This document shows positions 1-64,000 of a stretch of DNA of 64,000 nt, piece after piece; the stretch's first letter is position 1; each line of letters opens with the position of its first letter. Source of the stretch: Erythrobacter sp. Its GTDB lineage: Bacteria > Pseudomonadota > Alphaproteobacteria > Sphingomonadales > Sphingomonadaceae. The stretch is taken from the NCBI GenBank assembly GCA_025698865.1, contig JAILWQ010000004.1:186001-250000 (forward strand), in the 5' to 3' direction. The translations under genes were made by a program, and so were the position numbers. The notes below the pieces were generated by a model. That model was not told the origin of the DNA and searched no databases. It saw nothing but the letters and a program-made list of their open reading frames with translations.

Positions 1-269
1 GGCAATTCGATCCTGACGATCGCCCCCCGATCGAGCTCCGCGATGTCCATCGAGACGATTTCGCGCGCGCTCTCCACCAGTCCTTCCGACGCGGTGAAGC
101 CGACCGCGAAATCCTCGAGGTCTTGGGGGGTGCCGAGCATCACCGCATAGCCGAGGCCGTTATATTCGAAGGCGATCGGGCGTTCCTGCGCCAGAAAGCC
201 GGGCGGCTCGCGCCCTTCGCTCTCGCCCCAGGCGATACGGGAACGGGGAGTGGGGCGGCGGGGCGGCAT
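1..269 (-). CDS. fdhD: Formate dehydrogenase accessory sulfurtransferase FdhD, C-terminus cut by window edge
   Basis: Reverse strand reads MPPRRPTPRSRIAWGESEGREPPGFLAQERPIAFEYNGLGYAVMLGTPQDLEDFAVGFTASEGLVES..., typical of the FdhD N-terminus; ATG at 269. Confidence 0.8.
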   Translation of the reverse strand, partial: MPPRRPTPRSRIAWGESEGREPPGFLAQERPIAFEYNGLGYAVMLGTPQDLEDFAVGFTASEGLVESAREIVSMDIAELDRGAIVRIEL

Positions 270-456
270 TGCCACCCTTGGTAACGCCGGGCGAGCGCGG
301 GACAAGGGGTCGCGGGTACGGCGGCACGGGCCTGCCCCGGTGCATCGCAAGGCTGGCGGGTGATCTTGCGTAATCTGCCGATATTTGAACCGATTGCCGC
401 GGATCCTCGCGCTATCCGCTTTATAGATCGCGCGATGTGCGATAGGGGCTGCGGCC

Positions 457-1590
457 ATGGCGATTTCGACTCTCCGCGCTTTCGCCGCTTCCTGCACGCT
501 TGCGCTGACGATCGCCGTGGCAGGCTGCTCGGGAGAGGAGGCGGAGCCCGAGCAGACAGCCGTGCCGGTGGTCGCGCAGGATGTGTCCGTCCTGCCGGAA
601 ACGCTGGAGATCGAAGCCATCGGAACCGCGCGAGCGGCGACCTCGGCGGAGATCTTCGCGCAGAGCGCCGGGCTGGTGAATTCGGTGCTCTTCACCGCCG
701 GCGATTTCGTGCGCGAGGGCCAGCCTCTCCTGCGGCTCGATGCGCGTCAGGAACGCCTCGCGGTCGATGCCGCGGAGGTTTCGGTGCGCGAGGCCGACCA
801 GCTGCTCGGCCGCTATCGCCGGATCGAGGACACCGGCGCCATCTCCGAGAGCCAGATCGAGGCGGGCGAAACCGCGCTGGCTTCGGCGCGCGTCTCGCTG
901 CGTCAGGCGCAGGAGGAGCTGGCCGACCGGACGGTGAAAGCGCCCTTTTCCGGCCATGTCGGCCTGACCGAGATCGATCCGGGCGACCGGGTCAACGATT
1001 CCACCCCGATCACCCGCATCGACCAGCGCGGCACCCTGTTCGTCGATTTCCCCGCGCCCGAAGCCGTGTTCAGCAATCTGCGCCCCGGCCAGGTGATCGC
1101 GGTCCGGCCCTTTTCCGACCCCTCCCGCACCATCGACGCGCGGGTGGTGACAACCGACAGCCGCATCGCGCAGGACAGCCGCGATTTCATCGTGCGCGCC
1201 TCGATCCCCAATGCCGACGACCGGCTGCGCCCCGGCATGAGCTTCCGCGTGGTCTTCTCCCGCGCGGGCGAGAGCCGACCGGTCGTGCCCGAACAGGCGA
1301 TCGTGTGGGGCGGGGAAGGATCGCACATCTTCGTCGTGCGCGCTGGCAAGGCGGTGCGCGTGCCGGTGACCATCACCGCGCGGCGCGAGGGGCGGGTTTT
1401 CGTGGACGGCGCCGTGCGGGCCGATGACCGGGTGATCGTCGAAGGCGTCCAGAAGGTCCGCGACGGGCAGGACATCCGCCTCGTCCGCCCCCGCAACAGC
1501 CAACCCCAGCGCGTGCGGGTCGAAGGCTCCGGGCAGAGCGAGCGCGCGAGCGGGAACGACAGCGGAGCCGGGACCGGCAATGGCCGATAA
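457..1590 (+). CDS. RND efflux periplasmic adaptor (membrane fusion protein)
   Basis: Signal/lipobox-like LTIAVAGCSG, HlyD-type barrel/hairpin; overlaps downstream RND permease. Confidence 0.9.
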   Translation: MAISTLRAFAASCTLALTIAVAGCSGEEAEPEQTAVPVVAQDVSVLPETLEIEAIGTARAATSAEIFAQSAGLVNSVLFTAGDFVREGQPLLRLDARQERLAVDAAEVSVREADQLLGRYRRIEDTGAISESQIEAGETALASARVSLRQAQEELADRTVKAPFSGHVGLTEIDPGDRVNDSTPITRIDQRGTLFVDFPAPEAVFSNLRPGQVIAVRPFSDPSRTIDARVVTTDSRIAQDSRDFIVRASIPNADDRLRPGMSFRVVFSRAGESRPVVPEQAIVWGGEGSHIFVVRAGKAVRVPVTITARREGRVFVDGAVRADDRVIVEGVQKVRDGQDIRLVRPRNSQPQRVRVEGSGQSERASGNDSGAGTGNGR

Positions 1591-4500
1591 GCAGGACCTG
1601 CCGATGCTGGCGGTCAAGCGGCCGCTGCTGATCGGTGTCCTCAATCTGCTCATCGTCATCGCCGGGATCGCCGCCCTGCTCGGCGTCGAGGTGCGCGAAC
1701 TGCCCAATGTCGATCGCCCGATCGTCTCGGTCACCGCCAACCTGCCGGGCGCCGCGCCTGAGACGATGGATTCGGAGGTGACAAGCCTGCTGGAAAATGC
1801 GGTGGCGCGCGTGTCGGGCGTGCGCCAGATCCGGTCCTCGAGCGAGGAAAACAATTCCCGCATCCGGATCGAGTTCAATCCCGGCGTCGATCTCGACACC
1901 GCCGCATCGGACGTGCGCGAGGCGGTCAGCCGCGCGACCCGCGAACTGCCCGACCGGGTCGAACAGGTCACCGTGGTCAAGGCCGATCAGGACGCGCAGC
2001 CGATCATGACGCTGGCGGTCCTGTCGAACCGCTACGATCAGGCGGAGCTGACGCAGATCGTCGAGAACGACATCGTGCCCGAGCTGCTGGCCGCCGAGGG
2101 CGTCGCCAGCATCGAGGAATTCGGCACCCGCGCCCGGCAGATGCGGGTCTCGATCGATCCGGCGCGGCTCAACCGCTTCGGGCTGACCATTACCGACGTC
2201 GCCGATGCGTTGCAGGGCGCGCCCTACGACGTGCCGGTCGGCTCGTTCCGCTCCGATGCGCAGCAGCTGATCGTGCGGGCCGAGGCGAGCGCGACCGATC
2301 CGGCCCTGATCGAGAATGTTGTGATTTCCGGCACGACCCGCGTGGGCGATGTCGCCGATGCGGATTTCGCCCCCGCCAATGCGACCAATTTCGTGCGGCT
2401 CGACGGACAGCCGATCATCGGCCTAGGCGTGGTGCGTCAGGCGAGCTCGAACACGATCGAGATATCGAACTCGATCCGGGACGGGGTCGAGCGGCTGAAC
2501 GAGCGGTTCGACGATCTGCGGATCGAGGTGGTCTCCGACGATGCCGAATTCATCAGCATCTCGGTGCAGGAAGTGCTCATCACGCTGGCCTTCACCATCG
2601 CCGTGGTGGTGGCAACGATGCTGCTGTTCTTCCGCGCCTGGCGGCCGACCATCGTGCCGAGCGCGACGATCCCGGTGGCGCTGGTCGGCGTGGTCGCGGG
2701 CATCTGGATGACCGGTTTCTCGGTCAATCTGCTCACCCTGCTGGCGCTGGTGCTGGCCACCGGGCTGATCGTGGACGATGCCATCGTGGTGCTGGAGAAC
2801 GCACAGCGGCTGCAGAACAAGGGGCTCGGGCGGCGGGCGGCGGCGGTGGTGGGAACGCGGCAGGTGTTCTTCGCCGTGGTCGCGACCACCGCCGTGCTCG
2901 TCAGCGTCTTCGTGCCGATCAGCTTCCTGCCTTCCGAAGCCGGGCGCCTGTTCCGCGAGTTCGGCTTCGTGCTGGCGGTCTCGGTGATCCTCTCCTCCTT
3001 CGTGGCGCTCACGCTCGTGCCGGCGCTGGCGGCGAAGTTCGACCTCACGAGCGGCGATGCGGAACATGGCCGCCTGTCGCGCTGGGGGAGCAAGGCGAAC
3101 GCCTGGTACGAGGATCTCCTGCGCCGCTGTCTCGACCGGCCGAAACTGGTCGGTGTGGTTTCCATTGTTCTCGCGGTGCTGGCCGGGCTGCTCTATTCGC
3201 AGCTCGACAACGAGCTGGTGCCCGACGAGGACCGCGGCGTGGTGACCATCGATGCCAGCGGCCCCGACGGGGTCGGCATCGATTTCATGGACGGCGAGCT
3301 CGACGAGGTGGAGCAGGTCATCCAGCCCTATCTCGACGACGGGGTGATCCAGAGCACTTTCTCCATCGTCGGGCGCTACGATCCCAACCGCGTGCGGGTG
3401 ACGGCCCAGTTGTCCGACTGGGGCGACCGCGATCGCAGCCAGACCGAGATCGTGGAGGAGCTGAACGAGCCGCTGCAGGAAATCCCCGGATCGCGCATCA
3501 ACGCCCGCGGCCGGGGCACGCTCAGCTTCGGCGGCGGCGGCGAGGGGATCGAGGTCGCGCTGACCGGCGCCGATTACGGGACGATCTTCGGTTCGGCGCA
3601 GGCACTCGCCACCGCGATCGACACGCAGTCGGACATCCTCTCGAACGCCGAGATTTCCTACCAGCCGACCCAGCCGCAGCTCTCGATCCGGGTCGACCGG
3701 CAGCGCGCCGCCGATCTCGGCGTCGATCTCGACGACGTCGCGCAGACCCTGCGCGCGATGGTGGGCGGCGAGGACCTCGTCGATCTCAGCATCGGCGATC
3801 AGGCGGTGCCGATCTTCCTCACCGCCAAGGCCGTGAGCGTCACCAACCCCTCGGACCTGCGCAACCTCTACGTCCGCAGCGGAGAGAACGCGCTGGTGCC
3901 GCTCTCCAGCGTGACGGTGATCGAGGAACAGGGCATCGCCGCCGAACTCAACCGCACCGAACAGCGCCGCGCGATCGAGGTCAGCGCCAACATCGCCGCC
4001 GGCACGCCGCTGCGCGACGCAGTCGAGGAAATCGAGCGGCTGTCCGCCGAGACCCTGGGGCCGGGCATCGACATGATCCTGCAGGGCGATGCGCAGAGCC
4101 TGGAGGAGACGTCCAGCGACCTCCTGCTCACCTACGCCTTCGCGCTGGTGATCGTCTTCCTCGTGCTGGTGGCGCAGTTCGAGAGCCTGACGAGCGCGCT
4201 GGTCGTGCTTCTGACGGTTCCCTTCGCGCTCGCGGCGGCGGTGTTCTCGCTCTACATTTCCGGCGTGTCGCTCAACATCTATTCGCAGATCGGCCTCGTC
4301 ATGCTGATCGGGCTGATGGCCAAGAACGGCATTCTCATCGTCGAGTTCGCCGACCAGCTGCGCCACCAGGGGCGCAGCGTGCGCGAGGCGGTGGAAGAAG
4401 CGGCGGCGATCCGCCTGCGCCCGATCGCGATGACGCTGATCTCCACCGTGGTCGGCGCCCTGCCGCTGATCCTCGCGAGCGGAGCGGGATCGGAAGCCCG

Positions 4501-4681
4501 CCAGTCGATCGGCTGGGTGATCTTCGGCGGGCTCGGCCTTGCCGGGCTCTTCACGCTCTTCCTGACCCCGGTGATCTATCTCGCCGTTGCTCGCTTCGGC
4601 AATCCGCGCAGCGTCGACCTTGCGCGCCTGCGCGAAGAGATCGACGCGGTCGACGAAGACCACACCATGGCGCCGGCATGA
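1580..4681 (+). CDS. RND (HAE1/AcrB-type) efflux permease
   Basis: 1033 aa, LLTLLALVLATGLIVDDAIVVLEN motif, two TM blocks. Confidence 0.95.
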   Translation: MADKQDLPMLAVKRPLLIGVLNLLIVIAGIAALLGVEVRELPNVDRPIVSVTANLPGAAPETMDSEVTSLLENAVARVSGVRQIRSSSEENNSRIRIEFNPGVDLDTAASDVREAVSRATRELPDRVEQVTVVKADQDAQPIMTLAVLSNRYDQAELTQIVENDIVPELLAAEGVASIEEFGTRARQMRVSIDPARLNRFGLTITDVADALQGAPYDVPVGSFRSDAQQLIVRAEASATDPALIENVVISGTTRVGDVADADFAPANATNFVRLDGQPIIGLGVVRQASSNTIEISNSIRDGVERLNERFDDLRIEVVSDDAEFISISVQEVLITLAFTIAVVVATMLLFFRAWRPTIVPSATIPVALVGVVAGIWMTGFSVNLLTLLALVLATGLIVDDAIVVLENAQRLQNKGLGRRAAAVVGTRQVFFAVVATTAVLVSVFVPISFLPSEAGRLFREFGFVLAVSVILSSFVALTLVPALAAKFDLTSGDAEHGRLSRWGSKANAWYEDLLRRCLDRPKLVGVVSIVLAVLAGLLYSQLDNELVPDEDRGVVTIDASGPDGVGIDFMDGELDEVEQVIQPYLDDGVIQSTFSIVGRYDPNRVRVTAQLSDWGDRDRSQTEIVEELNEPLQEIPGSRINARGRGTLSFGGGGEGIEVALTGADYGTIFGSAQALATAIDTQSDILSNAEISYQPTQPQLSIRVDRQRAADLGVDLDDVAQTLRAMVGGEDLVDLSIGDQAVPIFLTAKAVSVTNPSDLRNLYVRSGENALVPLSSVTVIEEQGIAAELNRTEQRRAIEVSANIAAGTPLRDAVEEIERLSAETLGPGIDMILQGDAQSLEETSSDLLLTYAFALVIVFLVLVAQFESLTSALVVLLTVPFALAAAVFSLYISGVSLNIYSQIGLVMLIGLMAKNGILIVEFADQLRHQGRSVREAVEEAAAIRLRPIAMTLISTVVGALPLILASGAGSEARQSIGWVIFGGLGLAGLFTLFLTPVIYLAVARFGNPRSVDLARLREEIDAVDEDHTMAPA

Positions 4682-6066
4682 TCCGCCGCATGGGCACTTT
4701 CGCCGGCATGATGGCGGGCGGCGTCATGCTCTCGGCCTGCGCCGGGGGGCCGGAGCCCGAGCCGGAGCTCGTGGCAGTGGTCGCCCCGCCGCCGGTCTAC
4801 GCGACCGACCTGCCGCCCTCAGGACTGGATCAGGAATGGTGGGCCGGGTTCGAGGATCCGGAACTCGACGCGCTCGTCGAGCGCGGACTTGCCGTCAATC
4901 TCGACATCGATGCGGCCGCGGACCGTCTGGAAAGCGCGGCCGCGCTGCTGGCGGCCGAACGCTCCGACCGCCTGCCGTCCCTCGATGCGACGGGGGATGT
5001 CGGCCTCGATCTCGGCAGCGACAACCGCGTTCGCGCCGCAGCCGGGCTGTTCGGCCTGTTCGATCCCGACATCAACGGCAGGCTCGCGGCCGAGATCCGC
5101 GCGGCGGCGGCCGATTATGCCGAGGCGGACTATATCCTCGCAGACCAGCGCCGGCTGGTCGCCGCGGCCATCGCCAGCCAGTATATCGAATATCGCCGCA
5201 CCGGCGCGCAGCTCGATCTGCTCGATCAGTCGACCGATCTCCAGCAACAGACGCTGCGCATCGTCACGCTTCGTTTCGAGGCGGGGCTCGCCGCCAATCT
5301 CGATGTCCGGCGCGCCGCGACCGATCTGGCGCAGACCCGCGCGCGGCGGGGGCTGATCGCGATCTCGCGCTCCAATGCGGCGAACGCGCTCGCCGTGCTG
5401 CTCGCCGAGCCGCCCGGAACCTTCGCCCCCTCGAGCCCGCCGGGCGAGAACAACATTCCGGACTATGTGCGCGGCCCCGAGGCGGGCGTGCCGGCCGATC
5501 TGCTGCGTCGCCGGACCGACATCCTCGCCGCCGAAGCCCGGCTCGCGCAGGCGGCGGCGGCGATCGGGATCGAACAGGCCGATCTTCGCCCGTCCCTGAC
5601 CATTCCGGGAAGCGTGGGGATCGGCGACGGGCTGCTGGGTGGGCTGTTTCGCCAGTTCCTGGTCGGGGTCGGTGCCGCTCTCGACCTGCCGATCCTCGAC
5701 GGCGGGCGCCGCCGGGCCGAGATCGACGCCGCGCGGGCGGAAGGACGGGCGCGTCTCGCCGAATATCGCGCGACCTTCCTCGATGCGCTGGGTGAGGTGG
5801 AAAATGCGCTGGTCGCGATCGACGCCTATCAGCAGCGCAACGAGGATTTGCGCGAGGCGATCGAACAGAGCGAGACGGCGCTCGAGCAGTCGAACGCGCT
5901 CTACCGCGAAGGCCTCGCCTCGCTGTTCGACGTGCTCGACGCCCAGCGCCAGCTGATCGCCAGCCGCCAGTCGCTGATCGACAGCGAGGCCGCCCTCGCC
6001 GATTCCCACGTCGCCTTCAACGCCGCGATCGGCGCCCCGGGATACGAGGCGGGGCGGGCGCTCTAG
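4678..6066 (+). CDS. RND efflux outer membrane lipoprotein, NodT family
   Basis: LSACAGG lipobox, TolC-like repeats, 4-bp overlap with permease. Confidence 0.9.
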   Translation: MIRRMGTFAGMMAGGVMLSACAGGPEPEPELVAVVAPPPVYATDLPPSGLDQEWWAGFEDPELDALVERGLAVNLDIDAAADRLESAAALLAAERSDRLPSLDATGDVGLDLGSDNRVRAAAGLFGLFDPDINGRLAAEIRAAAADYAEADYILADQRRLVAAAIASQYIEYRRTGAQLDLLDQSTDLQQQTLRIVTLRFEAGLAANLDVRRAATDLAQTRARRGLIAISRSNAANALAVLLAEPPGTFAPSSPPGENNIPDYVRGPEAGVPADLLRRRTDILAAEARLAQAAAAIGIEQADLRPSLTIPGSVGIGDGLLGGLFRQFLVGVGAALDLPILDGGRRRAEIDAARAEGRARLAEYRATFLDALGEVENALVAIDAYQQRNEDLREAIEQSETALEQSNALYREGLASLFDVLDAQRQLIASRQSLIDSEAALADSHVAFNAAIGAPGYEAGRAL

Positions 6067-6073
6067 CGGGGGG

Positions 6074-7678
6074 TCACTCCCACTCGATCGTGCCGGGCGG
6101 CTTGCTGGTGTAGTCGTAGACGACGCGGTTGATGCCCTTCACCTCGTTGACGATGCGGGTGGCGCACTGGGTGAGGAAGCCGGCGTCGAAGGGATAGACG
6201 TCCGCCGTCATGCCGTCGGTGCTGGTCACCGCGCGGAGGGCACAGACGCTGTCATATGTGCGCCCGTCGCCCATCACGCCGACCGTCTTGACCGGGAGCA
6301 GCACGGCGAAGGCCTGCCAGATCGCGTCGTAGAGCCCGGCCTTGCGGATCTCGTCGAGATAGATCGCGTCGGCCTTGCGCAGGATGTCGCAGCGCTCCTT
6401 GGTGACCTCGCCCGGAATGCGGATCGCGAGGCCGGGGCCGGGGAAGGGATGGCGGCCGACGAAGACGTCCGGCAGGCCGAGCTCGCGGCCGAGATCGCGC
6501 ACCTCGTCCTTGAACAGTTCGCGCAAGGGTTCGACCAGTTGCATGTTCATGCGTTCGGGCAGGCCGCCGACATTGTGGTGGCTCTTGATCGTGACGCTCG
6601 GCCCACCGGTGAAGCTGACGCTCTCGATCACGTCGGGATAGAGTGTGCCCTGCGCGAGGAAATCCGCGCCGCCGATCTTTCGGGCTTCTTCCTCGAACAC
6701 GTCGATGAAGGTCTTGCCGATGAACTTGCGTTTCTTTTCAGGGTCGGTTTCGCCCGCAAGGCCCGAGAGGAACTGTTCCTCGACGTCCACATGGACGAGC
6801 GGGATGTTGTAGTGATCGCGGAACAGGGTGACGACCTGCTCGGCCTCGTTCATCCGCATCAGTCCGTGATCGACGAAGACGCAGGTCAGCTGGTCGCCGA
6901 TCGCCTCATGGATCAGCACCGCGGCGACCGCCGAATCGACGCCGCCGGACAGGCCGCAGATGACCTTGCCATCCCCCACCTGCTCGCGGATCTCGGCGAT
7001 CTTGGTCGCGCGGAACTCGGCCATGGTCCAGTCGCCGGCCAGCCCGCAGACATGGCGCGCGAAATTGGCGATCAGCTTCGCCCCGTCCGGCGTGTGGACG
7101 ACTTCGGGGTGGAACTGGATGCCGTAATATCTGCGCGCCTCGTCGGCGATCACGGCGAAGGGCGCGCCGTCGCTGGTGGCGACGATCTCGAACCCGTCGG
7201 CGAAGCGGGTGACCTTGTCGCCATGGCTCATCCAGACCTGGTGGCGCTCGCCCTCCTCCCACAATCCGTCGAACAGGGCGCAGGGCTTGGTGACGGTGAG
7301 GAAGGCGCGGCCGAATTCGCCGCCTTCGCCCGTTTCGTGCCCGGGGCGGACCTCGCCGCCGAGCTGGTGGGTCATTACCTGCTGGCCGTAGCAGATGCCG
7401 AGGATGGGCAGGCCGCTGTCGAACAGGCATTGGGGCGCGCGCGGGCTCCCTTCGTCCGGCACGCTGGCGGGCGATCCAGACAGGACGATGCCCTTGGGCT
7501 TCATCCGGTGGAAGGCTTCCTCGGCCTGCGTGAACGGCGCGATCTCGGAATAGACCCCGGCCTCGCGCACGCGGCGGGCGATGAGCTGGGTCACTTGGCT
7601 GCCGAAATCGACGATCAGTATCGAGTCAGGCAGGATCGAGTCGGGCTGGACGGAATCGGAGAGGGTGTCGGGCTGCAT
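6074..7678 (-). CDS. guaA: Glutamine-hydrolysing GMP synthase
   Basis: GATase GICYGQQ, synthetase [11 protein letters not shown]-term [11 protein letters not shown]; start placed at MQPDTL (ORF extends to 7741). Confidence 0.97.
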
Positions 7679-7857
7679 GGCGAGGCGGTTAGGCAGCGCT
7701 CCGCCGCCTGTCCAGATCGGCAAATCGCGCCAATTGCGCATTTTGCAACATCCGCTGACCTTAACTCACTTTCGTTCGCCGGCGAGCAACATTATTACAC
7801 CCTCAACCCGGCGGTTCACTCCCTCCCATTTCGGCCGTCGGACATCAGGAGAAAGAC

Positions 7858-7938
7858 ATGCGCTTCGCAGTCAACATCCTGGCCTTCCTTGCGGCGAGTG
7901 CAGTCAGCACCTTGATGCTGGTCCCCCACATCGCCTGA
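7858..7938 (+). CDS. Putative 26-aa single-TM small protein
   Basis: ATG preceded by AGGAG; encodes MRFAVNILAFLAASAVSTLMLVPHIA*. Confidence 0.35.
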   Translation: MRFAVNILAFLAASAVSTLMLVPHIA

Positions 7939-8041
7939 CCCACCGCCCGCAAGGCGACATGGCAGCGAGTAGAGACGCGGCCGCCGAATTCCTCTCCCCC
8001 AGAACCCCTTCGGCGGTCCGCGTCTCGAAAACCTCAACCAG

Positions 8042-9607
8042 TCAGGCCGGGTCGATATGCCGTGCCGCCATTTCGCGCAGCTCGCTCTTGAGCAGCTTGC
8101 CGATATGGCTGCGCGGCATTTCGTTTATGGGATGGAGCGCGGCGAGCCGCTGGGTCTTGCCGAGGCGGAAATTGACCGCGGCGAGGATGGTCTCGGCCGC
8201 CGCAGGATCGTCCGAATGATGCGCCAGACGCACGAAACCCACCGGCGTCTCTCCCCAGCGGCGCGAAGGCACGCCGATCACCGCCGCCTCGAGAACCTCG
8301 TCCTCCTCGAGCAGGGCGTTCTCCAGATCGACCGGGTAGATGTTGAACCCGCCCGAAATGATCATGTCCTTGGCCCGCCCGACCAGTTCGACGAAGCCGT
8401 CCGCATCCATGCGGCCGATGTCGCCCATGCGCTGCCACACCTCGCCGGTTTCGGGATCGATCCACTGGCCTTCGCGGGTCTTGTCGGGCTGGTTCCTGTA
8501 GCCGGCCATCATCGTGGCGCTGCGGCCGACGAGATTGCCGGGCGTGCCGGGGGCGACCTCGCGATCCTCGTCGTCGAGAACCTTCAGCTCGCTGCCCGGC
8601 GCGGGACGGCCGACCGTGTGCAGCTTGTCCGGGAATTCATGCGCGGCGAGGATGCAGACCACCCCGCCCTCGGTCATGGAATAGATTTCGACCAGCGCGC
8701 CCGGCATGCGGTCCAGCACCTCGCGCTTCAGTTCGGCGGAGAACGGGGCGGAGGTGCAGTACTTGATCGCCAGCGAGGACAGGTCGAACTCGGCGAAACG
8801 CGGCTCGTCCATCAGCCGCTGATACTGGACCGGGACGAGCATGGTGGTGGTCGCCCGATCGGCCTCGGCGAAGCCGAGCCATTTCACCGTGTCGAACTTG
8901 CCCATGATCCGCACCGAACCGCCCGCCAGCAGGGGCGCGAGAAAGGCGACCATGGTGGTGTTGGAATAGAGCGGGGTCGAGGCGAGCGCGCGCACGGGAA
9001 GGCCCGCCGCCAGATAGCTCGCCGCGGTCGAGCCGAATTGCCGCCAGCGCATCAGGTGCGAATGGACGATGCCCTTGGGCGTGCCGGTCGTCCCGCTCGA
9101 ATAGATGATGTTGAACGGGTCGGCGGAGTCGGGCTTGAAGTCGGGCGCGCGGGTTCCGACGGGCGCCATCCAGCCGTCCAGCGCCTCGTCCAGCACGATG
9201 CGCTCCATGCCGGGAAAGCTGTCTTCGCCCAGCTCTTCCAGCTTGGCGCGGTCCACGAAAATATGCCGCGCGCCGCTGTCCGCCGCCATTCCGGCGAGCT
9301 GCTCCGCGCTGGCGCTGGTGGTGAGCGGCGCGGCCACCCCGCCCGCGCGCACGGCGGCGAGGAATACCAAGGCATAGGCGATGGACGATGTGCCGAGTAT
9401 CGCGACCGATTGCCCGCGCTCGAGCCCGTCCGCCGCCAGCCGCGCCGCGATCCGCTCGATCCGGTCGACCATGTCGGACCAGCTCAGCGCGCCGCTCTCG
9501 TCGCGCAGGGCGACCGCTTCGGGCTGCACCTTGGCCCAGCAGGCGAAGATCGCGTGATAGGATCCGAAGGGTTGCGAGAGGTCGGCTGCGTCGGGGGCGT
9601 TTTCCAT
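8042..9607 (-). CDS. AMP-dependent synthetase/ligase (acyl-CoA ligase family)
   Basis: YSSGTTGTPKG motif and C-terminal ANL domain. Confidence 0.92.
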   Translation of the reverse strand: MENAPDAADLSQPFGSYHAIFACWAKVQPEAVALRDESGALSWSDMVDRIERIAARLAADGLERGQSVAILGTSSIAYALVFLAAVRAGGVAAPLTTSASAEQLAGMAADSGARHIFVDRAKLEELGEDSFPGMERIVLDEALDGWMAPVGTRAPDFKPDSADPFNIIYSSGTTGTPKGIVHSHLMRWRQFGSTAASYLAAGLPVRALASTPLYSNTTMVAFLAPLLAGGSVRIMGKFDTVKWLGFAEADRATTTMLVPVQYQRLMDEPRFAEFDLSSLAIKYCTSAPFSAELKREVLDRMPGALVEIYSMTEGGVVCILAAHEFPDKLHTVGRPAPGSELKVLDDEDREVAPGTPGNLVGRSATMMAGYRNQPDKTREGQWIDPETGEVWQRMGDIGRMDADGFVELVGRAKDMIISGGFNIYPVDLENALLEEDEVLEAAVIGVPSRRWGETPVGFVRLAHHSDDPAAAETILAAVNFRLGKTQRLAALHPINEMPRSHIGKLLKSELREMAARHIDPA

Positions 9608-9656
9608 CGCCCCACCCTATCGCCAAGCCGCGCGCTGTCGAGCCCCGCCGATCGCT

Positions 9657-10381
9657 CTAGCCTCCGCCGAGGCTCCCGAGAACGAAGGCGAGGATCACGC
9701 CAAGCGCGGTGGCGATCCCGGCCATGTAGTGATCTTCCTTGAAGGCCTTGGGAAAGACCTCGGTCGCCAGGCTCGCCACCACGGCTCCGGCGGCAAAGCA
9801 GCGGATGACGGCAAGCGTCCCCTCCCCCACACCGGAAAGCAGCAGATTGCCCGCGATCGCCGCCACCGAAAGAAGGATGGCGGTCGCGGTCCACAGCAGC
9901 ATGATCCGCCCCTTCGACTTACCGCCGCCCTGGCCGCCGCCCTGGCTCCCGCCCTGCCCCATGTCGCGCGCACCGCCTGCCGCTTCGGGCAGGTTGGAGA
10001 GCAGGATCGACCCGGCGAGCGCGGCCACTTCCAGCCCGCCCGCACCGATCAGGGCGACGCCGAGCGCGAGGTTTTCCGGTATCCCGTCGAGCGTGATCGC
10101 GGCCAGCAGCCCGCCGCCCGAATCCGAGCCCCATTTGCGCTTGATCAGCCAGTCGCTCGCCGTGAACACCGCCGCCCCGGCCGCGACGCCGAGCATGGCG
10201 TGAAAGATGCTGCTCATGTCGATCGACGGCTCGATCAACTCGCTCGTCACCGACAACAGCAGCGCGCCGCCCGCCAGCGCGACCAGAAATCCCTCGAGCC
10301 TTTCGGGCAGCTTGCCGTAGATGCCCCATGCGGCCCCGGCGACCAGCGCGCCCGAGACCACCAGCACCACGGAAAACAGCA

Positions 10382-10388
<7 letters not shown>
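9657..10388 (-). CDS. ZIP-family metal transporter
   Basis: MLMLFSVVLVVSGALVAG...; TLDGIPENLALGVAL motif; Gly/Gln-rich loop; start overlaps sdaA stop. Confidence 0.8.
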
Positions 10389-14432
<4,044 letters not shown>

Positions 14433-14449
14433 TCCGATGCGGCGGTAAG

Positions 14450-15205
14450 ATGGCGAGCTTCCCGCGGCCCCAGTCCCAGTCCGAGCAGGTCGGCCGGCTG
14501 ATCATCGCGGCCGCGCTGGTGCTGTTCCTGCCGCAATTGCCGCTCGGCAATTACCTGCTCTACCCCTTCGCCATTCTCACCACCTGGTTCCACGAGATGG
14601 GCCACGGGCTGACGGCGCTCCTGCTGGGCTGGCAGTTCGACCGGCTGATCCTGTTTCCCGACGGGTCGGGCGTCGCCGAAAGCTACACGCTGGGCGAGCC
14701 GGGCCGCCTGTCGCAAGCGCTGGTGGGCGCGGGCGGGCCGCTGGGGCCGGTCGTGGTGGGCGCGCTGCTGATCCTCGCCTCGGCCCGCCATACGCTCTGG
14801 CGCCCGGCGCTCTACACGCTCGCCGCCGCGATTGCGCTGTCGGTGATGATCTGGGTGCGTTCGGCGACCGGACTGATCGTCCTGCCGCTGGTCGCCGCGC
14901 TGATCGCTCTCGTCGCCTGGCGGGCAAGCGACGGCCCGGCCCGCTTCGCGCTCCAGTTCCTGGGCGTGCTGGCCGGGTTCAGCATGTTTCGCGACTGGCA
15001 CTATCTCTTCACCGAAAGCGCGGTGATCGCGGGCCGGCCGATCCTGTCCGACACCGGCGTGATCGAACAGGCGCTATTCCTGCCGCACTGGATCTGGGCG
15101 ATCCTGCTCACCGCGCTGTCCGGCCTGATTCTCGGCGCGAGCCTCAAGTTCGCCTTGCGCGAGGATGGTTTTCGCAGCACGCTCGGCGTGCCAGCGAAAA
15201 GGTAA
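14450..15205 (+). CDS. M50-like membrane metallopeptidase family protein
   Basis: HEMGH zinc motif in multi-TM protein. Confidence 0.75.
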   Translation: MASFPRPQSQSEQVGRLIIAAALVLFLPQLPLGNYLLYPFAILTTWFHEMGHGLTALLLGWQFDRLILFPDGSGVAESYTLGEPGRLSQALVGAGGPLGPVVVGALLILASARHTLWRPALYTLAAAIALSVMIWVRSATGLIVLPLVAALIALVAWRASDGPARFALQFLGVLAGFSMFRDWHYLFTESAVIAGRPILSDTGVIEQALFLPHWIWAILLTALSGLILGASLKFALREDGFRSTLGVPAKR

Positions 15206-15396
15206 AGTCGATCATACGATCTTACACCAATAGTTACCCTGCCCGGGGGTGACACCCGTCGGCAACACGCAAAAACCTTAACGTGTTTTACGTCCTGTTA
15301 ACCTTTTCCCTTCAGAAGGGCCGTGGTTAACAGGGGCGCAGTTCGTTGTCGCGGCGCGTCGCCGGGCTTCGAACAGGGGCCAACAGGGGACGATCC

Positions 15397-16092
15397 ATGC
15401 GCGTATTGCTGATCGAAGACGAGCCGACCACCGCCAAGGCGATCGAGCTGATGCTCACGACCGAAGGCTTCAACGTGTACTCCACCGATCTGGGCGAAGA
15501 GGGCCTCGATCTCGGAAAGCTCTACGATTACGATATCATCCTGCTCGATCTGAACCTTCCCGACATGCATGGGTACGACGTCCTCAAGAAACTGCGCGTC
15601 GCCAAGGTGCAGACGCCGGTTCTGATCCTTTCCGGCATCGCCGAGATGGACAGCAAGATCCGCAGCTTCGGCTTCGGTGCCGACGATTACGTGACCAAGC
15701 CGTTCCACCGCGAGGAACTGATCGCGCGCATCCATGCGGTCGTGCGCCGGTCCAAGGGCCATTCCCAGTCGGTCATCCGCACCGGCAAGCTCGCCGTGAA
15801 CCTTGATGCCAAGACGGTCGAGGTCGACGGCGCGCGCGTGCATCTGACAGGCAAGGAATATGCGATGCTGGAGCTCCTCTCGCTCCGCAAGGGCACCACG
15901 CTGACCAAGGAAATGTTCCTCAACCATCTCTACGGCGGGATGGACGAGCCCGAGCTCAAGATCATCGACGTGTTCATCTGCAAGCTGCGCAAGAAGCTCT
16001 CCCATGCCTGTGGCGGGGAAAACTATATCGAGACCGTCTGGGGCCGGGGCTACGTGCTGCGCGATCCGGGCGAGGAGGCCGAAGCAGCCTGA
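15397..16092 (+). CDS. ctrA: Cell-cycle response regulator CtrA
   Basis: [80 protein letters not shown]; OmpR-type winged helix. Confidence 0.95.
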
Positions 16093-16210
16093 TCCGCCGC
16101 GCGCTGGTTCATCCACTTTCGGATCTTTTCGGTCCCGGCCAAGATTCCGTCTCGCTCCGCCGATTTTCCGCAACTATATGGCGCGGACAATCGGACAGGA
16201 CTGATCCGCC

Positions 16211-16978
16211 ATGGAAATCTTCGGTTTCGACCTCGCGCCGCTCCTGCCCTTCATCCTCGTGGGCTTTGCCGCACAGCTGGTCGACGGCGCGCTCGGAATG
16301 GCGTTCGGAGTCATCTCGAACACGCTGCTGGTCGGCGTGTTCGGCGTTCCGCCCGCGCTGGCCAGCCAGCGGGTCCACGTGGTCGAATGCTTCACCACGG
16401 CGACCAGCGGCATCAGCCACCTGATCAGCGGAAATATCGACGGCCGGCTGTTCCTGCGGCTCGTCGTGCCGGGCATGATCGGCGGGGTTGCCGGCGCCTA
16501 TCTCCTGTCCTCGCTCGACGCAGGCCTGGTGAAGCCCTTCGTGCTGGCCTACCTCGCCGGGATCGGCATCTATCTGCTGGTGCGCGGCCTGCTCTACCCG
16601 CCCAAGTTCCGCGAGGCACGCCTGGTCGCGCCGCTCGGCCTCGTGGGCGGCTTCCTCGATGCAGCGGGTGGCGGCGGCTGGGGGCCGGTGGTGACGAGCA
16701 ATCTGCTGATCCAGGGCGCCGAGCCGCGCAAGGTCGTGGGCACGGTCAATTCGGCCGAATTCTTCCTGACCGTCGCGATCTCCGCGACCTTTATCTTCCA
16801 TCTCGGCATCGCCGACCTCGCCGGGGCGACCGCCGGTCTGCTGATCGGCGGGATCGTTGCCGCCCCGTTCGGCGCCGTCGCGGCCAAGCGGTTCAGCCCC
16901 AAGGCCATGCTGATCCTCGTCGGCGTGGTGCTGACCGCGACCAGCATCTATGGCATCTGGACGGCGCTTGCCGGTTAG
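16211..16978 (+). CDS. TSUP family (TauE/SafE) transporter
   Basis: Multi-TM, GFLDAAGGGGWGPVVT motif. Confidence 0.88.
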   Translation: MEIFGFDLAPLLPFILVGFAAQLVDGALGMAFGVISNTLLVGVFGVPPALASQRVHVVECFTTATSGISHLISGNIDGRLFLRLVVPGMIGGVAGAYLLSSLDAGLVKPFVLAYLAGIGIYLLVRGLLYPPKFREARLVAPLGLVGGFLDAAGGGGWGPVVTSNLLIQGAEPRKVVGTVNSAEFFLTVAISATFIFHLGIADLAGATAGLLIGGIVAAPFGAVAAKRFSPKAMLILVGVVLTATSIYGIWTALAG

Positions 16979-16994
16979 CGCTACGGCGCGCGGC

Positions 16995-17696
16995 ATGACG
17001 GCATTCAAGGAAGGCGATCCGACCACGCTCGGCCGGCTCTACGGGCGCAGCCAGGGCAAGCCGCTGCGCGCGCACCAGCAGCATCTGGTCGAGGACCTGC
17101 TCCCGCAGATCGCCGTGCCGGACGAGGGCCCGGTGACGGCCGAGCGCCTGTTCGGCGACGACCGCCCGCTCCATTTCGAGATCGGCTTCGGCGGCGGCGA
17201 ACACCTCGCGCACCGGGCCGACCTGCTGCCCGATCACGGGCTGATCGGCGCGGAACCCTATCTCAACGGCGTCGCCCAGTGCCTCGCCCATATCGAGGAG
17301 GACAGGCTCGCCAATGTCCGGCTGGTGCATGGCGATGCCTTGCAGGCGCTGGCGCGGGTGCCCGACGGCGCGCTGACCATGCTCTATCTCCTCCACCCCG
17401 ACCCCTGGCCCAAGAACAAGCACGCCAAGCGGCGGATGATGAATGACGGGCCGGTGCAGATGTTCGCCGACAAGCTGAAACCGGGCGGCGAGTTCCGCTT
17501 CGGTACCGACCACCCGGTCTATCTGCGCCACGCGCTGATGGTGATGCGGCGCTTCACCGACGTGTTCGAATGGCAGGTCGAGAGCCGGGACAGCTGGGAG
17601 AACCGCCCCTCGGGCTGGTGCGAGACGCGCTACGAGCACAAGGCGCGCACCCAGATGGGCCACGAGGTATGGTACTTTCGATTCAGGCGACGCTAG
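16995..17696 (+). CDS. trmB: tRNA (guanine-N7-)-methyltransferase
   Basis: FEIGFGGGEHL, LHPDPWPKNKHAKRR, C-terminal GHEVWYFRF. Confidence 0.93.
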   Translation: MTAFKEGDPTTLGRLYGRSQGKPLRAHQQHLVEDLLPQIAVPDEGPVTAERLFGDDRPLHFEIGFGGGEHLAHRADLLPDHGLIGAEPYLNGVAQCLAHIEEDRLANVRLVHGDALQALARVPDGALTMLYLLHPDPWPKNKHAKRRMMNDGPVQMFADKLKPGGEFRFGTDHPVYLRHALMVMRRFTDVFEWQVESRDSWENRPSGWCETRYEHKARTQMGHEVWYFRFRRR

Positions 17697-17819
17697 ACTA
17701 CGCTGATGTTGTAAAAACAACGACTTAGCGCAAAACACTTACGCCAGAATTGCCTCCAATTCGCCCCTTTTTCCGCTTGCGTGATTACCCGGTGATTGCC
17801 AGAAAAGGCCACGAGGTAT
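17659..17819 (+). repeat. 13-bp direct repeat GGCCACGAGGTAT: trmB 3' end (17659-17671) and just upstream of the integrase (17807-17819)
   Basis: Exact match read directly; both copies preceded by CCAGA. Confidence 0.6.
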
Positions 17820-17822
17820 CGC

Positions 17823-18730
17823 ATGGCAACAGGAAAAATCAGCAAGCGCACGGTCGATTCGCTCCCGGTTGGACCAAAGGAAAACTATCTTTGGGACACC
17901 GATCTCAAGGGCTTTGGCGTCAAGATTACAACTGCTGGATCAATCAGTTACATAATCCAGTTCCGAATGGGCGGACGAGAAGCGAAGACCCGTCGTTTCA
18001 CGATCGGATCACATGGATCGCCTTGGACACCGACTACTGCACGCTTGGAAGCTGAGCGATTGTTGGTGATTGTTGCGCAGGGCATTGATCCGGTTGATGC
18101 GGAAAAGCAGCGCCGCCGGGAAGCTGTCGACCTCGCCTTCTCGAATTACGCTGACCTCTTCACTCGCTCCTGCAAACGCGAGGGATGGCGTCGCCTCGTG
18201 GAGCGATCCATTCGCCTCTACCTCAAGCCCACATTCGGAATGAAGGCGCTGCCAGCGATTACGAAGATCGACGTCGTTTCGGTTCTCGATCAGATGCCGC
18301 CCAAGCAGGTGGCAAACCGGCGAAATGTCTTTGCCGTTATGCGCCGCCTGTTTCGCTGGGCCGTCAGTCGCGGAGATATCGATCGCAATCCGATGGAGGG
18401 CATGGAAACGCCGCCTCCGGTCAAGCCACGAGAGCGCTGGCTCAAGGATGGCGAACTCCGCCATATCTGGAATGCGGCGCCGGAATGTCATCGCTGCTTT
18501 GGTCCAATTGTCAGGCTTCTGATCGTAACCGGACAGCGCCGTGAAGAAGTCTCCGGGATGCACTGGCAGGAGCTCAGTCGCAGCGAAAGATTATGGACCC
18601 TGCCCGGATCTCGAACCAAGAACGGAGAACCTAACTCCATTCCCCTCAACGATCTTGCAATCGCCGAGCTCGACCGGGAGGCTCGCGGCGAGAGGTGGCC
18701 GCGTAAGGGCCGTGTTTTCGCGACAGCTAT
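17823..18730 (+). pseudogene. Tyrosine integrase (DUF4102/P4-type), 3' truncated, in frame with downstream kinase
   Basis: MATGKISKRTVDSLPVGPKENYLWDTDLKGFGVKI...; first catalytic Arg region VTGQRREEVSGMHW present; no HxxR/Tyr box. Confidence 0.8.
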
Positions 18731-18777
18731 CTTATCGGTCCGATTCTGTTCATCCCGGGAAGGTCACAAGCTGGCTA

Positions 18778-19856
18778 TGAATGCAAAAGTCATCACGAAC
18801 TTCCAGCTTGGCAGCCGCGAATCCTCTTCGGCGCCTGATGTCTTGCCCCTCGCTACAGAGCATGCGCTGCAATCCGCCGGAGCTGCTTTCCATGCGCTCG
18901 CCGACACCATGCCGCAGATGGTATGGTCGACTCTTCCCGACGGCTCCCACGATTATTACAATGCGCGCTGGTATGAATTCACGGGTGTCCCTGTCGGATC
19001 AACCGACGGCGAAGGATGGGCCGGGATGTTCCATGAGGATGACCAGGCCGACACATGGAAGAAATGGAACCACAGCCTCGCTACCGGCGAACCGTACGAG
19101 GTTGAATATCGCCTGAGGCATCACAGCGGCGATTATCGCTGGATGATCGGTCGTGCGCTGCCGATCCTCAACGAGGAGGGTGAGATCCAGCGCTGGATCG
19201 GCACTTGTACGGATATCGACGAGCAGAAGCGCACCGCCCTCCAAAACGAAATCCTGAGTCAAGAGCTCAGCCATCGCATCAAGAACATCTTCGCGATTGT
19301 TTCCGGTTTGATCAGCCTGACAGCGCGCGCAAATGAAGCGTTCGGTGAAGCGTCGCGCGACCTGCTGGGCCGGATTTCCGCGCTGGGGCGCGCGCACGAA
19401 TTCGTCCGGCCCCACAGCGAAAAGTCCCAGCCCGAGGGCAAGGAAGTGACCCTCGCCACGCTGCTTGCGACGATCTTCGAGACCTATCCTGCCTTTTCCG
19501 AAAGAAGGATTGCTATTTCCGGCCCCGATATCGCGGTCGAAAGCCGCGCCGCCACGCCGGTTGCATTGGTGTTCCACGAGCTGGCTACCAACGCGATGAA
19601 GTACGGAGCTCTGTCCAATCCCGAGGGAAGGATTTCGCTGGACCTTTCAACCGAGGACGAGATGGTCCGCTTCCGCTGGAGGGAACACGGAGCTCACATC
19701 GACAAGGCGAGTGAGCCTCAAACGGGTTTCGGAAGTCGCCTCATCGAGTTGGCCGTGAAGCAACAGCTAGGAGGCAATTACGAGAGAACCTGGCATGACG
19801 ATGGCGTTGAACTCGTCATGGATGTCCGAAAAAGCAGGTTGCAGGAGCCTAGTTAA
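18778..19856 (+). CDS. PAS domain HWE-family sensor histidine kinase (continuous frame from integrase, 17796-19856)
   Basis: PAS ALADTMPQMVWSTLPDG...YNARWYEFTG; HWE-type ELSHRIKNIFAIVSGLI; ATG at 18778. Confidence 0.85.
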
Positions 19857-20253
19857 AGAAGAGCCTAAGACGGGCTGGCGGATCGATTTTTTCGCCCTTC
19901 CGGACCGCAATGACATAGTCGAGAACCTGCTTGAGAATGCTAAGATCGACCGGTTTTTCCAGCGCGCCCAGCGTTCCGCTCACCCCTTCGCCGAGTTGTG
20001 CGGGATTGGCGGTTACGAAAATAACCTCGATCCCGAAATCCGCAGCAAGCTTCTCGCCGATCCTCGGACCAGTGGCTCCATCGGCCAGATTGACATCGAC
20101 GAGCGCCACATCGATCGCGTCTGAAGCCTTTGCCAATGCCGATTGCATGTCGTCGGCTATGCCTGCGGATTCATGACCGAGATCGTGAACCACCGCCTCC
20201 ATTTCGACAGCTATGAGGAATTCGTCTTCGACAATCAGAATGGTGGTCGGCAT
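19849..20253 (-). CDS. Single-domain response regulator
   Basis: MPTTILIVEDEFLIAVEMEAVV..., VALVDVNL, EKPVD; converges with and overlaps kinase stop. Confidence 0.88.
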   Translation of the reverse strand: MPTTILIVEDEFLIAVEMEAVVHDLGHESAGIADDMQSALAKASDAIDVALVDVNLADGATGPRIGEKLAADFGIEVIFVTANPAQLGEGVSGTLGALEKPVDLSILKQVLDYVIAVRKGEKIDPPARLRLFFN

Positions 20254-20392
20254 GGAAAGCTATCAAAAGTTAAATGACGAGGCTCTGTAGTGAGGGGACG
20301 GACAGGGCGCATATTCGTTCCCTCGCCTCGTCGCATCCGGCTTCGATCGAAATAGCTTCAAGACGCGCACCCGTTCCGACGGCATAGCTTCA

Positions 20393-20815
20393 CTATCGGG
20401 CGCCAGGACCACGACCAAAGAGCGTATCTATGATGGGGCATTCCGGAACATCACCGCCTTCGCAGCGGGCTGATACATCGGCTAGCGTGCGCTCCAACCT
20501 AGTCAAATCAGCAATTTTAGCTCGCACGCTGGCCAGATGGTTATTGGTCAGATCCCGAACCTCGCCGCAGCTGTAGGGGTGCGAATCAACGAGGCTGAGC
20601 AGGCTTTTGAGCTCCTCGATCGAAAAACCCAGATCGCGGCCGCGCAAGATAAAGCCGAGCCGCGCCTGGTCGCCGGGTGGATAGAGCCTGTGCCCGCTTG
20701 CCGTACGCTCGGGAGGCTGAAGCAGACCGATGTTCTCGTAGTAGCGGATTGTCTCAAGGTTGCAGCCCGACCGTCTGGCCAGTTCTCCCCGTTTGATCAC
20801 TTGCGATGCTGTCAT
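20393..20815 (-). CDS. merR: MerR-family (Hg-type) transcriptional regulator
   Basis: LARRSGCNLETIRYYENIGLLQPP; C-terminal Cys residues; divergent from merT. Confidence 0.82.
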   Translation of the reverse strand: MTASQVIKRGELARRSGCNLETIRYYENIGLLQPPERTASGHRLYPPGDQARLGFILRGRDLGFSIEELKSLLSLVDSHPYSCGEVRDLTNNHLASVRAKIADLTRLERTLADVSARCEGGDVPECPIIDTLFGRGPGAR

Positions 20816-20836
20816 GAGCCATATGCCAATTAGTGC

Positions 20837-20867
20837 TTGAACCTGTAGTTACTACAGGGAGTACATT
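20837..20867 (+). promoter_or_regulatory. MerR-type promoter/operator: TTGAAC - 19 bp - TACATT with palindrome CCTGTAGTTACTACAGG
   Basis: Read directly; palindrome at 20842-20858 inside a 19-bp spacer. Confidence 0.75.
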
Positions 20868-20874
20868 GGTTTCC

Positions 20875-21237
20875 ATGGTCGATCAAATGCACAAGAACGC
20901 GCAGCGCTTATGGGCGAGCGGCGGGACGCTCGGCGCGATACTCGCCTCGTCCTGCTGTATTGCCCCGCTGTTATTGCTGAGCCTTGGCATCAGCGGCGCG
21001 TGGATCGGCAATCTCACTGCGCTCGAACCGTACAAATGGGTATTTATCGCCATTGCGGTTGTCTTTTTGGCCCTTGGATTCCGGCACGTCTATTTTCGGC
21101 AAGCCGAACCTTGCGAAGACGGAACATATTGCGCGCGGCCCGGAGCAAACCTGCTCGTCAAAAGCTCCCTGTGGCTGGCGACCGTATTGGTCGCTGCCTC
21201 GTCCACGGTCGAGTGGTGGGCGCCGCAATTCTACTAG
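20875..21237 (+). CDS. merT: Mercuric ion transporter MerT
   Basis: ASSCCIAPLLLLSLGISGAWIGNLTALEPYKWVFIAIA. Confidence 0.9.
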   Translation: MVDQMHKNAQRLWASGGTLGAILASSCCIAPLLLLSLGISGAWIGNLTALEPYKWVFIAIAVVFLALGFRHVYFRQAEPCEDGTYCARPGANLLVKSSLWLATVLVAASSTVEWWAPQFY

Positions 21238-21248
21238 GAGTTCGAAAG

Positions 21249-21590
21249 ATGAAGAAGACGATGATCGTCGCAGTTGCGATACTGGGACTGGCCGGAGCGG
21301 GTATCTGGGCAGCGACCTTGTTTCCGCCAAACTCCGACGAACGGGTTCAACAAAATTCTGCGCATCTGCAATCGGCAAGTTTTGCGGTCGAGAATATGAC
21401 CTGCGCGACCTGCCCGATAACGGTTCGGCGCGCGATGGAAGGCGTGGCAGGCGTGCACGAGGTGACTATCGATTACGAGACCAGGACGGCGACTGCGCAG
21501 TTCGATCCTGAGCGAACAACCACAAGCGCGATCGCCGCGGCGTCGACCGAGGCCGGATATCCGGCGATCCTTTCAGAGAGCGCGCTATGA
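21249..21590 (+). CDS. merP: MerP-like mercury-binding protein with N-terminal TM segment
   Basis: HMA motif VENMTCATCPITVRRAMEGVAGV. Confidence 0.85.
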   Translation: MKKTMIVAVAILGLAGAGIWAATLFPPNSDERVQQNSAHLQSASFAVENMTCATCPITVRRAMEGVAGVHEVTIDYETRTATAQFDPERTTTSAIAAASTEAGYPAILSESAL

Positions 21591-21817
21591 TCGAACTGAA
21601 GTCCGAGATCACATGCCCTACTTGCGGGTACAAAAAGCTCGAAAGAATGCCGACGGATGCCTGCTGGTTTTTCTACGATTGCAATGGTTGCGGTGTGAAA
21701 CTCCGCCCCAATGCGGGCGATTGCTGTGTCTTCTGCTCATTCGGCACCATCCCCTGCCCGCCGATCCAGGAAACGCGTGCCGATCGCAAGGGCGCCACAT
21801 GTTGCGGAGGGCGGTGA
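21587..21817 (+). CDS. GDCCVxC domain-containing protein
   Basis: MIELKSEITCPTCGYKKLERMPTDACWFFYDCNGCGVKLRPNAGDCCVFCSFGTIPCPP. Confidence 0.85.
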   Translation: MIELKSEITCPTCGYKKLERMPTDACWFFYDCNGCGVKLRPNAGDCCVFCSFGTIPCPPIQETRADRKGATCCGGR

Positions 21818-21818
21818 G

Positions 21819-22490
21819 ATGAGTACGCGAAACTTCGATCTTATAGTGCTGGGTGTTGGTATGGCGGCCGTAAATGCCGCCAACAAATGCGCCTCAGCCG
21901 GTTGGTCGGTCGCGGTGGTCGACGAACTGCCTTATGGCGGCACCTGCGCCCTGCGCGGCTGCGATCCGAAGAAAATGCTCCGCCGCGGGGCGGAAATCAT
22001 CGACGCAGCGCGGCTCATGCACGGCAAGGGCATCGAACCGAACGACATCGCCATCAACTGGCCCGATCTGGTCGCCTTCACGCAGACGTTCACCGACAAA
22101 ATGCCCGGTCGGATCGAAAACGGTCTGGAGAGCAACGGCGTCACTACCCTTCACGGGAAAGCGCGCTTCGTCGGCGAAGATACCGTCGAAATCGACGGCG
22201 AGGGGCAGTTTCAGGCAAACCATTTCCTGATCGCAACGGGTGCCAAGCCGCGGACGATAGATGTTCCCGGCTCCGAACACCTTACCGACAGCACCGAGTT
22301 CATGCGGCTCGATGCGCTGCCCGAACGCATCCTGTTCATCGGCGGCGGCTTCATCTCGTTCGAGTTTGGCCATATCGCAGCACGCGCCGGCAGCGAGGTG
22401 TGCATGATCGATCGCGGCGAGAGACCGCTTAAAGGTTTCGATGCCGATCTTGTTGAAAGACTCGTCGCGCGAGGCGAGGAAGTCGGCGTC
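21819..22490 (+). pseudogene. Truncated FAD/NAD(P)-dependent disulfide reductase (MerA/glutathione-reductase-like)
   Basis: FDLIVLGVGMAAVNAA, PYGGTCALRGCDPKK, FIGGGFISFEFGHIAARAGSEV; similarity stops near 22490, no C-terminal dimerisation domain. Confidence 0.75.
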
Positions 22491-22498
22491 CATCCACC

Positions 22499-23167
22499 AA
22501 ACGCAAGAGCGCGCTCGACATCGCACTTTACAAACGCGTCCTGTGCGACGCGCTGGAAAAGGCCGGCATTTCGGAGAAAGGGAGCTGGTCCGGTAAAGTC
22601 GAAACGAGCCTGTTAGCCAAGCACGCGACCGAGGTTGCGAAATTCCTTCTGATAGCTTCGGCGCACGACGTAGAACCCGACCTCAAGAATCCGGGTTTGG
22701 TCGTATCCGGCCGGAAAGGTGTTCATCCAACCCTGACGCTGGATGCCTGGAACCTGCTTTCGCCCATGCAGGTCGAGCACATCGCTCCACAGCAAGGGGC
22801 GAGCACTGACTGGCCCGCTGACCTCTACGATGAACGAGAGCTGTTCCAGACTCTGGGCAACCTCACGCTGCTGCATCGCGACCACAACATCGTGGTGTCA
22901 AATCATCCCCAACCGAAAAAGATGGCAAGCTACCGCGCCTTGGCATCGAGAACGCCCGAAGCGTTCGAGGCCGCGCGCGAAGAAGCCAGAAAGTTGGGGT
23001 ATGACTTGCCCGAAAGATCGGAAGCGATCCTCGCCGAAGCAACCCACGCGAGATTGTTGATTCCGCTCGTCGAATGTCCGTCCGACTGGGACGGGGAATT
23101 TGTGCGTCAACGCTCGCGAAGGTTGGCGGAAATTGCATGGGATCGCTTACGGCCATGGTTGGACTGA
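22499..23167 (+). pseudogene. C-terminal fragment of DUF262/DUF1524 (HNH, GmrSD-like) protein
   Basis: In-frame KRKSALDIALYKRVLCDALEKAG... VEHIAPQ ... TLGNLTLLHRDHNIVVSNHP, the DUF1524 HNH signature; no start or N-terminal DUF262. Confidence 0.7.
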
Positions 23168-23223
23168 CGGCCGTGTCGCGCAGTTGCAAACCAATGCCTT
23201 GGCGTCACGAGAGGACTTAAAGC

Positions 23224-24195
23224 TTGTTCCGTATTACCGCCCGAACTGTTCTCGAACTTGGCTCTGAACTAATCAGTTCGGATATTATCGCGTTTTATGA
23301 GCTTATCAAGAACGGTTTCGACGCTAGAACAAAAGCAGGGGTCGACGTAAAGTTCGACATTGTTCTGACACGCCGAGCATTTCTACGCCTCAAGGGTACA
23401 ATCCACGGTAAAGCCAGCCTCCCGGACCTGAAAAAGCTCATAAAAGACGAACTTCTTCCAACTGCTTCAGAGGCAGCGTACGGGAGCTTCGTCGATTTGA
23501 TCGATGAAGCGACTACAAAACAAGAGCTTACCGAAAAGCTCGATCAAGCTCAGCGACGCTTCAACACAATCACCGTGACAGACACGGGAAGCGGAATGTC
23601 GCTAGAGGATTTGGATCGAAGCTTCCTCGTGATCGGAACGCCATCAAGGAAAAAAGAGGTCGAAGCAGCGCTTGCGCGTGGAGACAAGAGCACCCCGTAT
23701 CTCGGCGAAAAAGGTATCGGGCGCCTTTCGGCAATGCGTCTTGGCGAGCGGTTGCTGGTTGAGACGGCCCGTTCAACCGACAAGAAACTCAATCGTCTCG
23801 AAATCGATTGGACCGAGTTCAGCAATGTCGATGCAATGCTCGATCAAATTGCGGTGGCCCCGACGAAAGGAGGAAAAAAACCCAGTGCCGAGTGGTCCGG
23901 CACAGCTTTGACGATCAGCGACCTTGTCGAGAATTGGACCGAAGCGAGGGTCCGCGACATGGCGGACTATGAATTTGCCCGCCTGACCGACCCTTTCGCC
24001 AATGCGACGACGCGACCTCGGATCGCCATCTTCTGGAACGGAGAAAGGATCGGCATTCCCATAATGTCCGGTGCCCTGCTTGATGCTGCCCATGCACGCG
24101 TGTCAGGCGCATATGAACTTATCGATGGCGCACCTGTTCTGACCTGCACTTTCGAGGCGTTGGATCTCGGGTTCGAGCATCCGAAAACGCACTGA
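23224..24195 (+). CDS. GHKL ATPase N-terminal half (Hsp90/MORC-like ATP-binding protein)
   Basis: N-box ELIKNGFDA, DTGSGMS, GEKGIGRLSA; TTG start; ends abruptly. Confidence 0.7.
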   Translation: MFRITARTVLELGSELISSDIIAFYELIKNGFDARTKAGVDVKFDIVLTRRAFLRLKGTIHGKASLPDLKKLIKDELLPTASEAAYGSFVDLIDEATTKQELTEKLDQAQRRFNTITVTDTGSGMSLEDLDRSFLVIGTPSRKKEVEAALARGDKSTPYLGEKGIGRLSAMRLGERLLVETARSTDKKLNRLEIDWTEFSNVDAMLDQIAVAPTKGGKKPSAEWSGTALTISDLVENWTEARVRDMADYEFARLTDPFANATTRPRIAIFWNGERIGIPIMSGALLDAAHARVSGAYELIDGAPVLTCTFEALDLGFEHPKTH

Positions 24196-24209
24196 AGGCT
24201 CTTGCCCAT

Positions 24210-24818
24210 ATGAAGGGTCGCGATGTCCCAGACCGCCTGCGCAGCTACTTCAATACGTTGCAGGCGGAAATGAAGAGTGTCAGCAAGCGCGTGCGCGTTC
24301 TCGACCCGATGAGCGTCTCTGGTCGACAACGATCGGAAGTCTTTGCACTCGACGAAGTCATTCGGGACGCCATTGAAGCCCATCATGCCCAATTCAAGCG
24401 TCACAAGATCGACGTGATCACCGACCTGACTACGCGACCTCTGCGGATCAGGGCAGTCAAGGGAATGATCGTTCAAATCATTGAAAATTTGATTTCGAAT
24501 TCAGTCTATTGGCTCGATATGCGCGCGGAGCGAGAACCTTCCTTCAAGCCGAAAATTTCAATCTCGCTTGAAAGTGACCCACCCGTAATGATGTTCGAAG
24601 ACAATGGGCGAGGCATTGCTCCGGAAAATCGAGACCAGGTTTTCAAGATGTTCTTTTCGCTCAAGGATACGCGCAGGAGGCGCGGACTTGGCCTTTACAT
24701 CGCCCGCGAGGCGGCCATGCATAACGGCGGCACACTTGAATTGGACGAGGAGCGCGATCCGGAGACCGGCAGACTCCACAAATTCGTTCTCGAATTGCCA
24801 GCAGGAGCGCAGGTGTGA
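24210..24818 (+). CDS. Histidine-kinase-type HATPase_c domain protein (probable 3' part of the preceding gene)
   Basis: IIENLISNSVYW, FEDNGRGIAPENRDQVFKMFFSLK, GLGLYIAREAAMHNGG; open frame extends upstream of the ATG. Confidence 0.7.
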   Translation: MKGRDVPDRLRSYFNTLQAEMKSVSKRVRVLDPMSVSGRQRSEVFALDEVIRDAIEAHHAQFKRHKIDVITDLTTRPLRIRAVKGMIVQIIENLISNSVYWLDMRAEREPSFKPKISISLESDPPVMMFEDNGRGIAPENRDQVFKMFFSLKDTRRRRGLGLYIAREAAMHNGGTLELDEERDPETGRLHKFVLELPAGAQV

Positions 24819-25837
24819 CGCTTGGAGACCTTCTGGCGCAAAAGAGAATAACAACCGCTCTCGTGGTGGATGACGTCTGCGACGCCGTGCCGACAGCGAC
24901 GGATATTGGACCCGAGAACGAGGCTTGGGCGATCTTCAATGACGACCTTACCGCCGAACAACGCCAGCTTATCGAAGCTGTATATGAGGATGCGAAAGAC
25001 AGAAGTTTCGATGAGCTGGTGTCCGATGATGCCTATGTGGCAGCCGTATGGGGCTTGCGCGATACCCTTACGGAAGTCGCCGCTCCTTTGTTCGAGCAGT
25101 ATCTTGCCGATCAGGCATCTGACCAAACTTATGTCGATGTGGTGGTCCAGAAGCTTCAAGAGCTCGGCCTCGAGTGTCGGACATCCGGGCGCGACTTCAT
25201 CGAAGCTGCGCAGGAGGTCGATCTCATTGTTATCGACCTGTTCTTCAACAAAGCGCAGGACGAGGCGGCCCTTCACGCATCCAAAAGGATGCTGCGCGAC
25301 GCCATAGAGAAGCGTCGAGCCACGCCGCCCCTGGTTATCCTTATGTCACGCAGTCCTCGGCTCGAAGACAAGCGAGAAGAGTTTCGAGACGAAGTGGGCC
25401 TCTTGGACTCGGGTTTCAGGATCATAAGGAAATCGGAGCTAGAAGAGGCAGGCAAACTCGATCGCCAGCTTGAGCGCCTTGCCCACAATGCGGATGACTC
25501 CCGCATGCTCGCGCGATTCTTTGAATCCCTCGAACAGGGAATGGCTGACGCCACTTCGCGAACGCTCAAACTTTTGCGAAATCTCCGCCTCTCGGACATC
25601 GGTCAGATCCAGCAACTGCTACTCAACGCCGAGGGCGAACCGGCGGGAAGCTATCTGGTCGATGTCTTCGATCGTGTTCTGCAACACGAGATCGAACGTG
25701 AGCGGCAAATCATCGATGCGGCAATTCCCTTAGCGGCCTGTTGCCCACTGAACCCGAAAGCGAACCTTCACCGGACTAATGGGGAGACATTCATTGTTTC
25801 CAATGACGCTCAACGAATGGCGCGAACGGCTCGATGA
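24815..25837 (+). CDS. Divergent receiver-like protein paired with GHKL ATPase
   Basis: TTALVVDDVCDA ... VDLIVIDLFFNKAQD ... PPLVILMSRS ... FRIIRKSEL; 4-bp overlap with upstream gene. Confidence 0.6.
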   Translation: MTLGDLLAQKRITTALVVDDVCDAVPTATDIGPENEAWAIFNDDLTAEQRQLIEAVYEDAKDRSFDELVSDDAYVAAVWGLRDTLTEVAAPLFEQYLADQASDQTYVDVVVQKLQELGLECRTSGRDFIEAAQEVDLIVIDLFFNKAQDEAALHASKRMLRDAIEKRRATPPLVILMSRSPRLEDKREEFRDEVGLLDSGFRIIRKSELEEAGKLDRQLERLAHNADDSRMLARFFESLEQGMADATSRTLKLLRNLRLSDIGQIQQLLLNAEGEPAGSYLVDVFDRVLQHEIERERQIIDAAIPLAACCPLNPKANLHRTNGETFIVSNDAQRMARTAR

Positions 25838-25925
25838 CAACGGGCGCGCGCTCGGCATCGAGCCGTTCACCACTCTGCCGCAGGTCGATCCTGGCGCGCA
25901 AATCCTGCTCTCGGTGCGAAGCTGG
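25779..25925 (+). pseudogene. Possible 5' fragment of a third gene (MTLNEWRERLDDNGRALGIEPFTTLPQVDPGAQILLSVRSW...)
   Basis: GC3-rich codons, overlaps the receiver-like gene end, frame interrupted by ssb sequence. Confidence 0.35.
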
Positions 25926-26309
25926 CCAAAGGTTCGCCAGGTCTTTGCGCTGATCGATGCGATCGAGGACGTTGGCATCCATCCCTGCGATGTAGCTCTC
26001 CGAGCCATACCGCGTCACACCGTCCTGGTCTTCCCACTGCGTGTAGTGGATACGGCCCTGGACCGAGACCAGCTGGCCTTTCGAGCAATACTGACCGACG
26101 GTCTTGGCGAGGCCGTTGAAGCAGGTCACACGGTGGAATTCGCTGTCCTTGGCGGTGTAGCCGTTCTCGTCCTTGTAGGTCTTGCCGTCCTTGTCGCGTG
26201 CAGGACGATCGGTGACGACAGTGATCCCGGTAACGCTGGTTCCGCCCTTGGTTTCGCGGGTGTCCGGATCGCGGGCGATACGGCCGGTGAGGATTGCGAT
26301 ATTGGTCAT
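25791..26309 (-). CDS. ssb: Single-stranded DNA-binding protein, native C-terminus replaced
   Basis: MTNIAILTGRIARDPDTRETKGGTSVTGITVVTDRP...; after about residue 125 it reads antisense of the + strand fragment; no acidic C-terminal tail. Confidence 0.75.
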   Translation of the reverse strand: MTNIAILTGRIARDPDTRETKGGTSVTGITVVTDRPARDKDGKTYKDENGYTAKDSEFHRVTCFNGLAKTVGQYCSKGQLVSVQGRIHYTQWEDQDGVTRYGSESYIAGMDANVLDRIDQRKDLANLWPASHREQDLRARIDLRQSGERLDAERAPVVIEPFAPFVERHWKQ

Positions 26310-26578
26310 GAGATAAGTTCCTTCAGTTCCTCAAACCGGAGACCATCTCCGGCTTGCGAACATCCAGAAGAAGCAGGGCATGGGAGGACTGCACCGCAGG
26401 CCTGAAGGGCCGAAGGGAAACCTGTTCATGACGGGGGGTGCGGGCAGGCGGCGAAGCCGCCAACACGGCCGGAAAGGAACGGGTTGCGGCTCCTCAGCTG
26501 ACCTGGTTCAGGACTGTTCGCGAAGAAAGCCGGATGGGTATCGGGTGCGGGTCTGAAGGTGCCAAGACCCTGCTGCAA

Positions 26579-26848
26579 TCAGCTTACCTCATTGCCTTCC
26601 GATACCGCCAGGAGATCCATGAAGTTGCGGGCTGCTTCCCGGTCTTCCTCGTTCTCGAAGGCCACGTCGAGGTCGGGGGCAGACCCGAGCAGGTAGAGCA
26701 TGGCCCACAGGGCAAAGCGTTTTCCCCGGTCCTGCTCCAGACCGAGATCGACCTGGCATCGCTCGATCCCCGAGGCCAAGGTTTCTGCGCCAACCGCTCC
26801 AGGATCGGCAGTGCCAAAATAGCGCATGAGAAGCGTATCGAGGTCCAT
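26579..26848 (-). CDS. Hypothetical protein (accessory element backbone)
   Basis: Intact 89-aa ORF MDLDTLLMRYFGTADPG...; position next to ssb. Confidence 0.55.
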   Translation of the reverse strand: MDLDTLLMRYFGTADPGAVGAETLASGIERCQVDLGLEQDRGKRFALWAMLYLLGSAPDLDVAFENEEDREAARNFMDLLAVSEGNEVS

Positions 26849-26919
26849 CGCACTCTTTTCGGATCATCGGTCGGGCCGCGGCGAGGAAGGCCAGCATTCG
26901 TGGCCCGGTCAAGCGTCGC

Positions 26920-27273
26920 TCAATCAGCGGTGGGTTGCTCGCGAAGCCGCCGGGCGCGCTCGACGAAGTGCTCCATCTGGGTGGCGGCATGCAGGGTAAG
27001 CGGATGCGGCTTCGCATCGGCACGAGGGGATATGAATTCCGCGATTTCTTCGATTGCTGCAAGCTGATCGGCGCTGGCCTTCGACAGAAGGCCGAGCACC
27101 ATGTTCTCAAGGGCGATCACCCTGATGCGCAATTGGATGATCTCGGCATCGGAAAGTGGCGGAATATCCCATTTCTCGCAGTCGGCAGCGAGCGCTTCCT
27201 GCGGCCCGCAGGGCAATGCCCCGCCTTCGTCTTCCCAGCGCGACAGCGCCCCGGCTTTTCCCGTTTCCGACAT
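26920..27273 (-). CDS. Hypothetical protein (accessory element backbone)
   Basis: 117-aa ORF MSETGKAGALSRWEDEGGALPCGPQEA... Confidence 0.55.
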   Translation of the reverse strand: MSETGKAGALSRWEDEGGALPCGPQEALAADCEKWDIPPLSDAEIIQLRIRVIALENMVLGLLSKASADQLAAIEEIAEFISPRADAKPHPLTLHAATQMEHFVERARRLREQPTAD

Positions 27274-27377
27274 ATGCGGTTCCTTTCATAACCAACGAGG
27301 CGATCGTCTGCACGCTGCTCACATAACACAAAGCCCTACCGGGATGCGCTTGGCACGGCGACAGCGAAGCCGGGCAA

Positions 27378-27476
27378 ACGGAACCCCGCGCGTCGGGTTG
27401 GTCTTCACGCGTGGTTCCTGAACGACCCCTTGGGGGCACCTGCGACCCGCAGGGCGTCGGGGGGAGGCGGGGCCGT
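27378..27476. repeat. Structured intergenic repeat, copy A
   Basis: ACGGAACCCCGCGC...GGTTCCTGAACGACCCC...CCTGCGACCCGCAGG...GGGGCC; homologous to 43464-43558. Confidence 0.7.
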
Positions 27477-27559
27477 CCTTTCCTGATCTTGCGTTGTTCG
27501 TTGCGATTTCTTGCCGAGGATATCTCCTGAATTGCCGGGTCACCGGGAAACGCGTCCGA

Positions 27560-27967
27560 TCACATACCTTCCATGTCGTGATCGGCCATCGAGGACATGT
27601 CATGGCCCGTATGGGGATCGGCGGGCGGAGTCGCCTCGCTCGCGGGTTGCGGGCGCGTTGCTGGCGCGGCGGGTGTGGCAGTTGCGCGTGAAGCGGGCGA
27701 GGCGGCGCGCCGTGAGGCGGGCGTGGCGGCATCATCTGCCGAAGTAGCGTCCTGCCGCGCAGTCGCTGCCTCACCTTCGGAGGGAGAGGCTGCCGGGTCT
27801 GCAAGACCCGCTTCAGGTGCCGTACCAGCCACCACCGCAGCTTCGCCCATAGTCGAAACCTCGGTGATCGGTGTGCTCTCCTGCGCCTCGTCGCAGGCAG
27901 CAAGAGCGGACATCAAGGGCGAGATCGCGAGAAACCCGATCGCTACATTCAATCTGGAAGTACGCAT
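27560..27967 (-). CDS. Ala/Thr-rich lipoprotein with His/Met-rich C-terminus
   Basis: LSALAAC lipobox; ends DPHTGHDMSSMADHDMEGM. Confidence 0.6.
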   Translation of the reverse strand: MRTSRLNVAIGFLAISPLMSALAACDEAQESTPITEVSTMGEAAVVAGTAPEAGLADPAASPSEGEAATARQDATSADDAATPASRRAASPASRATATPAAPATRPQPASEATPPADPHTGHDMSSMADHDMEGM

Positions 27968-27981
27968 GCTCTTCAACTCCT

Positions 27982-28653
27982 TCAGAGCCAGGAAATACCG
28001 AGGTGGTTCGCCCCATGCGCGAGCTCGCCGCCAAGGAAGCCTTGGATGAGAACGAGCGCCGCCATGGAGAAGATCGACGCGCGCAACCAGGCGCGGCTCT
28101 GGCTCGGCCTGCTCGCGAGATAGGCCATCGCAATACCGAGAACCGCGATCAGCATACCGTTCCATCGATGCACCTGCATGACAGTGTCGCCGCCGAACCA
28201 CAGCCCGGTGTGAATCCATCCGAACAGGACTGCGACCACCGCGCCGATGGCCCCGCCGTAGGCAAGCACGCGCACCGCACTTTCCAGGCCCGCTCCTTTC
28301 CGGCGCATCACGAACAATTCGGTGGCCGCAGCCATGAGAAACAAGGCGATCGGGAAATGGATCGTTGCCGGATGCAGCTTCTTCAGTACGGCCATGACGC
28401 CGGCTTCGCCCTCATCCGCATGGCCAACGGCCTCGTCATGACCTCCGCCCGCTTCATCGTGCGCGTCAGAGGATTCGCCAGCATCCGCAGTCTCACCCAT
28501 CTGCGCCATGGCCGCCTGGTCGTGCGCATCGCCATTGGTGGCAGCAGGCGCGGCGCTCGCCTCTTCGCCATGTTTTTCGTCGCCATGAGCATGAACGGGT
28601 CCGACGAAGAGCAGGCTTGCGACGAGCAGCGCCAAGAATGAGGGGGCTTTCAT
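27982..28653 (-). CDS. DUF2231-like membrane protein
   Basis: Signal peptide, His-rich stretch, LKKLHPATIHFPIALFLMAA then 4 TM. Confidence 0.7.
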   Translation of the reverse strand: MKAPSFLALLVASLLFVGPVHAHGDEKHGEEASAAPAATNGDAHDQAAMAQMGETADAGESSDAHDEAGGGHDEAVGHADEGEAGVMAVLKKLHPATIHFPIALFLMAAATELFVMRRKGAGLESAVRVLAYGGAIGAVVAVLFGWIHTGLWFGGDTVMQVHRWNGMLIAVLGIAMAYLASRPSQSRAWLRASIFSMAALVLIQGFLGGELAHGANHLGISWL

Positions 28654-28883
28654 GTCTCGTATGTCTCCCGACCCTGCAGTTAAAGTGCGACCTATGTGCC
28701 TGATACGCACCGCAGCCGCCTGCCCCTCACATTAATTTGATGGTATTGGCGCGACAGATGTGCGTCCGCCGTATCACGTCTGATGGCGGCACCATCGCGA
28801 TTGTCGAACGCAGTCGGCTCCTGGCCCCGTTCGGCCTGGCGCACGGGTTAAGGCGTTCGCCCACGCGCATTAGCCCCATGGGC

Positions 28884-29615
28884 TCAGGCGAGTTTGCTCT
28901 TCTTTGTGCGACGACGCAGCCGCGGCATCCGGTTCGCAAGCAGGACGAAACCCGACAGGGCTATGATCGTGCCGCCAATGCCGAACAGCAGAAGCCACCA
29001 ACTGTTGATGCGATCGCGCTCGGTCCAGTCCATGATGTGCAGGCCCCAGATGAAATCGAACAGGCGCCAAGTATCACTACGCGCCGCCCCGAGGGTACCG
29101 CTGCTGGCATCGATGTAGAGGCGCGTCGAAGCCTCGTCAGCATAGGTGACCTGCCAGGCCGGAAAAGGGCCGCGAAACTCGGTCCCCACCGGTTCGTGAA
29201 CGAGCCGCGCGCCTTCGATCGTCGTGCGCGGTCCGGTCCATGCGCGCAACGCGATGGATCTTGCCGTCGGAGCCGAGATGGGGGAGAGTTTGCGCCCTGT
29301 CACCGGATCGTGAAGGCTCACGCTACCGTCGACCTTTCGGACCTCGGTCACGGCATCGCCGTCGAGCGAACGCGTCGACACCGCCGCAAGAGTACCGTCG
29401 TTTGCGACCCAGGCCGGGAGCGGGGCATCGGCAGGCAGCGCCTCTTGTTCACGCGAAACGACATGTTCGGAGCGAACTTCTTCCAGGTTGAGAAACGACA
29501 TGAGGGCGCCGGTTCCCATCCACAAGAGAACCTGGACACCGACGAAAATCGCCAGCCATTTGTGGATCTTGCTGCCGAGCACATGCAGGCGCAGCTTCAG
29601 CGACGGCGTTGCCAA
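28884..29615 (-). CDS. PepSY domain-containing membrane protein
   Basis: KIHKWLAIFVGVQVLLWMGTGALMSFLNLE...; C-terminal TM. Confidence 0.75.
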   Translation of the reverse strand: MATPSLKLRLHVLGSKIHKWLAIFVGVQVLLWMGTGALMSFLNLEEVRSEHVVSREQEALPADAPLPAWVANDGTLAAVSTRSLDGDAVTEVRKVDGSVSLHDPVTGRKLSPISAPTARSIALRAWTGPRTTIEGARLVHEPVGTEFRGPFPAWQVTYADEASTRLYIDASSGTLGAARSDTWRLFDFIWGLHIMDWTERDRINSWWLLLFGIGGTIIALSGFVLLANRMPRLRRRTKKSKLA

Positions 29616-29642
29616 CCGGTGCTACCTCTTCGAAAGCCGTAA

Positions 29643-30161
29643 TCAGTTGCGCAGCGCGCGCGACGAGGAATGGTACTGGACGATTCTCCACCCGTCCGCA
29701 TCGTGAGCAAGCACCGATGTCGCCACGCCGTCGCGCTCGATCACCCGGCCATCGCTAAGTTCGATGCGATAGCCATACGTCTCATAGGCATGGGCCATGT
29801 GCCCCATCCGGGTGACGGTCAGCGTGGGGTCGGTAAAGGTGAAGCTCACAATCGCGTCGAGCTCGGGGCCCAAATGGTGCTCCATGTAATTGGCAAAGCT
29901 TCCTTCCGCCTTGCCATTCTCGAAGATCGCCGAGTCCTCGGCGAAGAGCGCGCGCATTGCCTGCGCGTCGCGCGCTTCAAGAGCGGTGCGATAGGCCTTG
30001 AGGGTTTCTTCAGCGCCCGCGACATCCTCCGCCGAGGCGTCCATCGCGTGCATCTGATGGTTCGCATGAGAAGAGTGGTCCATCTGCTGCGCGAAGGCTG
30101 GCAGCGGTATCAGCGCGGCAACAAACGCAGTCGCCGCGATGCGCGTCAAAGTCTTGGTCAT
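29643..30161 (-). CDS. NTF2-like/SnoaL (DUF4440-type) periplasmic protein
   Basis: Signal peptide; VAGAEETLKAYRTALEARDAQAMRALFAEDSAIFENG. Confidence 0.7.
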   Translation of the reverse strand: MTKTLTRIAATAFVAALIPLPAFAQQMDHSSHANHQMHAMDASAEDVAGAEETLKAYRTALEARDAQAMRALFAEDSAIFENGKAEGSFANYMEHHLGPELDAIVSFTFTDPTLTVTRMGHMAHAYETYGYRIELSDGRVIERDGVATSVLAHDADGWRIVQYHSSSRALRN

Positions 30162-30185
30162 GGAAGTTTTATCCTTTTTGAGATT

Positions 30186-31502
30186 TCAGAACCAGAATCG
30201 CACACCGACGACATAATTGGTGACGCTCGGATCCTCTCCGGCGGCCCGCGCAAAATCCGCGCTGTCGCCGATGCGCCATTCTTGCGAAACGCCGACATAG
30301 GGTGCGAATTCGCGCGCGAACTCGTAGCGAAGACGCAGGCCCGCCTCGATCCGATCGAGCCCGGCACCGATGCCCAGCTCGGGAATGTCCTGCGCAGAAA
30401 GCGCGAGTTCGGCTCTGGGCTGGAGGATCAACCGCTGCGTGATGCGCTGGTCGAGTTCGCCCTCGATCCGCGCGGTCACATCGCCCTTGGTGGACACGAA
30501 GGCCGCAGCATCGACCTCGAAACGGTACGGCATGAGACCCTGTATGCCGATAACCGCGTGCGTGCGCTCCGGACCGGTGAGGTCCTGGCGAACACCCGCC
30601 TGGAAATCGAAGAAGGGCGCAATGGCGCGGCTCCAGAGCGCCTGGACCTCGGCGCCTTCTATGGGTTCGCCAAAGCTGCCCTCACCCTCGGACTTGAACC
30701 AGAATTTGTCGATGTCGCCGCCATAATATCCCTGGATGTCCCACAGATATCCATCCTTCCCCTCGCGGGCGCGGTATTCGAGGCGGTCGCCCTGAAACCA
30801 GAAGCGCATTCCTCCGTCGGTCTCGCGGACAAGCTCGCGCCGCGCTTCGTTCATGGCTTCCTCGCCCCAGATGGCGACCGCCGCGCGCGCTGGGCCGCTC
30901 CCGGCTTCTGGAGGAGGCGGCAGCAGCGGGATATCGGCATCCGAGCCCATCTGCATCGCCGAATGGTCCATGCCCTGCATGTCCTGTGAAGGCGTCTGCC
31001 CATGGTTCATCTGGCTGTGATCCATCTGCCCATGGTCCATCGACGACCTGTCTGCGTTCGCCTGCCCCATCTCGCCGTGGTTCATCTGCGAATGATCCAT
31101 CGCACCTTCGGCGGGCTTGCCCTGCGGCATCGAGCCGTGATCCATTCCGTCATGACTTTCGGGCGATGCCTGTGGACGGGCAGCGTCCATCGGCATTGTC
31201 ATGCCAGAATGACCGTCCCGAGCGGTCATCGAACCATGATCCATGGTTGAATGATCCATCTCGGAGCGGTCCATGGCGGCTTCAGGCTGGGCAGCCGGTT
31301 CGCATGCTCCATCTGCAACCGGATGCCCCATTGCGCGATGGCGCTCGGCTTCTTGTTCGCACTTTGTCTTGGCGTCGGCCTGCGCCTCGACACTCTGCTG
31401 CGGTTCCGTCGGCGAATGACCGGCATGCTGCGCCGCCGCCGGGGAGGCGAGAACTGAGCCGGCTGCGACCGATGCGAGCAGGCTGACAATACGAATTTTC
31501 AT
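30186..31502 (-). CDS. copB: Copper resistance protein CopB
   Basis: Repeated MDHSxMxHG units then beta-barrel ending YVVGVRFWF; overlaps copA. Confidence 0.9.
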   Translation of the reverse strand: MKIRIVSLLASVAAGSVLASPAAAQHAGHSPTEPQQSVEAQADAKTKCEQEAERHRAMGHPVADGACEPAAQPEAAMDRSEMDHSTMDHGSMTARDGHSGMTMPMDAARPQASPESHDGMDHGSMPQGKPAEGAMDHSQMNHGEMGQANADRSSMDHGQMDHSQMNHGQTPSQDMQGMDHSAMQMGSDADIPLLPPPPEAGSGPARAAVAIWGEEAMNEARRELVRETDGGMRFWFQGDRLEYRAREGKDGYLWDIQGYYGGDIDKFWFKSEGEGSFGEPIEGAEVQALWSRAIAPFFDFQAGVRQDLTGPERTHAVIGIQGLMPYRFEVDAAAFVSTKGDVTARIEGELDQRITQRLILQPRAELALSAQDIPELGIGAGLDRIEAGLRLRYEFAREFAPYVGVSQEWRIGDSADFARAAGEDPSVTNYVVGVRFWF

Positions 31503-33307
31503 GCTTCGCTCCCGTCGGGATTGGCGACCGTGACGATCTGAAACATCCCGGCATGCATGTGGTAGAGAAGGTGACAGTGGAAGGCCCAGTCGCCCGGCTC
31601 GTCCGCCGTCAGGTCGAACTGCGCGCTGCCACCCGGCTGCAGGATTACCGTGTGCTTGAGCGGTTGACGATCGGCCGGCGCGCCATTGACCAGCTCGAAG
31701 AAATGACCGTGCAAGTGAATGGGGTGCGCCATCATCGTGTCGTTGACGAGCTTCACGCGCACGCGCTCGTTATAGGCGAAACGGATCGGCTCGTCTGAGA
31801 CGGCGGAGAACTTCTTGCCGTCGAACGACCACATGTAGCGCTCCATATTGCCGGTCAGATGAATTTCCATTCGCCGTGACGGCGTGCGGCCCTCGCGGTG
31901 CGGCGTCAGAGCGCGCAGCTTGCGATAGTCGAGCGTGCGATGCGGCACATCGGCGAGACCGATGCCGGGATCGCCCATACGGTCGACCGGGTTCATCGAG
32001 ACCATGTCGAGACCGGGACCGACCTTCACATCGGGTGGCAGGAGCGAGGTATCGCGCATCTGCATGCCCGACATTCCGGCCATGCCTGCCATCTCGGATT
32101 GGCCGGACGAACCATGGTCCATCCCCGCCATGTCGCCGCCACTTCCATGGTCCATACCCGACATGCCGGCATCGCCAGACGAGCCGTGGTCCATGCCGCT
32201 CATGCCCATGTCGGCCATGGTCAGGAGCGGCGGATCGCGCAGCGGCGGAATGGCGGCGCGCGCGCCGGGTGCGCTCGCGAGTGTGGCAATACCCATGCCC
32301 GAGCGGTCCATCGACTCAGCGACCAGCGTGTAGGCCTGTTGCGCGCCCGGCGTCACGACGACGTCATAGGTCTCGGCCACGCCGATCTGGAACTCGTCGA
32401 CCTCAACCGGCTCGACGTTCTGCCCGTCCGCCTGAACGATGGTCATCGGCAGGCCGGGAATGCGAATATTGAAGAAGGTCATGGCGCCGGCATTGATGAA
32501 GCGCAGCCGCACGCGTTCGCCCGGGCGGAAGAGGTATTCCAGATTGTCGAGCGGGCCATGGCCGTTCAGAAGATAGGTATAAGCCGCGCTCGACACGTCG
32601 AGGATGTCCGTCGGCATCATGCGCATTTTCGCCCACATCCGGCGATCCTCGCCCGAAAGCGGGTAATCGTCGGTCCAGGTGTTCTGGTTGTAGTTGAAGT
32701 AGCCTTCGCCCTTCTTGAGCTTGTCGAAAATCGTGTGGGGCGACATTTCGCTGAATTCGCTCAGCACCACGATATATTCGCGGTCGGCCTGGACCGGATC
32801 GGGTCCGGCGGGGTCGATCACGATCGCGCCGTAATGCCCGGCCTGTTCCTGCAGGCCGCTATGCGAGTGCCACCAGTAGGTACCCGACTGGCGAACCGGA
32901 AATTCGGCGGTGAAGGTCTCTCCCGGTTTGACGCCGGGAAAGCTCACGCCAGGCACTCCATCGAGCTGAAACGGCACGAGCAGACCGTGCCAGTGGATCG
33001 AGGTATCTTCCTCGAGCTGGTTATGGACATTGAGCCGGACGGTCGTGCCTTCCTGCAATCGCAACAGCGGACCGGGGATCGTGCCATTGACGGCGATCGC
33101 GCCGCCGCGCCTGTTGCCGGTCGCGAAGGCCGATCGGGCAACGGTGAGGTCGATATTGGGGCCGGATATCTCGTCCAGCCCCTTGCGGGCGTTACCTGCG
33201 AGGATGTCCGCGCCCCGTGCCCAGGCAGGCATCGCCCCGGCAAGGCCGAGCAGACCCATTCCTCCTGCTCCGGCTCCGAGAAACTTGCGTCGATTGACGG
33301 CGATCAT
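31499..33307 (-). CDS. copA: Copper resistance multicopper oxidase CopA
   Basis: HWHGLLVPFQLDGVPGVS, WWHSHSGLQEQ, HPIHLHGHFFEL, HCHLLYHMHAGM; Met/Gly/Asp/His repeats. Confidence 0.93.
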   Translation of the reverse strand: MIAVNRRKFLGAGAGGMGLLGLAGAMPAWARGADILAGNARKGLDEISGPNIDLTVARSAFATGNRRGGAIAVNGTIPGPLLRLQEGTTVRLNVHNQLEEDTSIHWHGLLVPFQLDGVPGVSFPGVKPGETFTAEFPVRQSGTYWWHSHSGLQEQAGHYGAIVIDPAGPDPVQADREYIVVLSEFSEMSPHTIFDKLKKGEGYFNYNQNTWTDDYPLSGEDRRMWAKMRMMPTDILDVSSAAYTYLLNGHGPLDNLEYLFRPGERVRLRFINAGAMTFFNIRIPGLPMTIVQADGQNVEPVEVDEFQIGVAETYDVVVTPGAQQAYTLVAESMDRSGMGIATLASAPGARAAIPPLRDPPLLTMADMGMSGMDHGSSGDAGMSGMDHGSGGDMAGMDHGSSGQSEMAGMAGMSGMQMRDTSLLPPDVKVGPGLDMVSMNPVDRMGDPGIGLADVPHRTLDYRKLRALTPHREGRTPSRRMEIHLTGNMERYMWSFDGKKFSAVSDEPIRFAYNERVRVKLVNDTMMAHPIHLHGHFFELVNGAPADRQPLKHTVILQPGGSAQFDLTADEPGDWAFHCHLLYHMHAGMFQIVTVANPDGSEA

Positions 33308-33362
33308 AAAGGGCTCCTGACTTGGCGTTTACCGTTACTTACGCGCGCGCCCAGCCAACCCC

Positions 33363-33923
33363 TCAAAGTTTTTCGAAGCGCTCCTTCAGCCTGTTGCGCG
33401 CGCGATATACGCGGGTTTCGATCGCCTTTTCGGTCGTTCCGAGAAGATCGGCCGCCTCGGCCTGGCTACGCCCCTCGATGGTCACGAGCACAAGCGCTTC
33501 GCGCAGCCTTACAGGCATTCGCGCGATCTCGGCCTGAACGAGATTGAGCTCTTCCCTGGAAACGGCCAACGCTTCAGGACCAGGCAAATCGTCGGCGATG
33601 GAATAGAGTTCGTCATCACCCGACAGTCCGAAAAAGCCCGCGACCTTGCGCCTGCGCAAACGGTCCCGGCAGCGGTTGAGGACGACGGTTGTCAGATAGG
33701 GTCCGATCGGCTTGTCCGGATCAAGCCGATGGCGCGTCAGCCACACCGAAGCGAGGCTGTCCTGAACAACGTCCTCGGCCTGAGAAGGAGAGGAAAGCAT
33801 GCGTGTCCCGAGCGCGAGAAGCCGACCAGTTTCATGCTCGACGAGTTGGCTGAAAGCCCGCTTGTTTCCAGCCCTCGCCTGCGAAACAAGGGCCTCATCC
33901 GGATTGTCGCCCGCCCCCGACAT
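33363..33923 (-). CDS. ECF-type RNA polymerase sigma factor
   Basis: Sigma2 AEDVVQDSLASVW, sigma4 IEGRSQAEAADLLGTTEKAIETRVYRARNRL. Confidence 0.88.
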   Translation of the reverse strand: MSGAGDNPDEALVSQARAGNKRAFSQLVEHETGRLLALGTRMLSSPSQAEDVVQDSLASVWLTRHRLDPDKPIGPYLTTVVLNRCRDRLRRRKVAGFFGLSGDDELYSIADDLPGPEALAVSREELNLVQAEIARMPVRLREALVLVTIEGRSQAEAADLLGTTEKAIETRVYRARNRLKERFEKL

Positions 33924-33929
33924 GGCGCT

Positions 33930-34364
33930 TCAGTCGCGAGGGTCGCGGGTCAAGGCGTCGGAGACCTTGCGGTCGAACTGGCGTTGCTGCTCGGGTTCGA
34001 GAATTTCGCGCATGTCGAAGACATGGCGCACCGTTGCTTTCTGCAGATCGCCCATGCGTGCATGCACCTCGTCGATCGCGGCCGAGACCTCGGGACCGTA
34101 CTCATGCTCGGTTTCCATCGCCTGGGCGAGCCGGGCATTGGCTGCACGCGCCGATCCTTCGAGCCGTGCCCTTTCGACAGCGAAACGAGCCTCGAGCGCA
34201 TCGAGACGCTGCTCCTGGTCGGCCGTCAGGGTGAGTTCGTCGTGCACGAAATCGTGGAGGCCGGAGCCAGCCTCGTGATTGGCCCAGCGGTCCGCGGCAA
34301 TCGCGCCGAGGCATCCTGCAAGTGCTGCGAGAAGCACCGCGAGAACGATATGCGTCGTCTTCAA
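33930..34364 (-). CDS. Periplasmic heavy-metal sensor (CnrX-like)
   Basis: N-terminal TM anchor, LHDFVHDELTLTADQEQRLDALEARFA, H-rich helices. Confidence 0.75.
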   Translation of the reverse strand: MKTTHIVLAVLLAALAGCLGAIAADRWANHEAGSGLHDFVHDELTLTADQEQRLDALEARFAVERARLEGSARAANARLAQAMETEHEYGPEVSAAIDEVHARMGDLQKATVRHVFDMREILEPEQQRQFDRKVSDALTRDPRD

Positions 34365-34367
34365 ACC

Positions 34368-34664
34368 CTATTGCTCCACATGGAGGAGCGCCGATGGGGA
34401 CAGCTGTTCGCCGAGGATAAGACTCTCGCCAAATGACGCGGAAGACGTGCCATAGCCGCCGGGCCAACCGCTCGTTCCGGCGCCAGCTCCAAGCCCGACG
34501 ACGAACAGACCGACGAACAGAGCCGTCCGGCGGCGTCGGTCGGCGATTTCGCCAAGCTGTCCGGCGCGCTGCCAAACGCCATCCATGAAGTCGGCGGGGA
34601 CCTCGCTGGTGCCGGTGGCGGAAAGGGTTCCGAGCACCGCATCAAGAGAGTGATTGTCACGCAT
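34368..34664 (-). CDS. Small single-TM protein, candidate anti-sigma factor (CnrY-like position)
   Basis: MRDNHSLDAVLGTLSATGTSEVPADFMDGVWQRAGQLGEIADRRRRTALFVGLFVVGLGAG; upstream of sensor and sigma. Confidence 0.55.
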   Translation of the reverse strand: MRDNHSLDAVLGTLSATGTSEVPADFMDGVWQRAGQLGEIADRRRRTALFVGLFVVGLGAGAGTSGWPGGYGTSSASFGESLILGEQLSPSALLHVEQ

Positions 34665-34797
34665 CCGAAAAACTCCTGTGGGTTGCACGTGTCCTATACG
34701 CGCTCGCCTGCACAATCCCTTAAACTTCTTTTTTTGAGGGAATGTCCACCACCATACGTAATCGAGACGGGTCTGTCAGAATCGGGTCGAACCCGGG

Positions 34798-35502
34798 ATG
34801 AATGGAAACCAACTCGTGAGCAATATCACCGCACCTGAAGATCACGGCGAATTTACGCCTCTTCTTGGCAAGAGCTTTCTGACGCCGCTTTACGACCGGG
34901 CGATCGGTCTGTTCACCCGCGAACATCTCTGGCGCCAAAGGATTGTCGAAGAGCTGCACCTTGTCCCCGGCGACCGGGTGATCGATGTTGGCAGCGGAAC
35001 CGGCACTCTTCTCAAGGCCTTGATGACGGATTGTCCGGAAGCGGGTCTGATCGGTGTCGAACCCGACCCGGATGCGCTCGCGCTTGCGCGGCGCAAGTTT
35101 GGCGCGGGAGCCGATCTCGTGAAATGGCACAATGGCTTTCTCGAAAGCCTCGAGCTACCCGCAGGGTGGCAGCCGAACAAGATCGTCAGCAGCCTCGTCC
35201 TGCACCAGGTCCCCTTGCGCAAGAAGCAGACAATCCTGGAAACCATCGAAAGCTTGCTCGTGCCAGGCGGAACCGTGTTGATCTCCGATTATATGAAGCA
35301 GGATAGCCCACTCATGCGGAGCCTCTTCCGGGCGACCGTCCAGTCTCTTGACGGCATAAGCGACACGCAGCCCAGCGCCGACGGCGAAGTCGAAAAACTG
35401 TTCGCCGAAATCTTCACCGAGCCATGCCTGCTCCAACGGTTCCCGACGGCAACCGGGACGATCTCGCTATGGCGCGGATACAAGAAAGGAATTGCACAAT
35501 GA
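34798..35502 (+). CDS. Class I SAM-dependent methyltransferase
   Basis: VIDVGSGTGTLLKAL. Confidence 0.85.
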   Translation: MNGNQLVSNITAPEDHGEFTPLLGKSFLTPLYDRAIGLFTREHLWRQRIVEELHLVPGDRVIDVGSGTGTLLKALMTDCPEAGLIGVEPDPDALALARRKFGAGADLVKWHNGFLESLELPAGWQPNKIVSSLVLHQVPLRKKQTILETIESLLVPGGTVLISDYMKQDSPLMRSLFRATVQSLDGISDTQPSADGEVEKLFAEIFTEPCLLQRFPTATGTISLWRGYKKGIAQ

Positions 35503-35963
35503 ATTTGAAAAAGCCTTCGCTGCTCCGGCGATCGATTAGCGGCGCGGCCTTGCTCGTGCTGGCAGCCTGTTCGAACGTGGCTCAGGCAGCGACCTATACG
35601 ATGTTCCGGGATCCAGGATGTGGGTGCTGTCTCAACTGGGCAGGCCATGTCGAAGACGGGATGAACACGAAGGTGGCATCGGTCGACAGCAACGACATGG
35701 CGGCGATCAAGACCGCGCGGGGCGTACCCCATGAGTTATGGTCATGCCATACGATGGAGGTCGATGGATACATCATCGAAGGTCACGTGCCTGCAGAAGC
35801 CGTCGCCAAGCTTTTGCGCGAACGGCCCGCCGGCGTTGCCGGCCTCGCGGTTCCGGGAATGCCTCTGGGATCGCCCGGCATGGAGGCCGGAAACCGGATC
35901 CAGCCTTACGACGTCATCGCCTTTGGCCCAACCGGACAGAGCGTCTTCGCGTCCTTTCCGTAA
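35499..35963 (+). CDS. DUF411 metal-binding lipoprotein
   Basis: LAACS lipobox; MFRDPGCGCCLNWAGHVED; VPHELWSCHTMEVDGYIIEGHVPA. Confidence 0.85.
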   Translation: MNLKKPSLLRRSISGAALLVLAACSNVAQAATYTMFRDPGCGCCLNWAGHVEDGMNTKVASVDSNDMAAIKTARGVPHELWSCHTMEVDGYIIEGHVPAEAVAKLLRERPAGVAGLAVPGMPLGSPGMEAGNRIQPYDVIAFGPTGQSVFASFP

Positions 35964-36249
35964 GGGGGTGAAGCCACTCCATGCGTCGGCATGAAAGGTT
36001 GCAGGCGATGAGGACTAATTGCGGGAAGCGACACAGAAGCCTGTCGAACTTCTCGCCGGGTCCGGGCTGGCTGCCCCCACAGTCCCGGACCCTTCCAATT
36101 TGTATGATTGCAGCACGCACGAAATAGGAGAAATGCGATAGTCAAAAGCTCGGTCAGAAATGCTGGATCTTTTTAAGGGGTGAACCTCTGCCCAACGTAC
36201 TGCTTGTCGTGATGCTTCTCGGACGGGATGACATAGACAGGGGAAAGAC

Positions 36250-37602
36250 TTGCAGACAGATGGCGACGATCAACATAGCGAGAATGCGGGCTCGATAACG
36301 TTGCTGGGCGGTGTCGCGATGGGGACCGGCGTCATGATTGGCGCCGGTATCTTCGCACTGACCGGCCAGATTGCCGAACTGGCTGGACCGTTATTTCCGC
36401 TTTCTTTCATAGTCGGCGCGCTGGTTACCTCGCTTGCCGCCTACAGCTACATCAAGATGTCGAACCGCTGGCCCTCCTCTGGCGGCATCGCGATGATCCT
36501 TCAGAAGGCTTACGGACCGGGCGTCGTTGCAGCATCGGCATCGCTCCTGATGGCGCTGTCGATGGTCATCAACGAAAGCCTGGTCGCTCGGACCTTCGCG
36601 ACCTATGCCTTGCGGCCCTTTGGGCTCGAAAGCAGCGGCATTCTGGTCTCCGTCGCGGCACTGGCCCTCATCGTTTTCGCCTATTTCGTGAATGCTGCCG
36701 GCAACAAATCGGTCAGCGGGTTTTCGCTCATTATGTCGGCAATCAAGATCGGCGGCATCGCCCTGTTCGCAATTGCGGCGATCTGGGCCACCGGATTTTC
36801 AGGCGGTGCCTTCGCAGAGCCGGTCGCGCTTTCGGGCCTCGACGCGTTGCTCGCTTCGGTCGCTTTCTCGATCCTCGCTTTCAAGGGTTTCACCACCATC
36901 ACCAACAGCGGCGGCGAAATCATCGATCCGCATCGGAATGTCGGCAGAACCATTATCATTTCGATCGCAGTATGCGTGGTCGTCTACCTTCTCGTCGCGG
37001 TGGCGGTCGGCGCCAGCCTCAGCACTTCAGAAATAGCCGAGGCGCGCGATTACTCTCTTGCGGCAGCTGCGCGCCCCGCGCTCGGAGAGCTTGGCTTCTA
37101 TTTCACAGTCGCAATCGCGATCGCAGCCACGACCTCGGGTGTCATCGCCAGTGTTTTCGCCGTTTCGCGAATGCTGACGATGCTGACCGAGATGAAGATG
37201 ATCCCGCATAGCCATTTCGGCATGAGCGGACCGATCCGCAGTCACATGCTGGTCTATACCGTAGTGATTGCCGGCACGCTCGCGGTCCTGTTCGATCTGT
37301 CGCGGATCGCTTCGCTCGGAGCATTTTTCTATCTCGTAATGGACATGCTTGTGCATTGGGGCGTGCTGCGCGGTTTGCGGGAAGAGATCGGTGCGCGTGC
37401 CTGGGTGCTATGGTCGGCACTCGTGGCGGACAGCGTAGTCCTGACAGCTTTTGCCTTCGCCAAGCTCAAAACCGACCCTGCGGTCGTCGCCTATGCGGTC
37501 GCAGGCATTGCCGCCGTTTTCATCGCCGAATGGTTCTATTTGTCCAGGCGTTCGCAAGCGATGGACTCCGCTTCAGAAAGACCGGCGGAAGAGAGGCGGT
37601 GA
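36250..37602 (+). CDS. APC-family amino acid permease
   Basis: GTGVMIGAGIFALTGQIAELAGP; 12 TM-like; TTG start. Confidence 0.85.
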   Translation: MQTDGDDQHSENAGSITLLGGVAMGTGVMIGAGIFALTGQIAELAGPLFPLSFIVGALVTSLAAYSYIKMSNRWPSSGGIAMILQKAYGPGVVAASASLLMALSMVINESLVARTFATYALRPFGLESSGILVSVAALALIVFAYFVNAAGNKSVSGFSLIMSAIKIGGIALFAIAAIWATGFSGGAFAEPVALSGLDALLASVAFSILAFKGFTTITNSGGEIIDPHRNVGRTIIISIAVCVVVYLLVAVAVGASLSTSEIAEARDYSLAAAARPALGELGFYFTVAIAIAATTSGVIASVFAVSRMLTMLTEMKMIPHSHFGMSGPIRSHMLVYTVVIAGTLAVLFDLSRIASLGAFFYLVMDMLVHWGVLRGLREEIGARAWVLWSALVADSVVLTAFAFAKLKTDPAVVAYAVAGIAAVFIAEWFYLSRRSQAMDSASERPAEERR

Positions 37603-37702
37603 CCCCGTTAGTAGAACACGAGCGCAAAGGCAGCGACCAAAAGCCGACGAGGATCGAGGCGCCAAGTTCGCGGATCAAAAGAAATTCAAGACGGAGCATA
37701 TC

Positions 37703-38464
37703 GTGACGACTAAAACTGCCACCGTTTACCGAATGGTCATGCCGGACCACGTTTGTCCGTATGGATTGAAAACGGTCGATTTGCTCAAACGCGAAGGTTT
37801 CGAGGTGGACGACCACCATTTGAAAACGCGCGAGGAGACCGATGCGTTCAAAGAGCAGCATGGGGTAGAAACCACCCCCCAAACCTTCATCGGCGGGAAG
37901 CGCATCGGAGGTTACGACGATGTCCGTGAGCATGTCGGCAAGAAAAGAACGCAAGCCGGTGATGACGAGACCAGCTACCAGCCCGTCATTGCCATTTTCG
38001 GCGTCGCTTTCCTCCTGGGTCTGGCAATTAGCTGGTACGTTTTCGACACGATTTTCACGGTGGAAGCGGTCGAATGGTTTGTCAGCCTATCGATGGCCTT
38101 GCTCGCGATCCAGAAGTTGCAGGACGTGCGCAGCTTCTCGACCATGTTCCTCAACTACGATCTGCTGGCGCGACGCTGGGTAGGATATGGATTTCTATAT
38201 CCGTTCGGTGAGGGTTTGGCTGGAATATTAATGGTCGCGCACGCGCTTCCGATCGTCTCGGTTCCGGTATCGCTGTTCATAGGGACGGTCGGCGCGGTCA
38301 GCGTGTTCAAGGCGGTCTACATCGACAAGCGCGAGTTGAAATGCGCTTGCGTCGGCGGAAGCAGCAACGTGCCGCTCGGCTTCGTATCGTTGACCGAGAA
38401 CCTGTTCATGATCGGTATGGGTCTTTGGATGGGTGCCAAGGCCCTGGGTTGGGTCTCGCTATGA
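37703..38464 (+). CDS. Glutaredoxin domain fused to MauE/DoxX-like membrane domain
   Basis: HVCPYGLKTVDLLKREGFEVDDH...TPQTFIGGKRIGGYDD followed by 4 TM; GTG start inferred. Confidence 0.75.
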   Translation: MTTKTATVYRMVMPDHVCPYGLKTVDLLKREGFEVDDHHLKTREETDAFKEQHGVETTPQTFIGGKRIGGYDDVREHVGKKRTQAGDDETSYQPVIAIFGVAFLLGLAISWYVFDTIFTVEAVEWFVSLSMALLAIQKLQDVRSFSTMFLNYDLLARRWVGYGFLYPFGEGLAGILMVAHALPIVSVPVSLFIGTVGAVSVFKAVYIDKRELKCACVGGSSNVPLGFVSLTENLFMIGMGLWMGAKALGWVSL

Positions 38465-38877
38465 TTTGGGCACTGCTTCTCGGTTTCGCGCTGTTCGCGA
38501 TCTCTCTCTACTTCCACATGTTGATGCTGCGCGGGGCGAAAGCCGTTTCTCCGCCAGGCAAGGACCCACGCCATTTCCGGCTGCTTGCAGGCTCCAGCCT
38601 CGTTCTTCTCAGCCATCTGGTCATCGCCGGCATATTCGCGGGCGGAATGTATCTCGCTTCCGTCTGGGGCCTTGGCGGGCTCGAGAAGGACGTCATCAAC
38701 AGCTGGATGGATTATTACTACTTCGCGCTGATCACGATCTCGACGGTCGGTCTCGGCGATATTCTGCCCGCCGGGCACATGCGCGCCATTTCCGGCATCG
38801 CCGCCCTTACCGGGTTCCTGATGATCAGTTGCACCGCCCAATATGTCTATCAAACCATGAGCGAAAAGGAGAATTGA
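38461..38877 (+). CDS. Ion channel (potassium channel pore-type) protein
   Basis: Pore motif YYYFALITISTVGLGDILPAG. Confidence 0.75.
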   Translation: MIWALLLGFALFAISLYFHMLMLRGAKAVSPPGKDPRHFRLLAGSSLVLLSHLVIAGIFAGGMYLASVWGLGGLEKDVINSWMDYYYFALITISTVGLGDILPAGHMRAISGIAALTGFLMISCTAQYVYQTMSEKEN

Positions 38878-38878
38878 T

Positions 38879-39412
38879 ATGGCTGAAGCTAGGCACGATG
38901 CACACGAAAAAGGTGGAGGGGGCGGCAACTACTGGCGGTTCATGGCAATGGTATCGACCTCGACCGTGATCATGTTCTTCCTGATGTATGCCAACAGCTT
39001 CGACATGGACGACGTTTTCTGGAGCGAGACGCGCTTCTGGATGATGTTCGTCATGGGCGCGATGATGATGGTGGTCATGCTTCTCTTCATGTGGGGCATG
39101 TACAAGGACCGGACCAAGAACTTCATCATCTTGGGTGTCGGAGCCGTCGTCTTCGCGCTCGCGCTATGGCTCGTACGCAGCCAGACCACGGTGGACGATA
39201 CCGAATACATGGCCGCGATGATCCCGCACCACTCGATCGCGATCATGACTAGCGAGAGGGCGAGCCTGAAGGATCCGCGGGTTCGCGAACTCGCGCAGGC
39301 CATCATCGTCGCGCAGCGGCGCGAGATCGCCGAGATGAAATATCTCATCCAGGACATCGAGGAAAACGGTCCGCGCACCGAAGAACGTCTGCCCGAGGAG
39401 ATGCAGCAATGA
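38879..39412 (+). CDS. DUF305 domain-containing membrane protein
   Basis: TEYMAAMIPHHSIAIMTSERA...IIVAQRREIAEMK. Confidence 0.8.
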   Translation: MAEARHDAHEKGGGGGNYWRFMAMVSTSTVIMFFLMYANSFDMDDVFWSETRFWMMFVMGAMMMVVMLLFMWGMYKDRTKNFIILGVGAVVFALALWLVRSQTTVDDTEYMAAMIPHHSIAIMTSERASLKDPRVRELAQAIIVAQRREIAEMKYLIQDIEENGPRTEERLPEEMQQ

Positions 39413-39897
39413 ACAAGATCGCAATCCTGACGCTTGCAGCCCTCCCTCTGGCGGCCTGCAACACCAATACCGCGGTCGGCAATGATCGCGAAGCACAGCT
39501 CGATCCCCCGGCAACTGCGGCGCCGATAGAGAGTGCTGCGAGCGCTCTTGCCAATCTCAGCCCGGGCCTCATGCTGCCCGAGACCATGAGCGACGCGGAC
39601 CTCGCCACGCTGGGAGCCGAGAACACGTGTCAGTTTCGCCTGACTGAGGTCGCGTTTCCGTCGTTCGTCTACGACAACAGCGGTGGCGGCGCGATCAAGA
39701 TCAACGGCAAGCTGATCCCTGTCACAGCAAGCGCCTCGGGTGAGTATGCGAATGGTGAGCTTCGTATCCGCACGCGCCTTCTCGATGACGAAGGAGACGC
39801 GGGCCTGCAGATGCAGGAACTCATCGTCGCCGGACCTCGGATGAAGGACGAGTTCGGGTTCTGGGGGTACACGACCTGCGGCAACAGCGAGGCGTGA
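39409..39897 (+). CDS. Hypothetical lipoprotein (DUF6692-like)
   Basis: MNKIAILTLAALPLAACN lipobox; 4-bp overlap with DUF305 gene. Confidence 0.6.
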   Translation: MNKIAILTLAALPLAACNTNTAVGNDREAQLDPPATAAPIESAASALANLSPGLMLPETMSDADLATLGAENTCQFRLTEVAFPSFVYDNSGGGAIKINGKLIPVTASASGEYANGELRIRTRLLDDEGDAGLQMQELIVAGPRMKDEFGFWGYTTCGNSEA

Positions 39898-39990
39898 ACA
39901 CGAGCGAGCGGGCGCCAGCGTGCGTCGGTGCCCGCTCTATGATCATGTTCGGCCCGGCACGCGCGGCCGAATTTATAATGAGGTGCTACA

Positions 39991-40710
39991 GTGGAAGCTG
40001 AGCCTGTGAGCGATGCAGCCCCCCTTGCGGTCTTCGGTGCCGGAGGAAAGACCGGCACGGAAATACTGCGCCATGCGGTTCACAAGGGCATCGAAGTTCG
40101 AGCGTTCGAGCACACCTTGCCCGAACCATCGGACCGGGTCGACAACGTCGAGTACCTCCAGTGCGATGTACTCAATGACGACTTCAGCAGCGAGCTCGAA
40201 GGTTGCCGTGCTGTTATTTCCGCACTCGGTATAGGATTTAGCCCATCCACGGCGATCGATCCGCCTCCGCTTTACACGGAGGGAACCCGCAGGCTGGTGG
40301 AAGCGATGTCGGCGACCGGCATTTCCCGGATCGTCGTGATATCGGCGGCGTTCGTAGAGCCGCAGCCCAGCGTTCCTGCATGGTTCGAGCTCACAGCAAG
40401 ACCAGCCTTGCACAATATTCTCGAACAGATGCGCGCCATGGAAGATCTTCTGGAGCGCGCGAAAGGCCTGAAATGGACGGCTGCGCGACCGGGCTGGCTC
40501 CTCGACGAACCCTATACGGGTGAAGCCGTCATTACCGACGAGCGCCTTGCCCAAGATTGCTTTCGCTGCAGGCACGCCGACCTCGCGGCAGCGATGCTCG
40601 AATTCGTCTGCGAGAACACCTGGGTCAACGCTAAACCCGCTATCGCCCGGCCAGAAGAAGACCGCTTCGAGAACGTCTCGGCGCTCAAGGCCGAACTCGG
40701 GATCGACTAG
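39991..40710 (+). CDS. NAD(P)H-binding SDR-like protein
   Basis: LAVFGAGGKTGTEILRHAV; GTG start. Confidence 0.75.
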   Translation: MEAEPVSDAAPLAVFGAGGKTGTEILRHAVHKGIEVRAFEHTLPEPSDRVDNVEYLQCDVLNDDFSSELEGCRAVISALGIGFSPSTAIDPPPLYTEGTRRLVEAMSATGISRIVVISAAFVEPQPSVPAWFELTARPALHNILEQMRAMEDLLERAKGLKWTAARPGWLLDEPYTGEAVITDERLAQDCFRCRHADLAAAMLEFVCENTWVNAKPAIARPEEDRFENVSALKAELGID

Positions 40711-40753
40711 ATCGATGCGGACTTGCGGAAACATTCCAACAACGAGGTAAGAT

Positions 40754-42106
40754 ATGCTGCTTGAGAAGATAAAGACCCCCGGCCTTTCGCACCTTTCCTA
40801 TCTGATCGGTTCGCAGGGCAAGGCAGCGGTCATCGATCCGCGCCGCGACTGCGAGATATATCTCGAGCGAGCCCGCGCCGAAGGGCTGGAGATCACGCAT
40901 ATCTTCGAAACGCACAGGAATGAGGATCTCATCACGGGATCGCCGGTACTGGCCAAAATGACCGGCGCCCGGGTTCTGCACGGTCCAAACCCTGCGGATG
41001 AGGTTGTGTTCGCCGACACCGCGCGAGAGGGCGATGTTTTCGAGATCGGTAAGATCAGGGTCGAAGTGCTCGAAACCCCCGGTCACACCGACGATCATCT
41101 CGCCTTCGTCTTTCACGACGACGATTATCCCGAAGGACCGGTCGGCGTGTTCACCGGCGATGCGCTCTTCGTGGGCGACGTCGGCCGAACCGATTTCTAT
41201 CCCGAGCGCGCGCGGGAGGTCGCGGGCCTCCTGTACGATTCATTGCAAAAGATTTGCGCTCTGGGTGACCAGACAATCATATACCCGGCGCACGGTGCCG
41301 GATCGGTTTGCGGGTCCGGAATGGCAGACCGGGAATTCTCGACAATCGGCCATGAGCGGCGCAACAACCCGCGGCTGCGCATTGCTGACCGCGACGAGTT
41401 CATCAAGGCGAAGGTAGAAGAGCATCATTACCAGCCACCTTATTTTCGGCTAATGGAGCGGCTCAATCTCGAAGGCGCCAATGCCGCGCCGCGAGTCATG
41501 CGGCCAAGGCTTCTGGGGCTGGAAGACCTCGGCGAGAGCGGCGCCGATCATCTGGTCGATGTACGCGAGCCGCTCGCCTATGCCGCCGGTCATATGCAGG
41601 GTGCCGTGTGCCTTCCAGTGGGAATGATACCCGCCTTTGCCGGGTGGTTCATCAGCGAAGGCGACACGATAGCCCTAATCGCTTCCGAAGAAGACGAGCT
41701 CGCTCAAGCTATGGCGCATTTGGTGCGCATTGGTCTCGATAATATTGTCGGCGGCTATGTCGGCGTGATCCCAGCCGCCGCACAGGGCAAAGCGATGCAA
41801 AGTATTGCCATGATCGACACCGAGGAAGTCGCACGCAGGCTCGCTGAGGACAGCGAAGATTGGACCTTGCTCGACGTGCGCGCCCTTGACGAACGGCAGC
41901 AAGGCAGCATCGATGAATCCGAACATGTCTATGTCGGCGAGCTCAACACCCGCTGGAAAGAGCTCGATCGCGACCGTCATTACACTTTGATGTGCGCCAG
42001 CGGCATGAGGGCGAGCGTAGCAGCGGGCTGGCTCGCAAGCCAAGGCTTCAAACACCTCGACGTCTATCTGGGCTCCATGGGCGCATGGACAAACGCGCAG
42101 GGCTAA
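40754..42106 (+). CDS. MBL-fold hydrolase with rhodanese-like domains
   Basis: GHTDDHLAFVF, FTGDALFVGDVGRTDF, rhodanese MCASGMRASVAAGWL. Confidence 0.88.
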   Translation: MLLEKIKTPGLSHLSYLIGSQGKAAVIDPRRDCEIYLERARAEGLEITHIFETHRNEDLITGSPVLAKMTGARVLHGPNPADEVVFADTAREGDVFEIGKIRVEVLETPGHTDDHLAFVFHDDDYPEGPVGVFTGDALFVGDVGRTDFYPERAREVAGLLYDSLQKICALGDQTIIYPAHGAGSVCGSGMADREFSTIGHERRNNPRLRIADRDEFIKAKVEEHHYQPPYFRLMERLNLEGANAAPRVMRPRLLGLEDLGESGADHLVDVREPLAYAAGHMQGAVCLPVGMIPAFAGWFISEGDTIALIASEEDELAQAMAHLVRIGLDNIVGGYVGVIPAAAQGKAMQSIAMIDTEEVARRLAEDSEDWTLLDVRALDERQQGSIDESEHVYVGELNTRWKELDRDRHYTLMCASGMRASVAAGWLASQGFKHLDVYLGSMGAWTNAQG

Positions 42107-42126
42107 AAAGCTGGAAAACCTCGAAA

Positions 42127-42436
42127 ATGGCCAACCCGCGATCCCTTCAGGGCCGTGCGCGAAAGCTGTTTGGCCTACCGGAAGACACGCTGGTCTATCC
42201 TGCGCTTGATTGTGCAGGGGGGCGCGTCTCGACGATCATACAGGCAGGCAAACGCAACCCCCGCTTGAATGGCGATGTCTCACTTTTTCGAATTTCAGCA
42301 GATCAGGGCCGTGCTGGACCTGCCCTACCTTGAAAAAATCGACGTGGCCGTGCCTACCAATCTGAAATGCGGAAATTGCTCTGAAGATGCTGTCGAGCGA
42401 CTGCACGAGCTCGGCGGGAAATCACCGCAGGGATAG
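42127..42436 (+). pseudogene. Remnant of persulfide dioxygenase-like MBL-fold protein (frameshifted)
   Basis: LFGLPEDTLVYPALDCAGGRVSTI...RNPRL, then in another frame FFEFQQIRAVLDLPYLEKIDVAVPTNLKCGNC*. Confidence 0.65.
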
Positions 42437-42794
42437 GTTGGATTGCCTTGGCCACCGCGGAGCCATGTGCGGGCTATTGCGCGCTATCCGCATTCCCAAT
42501 CATTTGAACGAACCGGGGAGGCTATCATCAGAACCACATCGGGATGACAATCGAATTGGAGTCCTTCGGGATTGGGGAGCTTTTTTGAACCTGTCGCAAT
42601 TAAGACCGCTTTTTTTCGCTCGATTCCGAAAATGCTTACCCTCGAACATTGCCAAGGCGCATTTGTCTGTAGGACGTTGCGCGCAGAAGATCGTCTGAAC
42701 CCTCATTGTCCGGTCGCGCTTTATAGATCCCCGCAAAGTTTCGCTATCGCAGTAAAAGGAGCCAATCCGAGTGTCGTTCTCTCAGAACCTCGGA

Positions 42795-43214
42795 TTACAT
42801 AAATGCTTTCATGAGAGTTGGCTCGAAATAGCCCCAGGCGGCCGCGATGAAGCTCATCACGGTTGCAACCAGGAGCAAAATTATCTGACGGTTCTTGAGC
42901 CATTTAACTGCGGCCCGGGAGTGGCAATGACTCGTGTGCCGATGTTTGCGCAGAACAATGAGCCAACTAGCCGCCACCGCAATCATCGAAAATGCGGTCA
43001 TTGGCCAATGGAGCGAACCCAGAGGCGCCAAAACACTGCTCAGGCTCGCACTCAGCCCGGCGGCAACCAGCACCATCGGTAGAATGCAGCAAGAGCAAGC
43101 TGCCAAAACAGCAGCCGAACTGCTTATGACGCTCACAACGGTCGTCTTGCCGTCGTGCAAAGGTAGTGGTTCGACAGCATGAGTCGGTTCGGCCATCAAG
43201 CGACTAGCAACCAC
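42795..43214 (-). CDS. MerT-like mercuric transporter family membrane protein
   Basis: SSSAAVLAACSCCILPMVLVAAGLSASLSSVLAPLG. Confidence 0.65.
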   Translation of the reverse strand: MVASRLMAEPTHAVEPLPLHDGKTTVVSVISSSAAVLAACSCCILPMVLVAAGLSASLSSVLAPLGSLHWPMTAFSMIAVAASWLIVLRKHRHTSHCHSRAAVKWLKNRQIILLLVATVMSFIAAAWGYFEPTLMKAFM

Positions 43215-43463
43215 GAACGGCCCTTACCCATATGAAGTCTTCAAATAGGTCTGCCATAGTACTCGTTCGAACAGAGGCTTCACACGCGAGGGTTCATTGT
43301 ATTTCGCCGATGTGGCATAGCCCTCCACCAATTGAAGGTCGAGGTCAATTGCGTCACACTGACAGCTCCTCAACCCCGTCACGCAGCTGAGGTGTCCAAG
43401 CTCGGCGGACGCCGCAGTCCTTTGACCAACATAGCCGCGCTCAACAGCTATTGTACCTGAAAG

Positions 43464-43558
43464 ACGGAACCCCGCGCCAGGGTTGGGTGAAGCGCGGGGT
43501 TCCTGAACGGCCCCGGGACACCTGCGATCCGCAGGGTTCAGGGGGAGGTGGGGCCGCC
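43464..43558. repeat. Structured intergenic repeat, copy B
   Basis: GGAACCCCGCGC-14 nt-GCGCGGGGTTCC perfect 12-bp inverted repeat, GGCCCC...CCTGCGATCCGCAGG...GGGGCC. Confidence 0.75.
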
Positions 43559-43748
43559 ATTCGATTAACGAGGAGAAAACCGATCGGGACCGGATTTGGT
43601 TTTACCGTACACCTAATCGCTTACGCTTCTTGCCAATCTATATATCGAACAGATAGATCCACTCGCAGGTGTGGCGACGCGCTCAAATTCTAGCATGAGC
43701 ATGCTATATTCACGCCGACATGCAATTGCTGGCAACCTGTTCGCGCAA

Positions 43749-44411
43749 TTAGTCGATCGGTTCTTGGATCACACGCAAATACGGTTTCTTTTCGTCCCAG
43801 CCATCGGGATATTTGGCTTTCGCATCTTCGTCCGACAAGGAAGGCGGAATAATCACATCATCACCCTTCTGCCAATTGACCGGCGTCGCTACACCCTTGC
43901 GTTCGGTGAGTTGCACCGAATCAAGCAGCCGGAGCACTTCATCGAAATTCCGCCCGCTGCTCATCGGATAAAGCAGCACGGCGCGAATTTTCTTGTCTGG
44001 CCCGATGATATAGACAGCGCGGACGGTGGCGTTATCGGCTGCGGTTCGCCTCTCCGCATTACCCGCTTCGTCGGCCGGCAGCATATTATAAAGCTTGGCG
44101 ACCTGTAGGTCGCTGTCGCCGACCACGGGATAGTCGACCTTATTTCCACTCACCTCCTCGATATCGGGAAGCCAATCGCGATTATCCTGGCTGCTGTCGA
44201 CCGAAAGGCCAATAATCTTGGTGTTGCGTTTGGCAAATTCCTCGCCAAGCCCGGCCATATAACCAAGCTCGGTCGTGCAAACCGGTGTAAATGCCTTGGG
44301 ATGGGAAAAGAGGATTGCCCAGCTGTCACCCATCCAATCATGGAAGTGAATGTTTCCTTGTGTGGTCTGGGCTGTGAAATCGGGGGCTGTCGAGCCAATT
44401 GAAAGGGTCAT
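43749..44411 (-). CDS. 1-Cys peroxiredoxin (Prx6-type)
   Basis: HPKAFTPVCTTELG; C-terminal GWDEKKPYLRVI. Confidence 0.92.
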   Translation of the reverse strand: MTLSIGSTAPDFTAQTTQGNIHFHDWMGDSWAILFSHPKAFTPVCTTELGYMAGLGEEFAKRNTKIIGLSVDSSQDNRDWLPDIEEVSGNKVDYPVVGDSDLQVAKLYNMLPADEAGNAERRTAADNATVRAVYIIGPDKKIRAVLLYPMSSGRNFDEVLRLLDSVQLTERKGVATPVNWQKGDDVIIPPSLSDEDAKAKYPDGWDEKKPYLRVIQEPID

Positions 44412-44547
44412 GTAAAATACTCCTACTTATTTTGTGGGTACTCAGGGCACATTTCTAGCGATGCTCTGAGAAGAATGCGGGTCCGACCTCGTCTTCATCC
44501 TGTTCCTAAAGGAAGAGCGCCAGATCCGCTTTGCTCGGGTCAACCGG

Positions 44548-47133
44548 TCATACGACAAACCGATCCCAGCCCGCATAATGCTCACCGCTTCGCTTACCGC
44601 GAGGCAGGCTCAGTCCGATCAAGAGCAGTCCGACCCCAACCGAGGCCACCGTTCCGGCAGCCGAAGCCCCTGCAAGCATGAAGGGCGCTGCGACCAGCCA
44701 GGCACCGAATGCAGCGTTGATGAAGCGCAGGGCGCGCGCGACTTCCGCGGTCGCGATGATTGCCACCGTAATCACCAAAGCACCCACCACGTGATCGCTG
44801 TTGGCCATCGCCCCCTCGCTGCCAAGCGTTATCCTTGTCAGCATCAGCCACGCTCCCAGAGCCGTGCTGGCCACCAGGGTCCACGGGAAGGTCACGCCGC
44901 GCACCGTGTTCGTCCAGATCGAACGCGCGTCGGTCATATAGTCGGTATCGTCGATTTCACCGTTTGACACTGCGCCGCCCTTGAAGAAGGTACGAACGAG
45001 TGACTTGCCTTCCTTTTTCGACCAGTAGAGATACTGTCCCATGGCGATGACTTCATCGAGCGAGAACGGGATCATGATGAGCATCGCAAGCGCAGCAATC
45101 AGAGCCGGCGTACTCCACGTCCCGATCATTATCGGCTGAATGATCACGAAATAGATACTGACCACACCGAGCGGAATGACCAGAATGCCGAAGAAGGTAA
45201 CCATCCACGGCATCGTGCGCCAGCGCGTGCGGGTTCCCATGACCGCCATTAGGATCTCGAGCACATAGCTGACCGCCCCTAGTCCGGCATCCGGGATCGG
45301 CCAGGCCTTGGATACATCCGACGTGATGATTTCCTCGGTGCCGTTCTTGGGATCGCCAAGCGATCCGGAGAAAAACGGCTCCCACGCCACATCGATATGG
45401 CCAAGCTGGTAGGAGGTAAGCATGCGCGATATCAGAAGGCCGATGATGCCCATCGCAACAATCGGGAATCGCTGGGCATCGGTCGAGGGACTGTAGGTCC
45501 ACCCGGGCGGGATGGACTTCTTGTCCATCATCCCTTCCATGCTCATGCCGGGCATCATTGGCACCAGCACCGAGAATGCGATCGCCAATGTACCGACAAG
45601 CATATTGGTCAGATATTGGGCCGCGCTCGGACTCCAGAAGAACAAGGGCGCGAAAAGCAGCCAGATGCCGACAAAGGCCGTCGCCCACTGCCCCAACCAG
45701 GCGGTGCGCTTCGAAAGCGACATCGCGCCGAAGATCATCAATGCGATCCCGCTCAGCATATCGCTCAGAGCAAGAGCGTTGGCCCGCCATTCGATCGACG
45801 GCAAACCCCGCTCGAGAGTGACCGCTACGACCGAAGCACGCGCAGTATCGGCGGATACGACGTCATAAACACCAGGACTTGCAGCAAGCCAGAGGCCGAG
45901 TCCGATGACAGCAAACTGCGTCCAGCGGGTACCGCGCTGGGGTCCGTCCATATGCTGCATATCGCCGTCCATATTGTTCATGTCGCCGTCCATCTGGTGC
46001 CCATCATGCGCTATATCGGTGTCTTGCGATTGAGGTCGCGCCGGTTCGGTCTTCGCTGCATCCGAACTCTTTGGATGCCAGGCCACGCGGGACGTGTTCA
46101 GCTTGTTCGTTTCGTACCAGTCCTGCGGGTCGGCTTGCAACGCGTCGATGATGGTCGGAAGCGTTTCGCGGAGCGAGTGCTCTGGCTCCCACCCCAGCAG
46201 TTTCCGGGCGCGGGAGATATCGAGAATGTAGTGAGCGTTTGCGTCATCGACCATCCACTGCTTGACGAATCCGTCATGACCGAGGACTTCTTCCTCGATC
46301 CACGTGCCCAGTTTCGCCACGCTTTTTGGAATGCGCACTGTCGTCCATTCCTTGCCGTGGATCTGGCAATGAACGATGTCCTGTATCTCGGCATAGCCCA
46401 GCGTTTCGGGCTCGCCGACAAGTATCGGCATCTCGCCCTCGAGGTCAGTGCGATGAGCGATAGTCTGCTCGACCGCCTTGGTCAGATCGTCAAGATGCAG
46501 TGCCGATTGTGCAGCGCACAACATCCCCGGATACAGATGCGCCGACACGCGATGCTCATAGACACCGGCAATCTGTTCGGCGAGAAAGGCGGAGTGCCCC
46601 TCGTCGTCGTAAACCCCCGCAAACCGCAAGAATACAACCGGAATGTCGCCACGGTTCTCGCGCAGTACCTGTTCCGCATCGACCTTCGATTGAGGGTAAG
46701 GCCACGTCGGTCCAAGCGGACTGGATTCGTCGATACGTACGCCCGGCAGCGGTTTGGGCTCGTGTACAAGCATCGAGCTTGCATAGATGAACTGTTCGAC
46801 ATCGAAGTCCTGCAGTGCCGTAATCAGCCTGCGCGACCCTTCAACATTGACATTGGTGTACAGCGGGTTTGGCTCGCCCGTGATGTCAAAATAGGCAGCC
46901 AGGTGAATGCAAGCTGCAATCGTGTTTGAATGCGCGGCACGCACATTGGTCAAGGCGTCGACAACCGACGCTTCGTCCGCGAGGTCGATGGCGTATGAGG
47001 CTTCTAGTCCGGGAACGTCTTTCGCGACCGAGCGATCGAGGCCGATGATGCGGTACTGGTCGCTCAACCGATCAACCAAAGCGCGCCCAATGTATCCGCT
47101 TGCACCGGTTATCAGGACGACGCCTCTAGCCAT
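44548..47133 (-). CDS. NAD-dependent epimerase/dehydratase fused to SPW-repeat multi-TM domain
   Basis: LITGASGYIGRALVDRL N-term; linker DGHQMDGDMNNMDGDMQHMDG; C-term repeats such as GLGLWLAASPGVYD, FVGIWLLFAPLFF. Confidence 0.8.
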   Translation of the reverse strand: MARGVVLITGASGYIGRALVDRLSDQYRIIGLDRSVAKDVPGLEASYAIDLADEASVVDALTNVRAAHSNTIAACIHLAAYFDITGEPNPLYTNVNVEGSRRLITALQDFDVEQFIYASSMLVHEPKPLPGVRIDESSPLGPTWPYPQSKVDAEQVLRENRGDIPVVFLRFAGVYDDEGHSAFLAEQIAGVYEHRVSAHLYPGMLCAAQSALHLDDLTKAVEQTIAHRTDLEGEMPILVGEPETLGYAEIQDIVHCQIHGKEWTTVRIPKSVAKLGTWIEEEVLGHDGFVKQWMVDDANAHYILDISRARKLLGWEPEHSLRETLPTIIDALQADPQDWYETNKLNTSRVAWHPKSSDAAKTEPARPQSQDTDIAHDGHQMDGDMNNMDGDMQHMDGPQRGTRWTQFAVIGLGLWLAASPGVYDVVSADTARASVVAVTLERGLPSIEWRANALALSDMLSGIALMIFGAMSLSKRTAWLGQWATAFVGIWLLFAPLFFWSPSAAQYLTNMLVGTLAIAFSVLVPMMPGMSMEGMMDKKSIPPGWTYSPSTDAQRFPIVAMGIIGLLISRMLTSYQLGHIDVAWEPFFSGSLGDPKNGTEEIITSDVSKAWPIPDAGLGAVSYVLEILMAVMGTRTRWRTMPWMVTFFGILVIPLGVVSIYFVIIQPIMIGTWSTPALIAALAMLIMIPFSLDEVIAMGQYLYWSKKEGKSLVRTFFKGGAVSNGEIDDTDYMTDARSIWTNTVRGVTFPWTLVASTALGAWLMLTRITLGSEGAMANSDHVVGALVITVAIIATAEVARALRFINAAFGAWLVAAPFMLAGASAAGTVASVGVGLLLIGLSLPRGKRSGEHYAGWDRFVV

Positions 47134-47178
47134 AATCTACTCCATCGCGTTGATCTTGGGATTACTCTTCAAGACAGA

Positions 47179-47200
47179 ACCGTCCTCGCGGGAGGACGGT
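47179..47200. terminator. 9-bp stem hairpin ACCGTCCTC-GCGG-GAGGACGGT between CBS gene and SDR-SPW gene
   Basis: Perfect inverted repeat; no clear U-tract. Confidence 0.35.
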
Positions 47201-47218
47201 CCTGCAGCTGCCCTCGGA

Positions 47219-47662
47219 CTAGCAACAACCCGATGAGGCCTTTTCCTGAGATGGCTTGGAGATTTCCTCGACGAGTTCTGCGGTCTTTGCATCGGCACCG
47301 GACCGTGCAATATCAGCCTGGGAAACCATGCCGCAGCAATTCCCTTCGTCATCAATCACGGGAACGCGCCGGACCTGGTTGCTCTCCATCGTGGAGCAAC
47401 ATGCATCTACCTCGGTATCCGGCGTGACAGTGACAACCGAACGGGTCATGATGTCCCCCACCGGGGTGTCGGGCGACTTGCCTTCAGCTACGACGCGACA
47501 GCAAATGTCCCGATCTGTGACGACACCCACCAGACCGCCTTGGTCATCAACAACAGGAATCTCTCCGCAGTCGTTTCCCACCATGAGCTTCGCTGCATCC
47601 TGTACGCTCGCATCCTTGTCGCAGCAGGCGGGATCCTTCGTCATAATGTCCTTAACATGCAT
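47219..47662 (-). CDS. CBS domain protein with repeated Cys-Cys pairs
   Basis: MHVKDIMTKDPACCDKDASVQDAAKLM...DICCRV...DACCSTM...NCCGM...SSGCC. Confidence 0.88.
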   Translation of the reverse strand: MHVKDIMTKDPACCDKDASVQDAAKLMVGNDCGEIPVVDDQGGLVGVVTDRDICCRVVAEGKSPDTPVGDIMTRSVVTVTPDTEVDACCSTMESNQVRRVPVIDDEGNCCGMVSQADIARSGADAKTAELVEEISKPSQEKASSGCC

Positions 47663-48219
47663 AATTCCACTCCTTCATCGGTCGGTCTGTGCAAAAGCAT
47701 TTCCCGTCAGGGCAGCTTCGCTCAAATCATAGAAAATCATAAGGTAACGGTTCCCATCGTTGGAAGGTCAAGCCCCCTCCATGCGACGAATTGGCGAACT
47801 CGGTGCCGACCTGGACCGCACAAGGAGGTCGCGCAGGTGCTGATCTTGGTGCGTCTCTGATGGGTCACGCTTACAGTACGAGCCATCTGCTCCAACCCCT
47901 CATATTGGCTGAATGGGAAAAGGTCGGGAGCTTGGAGAAAAGATCGTTTCAGCGAATGGATATGTTCCACTCAATAGAGCTGACACCGAGATTTGTTGCG
48001 AATTAAACTTCGCAAACGGGCAGACCACGCCTTGGCAAAAAACTGCAATCGCGAAACTGGCCAAGCTTGAGGTTTTGCGAACAACGACGCAGCACCTTCG
48101 GGCCCGCTCCAGGAGTCTTATGTGTCTCGCCGGTCAAATGTCGGACGCGTCCTCAGCCAATTGCTGGTCCAACCCAAAATGAAGCGAACCATGAGAACAG
48201 ACCAGCGCCAACTCTGTTT

Positions 48220-48678
48220 TTAGCAGACCCGCTGGTATCCGAACTTGTGACCGACTTCTTTTGCTAAGGCAGGATTGGCATCGTTGGAAAGATCTTTGAG
48301 AATAGGACAATCTGGCCGGTCATCGTTCGTGCAACCCGCGATAAGATGCTCAAGAGCGTCGATCATGGAAAGAATTTCTGCCGCCTTGGCGCGCAGAGCA
48401 CCCAAGTGTCCGGCGGCAACCTCCCGGACATCCTTGCTGGCTCTTTTCTCGTCGTGCCACAGACCGAGCAATTCGCCGATATCATCTACCGAAAAGCCAA
48501 GGTTGCGGGCGCGGCGGATGAACCGCAGCGTATGTATTTCGGCAGGGCCGTAAAGCCGATAGCCAGCTTCGGTGCGTTCGGCCGCTCCGATCAGACCGAT
48601 TTTCTCATAATGCCTGATCATCTTGGCCGACACGCCACTGTCTGCGGCGGCCTCACCAATTGTGTGCAGTTGGCTCAT
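48220..48678 (-). CDS. MerR-family regulator, CueR/HmrR-like
   Basis: MSQLHTIGEAAADSGVSAKMIRHYEKIGLIGAAERTEAGYRLYGPAE; C-terminal C-x7-C (GCTNDDRPDCPIL). Confidence 0.88.
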   Translation of the reverse strand: MSQLHTIGEAAADSGVSAKMIRHYEKIGLIGAAERTEAGYRLYGPAEIHTLRFIRRARNLGFSVDDIGELLGLWHDEKRASKDVREVAAGHLGALRAKAAEILSMIDALEHLIAGCTNDDRPDCPILKDLSNDANPALAKEVGHKFGYQRVC

Positions 48679-48751
48679 GCATGCTGGATAACTTTCCCAC
48701 GATAGGAAAGCAAACAGCCTGCGCCGACAATTTTTATTCTGACGCCCCTCT

Positions 48752-48782
48752 TGACCTTCCCATGATGGGAAGCCCTATCTTT
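48752..48782 (+). promoter_or_regulatory. CueR-type promoter TTGACC - 19 bp - TATCTT with palindrome CTTCCCATGATGGGAAG
   Basis: Read directly; palindrome lies within the long spacer. Confidence 0.8.
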
Positions 48783-48849
48783 TGGGTAATGTTCGATTCG
48801 CGGAGAAAGGTTATAAGAAGAAAGCGCACTCCCGCGCATTGACGCCGAC

Positions 48850-48972
48850 ATGCCCAGAAGCCGCACCGCCCTGGAAAAAATGCAAGCCAGATATGTGCGG
48901 ATGACCCAGGCAGGTGACCTGAGCGGCAAGTTCGCGCGCTTCCAGTTCCTGCGCATGACGACGCAAAGCTGA
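48850..48972 (+). CDS. Unannotated 40-aa ORF downstream of CueR-type promoter
   Basis: MPRSRTALEKMQARYVRMTQAGDLSGKFARFQFLRMTTQS*; about 70 bp after -10 box. Confidence 0.45.
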   Translation: MPRSRTALEKMQARYVRMTQAGDLSGKFARFQFLRMTTQS

Positions 48973-48993
48973 ACTTATCGGAACAATGAAAGG

Positions 48994-49344
48994 AACTTTT
49001 TTATTAATAGTTTTAAATTAGCGGCGCTCGGAGCCTTGGCGACCGCCGGTCTCGCAACAGCTGCGGCCGCGCAATCCCAAGTCGATCATCAGCCCGCTCC
49101 ACAAGAGAGCTCGCAAGGCCAAGAGAGCAGCCACGAGCATGGTGCAATGCAGGGCGAAATGTCGGACATGGATGGTGACATGTCCGGGATGATGGCGATG
49201 ATGAACAACCCCGAGATGCGCGCTGAAATGATGGCGATGATGAACGATCCGGAAATGCGCGCTCAAATGATGGACATGATGCGCAACTGCAATGAAATGA
49301 TGAAGATGAAACAGGAACAGATGTCGAATGAAGAGGCAGGGTAA
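48994..49344 (+). pseudogene. Met-rich secreted small protein, start codon out of frame by one nucleotide
   Basis: NFFINSFKLAALGALATAGLATAAAAQSQ signal peptide; MMAMMNNPEMRAEMMAMMNDPEMRAQMMDMMRNCNEMMKMKQEQM; nearest ATG (48986, ATGAAAGGAAC) in different frame. Confidence 0.6.
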
Positions 49345-49538
49345 TCCTGAGCACCACACGTCAATTTGCCAGATTGTCTTCGCCTAAGCCTGCCCCCTCC
49401 CTGCGGGGCAGGCACCATCCGAACAATGATCGGTGAATCCTGCTGATCTCATGTCCCATGCAAGCGGACCGTATTTATGATTTCTACCACAACAGATCCC
49501 GAAGGCTTGTCGAGGCTCGGCTGCGCCCGTAGAGTTAG

Positions 49539-49898
49539 ATGATGCAGTTACTGCGCTCTCTTGGAATTTTTCTGATTGCTTGCGGACTCTTTGTCCAGTC
49601 GGCCGCTCATGCCTCGGCGGTGCCGCAAGCACCGGCGGGAAGCGAGGCGGCGTGTAACGAGATGCGCATGGAGACTGGTGCTACGACCGCTTCGGAAGAC
49701 CAACCCGGACCGTGCAAAAATCTTCGCCTGGATTGCCTTGTGGCCCTCGGTTGTATCGCTCCACTGGCCATGATCACAGCCCCATCAGGCGAACGTACGA
49801 AAATTGCTGTGCGTTCGTTGTTCACCCCATTTGCCGCATATTCTCCGGCTCTCGTTGATCAAGGACCCGAGCCGCCGCCCCCGCAAGAGCAATTCTGA
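49539..49898 (+). CDS. Hypothetical secreted protein, first gene of cus-like cluster
   Basis: Signal peptide MMQLLRSLGIFLIACGLFVQSAAHASA; directly upstream of TolC-family gene. Confidence 0.6.
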   Translation: MMQLLRSLGIFLIACGLFVQSAAHASAVPQAPAGSEAACNEMRMETGATTASEDQPGPCKNLRLDCLVALGCIAPLAMITAPSGERTKIAVRSLFTPFAAYSPALVDQGPEPPPPQEQF

Positions 49899-50013
49899 GT
49901 ATTGCCAGGGACTGCCCTGCATACTGAAGCTGAACGAATTTTCCGTCGCGCCTAGCGATGGTCGTTTGTTCCGTCCGCGCTTATATCGCGCGCTCTAGCG
50001 GAATCTAGAAATC

Positions 50014-51249
50014 ATGCAGAAAATTTGCTGGACCGCATTTCCGGTCCTGCTGGCTTTGGCGCCAGCTAGTTACGCGCAGTCAATCGGCTACGAGGAGGCA
50101 TTGAGAGCGGCCGTTAGCGAACAGCCGCAGGTGCGAGCGCGGGAGTTGCAGCTCGAGGCACGTCGCAGCGTCGCTGATGCAGCTGACGAACTACCAGATC
50201 CTCGCCTCCGCGCTGGGATTCAGAACCTTCCGGTGGCAGGCCCGGCAGCCTTCGAGATCGACCGGCAGCTGCCCACCCAGATCCAGGTCGGTGTGGAGCA
50301 GGACATACCCAATCTCGCGGAGCGCCATGCGAGAGCGCGCATGGCAGTGGCCGATATAGATCTGGCTTCCGCGCAGTTGACCCGCGCGCAGCTCACGGCT
50401 CGGCTTGGAGCAGGCGAGGCCTGGATTTCGCTCGCGTACACCCAACAGGCTCTGAATGTTATCGATGAGGCACTTAGGCAGATCGAAAGGCTGGTGCCCT
50501 TGGCGCGGAGCGCCGTTGCGGCGGGATCGGCCAGGCCGGCTGAGAGCCTCGAAATTCGCCGTGCGGTACTGGAAGTCGAGGACATGCGGACCCGCCTAGA
50601 AGGCGACCTTGACGCGGCACGGGCCATGTTGGCGCGATATGCTGCTGTGCAAGGCGCAGTTGCCACCGGGGCTATCCCCGCGGCGGATGTCGATGCCGAG
50701 CGACTCCGGGCGACCCTAGAGCTTAATCCCGATATCATTCTCGCTATCGCACAGGTTCGACAGGCAGATGCGAGGATCGATCTTGCCCGGTCGGAGAAGC
50801 GGCCCGATTTCGGCATCAATGTCAGCTATGGCAGGCGCGATCCGATGTTCGGTGATGTCGTCTCGGTCATGGGCTCGATTACGCTCCCCATCTTTGCGGG
50901 CAGGCGGCAGAACCCGAGGATTGCCGCTGCTGAAGCCGAAGCAAGCGCAGCGCAAGCAATTCAGCTTGATCGCTTGCGCGAACTGCAAGCGCAATTCGAG
51001 GCCGACCTTGCCGCTTGGCGCAGCGCATACCGCCAGTGGCAGCGAGCCACGGAGGAGTTGCTACCCCTCGCCCAAAGCCGGGCTGATCTCGAAAGGGCCA
51101 GCTTCGCGGCAAACCGCGCCGAACTGCTGGACGTCATCGAAGCGATCAAGGCGCTGGCGCTCCTACAAATCGAGATCCTTGAGCGTGAGGAGGCGACAGT
51201 TGAAGCCGCGACGACCTTGCGACTGACCTATACGGAGTTCCAGCCATGA
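50014..51249 (+). CDS. TolC-family outer membrane efflux protein (CusC/CzcC-like)
   Basis: Signal peptide, TolC helical repeats, overlap with downstream adaptor. Confidence 0.85.
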   Translation: MQKICWTAFPVLLALAPASYAQSIGYEEALRAAVSEQPQVRARELQLEARRSVADAADELPDPRLRAGIQNLPVAGPAAFEIDRQLPTQIQVGVEQDIPNLAERHARARMAVADIDLASAQLTRAQLTARLGAGEAWISLAYTQQALNVIDEALRQIERLVPLARSAVAAGSARPAESLEIRRAVLEVEDMRTRLEGDLDAARAMLARYAAVQGAVATGAIPAADVDAERLRATLELNPDIILAIAQVRQADARIDLARSEKRPDFGINVSYGRRDPMFGDVVSVMGSITLPIFAGRRQNPRIAAAEAEASAAQAIQLDRLRELQAQFEADLAAWRSAYRQWQRATEELLPLAQSRADLERASFAANRAELLDVIEAIKALALLQIEILEREEATVEAATTLRLTYTEFQP

Positions 51250-52754
51250 GAGCCAAAATGGGAGCCGCGTGGGACAAACTGTCGCCGCGCCAGAAATCCT
51301 GGACGATGGCGGCAACGGTCGCCCTGATCAGCGTCACCGCAGGATACGGGTTATCGCAGCGGGGTGAGAGCGGAAGTCAGGCAAATGGCAACGGGGGATC
51401 ATCCAGCGCCGAATGTGAGGACGTGCTTTACTGGTACGATCCGATGGTGCCGGGACAGCGTTTCGACGAGCCTGGAAAATCGCCGTTCATGGATATGGAA
51501 CTTGTTCCCAAATGCGCTGGCGAGGAGGCCACCTCCGGGGTTCAGATCGACGCGGGGCTTGTCCAGAACTTCGGCATCCGCACCGCCGAGGCCGAATACG
51601 GCGTACTTGAGCCGGACGTGTCCGTTACCGGTGTTCTCGCTTACAATGGGCGGGACGTTGCAATTGTCCAGCCAAGGGCTGGCGGCTTTGTACAACGAAC
51701 CTATGGGCGTGCTCCAGACGATGTGGTGAGCCGAGGCGCGCCGCTGGCCGATATTCTCGTACCCGAATGGGGAGGAGCGCAGCAGGAATATCTGGCCGTC
51801 CTGAACAGCGGCGATGAACAGCTTGCACAGGCCATGCGCGAGCGGATGCGGCTGCTCGGCATGTCGAATGGGCAAATTTCATCGGTGGGCCGGACCGGCC
51901 GCGCGCAGGCGACGATCACGGTCACCGCGCCGACCGGCGGGGCCATCACCATGCTCGGCGTGCGACCCGGCATGACCGTGATGGCAGGCCAGACCCTGGC
52001 GGAAATAACCGGATTCTCGCCGATCTGGCTCGAGGCATCGGTGCCCGAAACACAAGCAGCGAATATCCGGGTCGGCCAACCTGTCAGTGCAACCCTGACC
52101 GCGTTTCCCGATGAGAGATTTTCCGGACCGATCATCGCGATCTTGCCGAGCGCACAGGATGCCAGCCGGACAATCACCGTCCGCGCACAATTGCCCAATC
52201 CTTCCGGACGGCTCAAGCCGGGCATGTTCGCGCAGGTCTCGCTGACCCCCGACACCCGGCGCGCTCTGCTGGTTCCTTCCGAAGCGGTGATCCGGACCGG
52301 GCGCCGCACCATCGTCATGATCAAGCAGGACGAGGGCGGCTTCATGCCTGCCGAAGTCCGGATCGGCCGTGAGGCGGGAGGCAGGACCGAAGTGCTGGCC
52401 GGCCTTTCGCAAGGCGAAGAGGTCGTGACCTCGGGCCAGTTCCTGCTCGATTCCGAGGCAAGCCTGGCAGGACTTGATGTTCGTGCGATCGATGAGGCAG
52501 GTCCGAACCGGGACGGTGAAGACCAACCAGTGACATTCAGCGCAATGGGGACGATCGAGAAGATTGCCGATGGCTCCGTCACGCTGCGGCACGGACCTGT
52601 CCCGCGGCTAGACTGGCCCGCCATGACGATGAGTTTCCGCACGAAGAATGCAGCGCAGATCAGCGGGTTCGAGGAAGGCGATAGAGTGCGCTTTACCTTC
52701 ACCCAGCAGGACGCCGGCCCCCGTATCGAGACCATCAGGAGTGCCGGGCAATGA
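51246..52754 (+). CDS. cusB: CusB-like RND periplasmic adaptor with C-terminal CusF-like domain
   Basis: [30 protein letters not shown]-term [31 protein letters not shown]. Confidence 0.88.
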
Positions 52755-55700
52755 TCGCGCGCATTATCGATGCCTCGATCGCCAATCGGCTTTTCATCGT
52801 CCTCGCCGCCATAGCTGTGACCCTTGGCGGGTTCTGGGCCGTCCGCACAACTCCGGTCGATGCTTTGCCCGATCTGTCCGATGTCCAGGTTGTCGTCCGA
52901 TCCAACTATCCGGGCCAGGCGCCCCGGATTGTCGAGGACCAGGTGACCTACCCGATGGCCACGACCATGCTGTCGGTGCCGGGAGCGAAGACCGTACGCG
53001 GCTACTCGATGTTCGGCGACAGCTACGTTTATATCATTTTCGAGGACGGTACCGACCTTTACTGGGCACGGTCGCGGGTGCTCGAATATCTCAATCAGGT
53101 GCAGAACCGCCTGCCCGAGGGTGTTACGAGCACGCTCGGTCCGGATGCGACGGGCGTGGGGTGGATTTACGAATATGCGCTTGTCGATCGCACGGGCGGT
53201 CATGACCTTGCCGGGCTGCGCAGCCTGCAGGACTGGTTTCTGCGCTACGAGCTCAAGACGATCCCCGGCATTGCCGAAGTCGCGAGTGTCGGCGGTATGG
53301 TGAAACAATACCAGATCGTGCTCGAACCTTACCGGATGGCATCGTTCGGCGTCACGCATGCCGAGATCGTAAACGCCATCCAGTCGTCCAACCAGGAGGC
53401 CGGCGGTTCGATCGTCGAGATGGGTGAGGCCGAATACATGGTACGCGCGTCGGGCTATCTGACGACGCTGGACGATTTCCGCGAGATTCCCCTCAGGACT
53501 GCAACTGGCGGGGTTCCGGTTACCCTTGGCGATGTCGCCACAATCCAGGTCGGGCCGGAGCTGCGCCGCGGCATTGCCGAGCTCAACGGCGAAGGAGAGG
53601 TCGCCGGCGGCATCATCGTTCTCAGACAGGGCGCGGACGCTCGCAGCGCAATCCAGGCGGTCGAGGAAAAGCTGGACGAATTGCAGGCGAGCCTTCCCGA
53701 GGGCGTCGAGATCGTCACCACCTACGACCGATCGCAGCTTATCGACGCCTCGGTGGAGAATTTGACGACCAAGCTGATCGAGGAGTTCATCGTCGTCGCG
53801 ATCGTATGCGCGCTGTTCCTCTGGCACGCACGTTCGGCACTTGTCGCCATCATCACCCTGCCTTTGGGCGTGCTCGCGGCGTTCATCGTGATGCGTTTCC
53901 AGGGGGTGAATGCCAATATCATGTCGCTGGGCGGGATCGCTATCGCGGTCGGCGCCATGGTCGATGCAGCCGTTGTGATGATCGAAAATGCGCACAAGCA
54001 TCTCGAGCGATGGGAGCATGAAAATCCCGACACGGTGCTTTCGGTCAAGGAACGCTGGCGGATCATCGCCGATGCATCGAAGGAAGTGGGACCGGCGCTG
54101 TTCTTCAGCCTTCTGATCATAACCTTGTCGTTCCTGCCCGTGTTTACCCTACAAGCCCAGGAAGGCCGGTTGTTTGCACCGCTTGCCTTCACCAAGACCT
54201 ATGCCATGGCGGCGGCTGCGCTGCTGTCGGTTACACTGGTTCCGGTGATGATGGGCTGGCTGATCAGGGGTAAGATACCGTCAGAAGACTCCAATTTCCT
54301 CAATCGCTGGCTGACCAGGATTTACCGACCGGGCCTTAATTGGGTGATGCGCTGGCCAAAAGCCACGCTCGCGGTTGCAGGCGCGATCTTCCTCACCACG
54401 CTGATCCCCTTCTCGCAGCTCGGCGGAGAGTTTCTCCCGCCGCTCGACGAGGGCGATCTGCTCTACATGCCGAGCGCCCTTCCCGGTCTATCGCCAGGCG
54501 AGGCCTCGGCGCTGCTGCAGCGCACCGACCGCCTCATCAAATCGGTACCGGAAGTCGAAACAGTCTTCGGCAAGGCCGGCCGTGCAGATACGGCTACCGA
54601 CCCGGCTCCGCTCACCATGTTCGAGACCACGATCCGGTTCCGGCCGCGGGAGGAATGGCGCGAAGCCATGACGACTGATGCGCTGATCGAAGAGCTCGAC
54701 CGGGTCGTTCAAGTGCCCGGTCTCGCCAATGTCTGGGTACCCCCTATCCGTAACCGCATCGATATGCTGGCGACCGGGATCAAGAGCCCGATCGGGGTCA
54801 AGGTTTCGGGCGAGGATCTTGCAGAGATCGAACGGGTGGCGCTCGAGGTCGAGGGTGTGGCAAAGACGATTCCCGGCGTCAGTTCGGCTCTGGCCGAGAG
54901 GCTTTCCGGCGGGCGCTACGTCGATGTCGACATCGATCGCGCCGCAGCGGCGAGATACGGCCTCAACATCTCCGATATCCAGCAGATCGTCTCGGGCGCT
55001 ATTGGTGGGGCCAATGTCGCGCGGACTGTTGAAGGTCTGGCGCGCTATCCGATCAATGTGCGCTACCCCCGTGAAATTCGCGACAGCGTGGACGAATTGC
55101 GAACCTTGCCCCTCCTGACGCCGTCGGGACAACAGATTACGCTCGGCACGGTCGCACGGATCGGCGTCAGCGATGGCCCCCCCATGCTCAAGAGCGAACA
55201 GGGACGATTGACCAGCTACATCTATGTGGATGTGCGCGACCGCGATCTTACATCGGTGGTTGCCGACCTCCAAGAAGCGGTCGCCGCAAGCGTCAATCTT
55301 CCGGCGGGCGTCAGCCTGTCCTACGCGGGTCAGTTCGAGTACCTTACCCGCGCCTACGAACGGCTGCAGATCGTCGTACCCGCCACGCTCGTCATCATTT
55401 TCCTGCTGCTCTATCTGATCTTCAGAAGGTGGGACGAGGCAATGCTTATCATGGGTACGCTGCCATTCGCCCTGTCAGGCGGCTACTGGCTCCTCTATCT
55501 GATGGGCTACAACCAGTCGGTCGCAACTGCCGTCGGATTCATTGCCCTGGCAGGTGTATCGGCCGAGTTCGGCGTGATCATGCTGATCTATCTCAAGGCA
55601 GCCCTCGAGAAACGAAGTGGCGATTTGAGCGCCGAGGAAGTGGATCAGGCGATCCGCGAAGGGGCGCTCTTGCGTGTCCGACCCAAGGCGATGACCGTAG

Positions 55701-55918
55701 CGGTGATCCTTGCGGGTCTGTTCCCGATCTTGATCGGTACCGGAGCTGGCTCGGAGGTGATGAGCCGGATCGCGGCACCGATGATCGGCGGTATGATTAC
55801 CGCGCCGCTCCTGTCCATGTTCCTGCTTCCCGCCGCCTATCTGTTGTTGCGGCGCCCCCGTCCGGAAAAACCGGCCAACCCTCAAGGAGAAGAAGAATGC
55901 GTACCCCAACCTATATGA
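52751..55918 (+). CDS. cusA: CusA/CzcA heavy-metal RND efflux permease
   Basis: 1055 aa; [53 protein letters not shown]. Confidence 0.95.
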
Positions 55919-56283
55919 TCCTGCTCGCGGCACCGCTGGCGCTTGCAGCCTGCGACGCTGCAGACGACAGCTCAGAGACCATGATGTCAGACGACATGGC
56001 GAACTCGGACAGCATGCCCATGTCAGGCGAAATGCCGATGGCGGAGGAGACCGGCGGCGAGCAGAGCGCCAGCGCGGAGGGAACGGTTACAGCCATCGAT
56101 TCCGAGGCGGGCACTGTGACCATCGAGCATGGTCCGGTCGAAAGTATCGGGTGGCCCGCGATGACCATGGCATTCGAAGCCGACGCGCAAATCCTCGAAC
56201 AGGTCAGTGTCGGTGAGGGAATAGCCTTTAAATTTCGTACTGGAACCGAAGGCAGCGTCGTTACCTCGGTAACGCCGCGATAG
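55897..56283 (+). CDS. cusF: CusF-like periplasmic copper-binding lipoprotein
   Basis: LAACDA lipobox; [25 protein letters not shown]. Confidence 0.85.
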
Positions 56284-56341
56284 CATGAAGGGTGGGAGGC
56301 GCTCGGTTGCGCCGGTGCCTCCCACGCAAAAACAGGTGAAT

Positions 56342-57883
56342 ATGCCCGATATCGACAGGCCCAACTTTCAGGATCGGCGCGATTTCATGAAGAGCGCCGG
56401 TCTCGCGGCGACGGGTTTCGCGGCGCTGCCGCTGCTGGGCTGCGATACGCAAAGCAGGATGTCGCTCGATCGATCAGGTGCAAGCAAACCTCTTGCCATA
56501 CCTCGGCTACAGGCCGGAACGATCGAACGGGGCGAGCGTGTCTTTCGCCTCTCCCTCACACCTGGCGAGAAAGAATTCGTGTCCGACACTCCGTCTCCGA
56601 CAATCGGCATCGATGCATCCTATCTCGGGCCCACCCTCGAAATGCGCCGCGGCGAACAGGTTCGCTTTCAGATCGACAACAAGCTTGCCGAGGACGCGAC
56701 TGTCCACTGGCATGGTTTCGAACTTCCCGCCACAGCGGATGGCGGACCGCACCAGCTCGTGCGGCCCGGCGAGCGCTGGAGCCCGTCCTTCGAAATACGC
56801 CAGCGCGCTTCGTTATACTGGTATCATTCGCATCTGCATCGCCGGGCCGGACCACAGGTCTATACCGGACTTGCTGCCCCGATCTACGTGCGCGACGAGG
56901 AAGAGGATCGCCTCGATCTGCCGAGCCGGTACGGTGTAGATGACATACCGCTCGTCGTGCAGGATCGCGTGATCGACAGCTCGGGCCGCCTTGTTTACCC
57001 GCTCGACATGCACTCGCGGATGATGGGGGTGATGGGTGAGCGCATCTATGTGAACGGAACGGCCAATGCCGTTTTCGAGGCCGCCGCCGGTCCGCTGCGC
57101 CTGCGGCTTCTCAATGGATCGAATGCGCGGTTCTACACCTTCTCGCTCGAAGGTGATCGTCCGATGCAACTCATCGCAAGCGATGGCGGCCTGCTTGCCG
57201 CGCCAAGCGAGGTTCGCAGTCTTACCCTTGCCCCAGGCGAACGCGCACAAGTGATCGTCGATCTTTCCGAAGGGCGCCCGCTCCGGCTGATTGCCAGCAG
57301 CCCTGCTAACGCCATGGGCATGATGGGCGGGCAAGGCGGGGGTATGATGGGCGGCGGAATGATGGGAAACCGGACCGGTCGCGAGAGGCAGGGCCGCACA
57401 TTTTCCATCCTCGATATGCGCCCCTCCGGCTCGTCGACTCCAGTGATGCTCCCGCCCACCCTCGCCGCGCTAGCCGCGCCAGACCCCTCGCTCGCCGTTC
57501 GCAGCCGCCGTTTCGTACTCGATATGGGCATGATGGGTCGGGGTATGTCGATCAACGGCCAGACCATGGACATGGATGTCATCAATCAGCGCGTACCGGT
57601 GGGTCAGTGGGAAATATGGGAAATCGCCAACGCATCGATGATGGCGCATCCCTTTCATATTCATAACGTGCAGTTCCGCTTGCTCGACCGGGACGGCCGG
57701 CCTCCGCGGGCGGAAGAGGCGGGCTTCAAGGACACCGTTATCGTCAACCCGCGTGAACAGGTCAGGCTGCTGCTACGGTTCGAAGAGAATACCGATCCCG
57801 ACACTCCCTACATGTATCACTGTCATATCCTCGAGCACGAGGACGCAGGCATGATGGGGCAGTTCGTGGTCACGGCCAGTTAG
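56342..57883 (+). CDS. Multicopper oxidase (CueO-like)
   Basis: TAT-like [53 protein letters not shown]; Met/Gly insert. Confidence 0.9.
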
Positions 57884-57896
57884 GGGAGAACGACAG

Positions 57897-60236
57897 ATGA
57901 GCGATGGGCACAATGCGATCGAGGGTACGGCGACCGACCCCGTTTGCGGAATGAGCGTGAAGATGGACGGCGCCCGCTTCATCGATCGACACAAGGGTGG
58001 CGACCATTACTTCTGCTCCTCGCGCTGCCTCGACAAGTTCCGCGCGGATCCGGAGATGTATCTTTCAAAGGCGCACCTCGATGCTGTCGAGGATGTCCCG
58101 GAAGGTACGATATACACCTGTCCGATGCATCCGGAGATCCGGCAGCCGGGGCCGGGCTCCTGCCCGATATGCGGGATGGCCCTCGAACCCGAAACGGTCA
58201 CCTTGAACGAGGGTCCCGATCCCGAACTGGTCGACATGCGGCGAAGGTTCTGGTGGAGCGCGCTCTTCACCCTGCCGCTCTTCGCTTATGCGATGGGCGA
58301 CATGATCCCGTCGCGACCGTTCGATCAGATCATCGAACCCGCTTCCGCGCAGTGGCTGCAGCTTCTGCTGGCCACTCCGGTGGTGCTTTGGGGCGGCTGG
58401 CCCTTCTTCACCCGCGCGCTGCAATCAGTCCGAACCATGAACCTCAACATGTTCACCCTGATCGGCTTCGGCGTTGCCATCGCTTATCTGTTCAGCCTTG
58501 TGGCAACCCTCGCCCCGGACATCTTTCCCGAGGCTTTCCGCGATCATGCGGGCCGGGTCGGCGTCTATTACGAGGCAGCAGCGGTTATCACGACCCTCGT
58601 GCTGCTCGGGCAGGTGCTCGAACTCAAGGCGCGCGGATCCACATCGAGCGCCTTGCGGGCGCTTCTCGAGCTCGCGCCCCCGACCGCGATGAAGATTTTC
58701 GGTCGCGGGGACGAGCGCGAAGTTCCGCTTGATGAATTGACGTCTGGGGACCTTCTGCGCGTGCGTCCGGGCGACAAGGTCCCCGTCGATGGCACGCTCG
58801 AGGATGGAAGCAGTGCCATCGACGAATCCATGATCAGTGGCGAGCCCATTCCCGTCAAGAAAAGCGCGGGCGATCAGGTAATCGGGGGCACTGTCAACCA
58901 GACCGGCAGCTTCACCATGCGCGCGACGCAGGTCGGCGCGGACACCATGCTCTCGAAGATCGTGCAGATGGTGGCGGAGGCGCAGCGCAGCCGGGCACCG
59001 ATCCAGCGGCTCGCCGACCAGGTCACCGGATGGTTCGTGCCCATCGTCGTCCTTGTCGCTATCGTGAGTTTTGTCGTCTGGGCCATCTGGGGACCGGCAC
59101 CGGCCCTTGCCTACGCGCTCGTCAACGCGGTCGCCGTTCTGATCATCGCCTGTCCCTGCGCGCTCGGACTGGCGACGCCAATGTCGATCATGACCGGCAC
59201 CGGCAAGGGAGCCCAGCACGGCATCCTGATCAAGAACGCCGAAGCGCTCGAAACGCTGGAAAAGATCGATACGCTGGTTGTCGACAAGACCGGCACACTG
59301 ACCCGGGGCAAGCCCGATCTTGTCGACGTAAAACCGCAGTCAGATTTCGACGAGCAGGAATTGCTGAGCCTTGTCGCTGCCGTTGAGAGAGGAAGCGAGC
59401 ATCCGCTCGCCCACGCGATCGTGGAAGGGGCTCAAAACAGGGGCGCTGCCATTCTCGACGCTTCCGATATCGAATCCGTGACCGGCGAAGGTATCCAGGC
59501 AAATGTCGACAAGCGCCTGGTCGCGATCGGGAATGAAAAGATGATGGAGCGTATAGGGGCGCTCGAAGAAGGCTGGCGGTCAACGGCGGACGAAGGCCGA
59601 AGCCTCGGACAGACGGTGATGTTCGTGGCCGTGGACGGGGCACCGGCAGGCCTTATCGCGGTCGCCGATCCGATCAAGGCAACCAGCCGCACCGCTATTG
59701 CCGCGTTGCATGAGCGCGGCATCAAGATCGTGATGCTTACCGGCGACAGCGAAGCCACCGCGCGTGCGGTAGCAAGCCAGGTCGGTATCGACGAAGTCGA
59801 AGCGAACGTCTCGCCCGAGGACAAACATCGCAAGATCGAGCAGTTGAAGAGCGAGGGTCGCCGGGTCGCTATGGCCGGCGACGGCATAAACGACGCACCC
59901 GCGCTTGCCGCTTCGCATGTCGGCATCGCGATGGGAACGGGTACCGATGTCGCGATCGAAAGCGCGGGCGTGACATTGGTGCGCGGCGACCTCGTCGGCG
60001 TTGTTCAGGCGCTCGTCCTGTCTCGGGCCACTATGCGCAACATCAGGCAGAACCTGTTCTTTGCCTTTGCGTATAATGCGCTCGGCATACCGGTCGCAGC
60101 AGGTGTCCTCTATCCATGGACCGGGTTGCTTTTGAACCCGATGATCGCGGCCGCAGCGATGAGCCTGTCTTCGGTATCGGTGATCGGCAACGCCCTGCGC
60201 CTGCGCGGCCTCGCTCTTCCCAAATTCGATACCTGA
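57897..60236 (+). CDS. copA: Copper-translocating P-type ATPase with N-terminal YHS and heavy-metal-binding domains
   Basis: DPVCGMSV...; [54 protein letters not shown]. Confidence 0.95.
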
Positions 60237-60280
60237 GCGATGGGGACGGGACGGAGATCGCAGGAGTGACGAATCAGACG

Positions 60281-60757
60281 ATGCAGGATCAGGACCAAAT
60301 CTCTGAGGAATCGCGCGAATGGCGCGGTGCTCATCCAGCCCTCTGGATCGCGATATTCGGAATTCTCATCGCTTTCGCCTGGGAGATGCTCCAGCTTCCT
60401 TTCTACCAGTCGGGAGGTCTGTCGCCTGCCGAGGCAGCACGTCGCTGCGGCCTGGCCTCGTTCGGCGATGCCGGGATCATGGTGGCCGCTTATCTCGGCG
60501 CCTCTGTCGGCAGTGGTAAAACGCCGTGGCTCGTAGACTGGCCGATCTCGCGTTTTGTCGTGTTCCTGGGAATCGGCCTGGCCATTACTGCCATGGTCGA
60601 AGTGCTGGCTGTCGGTGCCGACTGGGGGTGGTCCTATAGTGCAATCATGCCGCTTGTGCCCGGGACCAAAATCGGCCTGGTACCGATCGTGATGTGGGTC
60701 GCGGTTCCCACGGCCACCTTGTGGCTCGCGCGCCGTCTCGGCACCGGACCCCGCTGA
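60281..60757 (+). CDS. Hypothetical 4-TM membrane protein
   Basis: HPALWIAIFGILIAFAWEMLQLPFYQ...; alternate start GTG 60266. Confidence 0.65.
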   Translation: MQDQDQISEESREWRGAHPALWIAIFGILIAFAWEMLQLPFYQSGGLSPAEAARRCGLASFGDAGIMVAAYLGASVGSGKTPWLVDWPISRFVVFLGIGLAITAMVEVLAVGADWGWSYSAIMPLVPGTKIGLVPIVMWVAVPTATLWLARRLGTGPR

Positions 60758-60774
60758 TCGCAAACCGGGATCTC

Positions 60775-62727
60775 CTATCCCTCGACAGCTGCCGGCTGCG
60801 GTCCCGATGGTGATCGACTTACCCGAAATCCGGCAATCAGGGCCAGCAGCGTGAGCAATTGCGCGCCGATCGTCTCGACAGTCGGGAAGAAGCCGAGTTC
60901 GGCGAGGCGCGGCAAGCCGGCAATGAAAGTGGCGGAAAGAACTCCGGCCTCCTGGAAAGCGCCCACGCCCTTGCCCGCGAGAATGACCGCAAGGATCGCA
61001 ATCAGGATAGCACTGTAGCGGAAGAACTGGGTGATCGGCAGTTTGCGGCTGTAGCGCAGCATGGCCCATGCAATGAGCGCCAGCAGCGCTACTGCGGACA
61101 AGGCACCTGCCAGTATGATGCCGCTGCTCTGCGGGTTCCACAGGGCAGCGTAGAACAGGATAGTCTCGAACGCTTCCCGGTAGACGACCACGAATGCAAG
61201 ACCAAAGAGAAACCATGCCGATCCGCGCGAAAGCGCCTTGCCCATTTTTTCCTGGATATAGCGCCGCCATTCCTCGGCCTGGGATTTGCCATGCATCCAG
61301 ATCCCGACCGATACGAGAATGACAGCCGCAAGCAGCGCGCCGATCCCTTCGGTCATCTCGCGGCTCGCCCCGCTGATGCTTACGAAGTAGGTTGCTACGA
61401 CCCAGGTGGCGACACCTGCGAAAAGAGCAGCGATCCACCCACCATGGATATAGGGCAATACCTCGGAGCGCTGCGACTTTTTCACAAAGGCGATCATGGC
61501 GATCACAACCAGAATTGCTTCGATCCCCTCGCGCAGGAGAATGGTGAACGCCCCGAGAAAGGTCGAGATTTCGCTGGCCGCCTCAGGAGCCAACGCTTCC
61601 TCGGCTCTTGCCAGCAGACTATCGATGCGAGCCCTTAGTTGCTGTAGTTCGGATGGATTCGCACCGGACCCTATTCCGGCCCGGAATTGCCCGAGCGCCT
61701 GTTCTACCTCCCGCATCAAACCGCCATCGCGCGTTGCCAGGAGGGCCTCCAGGGGTTCAAACCCGTCGAGATAGGCAGACAGGGCAAGCTGCCGCGCTTC
61801 CTCTCGGTTGCCAGCCCGATAAGCTGACAGGCTGCGATCGAGCGTATCGCGAACGAAGGCGAGCGAACCTGCGTCATTTGCCTGTCCCACCGCATCGGGA
61901 TTGGCGCGAAGATAGGCCATGACGGCGAGCGCACGGTCCTCGCCGATCTGCTCGGCCAGACTTTCCGGTGTGAGCGCGGCGAGCGTCTCGAGATCGGGGA
62001 CAAGCTGGCGTATGCCATCATCTTCCCGCCAAATACGCTCGCCCTTGGCCACATCTTCAAAAGCAATGCTGCCGGCATGGAATGCAAGCGCCCAGCGATC
62101 CTCGTCGGACAGCGATGCGAAGCTGGCCATGGACGTTCCTTCCAGCCCTTGCGTGATGACCTGGTAAAGCCCGAACGCACTGCGCTGCCGCGCCCGGTCG
62201 ATATCGGTGAAGTCGATCGGCGGGGGATCAAGTGCCTGCATTGCGGCCGGTGGCGCACTTCCGGCGGCGCCGTGACACGAGGCGCAGTTCTGCGCGAAGA
62301 GAGTGCGGGCGCGGTCAAGGTCGGGCGCTTGCGAAGGGGCAAGCGGAACCGGGTAGGCTGTCAGCAACGAGGCTGCCAGCGCGCGCGCTAAGCGCCCAAC
62401 TCGCTCGGCGGGTTCCTTATTGGCGATCAGAGCTCGCAGCTGGTCCGATCGGCGGATGAGTGCTTGATTGTCTTTAGTATCCGGCAATGCAGCGATCTGC
62501 CGCGCCACGACATCGGAAAACTCCACCATTTCGCGATATTCGAATTCGTCGGCAACACGTCCCTCGGAAACGGCGGAGGCGTAGTCGACCGCGATATAAT
62601 CGAGCAGACGCCAGGTGGTTCGCACGTCGGGTTCTTCCGCGTTCGCGGTGACGGACAGACACAGCGCAAGCGCCAGCAGAATGAGCCGCAGTGCCGGATG
62701 GACGGTGGCGGAGACGATGCGATGCAT
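60775..62727 (-). CDS. Cytochrome c domain-FTR1 family iron/lead permease
   Basis: CASCHG heme motif; LREGIEAILVV and YREAFETILFY REXXE-type motifs; 7 TM. Confidence 0.88.
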   Translation of the reverse strand: MHRIVSATVHPALRLILLALALCLSVTANAEEPDVRTTWRLLDYIAVDYASAVSEGRVADEFEYREMVEFSDVVARQIAALPDTKDNQALIRRSDQLRALIANKEPAERVGRLARALAASLLTAYPVPLAPSQAPDLDRARTLFAQNCASCHGAAGSAPPAAMQALDPPPIDFTDIDRARQRSAFGLYQVITQGLEGTSMASFASLSDEDRWALAFHAGSIAFEDVAKGERIWREDDGIRQLVPDLETLAALTPESLAEQIGEDRALAVMAYLRANPDAVGQANDAGSLAFVRDTLDRSLSAYRAGNREEARQLALSAYLDGFEPLEALLATRDGGLMREVEQALGQFRAGIGSGANPSELQQLRARIDSLLARAEEALAPEAASEISTFLGAFTILLREGIEAILVVIAMIAFVKKSQRSEVLPYIHGGWIAALFAGVATWVVATYFVSISGASREMTEGIGALLAAVILVSVGIWMHGKSQAEEWRRYIQEKMGKALSRGSAWFLFGLAFVVVYREAFETILFYAALWNPQSSGIILAGALSAVALLALIAWAMLRYSRKLPITQFFRYSAILIAILAVILAGKGVGAFQEAGVLSATFIAGLPRLAELGFFPTVETIGAQLLTLLALIAGFRVSRSPSGPQPAAVEG

Positions 62728-62823
62728 GAGGGGTCTCTATATCTGTTGCAATTAATCCGCAATAGCAGGGTGTAGACGGAAATGTATTTCCTCCAACCCC
62801 CGATCGCGGGGATATTCTGGAGT

Positions 62824-63441
62824 TTAGGTAGAGCGCAGTTCGCCACGGGCCTGTTTGGAGACTTCGGCACTTCCCCACACCGCCAGTCCTGCCATGATGC
62901 TCGCCACAACCAGATCGGGCCACGCACGGCCGGTGCCGAAAACGCCAATCGCTGCCGCCAGCACGGCGATATTACCGATCGCGTCGTTGCGCGAACAGAT
63001 CCACACCGAGCGCATGTTCGCATCGCCCGAGCGATACCGGAACAGCATCGCGGCGACGGCGAGATTTACCGCCAGAGCAAGAGAACCGATGGCGCCCATC
63101 GTTCCCGGGTCGGGCGACGCCCCGACAAAGAAACCCCAGATGGCCGAGCCGAGCACCCACAGGCCGAAAGCCAGCATGGTCGCCGCCTTTACGAGAGCCG
63201 CACGCGCGCGCCAGACGAGCGCCATCCCCGCTACACCGAGACTGATAGCATAGTTTGCCGCATCACCGAGAAAGTCGAGCGCGTCGGCCTGCAAGGCGCG
63301 CGAATCCGCAGCAATGCCTGCCACGATCTCCACGCCGAACATGATTGCATTAAGGCCCAGTGCGATCCACAGAATGCGCCGCCATGTCGGATCGTTGTTG
63401 TTTGCACCGGCCTCATCGGGGCCGCAGCAGGTCTTTCCCAT
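62824..63441 (-). CDS. Cation diffusion facilitator family transporter
   Basis: IMFGVEIVAGIAADSRALQADALDFLGDAANYAISL. Confidence 0.85.
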   Translation of the reverse strand: MGKTCCGPDEAGANNNDPTWRRILWIALGLNAIMFGVEIVAGIAADSRALQADALDFLGDAANYAISLGVAGMALVWRARAALVKAATMLAFGLWVLGSAIWGFFVGASPDPGTMGAIGSLALAVNLAVAAMLFRYRSGDANMRSVWICSRNDAIGNIAVLAAAIGVFGTGRAWPDLVVASIMAGLAVWGSAEVSKQARGELRST

Positions 63442-63467
63442 TTACTCGACTCCTTGCGTCGATCCGC

Positions 63468-63498
63468 CCTATGCACCTTGTAGTAACTACAAGGTCAA
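63468..63498 (-). promoter_or_regulatory. MerR-type promoter/operator, TTGACC - 19 bp - CATAGG (minus strand), palindrome CCTTGTAGTAACTACAAGG
   Basis: Read directly; palindrome 63476-63494 between divergent CDF and MerR genes. Confidence 0.75.
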
Positions 63499-63516
63499 GC
63501 GGCAGGAGCCTTTGTC

Positions 63517-63915
63517 ATGAGAATTGGTCAACTTGCCCGGATAACCGGCGTCAAATCCGAAACAATCCGCTTCTACGAGCGTGAGGGTATCCTCGCTGCC
63601 CCTCCACGCACGCGGGCCAATTATCGCGATTATGGACCAGCAGAGGAAGCGCGCCTTAACTTCATACGGCGCGCGCGTGATCTCGGCTTCTCCATGGCAC
63701 GCATCAGGGAATTGCTCGATCTCTCCGATGATGCCGACCGGTCCTGCGCGGGCATCGACGCTCTGGCCAGAAGCCATCTCGGCGAGGTCGAGCGCAAGAT
63801 CGCGAGCCTGGAGGCGTTGCGGACGGAACTTGGGCGTATGATCGCTGCCTGCGAGCAAGACACTGTAGGCGATTGCCGCATCATCGATGCACTTGCGGGT
63901 ACCGCCGAGCCTTGA
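63517..63915 (+). CDS. MerR-family regulator, ZntR/CadR/PbrR-like
   Basis: MRIGQLARITGVKSETIRFYEREGILAAPPRTRANYRDYG; Cys at SCAG, AACEQD, GDCRII. Confidence 0.88.
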   Translation: MRIGQLARITGVKSETIRFYEREGILAAPPRTRANYRDYGPAEEARLNFIRRARDLGFSMARIRELLDLSDDADRSCAGIDALARSHLGEVERKIASLEALRTELGRMIAACEQDTVGDCRIIDALAGTAEP

Positions 63916-64000
63916 TGTCCGCGCCTCGTGCGCCAGTTCGGTCAGGCTCGCCAATGCACGGCTTTTGTCGGCCGCCCATAAGAGACTTAACTTCGGGAAA

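Follow-up and report, generated by a model that had tools for sequence, protein, structure and literature searches.

Two phosphorothioation defence systems, SspABCD-SspE and SspABCD-SspFGH, are known, and 2,211 of 2,678 sspBCD loci lack both SspE and SspFGH (PMC8092258). A two-component-like pair, HEF_HK (PF19191) and Response_reg_2 (PF19192), was described in R-M contexts by Bellieny-Rabelo et al. in 2021; in that paper, the two are linked in 91.6% of regions, the wider HEF_HK family adjoins type II R-M, and a soluble kinase composed of HATPase_c_3, DHp and HATPase_c, whose DHp helix has a core His with Glu/Asp as the next residue, neighbours a receiver-like gene with loop extensions and an invariant Asp, DNA modification genes lying close by (PMC8011034). 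The same text covers the paraMORC and bacterial MORC ATPases, which combine an N-terminal Hsp90/MORC-type GHKL domain with a DNA-modification context. The strings 'phosphorothio' and 'Dnd' are absent from the text of PMC8011034, and a 2024 reappraisal of the phosphorothioation machinery mentions no histidine kinase, MORC or receiver (PMC10853773). A 2025 paper on Acinetobacter baumannii mentions a single two-component system adjoining an Ssp locus that lacks SspE and gives no family-level linkage (PMC12421847).

Within the window, the 64,000-nucleotide stretch of Erythrobacter sp. DNA analysed here, positions 22490–25811 hold what is left of a phosphorothioation (Ssp) defence island that was acquired horizontally and has since decayed; both genes of its kinase–receiver pair (HK–RR) carry deletions (Table 1). 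The closest loci in a genome contig scan were those of Pelagerythrobacter marinus (L002), Stakelama marina (L003) and Citromicrobium bathyomarinum (L004), with 96–97% identity in the receiver match; the same scan returned three further, more distant loci. Three stretches are kept in the window (22490–24183, 24178–25732 and 25731–25811), the two long ones at >99% DNA identity to L002–L004, and island homology stops at 25811, after the last preserved piece of the receiver 3′ end and some downstream DNA.

Table 1. Features of the window remnant and of proteins recurring beside intact pairs; positions refer to the window unless a locus is named.
Feature	Location	Strand	Evidence
sspE C-terminal remnant (225/775 codons; GmrSD_C/HNH part)	22490..23167	+	blastn, PADLOC, tblastn
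Kinase 5′ part, residues 1–320 of 786, Hsp90/MORC-type GHKL ATPase domain, TTG start	23224..24183	+	
Kinase deletion junction, 766 bp gone, 6-bp microhomology CATCCG, frameshift	24178..24183	+	alignment with L003 6604–7369
Kinase 3′ part: remaining DHp region and HATPase_c; N-, G1- and G2-boxes intact	24184..24818	+	PF02518, alignment A2
Receiver 5′ part, residues ~1–306 of 666: receiver domain and start of helical linker	24815..25732	+	
Receiver deletion junction (1,036 bp, 2-bp overlap), out-of-frame 3′ end and downstream DNA	25731..25811	+	blastn = L003 9953–10033
~810–900 aa HATPase_c_3-like protein	L012 11224–13749; L016 3346–5910; L028 3658–6369; L029 3802–6228	- (L012, L016, L029)	
~990 aa STAND/NB-ARC-like ATPase	L003 10098–13088; L006 10144–13071; L007 10155–13115		

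The sspE remnant is 99% identical over 225 aa (tblastn), and its blastn match to L002–L004 begins at 22490, at the junction with a truncated mercuric-reductase-like gene on its left. GmrSD_C (PF07510) matched it with an E-value of 4e-10, and the SspE model matched far better (PADLOC, E 3e-50). The ORF starting at 23224 contains HATPase_c_3 (PF13589, E 4e-12) in DNA 99.5% identical to the intact kinase genes and runs on out of frame to 24195, past the kinase deletion junction; the frame at 24135–24815 contains HATPase_c (PF02518, E 5e-14). The receiver ORF starts with GTG at 24815, sharing 4 bp (GTGA) with the kinase end (TGA at 24816–24818), and contains VVDD, VIDLFF, LMSRS and RIIRKSEL. Because the gene is broken at 25732, the last ~30 codons of this ORF are out of frame. 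Neither deletion is divisible by three: the first takes out approximately residues 321–576 of the kinase, comprising the middle region and the H-box histidine H569, and the second approximately residues 307–652 of the receiver, its C-terminal domain.

An earlier note, made from the letters of the window, had recognised the Hsp90/MORC-type fold, the second HATPase_c domain, the 4-bp overlap, the receiver landmarks with an insertion after β1, and an HNH/GmrSD-like fragment alongside, all of which hold, the fragment being the C-terminus of SspE. It also saw no DHp H-box. The H-box is indeed absent from the window, but because the 766-bp deletion broke a single kinase gene, and loss of the middle of that gene produces the appearance of two ATPase genes without a DHp. 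The conclusion drawn from the missing H-box, that this is not a normal two-component pair, fails, as an H-box is present in the intact kinase and no phosphotransfer residue is missing from the receiver.

In the genome of origin, SspD was matched no better than background (28.7 bits, on another contig), and the rest of the 17-kb island gave no high-identity DNA beyond the three window stretches; elsewhere in this genome there are 74–82% matches to two parts of the reference locus other than its ssp genes. The window copy is dead and unable to act as a working module. Upstream lie mer-like genes (20393–22490: MerR, MerT, MerP and the reductase cut at 22490 by the sspE junction) and, at 17796–19856, an N-terminal part of a tyrosine recombinase (Arm-DNA-bind_3, Phage_int_M) that reads in frame into a PAS/HWE histidine kinase, a fusion that looks like a deletion scar in the style of those in the Ssp remnant.

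In S. marina L003, the intact pair spans 5644–10001. The intact kinase (786 aa) begins with an Hsp90/MORC-type GHKL domain, followed by a middle region, the DHp segment and HATPase_c. HATPase_c_3 and HATPase_c occur together in 12/12 members, and 12 kinases sharing 36–84% identity with the L003 protein show no variation in the residues of the H-box or of either ATP site. The DHp segment bears an invariant 'H-E-L' (H569-E570, alignment A2) within the context 'VAHELARSSENALK', which is gone from the window copy. The kinase thus resembles HEF_HK, including a presumed solubility, and differs from the paraMORC and bacterial MORC ATPases in its complete C-terminal histidine-kinase core. HEF_HK matched 10 of the 12 kinases at E ≤ 0.1 (best 4.9e-5), with 17.4–18.8 bits among the matches listed, below the Pfam cut-off of 24.1 bits; the L016 kinase had no match at E ≤ 0.01. 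Identification of the N-terminal domain as a type II restriction enzyme (HgiDII/BbrUII) was rejected, as the shared GHKL ATPase part alone aligns, far under the cut-off. Purifying selection on the pair is strong (dN 0.13–0.32, synonymous sites saturated). In A. baumannii VB31459 (L039 14001–16330), the kinase gene matches in pieces with no annotated CDS, next to an intact receiver and intact ssp genes, and may be either another decayed copy or a mis-sequenced one.

The intact receiver measures 666 aa in the reference and 633–801 aa across the family, larger than Response_reg_2 proteins and with a C-terminal domain that the available text of PMC8011034 does not describe. D19, D20, D141, S178 and K206 are invariant in 12 receivers down to ~20% identity, and the C-terminal part has invariant C388-D389, R462, R464, Q472, R481 and G483. 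In an AF2 model of the intact homologue, the insertion after β1 is helical. A relative's receiver models well (pLDDT 83.5, pTM 0.74), as a (βα)5 domain joined through a helical linker to a β-rich end domain. Using Foldseek, we observed that the receiver part of the relative's model resembles CheY, ArcA, Rv1626 and PhyR (prob 0.97–0.99), with no whole-chain E-value <0.001, while for the L003 receiver modelled in full (mean pLDDT 63) no PDB match was significant. The C-terminal domain has no match in Pfam, PHROG or PDB. Its identification as a PemK/MazF toxin, hinted at by weak BFVD matches, was rejected (hhalign prob 0.1–0.2% with a two-sequence PemK profile).

Membership of Response_reg_2 could not be established through Pfam, with zero matches among the 12 receivers at E ≤ 0.1, and is therefore argued entirely by profile comparison with the receivers of sister kinases: alignment of our receivers (A1) with those (A4) gave an hhalign prob of 98.2 and an E-value of 4e-14 over 371 columns. 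Most A4 receivers are likewise missed by PF19192, and the single PF19192 protein (L031) was not alignable with the A1 receivers. A search of phage records and viral contigs with the receiver found nothing. Separately, many phage-like contigs (L046–L124) encode a kinase of HEF_HK type with a receiver-like gene behind it; this gene escapes Pfam Response_reg_2 but keeps the Asp, Lys, Cys-Asp and Arg-x-Gly motifs.

The partner of the pair is SspABCD, a further difference from HEF_HK/Response_reg_2. SspB/C/D genes adjoin the pair in 20/20 clade members. PADLOC called SspC, SspD and SspE in L003, SspH and SspC in L006, and SspF and SspG in L010. Intact relatives accordingly lie, by PADLOC or protein similarity, beside components of the known SspABCD-SspE and SspABCD-SspFGH systems; HK and RR themselves do not count as known Ssp components, and none of the Ssp models in PADLOC covers them. 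In the plasmid collection, SspD lies within ~15 kb in 16/16 records with a full-length kinase of at least 29% identity, against an overall SspD frequency of 69/72,556 records; the weaker-matching kinases of Hymenobacter and Allorhizobium plasmids adjoin DNA methyltransferases instead. Of 401 Sphingomonadales genomes, 18 have SspD, and these include every one of the six that carry an intact pair (hypergeometric P ~3e-9). The pair occurs with SspE in L003 and with SspFGH in L006, L009–L011, L013, L015, L035 and G859; similarity to SspE/FGH queries detected neither near the pair in Methylorubrum, Ensifer NER9, Devosia, R. leguminosarum 23B, A. baumannii, G816, G831 and G1105. The locus of Methylorubrum extorquens ATCC 55366 consists of sspABCD-HK-RR. 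Most SspABCD loci have no pair (12/18 in Sphingomonadales, ~53/69 plasmid records), so the pair is dispensable for Ssp. Defence islands gather unrelated systems, so the islands themselves could account for some of the linkage, yet unrelated neighbours fail to recur in 20/20.

In a tree of 91 kinases, obtained by a quick search and with an arbitrary root, the Ssp-linked kinases form one clade (SH-aLRT 100) spanning Alpha-, Beta- and Gammaproteobacteria and Chloroflexota. The viral contig L045 is the single extra member, with SspB-C-D just upstream of its kinase. Outside the clade, SspB or SspC was found in 0/79 other viral-contig relatives, one of which has a 24% PAPS-reductase-like match. Since the Ssp-linked kinases are a single clade and the other viral-contig loci have no SspB or SspC, the association was probably acquired once and then kept through strong divergence and across phyla. 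Distance matrices correlate at 0.93 between HK and RR, at 0.79–0.97 among the Ssp genes, and at 0.28–0.45 between HK or RR and Ssp. HK and RR thus evolve in close step with each other and more loosely with SspABCD, the pattern expected of an exchangeable add-on; together with the constant company, the weak correlation indicates that the pair and the modification genes re-assort like add-on modules.

The earlier note had proposed an undescribed defence or stress-signalling module. The combination of two GHKL folds and a modified receiver is indeed conserved as a two-gene unit among defence genes, and the survey of homologous pairs revealed a much stronger linkage than the note could draw from the window; the system is, however, not undescribed, as its architecture was published in 2021 (PMC8011034). 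What is new is the Ssp-dedicated clade, the family-level linkage of which we have not found described. In the A. baumannii global clone 2 Ssp region (PMC12421847), loci L033 and L039 have a clade HK–RR pair adjoining sspD; it is not certain that this is the reported system, given an ordinary two-component pair at a distance of ~8 kb. Among papers other than subscription papers and preprints, none containing both 'SspBCD' and 'histidine kinase' was found, and an earlier report is possible.

We consider it rather probable, on comparative sequence grounds, that, besides the window copy being a dead Ssp-island remnant, the intact pair acts as a dedicated SspABCD add-on, an infection-sensing phosphorelay that would trigger the Ssp response. 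A cytoplasmic phosphorelay serving SspABCD is the best-supported role given the conserved residues, the receiver fold class, the co-inheritance of the pair and its linkage, and it suggests that the pair may be an overlooked part of the Ssp immune system. The Hsp90/MORC-like ATPase domain of the kinase would dimerise with ATP and so sense, in an infected cell, the state of the DNA or of the Ssp machinery, an idea drawn from the MutL, MORC and Hsp90 ATPases. Sensing would let the HATPase_c domain phosphorylate H569, from which, judging by the invariant residues, the phosphate would move to receiver D141. The phosphorylated receiver may then switch its C-terminal domain, with its invariant Cys-Asp and Arg-x-Gly motifs and no recognisable DNA-binding domain, which would trigger or license the Ssp response directly, in the role of effector, or through SspBCD, SspE or SspFGH. 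Such a role would bring two-component signalling into DNA-sulphur immunity. More tentatively, the pair may be a third, unrecognised SspABCD partner module beside SspE and SspFGH, an infection- or modification-sensing phosphorelay with a new type of output domain. If so, it would account for some of the 2,211 of 2,678 sspBCD loci without SspE/SspFGH (PMC8092258). Most reported sspBCD loci have no known restriction partner, and the pair offers a concrete, testable candidate for this gap; it also supplies a search profile where PADLOC has no model and the receiver is invisible to Pfam.

A different role, which we regard as unlikely though credible, is that of an ordinary two-component controller of Ssp operon expression or activity, tuning modification outside the defence reaction. 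Conserved two-component chemistry and occurrence with SspE, SspFGH or neither are as expected of an SspABCD regulator. The receiver matched no HTH or other DNA-binding family, a mild argument against a transcription regulator; a separate XRE regulator accompanies the ssp operon in several loci, and the HK/RR distances correlate weakly with those of the Ssp genes. The chances are slimmer still that the pair is an independent anti-phage system merely sharing islands with Ssp. The moderate distance correlation would fit this, as would the occurrence of the wider HEF_HK family beside type II R-M (PMC8011034) and, in our data, in prophage-like contigs without Ssp. Against it stand the 20/20 linkage in one clade across four bacterial groups, the single-strand operon order sspA-B-C-HK-RR-D-F-G-H of Chlorohelix, with the pair inserted between sspC and sspD, and the lack of any Ssp-free clade member in the genomes and plasmid records searched, the window's dead copy excepted. 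It is highly improbable that the pair is a plain HEF_HK/Response_reg_2 system that serves stress responses in general and has nothing to do with defence: architecture and co-localisation match those of PMC8011034 and the receiver profiles are homologous, but the clade and context are Ssp-exclusive, HEF_HK scores are sub-threshold (17–19 versus 24.1 bits) and Response_reg_2 is undetected. Finally, a functional split kinase and short receiver in the window, for which persisting open frames of 323, 202 and 340 aa might speak, is ruled out for practical purposes by the two frameshifting deletions, the loss of the H-box, middle region and receiver C-terminal domain, and a genome without SspD above background or further high-identity island DNA.

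Several other proteins recur near intact pairs (Table 1). In four loci without detected SspE/SspFGH, the neighbour is a protein with a weak HATPase_c_3 match, a candidate third component of pair loci. In three loci, the STAND/NB-ARC-like ATPase, which has TPR repeats, lies directly downstream of the receiver; that of L003 has a weak HNH-like N-terminal part. A 250–400 aa protein of unknown family recurs in L012, L016, L034 and L036, Ssp-HK-RR loci without detected SspFGH, and is adjoined by a SAM methyltransferase in L012 and L016. In A. baumannii L033 (24093–29631), sspBCD-HK-RR is followed by an endonuclease-transposase-transposase-excisionase set, Tn7-like in look, which suggests a carrier element of this locus.
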